13,712 nt of DNA from an uncultured Magnetococcales bacterium. Its GTDB lineage: Bacteria > Pseudomonadota > Magnetococcia > Magnetococcales > Magnetaquicoccaceae. Shown here in pieces: positions 1-13,712 of the stretch (the first letter of the stretch is position 1; the number at the start of each line of letters is the position of its first letter). A model generated the notes under the pieces. That model had not been told where the DNA came from, ran no database searches, and worked only from the letters and a program-made list of their open reading frames with translations. Position numbers and translations under genes: made by a program. The DNA lies in contig CAIWLA010000459.1 of NCBI GenBank assembly GCA_903913345.1, positions 1-13,712 of the forward strand, read 5' to 3'.

Positions 1-120
1 ATCCAGTCGGGCGGACACATCGTTGTCATCCAGGATGCTGATGTGCTCCACTTCATCCATGCTTTTTTGGAATCGCTCCCCGACCATACGGGGTTGCATA
101 AATGGAATCGGCTTGCTCAT
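1..120 (-). CDS. Unrecognised protein, N-terminal fragment (runs off left edge)
   Basis: An open frame of 40 codons starts at ATG 118-120 and continues off the left end of the window, so the 3' part is missing. The start is supported by a strong Shine-Dalgarno (GGAGGT) six bases upstream. The visible protein begins MSKPIPFMQPRMVGERF and continues with an acidic stretch (EVEHISILDDNDVSARLD). No signal peptide or membrane segment is visible in the first 40 residues, so the product is probably cytoplasmic. It lies 79 bp downstream of the glycosyltransferase gene on the same strand and could be co-transcribed with it. I do not recognise the family; a small regulatory or adaptor protein is possible, but nothing here proves it. 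Confidence 0.6.
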   Translation of the reverse strand, partial: MSKPIPFMQPRMVGERFQKSMDEVEHISILDDNDVSARLD

Positions 121-199
121 GCTGTTACCTCCTTCAGCAAAACGAGGATCTTTTCCTCCCGCTTTTTGACAGGGTTTGTCCCGTCCCCGCTTTGTGCCG

Positions 200-1876
200 T
201 CACCGCCGCGCCACCACCACCCGTCGATCATCCTCATGAATCACCCGCATGGGCAGGCCGAGGGTGCGCCATTTGGCAAAATCGTTCCGCTCGAAGACCG
301 CCACCGCCTGTTTTTCCGCCAGCCATCGCTGTTTGAACCGGTCGGCATCGGCGATCCATTGGTCCGGATCCTGCTGAATGCCGAAGGCCAGTTCCCCCTG
401 GTAGCGGACCAGAATCACCGTCCGATTCAGGTAGAAAGGCAACGACTGGAAATAATTGTTGACCGCATAGACCGGGGTATCGGGACCGCCAACGGCGGCA
501 ACGGCCTGGGCGGCCTCCCGGCTGGAGTTGCTGGGGGAAAAGGCGTGTGCCCCCCAGGCGATACATTGAAAGGCGACCAGAGAGGCCACCGCCAGGGCGG
601 TCAGGGCGACGGCTCCCCGACAACGCCACCACAGGGAGATCCCCACCGCCACCGCCAACACCGAAGCGGCCCCCAGCAACCAGGGACGGGCCTCCCACAT
701 CATGGCCACCGGATGCCGGGAATCGGCAAACAGATCCACGTGGATGCCGCCCACCAGAAACAAGCCTGCCAGGATGGCCACCAGCCGGGTCTCCCAGCCG
801 ACGAGGATACCGTCTCTCTTTTCCATCGCCAAATGACGACCCATGAGGAGGGCCAGGGCCGGAAACAGAGGCAAAATATACGGGATCAACTTGGAGTGGG
901 AGATGGAAAAAAAGAACAGGATAAAGAGGATATAGACCCACAACAGGCGCACCGGATCAAAGCCGCCCTCCCCCTTGCGCCAGGAAAAACCGGGCCGGAA
1001 CAAGACCGCCAGGGCACGATGGGTCCAGGGCAGGGTGCCCAGGATCAAGACGCCGATAAAATACCACCACGCCCCGGTCCGGCCATGGACGGAGGTGGTA
1101 TACCGTTCCAGATGTTCGTGAATAAAGAAAAAATGGGCGAACCCCGGATTGGCCAGACTGACCTCCACGAACCAGGGGGCGGTCAGGGCCAGAAAGAGGG
1201 GGATTCCCCATCCCAGGTGCAGGTGACGCCAGAGGGTCCAATCCCGCTGCCAAAGGGTATAGAGCACCAGCGTGGCACCGGGCAGGAACAGTCCGATAAT
1301 CCCCTTGCTCAGGCAGGCGGCGGCCAGGGCGGCCCACCCCAGGAGCATCCAGGTGCGGCAGCCACCGGGATCCGTCACCCGGCGCGCCTGGGCCAGCAAC
1401 AGGGCACCCATCCCCACCATCAGAAAGAACGAAACGGCCATGTCCAAGGTATTGAAATGACCCATGGCAACATACAGCAACAGGCTGGTCAGGGTCAGGC
1501 CGGCATACCAGCCCGCCGCCGCCCCGAACAGCCCGCCGCCCACCCGGATCACCCACAGGATGCCGACAAAGCCGGTGAGGGCGCACCACAGCCGGGAGGT
1601 GGCCGCACTGCTCCCCAGCACCCGGTAAAAGGCCGCCGTCGCCCAGTATTGCAGTGGGGGTTTTTCAAAATAGCGGAAACCGTCCAGGCGGGGGGTGAGC
1701 CAGTTGCCGGTCGTGGCCATCTCCCGGGGAATTTCGGCGTAGCGTCCCTCGTCCGGTTCGTTCAGATCCCGGTATCCCAGCCACGCAAACCAGATCACCC
1801 CCAAAACCAGGAGCACGAGCAGGGACCGGGAGGGCCTTTCCCGCTGGGTGACAACCCCGTTTGTCGATTCCGTCAT
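200..1876 (-). CDS. ArnT-like membrane glycosyltransferase (GT39/GT83 superfamily)
   Basis: 558 aa. The N-terminus is short and cytoplasmic, followed by a membrane helix (about 18-35), then a periplasmic loop with the hallmark PDEGRYAEIPREM (residues 41-53, acidic D42/E43) and EKPPLQYW (71-78). About ten further hydrophobic segments follow, with a C-terminal soluble domain from about residue 450. This is the architecture of ArnT and related undecaprenyl-phosphate-sugar-dependent transferases, which move a lipid-linked sugar onto lipid A or another acceptor on the outer face of the inner membrane. The acidic pair in the first loop matches the catalytic region of the family. The start at 1876 was chosen because GGAG/GGAAGG lies just upstream and the frame upstream of it is not protein-like. 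The substrate cannot be told from sequence; aminoarabinose is only one option, since no other arn genes are present. Confidence 0.88.
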   Translation of the reverse strand: MTESTNGVVTQRERPSRSLLVLLVLGVIWFAWLGYRDLNEPDEGRYAEIPREMATTGNWLTPRLDGFRYFEKPPLQYWATAAFYRVLGSSAATSRLWCALTGFVGILWVIRVGGGLFGAAAGWYAGLTLTSLLLYVAMGHFNTLDMAVSFFLMVGMGALLLAQARRVTDPGGCRTWMLLGWAALAAACLSKGIIGLFLPGATLVLYTLWQRDWTLWRHLHLGWGIPLFLALTAPWFVEVSLANPGFAHFFFIHEHLERYTTSVHGRTGAWWYFIGVLILGTLPWTHRALAVLFRPGFSWRKGEGGFDPVRLLWVYILFILFFFSISHSKLIPYILPLFPALALLMGRHLAMEKRDGILVGWETRLVAILAGLFLVGGIHVDLFADSRHPVAMMWEARPWLLGAASVLAVAVGISLWWRCRGAVALTALAVASLVAFQCIAWGAHAFSPSNSSREAAQAVAAVGGPDTPVYAVNNYFQSLPFYLNRTVILVRYQGELAFGIQQDPDQWIADADRFKQRWLAEKQAVAVFERNDFAKWRTLGLPMRVIHEDDRRVVVARR

Positions 1877-2076
1877 CTCCACGCCTTCCCAATGGCCGCT
1901 TGGCCGCAGCCTTCCAGAGAAATCCGTATGCCATGGGGAAAAATACACGAAGCCCAGCGTGGAAGTCATCTGAAAAAATATATTTTCCGCCATGGGGCCA
2001 ACCTGGGGGAAAGTCAGGCGGGATTCCGGGAAAAGAGGCAGGGCCATCGCATGGGACGGAGAAGGAAAAAAGCAAA

Positions 2077-2107
2077 AAAACCCACAAACATTTCTGTTGT
2101 GGGTTTT
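2077..2107 (-). terminator. Rho-independent terminator
   Basis: A perfect 11-bp stem (AAAACCCACAA / TTGTGGGTTTT) with a 9-nt loop. On the minus strand it is followed by a run of seven or more T and then a second T-run (GCTTTTTTCC), the classical intrinsic terminator layout. On the plus strand only four T follow, so it works mainly for transcripts entering from the right on the minus strand, such as the lysA-aminotransferase operon. It would insulate the glycosyltransferase gene from that transcription. Confidence 0.85.
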
Positions 2108-2167
2108 CTGTGTCCGTCCTTCCCGTTGACGGCCTGTTCTGTTACCCTGCTGGAAGCTCAATTCCAA

Positions 2168-2232
2168 CCGTCCGCACACGCCTAAACGGCCCGTGTGGCC
2201 GGCAAAGTGCGGACGGCAATAGTAGGCCGCAC
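2168..2232 (+). promoter_or_regulatory. Structured leader with alternative hairpins ahead of a small ORF
   Basis: CCGTCCGCAC (2168-2177) pairs perfectly with GTGCGGACGG (2207-2216) and encloses a smaller hairpin, CGGCC-cgtgt-GGCCG (2187-2201). The 3' arm can instead pair downstream: GTGCGG (2207-2212) with CCGCAC (2227-2232). The two foldings exclude each other. The structure ends eight bases before the Shine-Dalgarno (GGAG, 2241-2244) of the 28-codon ORF. Attenuator-like control is a possibility inferred from geometry only; a role as a DNA site is equally open. Confidence 0.4.
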
Positions 2233-2251
2233 GGGAAGAAGGAGATGCGCA

Positions 2252-2338
2252 ATGATGCGGAAACTCATCATATACGCCATCCTGGAGCTGTTGGAGCGGC
2301 TCTGGGATGTGATCGTTGATCTACTGATCAGGGCTTAA
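2252..2338 (+). CDS. Putative 28-aa amphipathic/membrane peptide
   Basis: A very short ORF that begins with two consecutive ATG codons. GAAGGAG lies seven bases upstream of the first. The peptide starts MMRKLIIYAILELL and ends WDVIVDLLIRA. It is almost entirely helix-formers, with a hydrophobic face (I, L, V, Y, W) broken at regular spacing by E/R/D residues, as in small membrane-associated peptides or type I toxins. It lies on the opposite strand to its neighbours, downstream of the terminator at 2077-2107 and right after a pair of competing hairpins. No database family is recognised. It may be a chance ORF, but the ribosome binding site, helix pattern and upstream structure argue for a real small gene. 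Confidence 0.42.
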   Translation: MMRKLIIYAILELLERLWDVIVDLLIRA

Positions 2339-2592
2339 CCAACGGCCAGCCGGGTTTGCCGCTCGATTGGCCACTCTCCACATGCTCACAAATTTTCCGA
2401 TGATACGCAAGCAAAAACTGTCGAAGGCCCAGAAAATGGCCGCGCAAGAAATAAAGAATGACCGCCCCAATCAGGGCAGGTTGAAAACATTCCGCGCCAA
2501 TCTGGCCATCGATGCCGCGCAGATCATGCCTGGGATAAACCGGCTTTTCGCTGAAACGACCGAACCGCTTCCCAAAAAACAACAATATCCCC
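2339..2592. other. Gap with no convincing gene
   Basis: This stretch between the 28-codon ORF and the 70-codon ORF has lower GC than its surroundings. A minus-strand frame (2328-2636) is open through it and contains a hydrophobic patch, but it has no credible ribosome binding site or recognisable family. I see no RNA gene or repeat here. It may be the 3' untranslated part of the minus-strand operon that ends at the 2077-2107 terminator. Confidence 0.4.
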
Positions 2593-2805
2593 CTACATCC
2601 GCCACGCCCGCAACACCGCACAGACCCGTCCCACATGGCACCGGCATTTTTCTTCGTCCGCTGGCGAGATCCCCTCGTTCTGCATCCGACACAGATCGGT
2701 ATGGTCGCCGGTGCCGTGGGGCACCGACTGCAATACCTGACGCAGAGCCATGGCCATGCCCCGACAGGTTTCGACCTGGGCCAAGGCCGCTTCGAGCGGG
2801 GTCAT
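2593..2805 (-). CDS. Small Cys-rich hypothetical protein, coupled to the aminotransferase
   Basis: 70 aa. Its ATG (2803-2805) overlaps the stop codon of the preceding aminotransferase gene as ATGA, the usual arrangement for translational coupling. Codon third positions are mostly G or C, like the certain genes here, which favours real coding. The protein is soluble and has five cysteines (C14, C39, C54, C56, C62). The cluster KCRCHVGRVC near the C-terminus could bind metal or form disulfides. No family is recognised. The position after lysA and the DegT-type aminotransferase suggests an accessory or regulatory role in that operon, but that is inference. A strongly competing frame (2471-2848) lacks such a start signal and was not chosen. 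Confidence 0.55.
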   Translation of the reverse strand: MTPLEAALAQVETCRGMAMALRQVLQSVPHGTGDHTDLCRMQNEGISPADEEKCRCHVGRVCAVLRAWRM

Positions 2806-3893
2806 GGCAGAATCGCCAGCAGGGCATCCACCACCCGATCCTGTTCATCCGTGGTCAAAAAGGGATGCATGGGCAACGAGAGCACCTCCTGGGCCGCCTG
2901 GGCCGCCACCGGGAAGGCCTCTGGCCGATGACCAAGATGGGCAAAGACCGGTTGTTGATGCAGGGGGGCGGGATAGTGAATGGCCGTGGGAATACCCGCC
3001 GCCGTCAAATGGTGCTGCACGGCCTCCCGCTGGGTGGTCCGAATGGTAAACTGGGCATAGACGCTCAACTGATCCGGCAGCGACACCGGAAGACGCACCC
3101 GACCGGCCAGACGGCTCCGGTAATAATCAGCCACCCGCTGCCGGGCGGCGATTTCGGCCTCAAAATGGGGCCATTTGGCCAACATGATCGCCGCCTGCAG
3201 GGTGTCCAACCGCCCGTTGAACCCCAATACCGCATGTTGATACCGGGCCACCTGGCCATGTTCCCGGATGACCCGCAACCGCTCCGCCAACGCCCCATCG
3301 TTGGTGAAGACCATGCCGCCGTCTCCCCCACACCCAAACGGCTTGGCCGGGAAAAAGGAGGTGACCCCGGCGGTGCCCAGGCTGCCGGAACGCCGCCCCC
3401 GATAAACGGCCCCGAATGATTGACACCCATCTTCCAGAGACAACAGGCCGTGCTGACTGGCCACGGCCTGGATGGCATCCCAATCGGCACATTGGCCATA
3501 GAGATTGACCGGCATGATGGCACGGGTCCGGGCAGTGATCGCCGCCGCCAACTGTACGGGATCCAGGTTCAGACTTTCCGGGTCCACATCCACAAAGACC
3601 GGCTTGGCCCCCAGCAGGGCAATCACCTCGGCGGTGGCGATAAAGGTGAAGGGCGTCGTGATGATTTCATCCCCCGGCGCAATCCCCCAGGCCATCAAGA
3701 CCGCCAGAAGACCATCGGTGCCCGATGAATAACCCACCGCATGGTCCACCCCGACAAAACGGGCCAACTCGGCCTCCAGTTTGGCTACCTGCGGCCCATT
3801 GATAAAACAGGCCGACTGCATCACCTCCTGAACCGCCGCATCAATGGCCTCCCGATAGGCCAGATACTGGGCCTGCAAATCAATAAAACGCAT
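2802..3893 (-). CDS. DegT/DnrJ/EryC1/StrS-family (WbpE-like) PLP sugar aminotransferase
   Basis: 363 aa, full length for the family. It begins MRFIDLQAQY like WbpE/WlbC enzymes. SSGTDGL (56-62) binds the PLP phosphate, LEDGCQSFGA (153-162) supplies the aspartate and glutamine contacting the cofactor, and FFPAKPFGCGGDGG (180-193) carries the Schiff-base lysine K184. The C-terminal IHYPAPLHQQP and LPMHPFL motifs are typical. Members transfer an amino group, usually from glutamate, to a nucleotide-linked keto-sugar for O-antigen, capsule or glycan synthesis. WbpE itself makes UDP-2,3-diacetamido-uronate precursors. The gene starts 33 bp after lysA with an AGGGAG ribosome binding site and is followed by the coupled 70-aa ORF, so it is probably part of the lysA operon. 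The exact sugar substrate is not determined. The usual wbpB/wbpD partners are not in the window. Confidence 0.93.
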   Translation of the reverse strand: MRFIDLQAQYLAYREAIDAAVQEVMQSACFINGPQVAKLEAELARFVGVDHAVGYSSGTDGLLAVLMAWGIAPGDEIITTPFTFIATAEVIALLGAKPVFVDVDPESLNLDPVQLAAAITARTRAIMPVNLYGQCADWDAIQAVASQHGLLSLEDGCQSFGAVYRGRRSGSLGTAGVTSFFPAKPFGCGGDGGMVFTNDGALAERLRVIREHGQVARYQHAVLGFNGRLDTLQAAIMLAKWPHFEAEIAARQRVADYYRSRLAGRVRLPVSLPDQLSVYAQFTIRTTQREAVQHHLTAAGIPTAIHYPAPLHQQPVFAHLGHRPEAFPVAAQAAQEVLSLPMHPFLTTDEQDRVVDALLAILP

Positions 3894-3926
3894 CTTCTTC
3901 TCTCCCTTGTCAGAGATCCGGCCGTT

Positions 3927-5201
3927 TCACGGCACCGGAAACAGGCTCTCATTTTCCATCAGTTGATCGATCGTTTCCCGACGGCGCACCACGGCAAAGC
4001 GGTCGCCGCGCACCATCACCTCTGCCACCCGTGGCCGGGTGTTATAGTTGCTGCTCATGGTAAAACCGTAGGCCCCCGCCGAACGGACCACCAGCAGATC
4101 CCCCTCCTGAAAGGGAGGCAACAACCGGTCATGGGCTAAAAAGTCGCCCGATTCGCAGATCGGTCCCACCACCTCGGTCAGCCGTTCCTCCTGGCCAAAC
4201 CGCCGAGCCACCGGCAAAATGGTATGGTAGGCATTGTACAACGCGGGGCGGATCAGATCATTCATCCCCGCATCGAGAATGACAAAGAGCTTTTCCTCGC
4301 CCTCCTTGACATACTCCACCCGTGCCACCAGCACCCCGGCATTGCCGGCGATCACCCGGCCCGGTTCCAGAATCAGGGTGCCATGGCGTTTGGCAAACGG
4401 ACTGGTGGCCAATTCGGCCAGCAGGGCACCGGCATAGATGCCTGGATGGGGCGGCATCCGTCCATCCTCGTAGGGAATGCCCAAACCACCCCCCAAATCC
4501 AGGTAGCGCAACAGAATGCCCTCCCGTTCCAGCCCTTTCAGCAGGAGCAAAACCCGACGCGATGCATCGACAAAGGGTTCCAGCGCGGTCAACTGGGAGC
4601 CGATATGGCAATCCAGCCCCAGTACCTCCAGATGGGGCAGACGGGCCGCCTCCCGGTACAGATCCAACGCCTGCCGGTAGGGGATGCCAAACTTGTTGCG
4701 GCGCAGGCCGGTGGAGATATGGGGATGGGTCTGGGGGTCCACATCGGGATTGATGCGGAGGGCCACAGGGGCCTTGCGTCTCAGCTGGCCAGCCAGCCCG
4801 TTGAGGCGGTGCAATTCGTCCCTGGACTCCACATTGAACAGCAGAACGCCATATTCCAGGGCGGCGCGCATCTCGGTGGCGGTCTTGCCCACGCCGGAAA
4901 AGACGATCCGCTCCGGTGGACAACCCACCCGTTGTGCCCGTGCCAGCTCGCCACCGGAGACAATATCAAACCCCGCGCCCTGGCGAACCAGGGCATCCAG
5001 CACCGCCAGATTGCTGTTGGCCTTGACCGAATAGCAAATCAGGTGGGGAAAGCTGGCAAAGGCCTCCTCGAAGACCTCGAAATGGTGGCGCAGGGTCGCT
5101 TCGGAATAGCAGTAGAAGGGGGTTCCCACCGCCTGGGCAATCTGATCCAGGGGAACCTGTTCACAAAACAGTCGATTTTCCCGATAAAAAAAATGGTCCA
5201 T
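3927..5201 (-). CDS. lysA: Diaminopimelate decarboxylase
   Basis: 424 aa, a normal length. It catalyses PLP-dependent decarboxylation of meso-diaminopimelate to L-lysine, the last step of lysine synthesis, in the cytoplasm as a dimer. It has the fold-III alanine-racemase-like barrel followed by a beta domain. K60 in CYSVKANSN forms the Schiff base. HIGSQ (199-203), the glycine motif DLGGGLG (235-241) and EPGR (279-282) bind PLP phosphate. C349-E350 in GPICESGD and Y378 in AYGF complete the site from the second subunit. The start at 5201 has GGAG five bases upstream, and the MDHFFYRENRLFCE opening is typical of proteobacterial LysA. It lies downstream of an LptM-like lipoprotein gene, as in many proteobacteria, but here a 157-bp palindromic repeat separates the two. 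Confidence 0.97.
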   Translation of the reverse strand: MDHFFYRENRLFCEQVPLDQIAQAVGTPFYCYSEATLRHHFEVFEEAFASFPHLICYSVKANSNLAVLDALVRQGAGFDIVSGGELARAQRVGCPPERIVFSGVGKTATEMRAALEYGVLLFNVESRDELHRLNGLAGQLRRKAPVALRINPDVDPQTHPHISTGLRRNKFGIPYRQALDLYREAARLPHLEVLGLDCHIGSQLTALEPFVDASRRVLLLLKGLEREGILLRYLDLGGGLGIPYEDGRMPPHPGIYAGALLAELATSPFAKRHGTLILEPGRVIAGNAGVLVARVEYVKEGEEKLFVILDAGMNDLIRPALYNAYHTILPVARRFGQEERLTEVVGPICESGDFLAHDRLLPPFQEGDLLVVRSAGAYGFTMSSNYNTRPRVAEVMVRGDRFAVVRRRETIDQLMENESLFPVP

Positions 5202-5249
5202 ACCGGCTCCGTGGTGCTATCCAAAGGATCGACAGGGGACTATGGTTTA

Positions 5250-5406
5250 GGAGGCTATTCAAAATAACTTGCACATCTTGCTTGTCTTTTGGTCCGCCCG
5301 CGTCGTTGCGGCAGTGCTCACATACTGGTAGTATGCGCACCCTGCCGCGCCTAGCGGGCGAACCAAAATCCGGCGCAATCTGTACAACTTGTTTTGAATA
5401 GACTCC
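5250..5406. repeat. 157-bp imperfect palindromic repeat (MITE-like)
   Basis: Terminal arms GGAGGCTATTCAAAATAACT... (5250-5274) and ...TTGTTTTGAATAGACTCC (5382-5406) are inverted repeats matching at 21 of 25 positions. The interior is also inverted: GGTCCGCCCGCGTCGTTGCG pairs with the GGTTCGCCCGCTAGGCGCGG arm, around a central CATACT-ggt-AGTATG (5321-5335). The whole unit folds into one long hairpin. It lies exactly against the lipoprotein stop codon (5407-5409) and 48 bp ahead of lysA, so it is transcribed between two operon genes and may affect mRNA stability or processing. Similar GC-rich palindromes with a GTTGCGGC...GTGCTCA core are scattered in many bacterial genomes. The name MITE-like is inference from the inverted ends. 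Confidence 0.75.
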
Positions 5407-5556
5407 TTACCCGCCGGGCGAAGCAAACGGCAGATGCTCCTCCTTGACGGGTGGCTGACCGGGCAGATTGAGGCCATCCCGGCCTTTGTAGCCGCAACCG
5501 GCCAACACCCAGGCCGACAACAACAACGGCAGCAGCAGACGCAGCAAAAAAGGCAT
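5407..5556 (-). CDS. lptM: LptM/YifL-like small lipoprotein
   Basis: 49 aa. MPFLLRLLLPLLLSAWVLAGC is a lipoprotein signal peptide with lipobox V-L-A-G-C, the lipidated cysteine being residue 21. The mature part begins CGYKGRDGLNLP, close to the CGxKGPLxLP signature of YifL/LptM proteins. In Escherichia coli LptM helps assemble the outer-membrane LPS translocon LptDE, and the gene commonly lies just upstream of lysA, as here. The start at 5556 is supported by GGGGAG eight bases upstream. The stop codon abuts the palindromic repeat at 5250-5406. The hemerythrin-domain gene ends 41 bp upstream on the same strand. The rest of the mature protein is short, hydrophilic and proline-rich, typical of the family. 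Predicted location is the periplasmic face of the outer membrane. Confidence 0.88.
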   Translation of the reverse strand: MPFLLRLLLPLLLSAWVLAGCGYKGRDGLNLPGQPPVKEEHLPFASPGG

Positions 5557-5597
5557 GGTGTGGACTCCCCAGGCGAAGCGGTATGGATCTCCCGATC

Positions 5598-6272
5598 CTA
5601 CAGCCGTTGTACCTCTTTCAGCAACGCATCCGAGGGATGCAGGTTGGCCTCGGCCATGGGATAGAGCATTTGCTCCTCTTTGACGTTGTGCTGTTGCATG
5701 ACAAACAACAGGGTGCCGCCGGTCTTCAACATCAACCCGGCATTGCCCGTCTCGGCGGCCTGATCCATCTGGCGCATCAGGCCACGCATCTGCTCGTGCT
5801 CAGAGCGCATGACCATGGTCGGACCCTGGCGCATCCCGGTCCGGTTTTCGAAGGCGGGAAACAGCCCTTCCTCCTCCATCCGAAAATGGTGGTGCATGGC
5901 CACCAGAAAACGGCGGCCAATCCGGGCCATGGCAACGGTATCATCCTCGTTGGCGGCATTTTCCGCCTCGGCATAGAGGGTATCGCACCGGTGATGATCA
6001 CGGCTGAAAAAACCGATAATGGTATTATTGCGGGGATTCGGCTCCAGGCGGACCAACTCGGCCAGCCAAACCTCCGGCCCCTCCTCCAGCGGACGCCAAT
6101 CAAACTGGCCCCACCGTTTTTCCTGCAAACCGGGGAGGAGATCATCCCACCGGGGTCCGGTCTGCACCGCCAGTGCGCCTCCGACCGCCAAGCCATCCAG
6201 GGCGGCCAATAATTGATCCAGCCGTTGCTCGGCCGGGGTACTGGTTGTATTCAATATCTCAACGGTGGACAT
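5598..6272 (-). CDS. Hemerythrin-domain protein with N-terminal DUF2249-like region
   Basis: 224 aa with two parts. Residues about 28-78 (AVQTGPRWDDLLPGLQEKRW...FDWRPLEEGPEVW) resemble the small DUF2249-type domain often found beside hemerythrin-like proteins. Residues 85-224 are an alpha-helical hemerythrin cation-binding domain. Candidate di-iron ligands are H93/H94, the H127-H129 cluster, E133-E135 (FRMEEEGLFP), H159-E160 and H195 with E199 (QQHNVKEEQMLYP). Such proteins bind O2 or NO or act in iron-sulfur repair and oxidative or nitrosative stress; the specific role here is not shown. It is cytoplasmic, with no signal peptide. It is followed after 41 bp by the LptM-like gene on the same strand and could be the first gene of that transcript. 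The ribosome binding site is a weak purine stretch (GAGAGAG). Confidence 0.9.
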   Translation of the reverse strand: MSTVEILNTTSTPAEQRLDQLLAALDGLAVGGALAVQTGPRWDDLLPGLQEKRWGQFDWRPLEEGPEVWLAELVRLEPNPRNNTIIGFFSRDHHRCDTLYAEAENAANEDDTVAMARIGRRFLVAMHHHFRMEEEGLFPAFENRTGMRQGPTMVMRSEHEQMRGLMRQMDQAAETGNAGLMLKTGGTLLFVMQQHNVKEEQMLYPMAEANLHPSDALLKEVQRL

Positions 6273-6486
6273 GCGTCTCTCTCTGCGCTGCGGGTTGAGG
6301 GCTGGAATTCAGCCCAGACAAGGGTCCACTGTAACAATATTCTCGCCTTCTTGCCAGGGAAGATGGCGCACGGACCGCTCGACTGCGAAAAAGGCACCGG
6401 GCCTGGGGTGGTTTGTGCACCGCTTGCGTGTCTGGATGAGTTTGTAGTAACGTGCCTGCATTATCCACGGGAATGGAGGTGCCGCC

Positions 6487-6741
6487 ATGACAATCACCAC
6501 CCTGTCCAGTCGCCAGTTCAACCAGGATGCCAGCAAGGCCAAGAAAGCGGCGATGGCTGGACCGGTGTTCATCACGGATCGTGGCCGACCGGCGCATGTA
6601 CTACTGACGTTCGACGCATACAAGAAGATCACCGGTGATCGTACCAGGATCGCCGATCTGCTGGCGATGCCTGGCATCGAAGAGATTGAATGGAAGATCC
6701 CGCCGTTGCGCGATTTGGCACAACCGGCCGATTTATTTTGA
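6487..6741 (+). CDS. Phd/YefM-type antitoxin
   Basis: 84 aa, in the normal size range. The N-terminal half (SSRQFNQDASKAKKAAMAGPVFITDRGRPAHVLL, about residues 7-40) is the Phd/YefM DNA-binding fold, in which dimers bind the operon's own operator. The C-terminal tail EWKIPPLRDLAQPADLF is the toxin-binding segment seen in antitoxins paired with FitB/VapC-type PIN toxins. GGAGGT lies six bases upstream of the ATG. Its TGA shares one base with the ATG of the next gene (TGATG), so the two are translationally coupled. Autorepression is expected from the family, but no clear operator palindrome was identified in the 214-bp upstream gap. The antitoxin looks intact, whereas its partner is chimeric. 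Confidence 0.9.
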   Translation: MTITTLSSRQFNQDASKAKKAAMAGPVFITDRGRPAHVLLTFDAYKKITGDRTRIADLLAMPGIEEIEWKIPPLRDLAQPADLF

Positions 6742-7190
6742 TGTACCTGCTCGACACCCATATCGTGTCCGAGTTGCGAAAAATCCGTTCTGGTCAAGCG
6801 GATCGTCACGTTGCGAAGTGGGCTGACGGGGTAGAAACCGCTGATTTATACCTGTCCGTGATCACCATCCAGGAGTTGGAAATCGGCGTCTTGTTGATCG
6901 AACGTCGGGACCCATCTCAGTGGCTGAATATCAAGGAGCTTGCCGAGAAACTTCTTAAACCAATCAACAGGGTTGTCGGCGTCAAGTATTATACGGCGCG
7001 TGTTTCTGGTCGTATCGACCCGACAGCACCAGCACGACAACAGCTTTATCTCGATGCGCTTCATACGGTGTCAGAAATCACCGTACATATGGGATCCGTC
7101 CTATTATCACAAAAATTTGCTGGCTTGGTTAACCAAAAAATTCTGAATAATGCAAGCTGTTGGTATGTGATGGATTTTTTGTTTTCGTAA
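6741..7190 (+). pseudogene. Chimeric PIN (VapC/FitB) - NYN toxin ORF, probably broken
   Basis: 149 aa. Residues 1-60 are a normal PIN-toxin start: MYLLDTHIVSELRK with catalytic D5, then ADLYLSVITIQELEIGVLLIERRDP with acidic E45. The usual PIN continuation, including the conserved acid of the RDALIAATA region and the C-terminal aspartate, is absent. From W61 the frame reads WLNIKELAEKLL, then VKYYTARVSGR (81-91) and APARQQLYLDAL (96-107), which resemble the middle of NYN-domain proteins. The last ~25 residues match neither family and are AT-rich. PIN and NYN belong to the same nuclease superfamily, so this may be an in-frame recombination between distant relatives, but the third and fourth catalytic acids of either family seem lost. 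Probably inactive as an RNase; a functional hybrid is possible. The start is fixed by the TGATG overlap with the antitoxin gene. Confidence 0.75.
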
Positions 7191-7404
7191 AACTGTTCAC
7201 GGTACCGCGTGATGTAGCTGTTGACTTGGGTTTGACTCCCGTCTCGTCGGCAATGGCTCTTACGGAAGGTTCTCTGACATTCTCTGTTACTGTTTGTCAA
7301 ATTCAAGGGTGCCACTCATCCTGCCTTGCATGCGCCCTCCTCCTGTCCAAGGACTCGCTTCACGGTGGCTGGCCAGACTTCCTGGGTGGAATACACTGCT
7401 GGAG

Positions 7405-8340
7405 TCACGATGGATCCGCCAGCACGCTATCCAGGGTTGGGGCATCCAGGATTCGGAGACTCCACTCCTCCAGCGCGGCTGGTTTGGCCTGAGCGATCTT
7501 TTCCTTGGCCCATTTAGGCAGGTCACCGAATCGGCGTTGCAGTAGATTCGTCAACATCTCCGCCTTGCCTTTCTGCTCACCGATTTGCTCACCTTCCTGA
7601 CGGCCTTCCTGACGGCCTTTCTCCTTGCCTTCCATCCGTCCTTGTTCGGCCGCCCCCCGCGCATCCGCGATGGCGATACCGGCCTTGTCGTACATTTCCA
7701 ACTCCTCAGCCGTCATGTTGGCCACCATGGCCATCTCAAAGGCGTGGCGGAATGGGGCCGCACTCAGTTTCTCAGGCACATTTTGCAGGGATCCGGCACA
7801 CTTGATGAAGTAGATCCATTTGTCGAGCACATCATCCAGATCCTCCAACGGCTTCGTGAACTTGGGAAGCTCAACGAAGAAGAGCAGGATTTCCTGCAGG
7901 TAAGACTGCCCTGTAATGGTCTCCCGTGACTCGTGTCGTGAGACGCAGTGGTCAAAGCCATCGAACAGGACAAAATCGGTAATGGTAATGGCTATCACTT
8001 GGTTCAGCCTGGGATAGTCCTCGCCCCGCTCTATCTGGTGCGCATATGCCTTGGCGGCGTTGTACTGGATCCGCTTCAAGAAGGCGGCCACCTTCTGAAC
8101 TTGCATCTCTACGATGTAGGAAACCCCACGATGGTCCCGGCACTTGACGTCCAGGATGGAATATTTTAGCTCCCGGATTTTGGGGGCCAGGAAGGGGTCG
8201 AGGATGGTCAACTCGGCGATGCGCCGATCACCCTTCAGTCCCAGGAGACTTTCCAAGAAACTGACGAGGACGTCTTTGGCACTCTCGCTGCCGAAGATCT
8301 TCTTGAACGCGAAGTCGATGCGTGGATCGATGAATTTCAT
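7405..8340 (-). CDS. Rpn-family PD-(D/E)XK nuclease/putative transposase
   Basis: 311 aa. MKFIDPRIDFAFKKIFGSE is the standard start of Rpn / PDDEXK_2 family proteins. The nuclease core has D64 in SILDVKCRD and E78-x-Q80 in YIVEMQV, the D...ExQ variant of the PD-(D/E)XK motif. The C-terminal region (about 235-262) is a charged repeat of KGRQEG/GEQ units, coded in part by a 12-bp tandem duplication (7592-7615), and is followed by a tail (LLQRRFGDLPKW...) typical of the family. Rpn proteins promote RecA-independent recombination, and recent work implicates some in phage defence. The start at 8340 was preferred over an upstream ATG because the family start is unmistakable, GGGGAA lies just upstream, and the extension runs into the terminal repeat of the neighbouring element. 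It lies in the accessory block between the toxin remnant and that element. Confidence 0.93.
   Translation of the reverse strand: MKFIDPRIDFAFKKIFGSESAKDVLVSFLESLLGLKGDRRIAELTILDPFLAPKIRELKYSILDVKCRDHRGVSYIVEMQVQKVAAFLKRIQYNAAKAYAHQIERGEDYPRLNQVIAITITDFVLFDGFDHCVSRHESRETITGQSYLQEILLFFVELPKFTKPLEDLDDVLDKWIYFIKCAGSLQNVPEKLSAAPFRHAFEMAMVANMTAEELEMYDKAGIAIADARGAAEQGRMEGKEKGRQEGRQEGEQIGEQKGKAEMLTNLLQRRFGDLPKWAKEKIAQAKPAALEEWSLRILDAPTLDSVLADPS
7592..7615. repeat. 12-bp tandem duplication inside the Rpn gene
   Basis: CCTTCCTGACGG occurs twice head-to-tail on the plus strand (7592-7603 and 7604-7615). On the coding strand it encodes part of the repeated RQEG units. Such in-frame repeats in Rpn genes can expand or contract without breaking the frame. 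Confidence 0.8.
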
Positions 8341-8438
8341 GGCCGTTCCCCTGTCCGATGCGGTGACAACAAAATCACCGGGCCAGTGTACCTCCTTGGC
8401 GGGCGAAATGCCACCTCGATTTTGGGGAAACCACAAAA

Positions 8439-8496
8439 CTATTATGGTCCCCAATTTTCAGACAGTGTGATAAGCTCTGAACCATCTACCAATCAG
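8439..8496 (+). repeat. Left terminal inverted repeat, 58 bp
   Basis: Begins CTATTATGGTCCCC and ends CATCTACCAATCAG. It is identical over all 58 bases to the reverse complement of 9726-9783. Perfect identity over this length points to recent transposition or to selection on both ends. Confidence 0.95.
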
Positions 8497-8502
8497 TGAG
8501 AG

Positions 8503-8587
8503 TAAGCACACTTTTCGATGGCAAACAGCCCATTACTGAGCACGTTATATGATGGGTGCCATGATTCCCCATCAAAAAGCGTGATCA
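8503..8587. repeat. Left-end subterminal repeats L1-L3
   Basis: Three related 20-mers: L1 TAAGCACACTTTTCGATGGC (8503-8522, +), L2 TGAGCACGTTATATGATGGG (8537-8556, +) and L3 TGATCACGCTTTTTGATGGG (8568-8587, on the minus strand). The consensus with the right-end copies is about T(G/A)AGCACGCTATTTGATGGG. Multiple short subterminal sites inside both ends are typical of transposons whose transposase or accessory protein binds cooperatively (Tn7-like and Mu-like elements). The zinc-ribbon/HTH protein is the obvious candidate binder, by inference. Confidence 0.7.
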
Positions 8588-8666
8588 AAGGTTTTCTTTG
8601 GCAAACCAAAAAGTTGGTGTCATAGTGGAGGTCTTGAACTGTCGGACATCCACAAGGAGGACAACA

Positions 8667-9245
8667 ATGCCAGCCAATCCCATCAAAGATCCCGCCTTCT
8701 TTTCTCTGTTGCTCAAAATCGATAGAGCCACCGCAGACGAGCTGCGCCAAAAGGGGTGCCCAGAGTGTGGCGGCCCGCTCCATTGGGCAAACTACGCACG
8801 ATCCCCACGTGGACTCCCCACGGGGTGTGGTACGGAACACTCGACCCGCTTGAGCCTCTGTTGTGGACGAGAGGGATGTCGCAAACGCCTTACCCCGCCA
8901 TCTGTGCGCTTCCTCGGCCAAAAGGTTTATGTCGGCGCAGCAGTGGTTCTGTATTCGGCTATGTGTCACGGGATCACGCTGACCCGTATTGACCAATTGC
9001 ACCATCTGTTCGGTGTGGGCCGCCAAACCCTGGTCAGTTGGCGCAAGTGGTGGCTGAACGACTTCGTCAGTAGCCGATTCTGGAAGTGGGGAAAAGGCAG
9101 GCTATCTTCCCCTCCCGATACGACAAATATGCCAGTCTCCCTCCTGGAGCGATTTGCCGGAACGCTATCGGAGCGGATTGTACAACTGCTGCGATTTCTT
9201 GCACCCATGACCGGCACACCAGCACCAAGTAGTCACGCATTTTGA
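8667..9245 (+). CDS. Zinc-ribbon plus helix-turn-helix DNA-binding protein of the mobile element
   Basis: 192 aa. The start at 8667 has a strong AAGGAGG ribosome binding site; a longer frame from 8598 lacks one. Residues 31-71 form a probable zinc ribbon: CPECGG (C31, C34) then CCGREGCRKR (C65/C66, C71). Next comes LTPPSVRFLGQKVYVGAAVVL. Residues about 103-129 (ITLTRIDQLHHLFGVGRQTLVSWRKWW) read as a helix-turn-helix, followed by a Trp-rich stretch and LLERFAGTLSERIVQLLRFLAP. I recall similar proteins in insertion-sequence contexts in other proteobacteria, where they are usually called hypothetical, but cannot verify this here. There is no catalytic DDE triad. Likely role: sequence-specific binding of the element's subterminal repeats and recruitment of a recombinase. 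It is the only recognisable gene between the 58-bp inverted repeats. Confidence 0.8.
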   Translation: MPANPIKDPAFFSLLLKIDRATADELRQKGCPECGGPLHWANYARSPRGLPTGCGTEHSTRLSLCCGREGCRKRLTPPSVRFLGQKVYVGAAVVLYSAMCHGITLTRIDQLHHLFGVGRQTLVSWRKWWLNDFVSSRFWKWGKGRLSSPPDTTNMPVSLLERFAGTLSERIVQLLRFLAPMTGTPAPSSHAF

Positions 9246-9653
9246 TGGAGGTATTGGCCACGCAGAAGATGATCACCAGCCACCCAGTCCGGCAGACTGC
9301 TCGCTCTTTTGCTCGGAAAACACGCCCAGTGGACCGGTAAACGCACAAGCGACAGATGCATATTCCGCCATCCCTCACCAGACTGCGGGATGGGGGGTGG
9401 TAGTGTTGCGCCGTTTGCACCTGGTTCAACGCGGCTACCAGCGAGACGCCGGGATAGAACCCTCGCCTGCGGGCAGTGAGCTACGACTAAAAACGAACCC
9501 GGATGGATACAGACGGAAGATCTTGTTCCACCATCCTTATTGGCGCGTCATGGATAGCGACGCCAGATGTGACAGGGACTGAGTGCGTGGCGTCCAATGG
9601 GCTTTCATCTCTCCCCCCTGGGGGGGGCGTGTGGTTCATTTTGCCTGCGGAGA
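9246..9653. other. Non-coding or decayed interior of the mobile element
   Basis: About 400 bp between the zinc-ribbon gene and the right-end repeats. Short frames exist on both strands (for example 9397-9582 +) but none has a good ribosome binding site or a recognisable domain. Visible structure: a 7-bp hairpin CCATCCC (9368-9374) / GGGATGG (9387-9393), and a C6-T-G8 tract at 9613-9627. It could be the remnant of a lost transposase gene or hold a small RNA; neither is shown. Confidence 0.5.
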
Positions 9654-9697
9654 CCCATCAAATATCTTGCTCATATGTCCCTCAAATAGCGTGCTTA
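9654..9697. repeat. Right-end subterminal repeats R1 and R2
   Basis: On the minus strand: R1 TAAGCACGCTATTTGAGGGA (9678-9697) and R2 TGAGCAAGATATTTGATGGG (9654-9673), 24 bp apart and pointing inward from the right end. They match the left-end copies L1-L3. A shorter partial copy (TGAGCAACATTGAGCG) lies between R1 and the terminal repeat. Confidence 0.7.
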
Positions 9698-9725
9698 CGC
9701 TCAATGTTGCTCATATCCACTCCTT

Positions 9726-9783
9726 CTGATTGGTAGATGGTTCAGAGCTTATCACACTGTCTGAAAATTGGGGACCATAATAG
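9726..9783 (-). repeat. Right terminal inverted repeat, 58 bp
   Basis: Exact reverse complement of 8439-8496. The outer TA (9781-9782) mirrors TA at 8440-8441 and is the only candidate target duplication I can see. Confidence 0.95.
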
Positions 9784-9886
9784 GCATCAAACGCGTGCAT
9801 TGCGCTTTTCCTCCTGCTGTTTCATCCATCCCCCCAGCATCCGCCTGGGTTCATCACCAACCCCATTTTTTCCAGATGCCCGGTCA

Positions 9887-12265
9887 TCAACCCCGCAACG
9901 TCGCGCCAAACTGTTCCTGCATCCGAATCACAATCCGTTCGGTCACCCCCTGGGCCTCCCCGTCGGTCAAGGTGCGATCCTCCGCCTGCAAGAGCACCCG
10001 TACCGCCAGACTTTTGCAACCCTCCGCCAAAGGCGGACCCATATAGAGATCAAACAGGGCCACCGAGCGAATCAGGAGAGGCTCCACCTGGCCGATGGCC
10101 GTCAGCAAGGCCGCGCTGGGCACCGTCTCGGCCACCACAAAGGCCAAATCCCGCTCCACGGTGGGAAAACGGCTGGCCACTCCAGGTGCCGCCGCCGCCG
10201 GCTTCGCCTGGGCCATGGCCTCCGCTTCCAGCTCAAAAAGCTGAACATCCTGAGGCAGATCCATCTGTGCCCGCCGGGCAGGATGGAGCGTGCCGATCCA
10301 GCCCAATGGGCGATTTTCCGCACTCAGAATAACGGCCTTGCGACCGGGATGGAGAAAATCGGGACCGCCCGCCTCAAAGCGCACCCCCTCCCAGCCCATC
10401 CGCCGCAACAGGGTTTCCAGATCCCCCTTGAGATCAAAAAAATCGGCCTCACGGGGCAAAACATGCCAGCTGCGTTCGTGCAACGGACCCGAAAGCAGAC
10501 CCGCCAACCGTTGGGATTCCTGCAATCCCCCCTCGGCGGTCGGCAAAAAGACCCGGCCCATTTCATACAGGCGCAGGCGCAGATTGCCCCGATCCAGATT
10601 GCGCTGGGCGTTATCCACCAACCCCGCCGCCAGCCCGGTACGCAGCACCGCCTGATCCGCCGAAATGGGATTGAGCAACGCCGTCGCCGTCACGGTCGGC
10701 TCAAACATGTGTTGCCGCTCGACACCGACAAAGGCATAGTTGATCGCCTCCAGATAGCCCAACCCGCCGAGCAGGTGATGCACGGTCTCGATGGTCCGCT
10801 CCAGGGGGTCGATCTCCTGGGCATTGATCTCCAGACGGGGCAGGCTGGTTGGCACCCGGTCATAGCCGTAAAGACGAATCACCTCCTCCAGCAGATCCTC
10901 TTCCCGGCGCAGGTCGTGGCGATGGCTGGGGGGTTGAAAGGTCAGGCCCTCCCCCGCCTCGCCCACCAACCGGCAGCCCAGATGGCCCAGCATGGCGGTC
11001 ATCTGGGCCGGGGTCAGGGCAATCCCGCCGAGACGGTTGATCCGTTGGGGACGCATGGCCACCGGTGGCGGCAGGGACCAACTGCCCGCATCCACCCAGG
11101 TGATCGGTCCCGCATCGCCCCCGGCCAGGGTCAAAATCCAGTGGGTCGCCCGATCCAGGGCCAGGAGCAACCCGTCCGGGTCGGTGCCCCGCTCAAAACG
11201 GTAGCGGGATTCGCTGGTCAGCCCCAAACGACGACCGGTACGGGCAATGCGGAGCGGCTCAAAATAGGCGGCCTCCAGAAACAAATCGGTCGTCTCCGCC
11301 GTCACGCCACTCTCTTCCCCGCCCATGATCCCCGCCAGGGCCAAAACCCGCCCGGTATCGGCAATCACCGTCATCTCCCCATCCAGCAGACGGTCCACCC
11401 CGTCCAGGGTGCGCAAAACCTCTCCGGGCCGGGCGCGCCGCACCTGGATCGGCAGTTGCAACCGGGCCAGATCAAAGGCATGGAGCGGCTGATTGAGATC
11501 CAGCAGGATATAATTGGTGATATCCACCACATTGTTGATGCTGCGGAGGCCCACCGTCTCCAGGCGCAGGCGCAACCATTCCGGGCTGGGCTGGATGCGC
11601 ACCCCCCGCACGATCCGCCCCGCATAGCGCGGGCAGCCATCGGCATCCTCAATCTGCACCATGGCCGGGTTGGCATTCGTCTGGGGGATCTCCACCGGCA
11701 GCGGTTGCAAAGCGGTCTGGGTGAGGGCCGCCAATTCCCGGGCAATGCCCCGCACCCCCAGGCAATCGCCCCGATTGGGGGTCAGGCTCAGTTCAAACAG
11801 ATAATCGTCCCGCCCCAACACCTCGGTCAGGGGGAGGCCACTGGCGGTGGCGGGCGGCAGGATGAGGATACCCTCGGACGGTCCCGGCAGCCCCAACTCC
11901 GCACGGGAACAGAGCATTCCGTCCGATCGCTGGCCGCGCACCAGGCTGCTCTGGATGGTCAAACCATTGGGCAGATGGGCACCGATACGGGCCACGGCGA
12001 CGACATCGCCCTCCCGGTGGTTGGTCGCCCCACAGACGATGGTCAAGGATTCCGTCCCCACCTGCACCTGGCAGAGGGTCAACCGGTCGGCCTGGGGATG
12101 GGGAGCCACCGACCGCAACACCCCGGTCTGTACCTGTTCCAGACCCAGGCTCAAATCGGTCAACCCCTCCAGTTCCAGACCGGCCAGGGTCAGCCGTTCC
12201 CCAATGGCCTGGGGAGAGAGATCGGTCAACAGGTGCTGCAACAACCAACGGTGGGTAAATTTCAT
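9887..12265 (-). CDS. pheT: Phenylalanine-tRNA ligase beta subunit
   Basis: 792 aa, normal for the bacterial beta subunit. With PheS it forms the alpha2-beta2 enzyme that charges tRNA-Phe in the cytoplasm. Domains in order: N-terminal MKFTHRWL start, EMAPII-like tRNA-binding domain (about 40-150, with PHPQADRLTLCQVQVG and CGATNHREGD), LTPNRGDCLG, the B3/B4 editing region (about 210-380), B5 (about 400-480, ending HRHDLRREEDLLEEVIRLYGYD), a pseudo-catalytic core, and the C-terminal FDX-ACB anticodon-binding domain (from about 700, FPTVERDLAF). The frame is intact to its stop 103 bp from the mobile element. pheS, normally immediately upstream, is absent; the upstream neighbour is a divergent FKBP gene, 194 bp away. 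The downstream ihfA found in many proteobacteria is also missing here. No Phe leader peptide was recognised in the short upstream region. Confidence 0.98.
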   Translation of the reverse strand: MKFTHRWLLQHLLTDLSPQAIGERLTLAGLELEGLTDLSLGLEQVQTGVLRSVAPHPQADRLTLCQVQVGTESLTIVCGATNHREGDVVAVARIGAHLPNGLTIQSSLVRGQRSDGMLCSRAELGLPGPSEGILILPPATASGLPLTEVLGRDDYLFELSLTPNRGDCLGVRGIARELAALTQTALQPLPVEIPQTNANPAMVQIEDADGCPRYAGRIVRGVRIQPSPEWLRLRLETVGLRSINNVVDITNYILLDLNQPLHAFDLARLQLPIQVRRARPGEVLRTLDGVDRLLDGEMTVIADTGRVLALAGIMGGEESGVTAETTDLFLEAAYFEPLRIARTGRRLGLTSESRYRFERGTDPDGLLLALDRATHWILTLAGGDAGPITWVDAGSWSLPPPVAMRPQRINRLGGIALTPAQMTAMLGHLGCRLVGEAGEGLTFQPPSHRHDLRREEDLLEEVIRLYGYDRVPTSLPRLEINAQEIDPLERTIETVHHLLGGLGYLEAINYAFVGVERQHMFEPTVTATALLNPISADQAVLRTGLAAGLVDNAQRNLDRGNLRLRLYEMGRVFLPTAEGGLQESQRLAGLLSGPLHERSWHVLPREADFFDLKGDLETLLRRMGWEGVRFEAGGPDFLHPGRKAVILSAENRPLGWIGTLHPARRAQMDLPQDVQLFELEAEAMAQAKPAAAAPGVASRFPTVERDLAFVVAETVPSAALLTAIGQVEPLLIRSVALFDLYMGPPLAEGCKSLAVRVLLQAEDRTLTDGEAQGVTERIVIRMQEQFGATLRG

Positions 12266-12400
12266 GGGCTTTCATCATCCAGATTCGAGACAAACAGGCA
12301 CAATGCCATCGGCATATCAACGCGCTACACTGTAGCCAGTCAAACCCCACGGCGCAAGGGGCGTGATCTTTGCGAATCATACCCTTTGGGTGGAAAGGCA

Positions 12401-12409
12401 TGATACAAT
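12401..12409 (+). promoter_or_regulatory. Possible extended -10 promoter for the FKBP gene
   Basis: TGATACAAT contains the TGn extension plus TACAAT, one mismatch from the sigma-70 consensus. It lies about 50 bp upstream of the FKBP start codon, in the divergent gap shared with pheT. No convincing -35 is present at the right spacing, which extended -10 promoters tolerate. Confidence 0.35.
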
Positions 12410-12459
12410 GGACGGCATCATTGACACCCCATCCACTGCCACCCACAGGAGAGACCTTG

Positions 12460-12915
12460 ATGCTGGGAAAACTCCGCACCCGGTTGTTCAATCTGTTATT
12501 GGGACGCAAGCGCGAGGCCTATCATCAGCGGAAAGGCGACCAGTTCCGACAAAAAAACGGCCAACGTCCCGAAGTGACCACCACGGACAGGGGGTTGCAA
12601 TGGGAGGTGTTGCAGGCGGCGGAGGGGCCAAAACCGGGTTTCAGCAGTCATGTGGTGGTCCACTACCGGGGGACGCTGGTCAACGGGGTCGAGTTCGACA
12701 GCTCCTACGCCCGCCAGGCACCCCTGGCGATTGGCCTGTTGGATGTCATATCGGGTTGGCGGGAGGGGTTGCAATTGATGTCCGTGGGGAGTCGCTACCG
12801 TTTCGTCATTCCCCCGGAGATGGCCTATGGCAATGGCGGTGCGGGCCTGTTGATCCCCCCCGCTTCCACCCTGATTTTTGAGGTGGAATTGCTTGAAATC
12901 GGCGCGGAGCGATAA
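12460..12915 (+). CDS. FKBP-type peptidyl-prolyl cis-trans isomerase
   Basis: 151 aa. A basic amphipathic N-terminal extension (about 1-45, including KREAYHQRKGDQFRQKNG) precedes one FKBP domain. Family motifs in order: VVVHYRGTLVNGVEFDSS (65-82), the active-site VISGWREGL (96-104), MSVGSRYRFVIPPEMAYG (107-124) and IPPASTLIFEVELLEI (132-147). The enzyme speeds proline cis-trans isomerisation during protein folding. No signal peptide is evident, so it is probably cytoplasmic, unlike periplasmic FkpA. The start at 12460 has AGGAGAG seven bases upstream; the frame is open further upstream (from 12370) but without such a site. It is transcribed divergently from pheT and followed by a GC-rich double-hairpin repeat. 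Confidence 0.93.
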   Translation: MLGKLRTRLFNLLLGRKREAYHQRKGDQFRQKNGQRPEVTTTDRGLQWEVLQAAEGPKPGFSSHVVVHYRGTLVNGVEFDSSYARQAPLAIGLLDVISGWREGLQLMSVGSRYRFVIPPEMAYGNGGAGLLIPPASTLIFEVELLEIGAER

Positions 12916-12955
12916 ATCCAAACCCCCCTCCTTTTTTTAAAAATCCTTTTAATTG

Positions 12956-13026
12956 TCAGGGGTCCAGGGGGATTATCCCCCTGGTGGGGTCCAGGGGCAA
13001 CGCCCCTGGCGGGGTTCGGGGCAGAG
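12956..13026. repeat. GC-rich double-hairpin intergenic repeat
   Basis: Two adjacent perfect hairpins: CCAGGGGG-attat-CCCCCTGG (12964-12984) and CCAGGGGC-aac-GCCCCTGG (12991-13009), each preceded by GGGGT. The unit lies between the convergent FKBP and cytochrome genes and could end transcription from both sides, though neither side has a tight U-run next to the stems. Repeats of this form are, from general knowledge, abundant in some alphaproteobacterial and magnetotactic genomes; copy number here cannot be seen. Confidence 0.75.
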
Positions 13027-13056
13027 CACCGCTGAACAAAACGAGAATCCTCAAAG

Positions 13057-13578
13057 TTACTTACCCAAATGACCCCACACATCCGGGGCGGTCCCGTTCA
13101 GCAGGGCATGGCAATTGTCGCATCGGCCCTGGAGGTCATCCAGAGCCTTGAGTACCGGTTCCGGCTTGCCCCCCTTTTCCACATGTTGGATGGAAACCTG
13201 CAAGAGGGTCTTCATGGATTTCTGGCACTGATCGGCCATCTCTTCAAAAGTGCTGGCCTGGATGGTCGTGCCATCCGCCTTTTTTTTCTGCAGAAAGGTC
13301 GCCTCGACGGCGTGCCAGTCCATGGGACCGAGCAGGCCGAAGGTGTTGTGCAGAAGCATGGCGTGTCTGGCCAGGTTGCGGCTATACTTGAAATCCTGGG
13401 TCGCCAGTTCGCGAATGGTATCGGCCTGCAACCGCAGCATGGCGATGACCGAATGAATGTAGTGTTCCCTTTCGGAGGCCGCCGCCTGGTTTGACACCAT
13501 GGGCAGCAGCCCCAACAGCAGCCCCAGCCATAAGGCCCGACCGCCCGTCATGCGGCGGAATGTCTGTGCATGGTTCAT
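13057..13578 (-). CDS. Periplasmic monohaem cytochrome, c'-like
   Basis: 173 aa. A Sec signal peptide (about 1-34: basic MNHAQTFRRMTGGR, hydrophobic ALWLGLLLGLLPMV, then SNQAAA before SEREHY) targets it to the periplasm. The mature part is helical, and one haem site, CDNCH (C153, C156, H157), sits near the C-terminus, the layout of cytochrome c'/c556-type four-helix bundles. Such proteins bind NO or carry electrons. Its ATG overlaps the stop of the upstream NapC/NirT-type gene (ATGA), so the two are translationally coupled and probably work together, perhaps as electron donor and acceptor. GGAGG lies nine bases upstream of the start. A longer frame from 13641 was rejected because it would overlap the upstream coding region and lose the signal peptide position. 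Family assignment rests on topology, not on close similarity. Confidence 0.8.
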   Translation of the reverse strand: MNHAQTFRRMTGGRALWLGLLLGLLPMVSNQAAASEREHYIHSVIAMLRLQADTIRELATQDFKYSRNLARHAMLLHNTFGLLGPMDWHAVEATFLQKKKADGTTIQASTFEEMADQCQKSMKTLLQVSIQHVEKGGKPEPVLKALDDLQGRCDNCHALLNGTAPDVWGHLGK

Positions 13579-13712
13579 GGTTGGTCTCCTCCCTTCGTGA
13601 CTGGCTTTTTCGGTTGCTCGTGAACGACGCCGGCATGGCAATCGATGCAGGTTTTCTGGCTCTCTTTCATCATCCGTTCGTGTTTGCTGGCGGCGGAACG
13701 TTCCTGGTTGGC
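13575..13712 (-). CDS. NapC/NirT-family multihaem cytochrome c, C-terminal fragment
   Basis: Only the last 45 residues are in the window; the 5' part runs off the right edge. The segment SKHERMMKESQKTCIDCHAGVVHEQP has the terminal haem motif CIDCH and the following AGVVHE(Q)P, characteristic of the last haem site of NapC/NirT/TorC-type membrane-anchored quinol dehydrogenases. These take electrons from the quinol pool and pass them to periplasmic reductases. The tail after it is short and lysine-rich (KKPVTKGGDQP). The TGA stop (13575-13577) overlaps the ATG of the c'-like cytochrome gene. The number of haems and the N-terminal anchor cannot be seen. Confidence 0.85.
   Translation of the reverse strand, partial: ANQERSAASKHERMMKESQKTCIDCHAGVVHEQPKKPVTKGGDQP

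Follow-up and report, generated by a model that had tools for sequence, protein, structure and literature searches.

A perfect 58-bp inverted repeat in a Magnetococcales genome as a probable composite remnant of a Tn6049-type transposon and an IS3-family insertion sequence

According to excerpts of the papers that describe it, Tn6049 is a 3.5-kb element present in 12 copies in Cupriavidus metallidurans CH34, where it encodes the gspA ATPase (PMC2864759), and its copy on plasmid pHS87a has 12-bp imperfect ends and 4-bp repeats (PMC4739549). The gene order ORF1, DDE transposase and ATPase is annotated as Tn6049 on both pMOL28 and pHS87a, and in the excerpted text of PMC6210171 a module of this type 'could not be categorized'.

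The stretch of DNA analysed here, referred to as the window, is a contig of 13,712 bp from an uncultured Magnetococcales bacterium whose assembly is a draft MAG of 729 contigs (96.85% complete, 5.17% contaminated). The window contains two 58-mers, 8439-8496 and 9726-9783, each the exact reverse complement of the other, with a single intact ORF between them. A sequence-only reading had noticed the pair and the ORF, both correctly, and had taken the 58-mers as the termini of the transposon to which the ORF belongs. That assignment fails, because each 58-mer is a left end from an unrelated IS3-family element and the ORF is part of a Tn6049-type element that has its own ends just inside them. What resembled a mini-transposon most likely consists of debris from two ordinary mobile elements. 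The features are as follows.

8440-8496, + strand: first IS3-family left end (IRL, not IRR), 57 bp, truncated at the left terminus of the Tn6049-type element
8497-9703, + strand: ORF1-only Tn6049-type derivative, 1207 bp, assigned by end motifs, ORF1 homology and the lack of a DDE, ATPase or ORF4 match
8497-8521, + strand: Tn6049-type left end, TGAGAGTAAGCAC...TTCGATGG, by motif match
8667-9245, + strand: ORF1, putative zinc ribbon and HTH, intact, 192 aa
9246-9678, no strand: spacer at the expected place of the DDE, ATPase and ORF4 genes, with no recognisable remnant beyond about 9272
9679-9703, - strand: Tn6049-type right end, TGAGCGTAAGCAC...TTTGAGGG, by motif match
9704-9782, - strand: second, inverted IS3-family left end (IRL, leader and orfA start), ending exactly at the right terminus of the Tn6049-type element
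9704-9714, - strand: start of the IS orfA, ATG AGC AAC AT, read directly and matching ATGAGCAATAT of locus L097
9783-9800, - strand: right flank, the opening 6 codons of a small gene that the IS end interrupts, by comparison with G000:C480

The outer layer is formed by the two arms. A 22-base part of the 58-mer, searched with up to 3 mismatches, matches in 9 of 150 genomes (the bacterium's own included), and several of the hits represent the left end of a single IS. A complete copy of 1409 bp is found in G009 and G016, both of the window's family (L104/L105), with an orfA-like and an orfB-like ORF, the latter scoring 289.5 bits against an IS3-family model (cut-off 160). The left end of this IS (IRL) starts TATAATGGACCCC, while its right end (IRR), TGAAGTGGACCC, is clearly different, and a 3-bp duplication flanks both of the complete copies tested (ACC and CCC). 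Since the 57-bp arm scores 43-76 against nine IRLs of related copies and 18-35 against seven IRRs, both arms of the window are left ends. The left arm is 92% identical to the IS of G009 and G016 over 8439-8487 and the right arm 85% identical over 9704-9784, where it covers the IS leader, enters orfA and breaks off after its first codons. The homology starts at 8440, not 8439, so the common C at 8439 looks accidental, and the TA proposed earlier as the target duplication belongs to the conserved IS end TATAATGG. Of the marks of an IS3-family member, the window has the IRL and leader; the IRR and orfB are absent, orfA is reduced to 11 nt, and there is no 3-bp duplication at 8440/9782. The bacterium's own genome yielded no second copy of the IS, nor a complete one, at E<=0.001.

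In L097 (2708-2803), a 98-bp imperfect palindrome lies between orfB and the right end of the IS3-family element, and related palindromes are matched in other genomes. L098:1440-1525 (G014:C65) is a solitary IRL-like end with no remainder of the IS.

The inner layer has a pair of ends that the sequence-only reading missed, with the motif TGAGMRTRAGCAC at 8497 (+) and 9703 (-). This motif has two matches in the window and none in 200 dinucleotide-preserving shuffles. IS sequence and motif adjoin directly at both junctions: the left arm runs to 8496 and the motif starts at 8497, and on the right the motif starts at 9703, next to the last IS base at 9704. Because the end motifs stand exactly where the IS stops, the inner element is 8497-9703. 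Members of the Tn6049 type start with TG(A/T)G(C/A)RTRAGCA followed by GATGG-type repeats, and both ends in the window, which read TGAGMGTAAGCAC, have the terminal motif TGWGMRTRAGCA and the GATGG-type inner repeat. Among ten loci compared at both ends, five (L006, L010, L053, L157 and L033) have duplications of 4-6 bp and five have none; L047, whose left end is without the TGAG terminus, is uncertain in this comparison. The 4-6 bp duplication is absent at 8497/9703. Direct duplications of 3-10 bp were sought at this boundary, at the IS boundary and at the 58-mer boundary 8439/9783, and all three are without one. A Tn6049-type copy in Paraburkholderia phymatum has a duplicated end (L009:3843-3954 and 7257-7368), the duplicate being a 112-bp perfect inverted copy of the left end placed outside the right end.

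The 215-aa frame containing ORF1 matches no Pfam or NCBIfam model at E<=1. Homologues number 474 at E<=1e-3 among 666 candidates (120 of the 474 are listed in the homologue table), their alignment has 24 invariant columns, cysteines included, and the ORF1 model has weak matches to zinc-ribbon structures. One homologue, P0001, is 84% identical. ORF1 occurs in two of 100 genomes searched, the bacterium's own and G014 of the window's family, and Tn6049-type modules are found in MAGs labelled with many phyla. The neighbourhood survey covers the best 80 of 274 confirmed genome loci and, as ORF1 was the bait, is biased towards derivatives that keep it. In 58 of these 80 loci ORF1 is followed by a DDE transposase and an AAA ATPase, which bears out the earlier expectation that larger copies with a transposase exist. 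A further 15 have the DDE gene with no ATPase detected (10 of them with less than 3 kb of sequence left), four have too little sequence, and L053, L078 and L088 are without DDE. The script counted L013 as DDE-bearing, though its best DDE match is on the opposite strand. The DDE protein has an rve match, and in the Magnetococcales relative L005 it has a similarity to IS481 that lies below the cut-off (102 bits against 224).

None of the DDE, ATPase and ORF4 sequences has a tblastn match in the window loci L001-L004, in agreement with the reported absence of a recombinase, and the window element is for this reason a derivative rather than a full Tn6049-type member. The best six-frame tblastn match of the spacer has an E of 0.022, and a 47-bp match to L032/L005 at about 9226-9272 is 79% identical (E 0.016). 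A search of the own assembly, run with no positive control, found no DDE gene of the Tn6049 kind. ORF1 would presumably assist the DDE transposase as a DNA-binding partner, and in the window that transposase is missing. Elsewhere, in L156:4510-7511 (-) (G150:C38), a divergent four-gene module adjoins a full Tn6049-type gene set. It has a zinc-ribbon-like ORF of 177 aa, a DDE protein at about 30%, an ATPase at about 27-30% and an ORF4 at 44%, and may represent a sister subfamily of the Tn6049 type.

Outside the arms the flanks differ immediately. On the right, 9783-9853 (71 bp) is 93% identical to G000:C480, where the small ORF continues; this gene is presumably HicB-like. The left flank is the upstream region of an Rpn/PD-(D/E)XK gene and resembles one paralogue up to about 8413. 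Since the arm homology ends at the IS terminus and the sequences beyond it differ, the flanks appear to represent two separate IS insertion sites. Comparison of the junction downstream of pheT in relatives, proposed as a way to define the duplication, gave no empty site: in four of six other genomes of the genus, similarity starts about 100 bp past the junction, near the end of pheT. The Rpn/PD-(D/E)XK nuclease-type gene itself lies at 7405-8340 (-) (Pfam PF12784), and its 5' part is matched at five other places in the same genome (83-91%). At 6487-7190 (+), a Phd/YefM antitoxin gene (above the Pfam cut-off) is followed by a gene for a PIN-like protein (below it), likely a toxin-antitoxin pair.

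The locus can be explained, with good confidence, as a composite remnant of two known kinds of element, produced by a Tn6049-type insertion in orfA of an IS3-family IS, an adjacent deletion and gene loss. A Tn6049-type transposon with ORF1, an IS481-like DDE gene, an AAA ATPase gene and a small ORF4 would have inserted in codon 4 of orfA, with another copy of the same IS nearby in the opposite orientation. A deletion starting exactly at the left terminus of the transposon, like an adjacent deletion made by a transposase, may then have taken out the remainder of the first IS together with the intervening DNA, leaving the transposon joined directly to 57 bp from the start of the second IS. Loss of the DDE, ATPase and ORF4 genes would have occurred at some stage as well. 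By this reconstructed course of events, two identical left ends would have been left facing each other, forming the perfect 58-bp inverted repeat. The composite origin is favoured because the arms are of the IRL type, the IS match gives way to the transposon motif between 9704 and 9703, the right-flank gene is cut by the IS end and continuous in a further copy within the genome, ORF1 is commonly followed by DDE and ATPase genes, similar end motifs flank named Tn6049-type elements, and neither layer has a duplication. Its two partners are not visible today, as the draft assembly yielded no other IS copy and no DDE gene of this kind. The intactness of ORF1, which a dead remnant need not retain, counts against this origin, and no intermediate stage turned up among the relatives. 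The remnant is probably immobile.

A non-autonomous transposon with 58-bp terminal repeats, as originally proposed, is rejected: one IS's left end is present twice, there is no duplication, and where several copies were expected, the DNA search of the own assembly gave only this one with its two arms. What stands of that proposal is mobile DNA without a transposase of its own; the 58-mers as two ends of one transposon do not. A related possibility is that the unit from IRL to IRL (8440-9782) moved whole, cut by an IS3-family transposase acting in trans. The arms are identical and the outer homology stops precisely at each IS terminus, as such a unit would have it, yet two left ends are not known to be a normal substrate, the 3-bp duplication seen in both complete IS copies is absent, and the unit is single in the assembly, which makes this quite unlikely. 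Copying of the IS end by fold-back or template switch, in place of a second IS copy, would also give arms identical over 58 bp; it would be expected to copy flanking sequence too, whereas the flanks outside the IS termini differ at once, and it is very unlikely. An assembly or binning artefact joining two loci at a repeated IS end, as a chimeric contig, is highly improbable. Although the MAG has many contigs and several contigs of G010 break at this IS3-family IS, the repeat is only 57-79 bp long and lies inside an otherwise continuous 13.7-kb contig, and a repeat-induced misjoin leaves the precise IS/transposon junctions unexplained.

The remaining alternative concerns the inner element, which has both ends intact and might be a genuine non-autonomous element moved by a full-length relative, with the IS ends as an accidental target. 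ORF1-only loci are three of the 76 informative genome loci, and two keep both ends: L053 of Paraburkholderia tagetis, and L088, which is 1326 bp long and has no duplication. L078 has the left end only, and a plasmid copy, L008, lacks both a DDE match and clear ends. L053 has perfect ends and a duplication, and its genome (G150) also contains a full-length module, L157, flanked by a 6-bp duplication. Derivatives of this kind may be movable in trans. L053 is single-copy in its genome, and internal deletion after insertion explains it equally well; the window has neither a duplication nor a DDE partner found in its assembly. Such an origin for the window element is unlikely. There is likewise a small chance that ORF1-only derivatives are a real non-autonomous class, in which ORF1 would be kept for action in cis or for repressing or recruiting a full-length relative in trans, and that the window copy is a member inside an IS.

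The composite explanation removes a false lead, that of a new transposon with 58-bp ends, and provides a worked case in which inverted copies of one IS end can mimic a perfect-ended element. It also ties an unannotated, putative zinc-ribbon/HTH family, whose window copy matches no Pfam or NCBIfam model, to Tn6049-type transposons. The four-gene module left uncategorized in the excerpted text of PMC6210171 now has a common end motif and duplications in half of the loci compared.

Each of the known systems shares some of its features with the window. The window arms are the left end of the IS of G009 and G016, and the window is without its orfB, right end and 3-bp duplication. Tn6049 has an ORF1 homologue 40% identical over residues 6-161 and a related end motif, TGTGCRTRAGCA, and its left end is just upstream of ORF1, as in the window; its ends begin with TGTG where those of the window have TGAG, and the window lacks its DDE, ATPase and ORF4 genes and its target duplication. 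L007 (plasmid pBPHYT01 of Paraburkholderia phytofirmans PsJN) and L157 of P. tagetis have in common with the window the ends TGAGCGTGAGCAC...TCGATGGG and the same second motif further in, particularly at the right end, but they have all four genes while the window has ORF1 only. The composition of L053 (988 bp) is that of the window, both ends and ORF1 only; it differs in its 5-bp duplication (ACCTC), its perfect 26-bp ends and its location, which is not within an IS.
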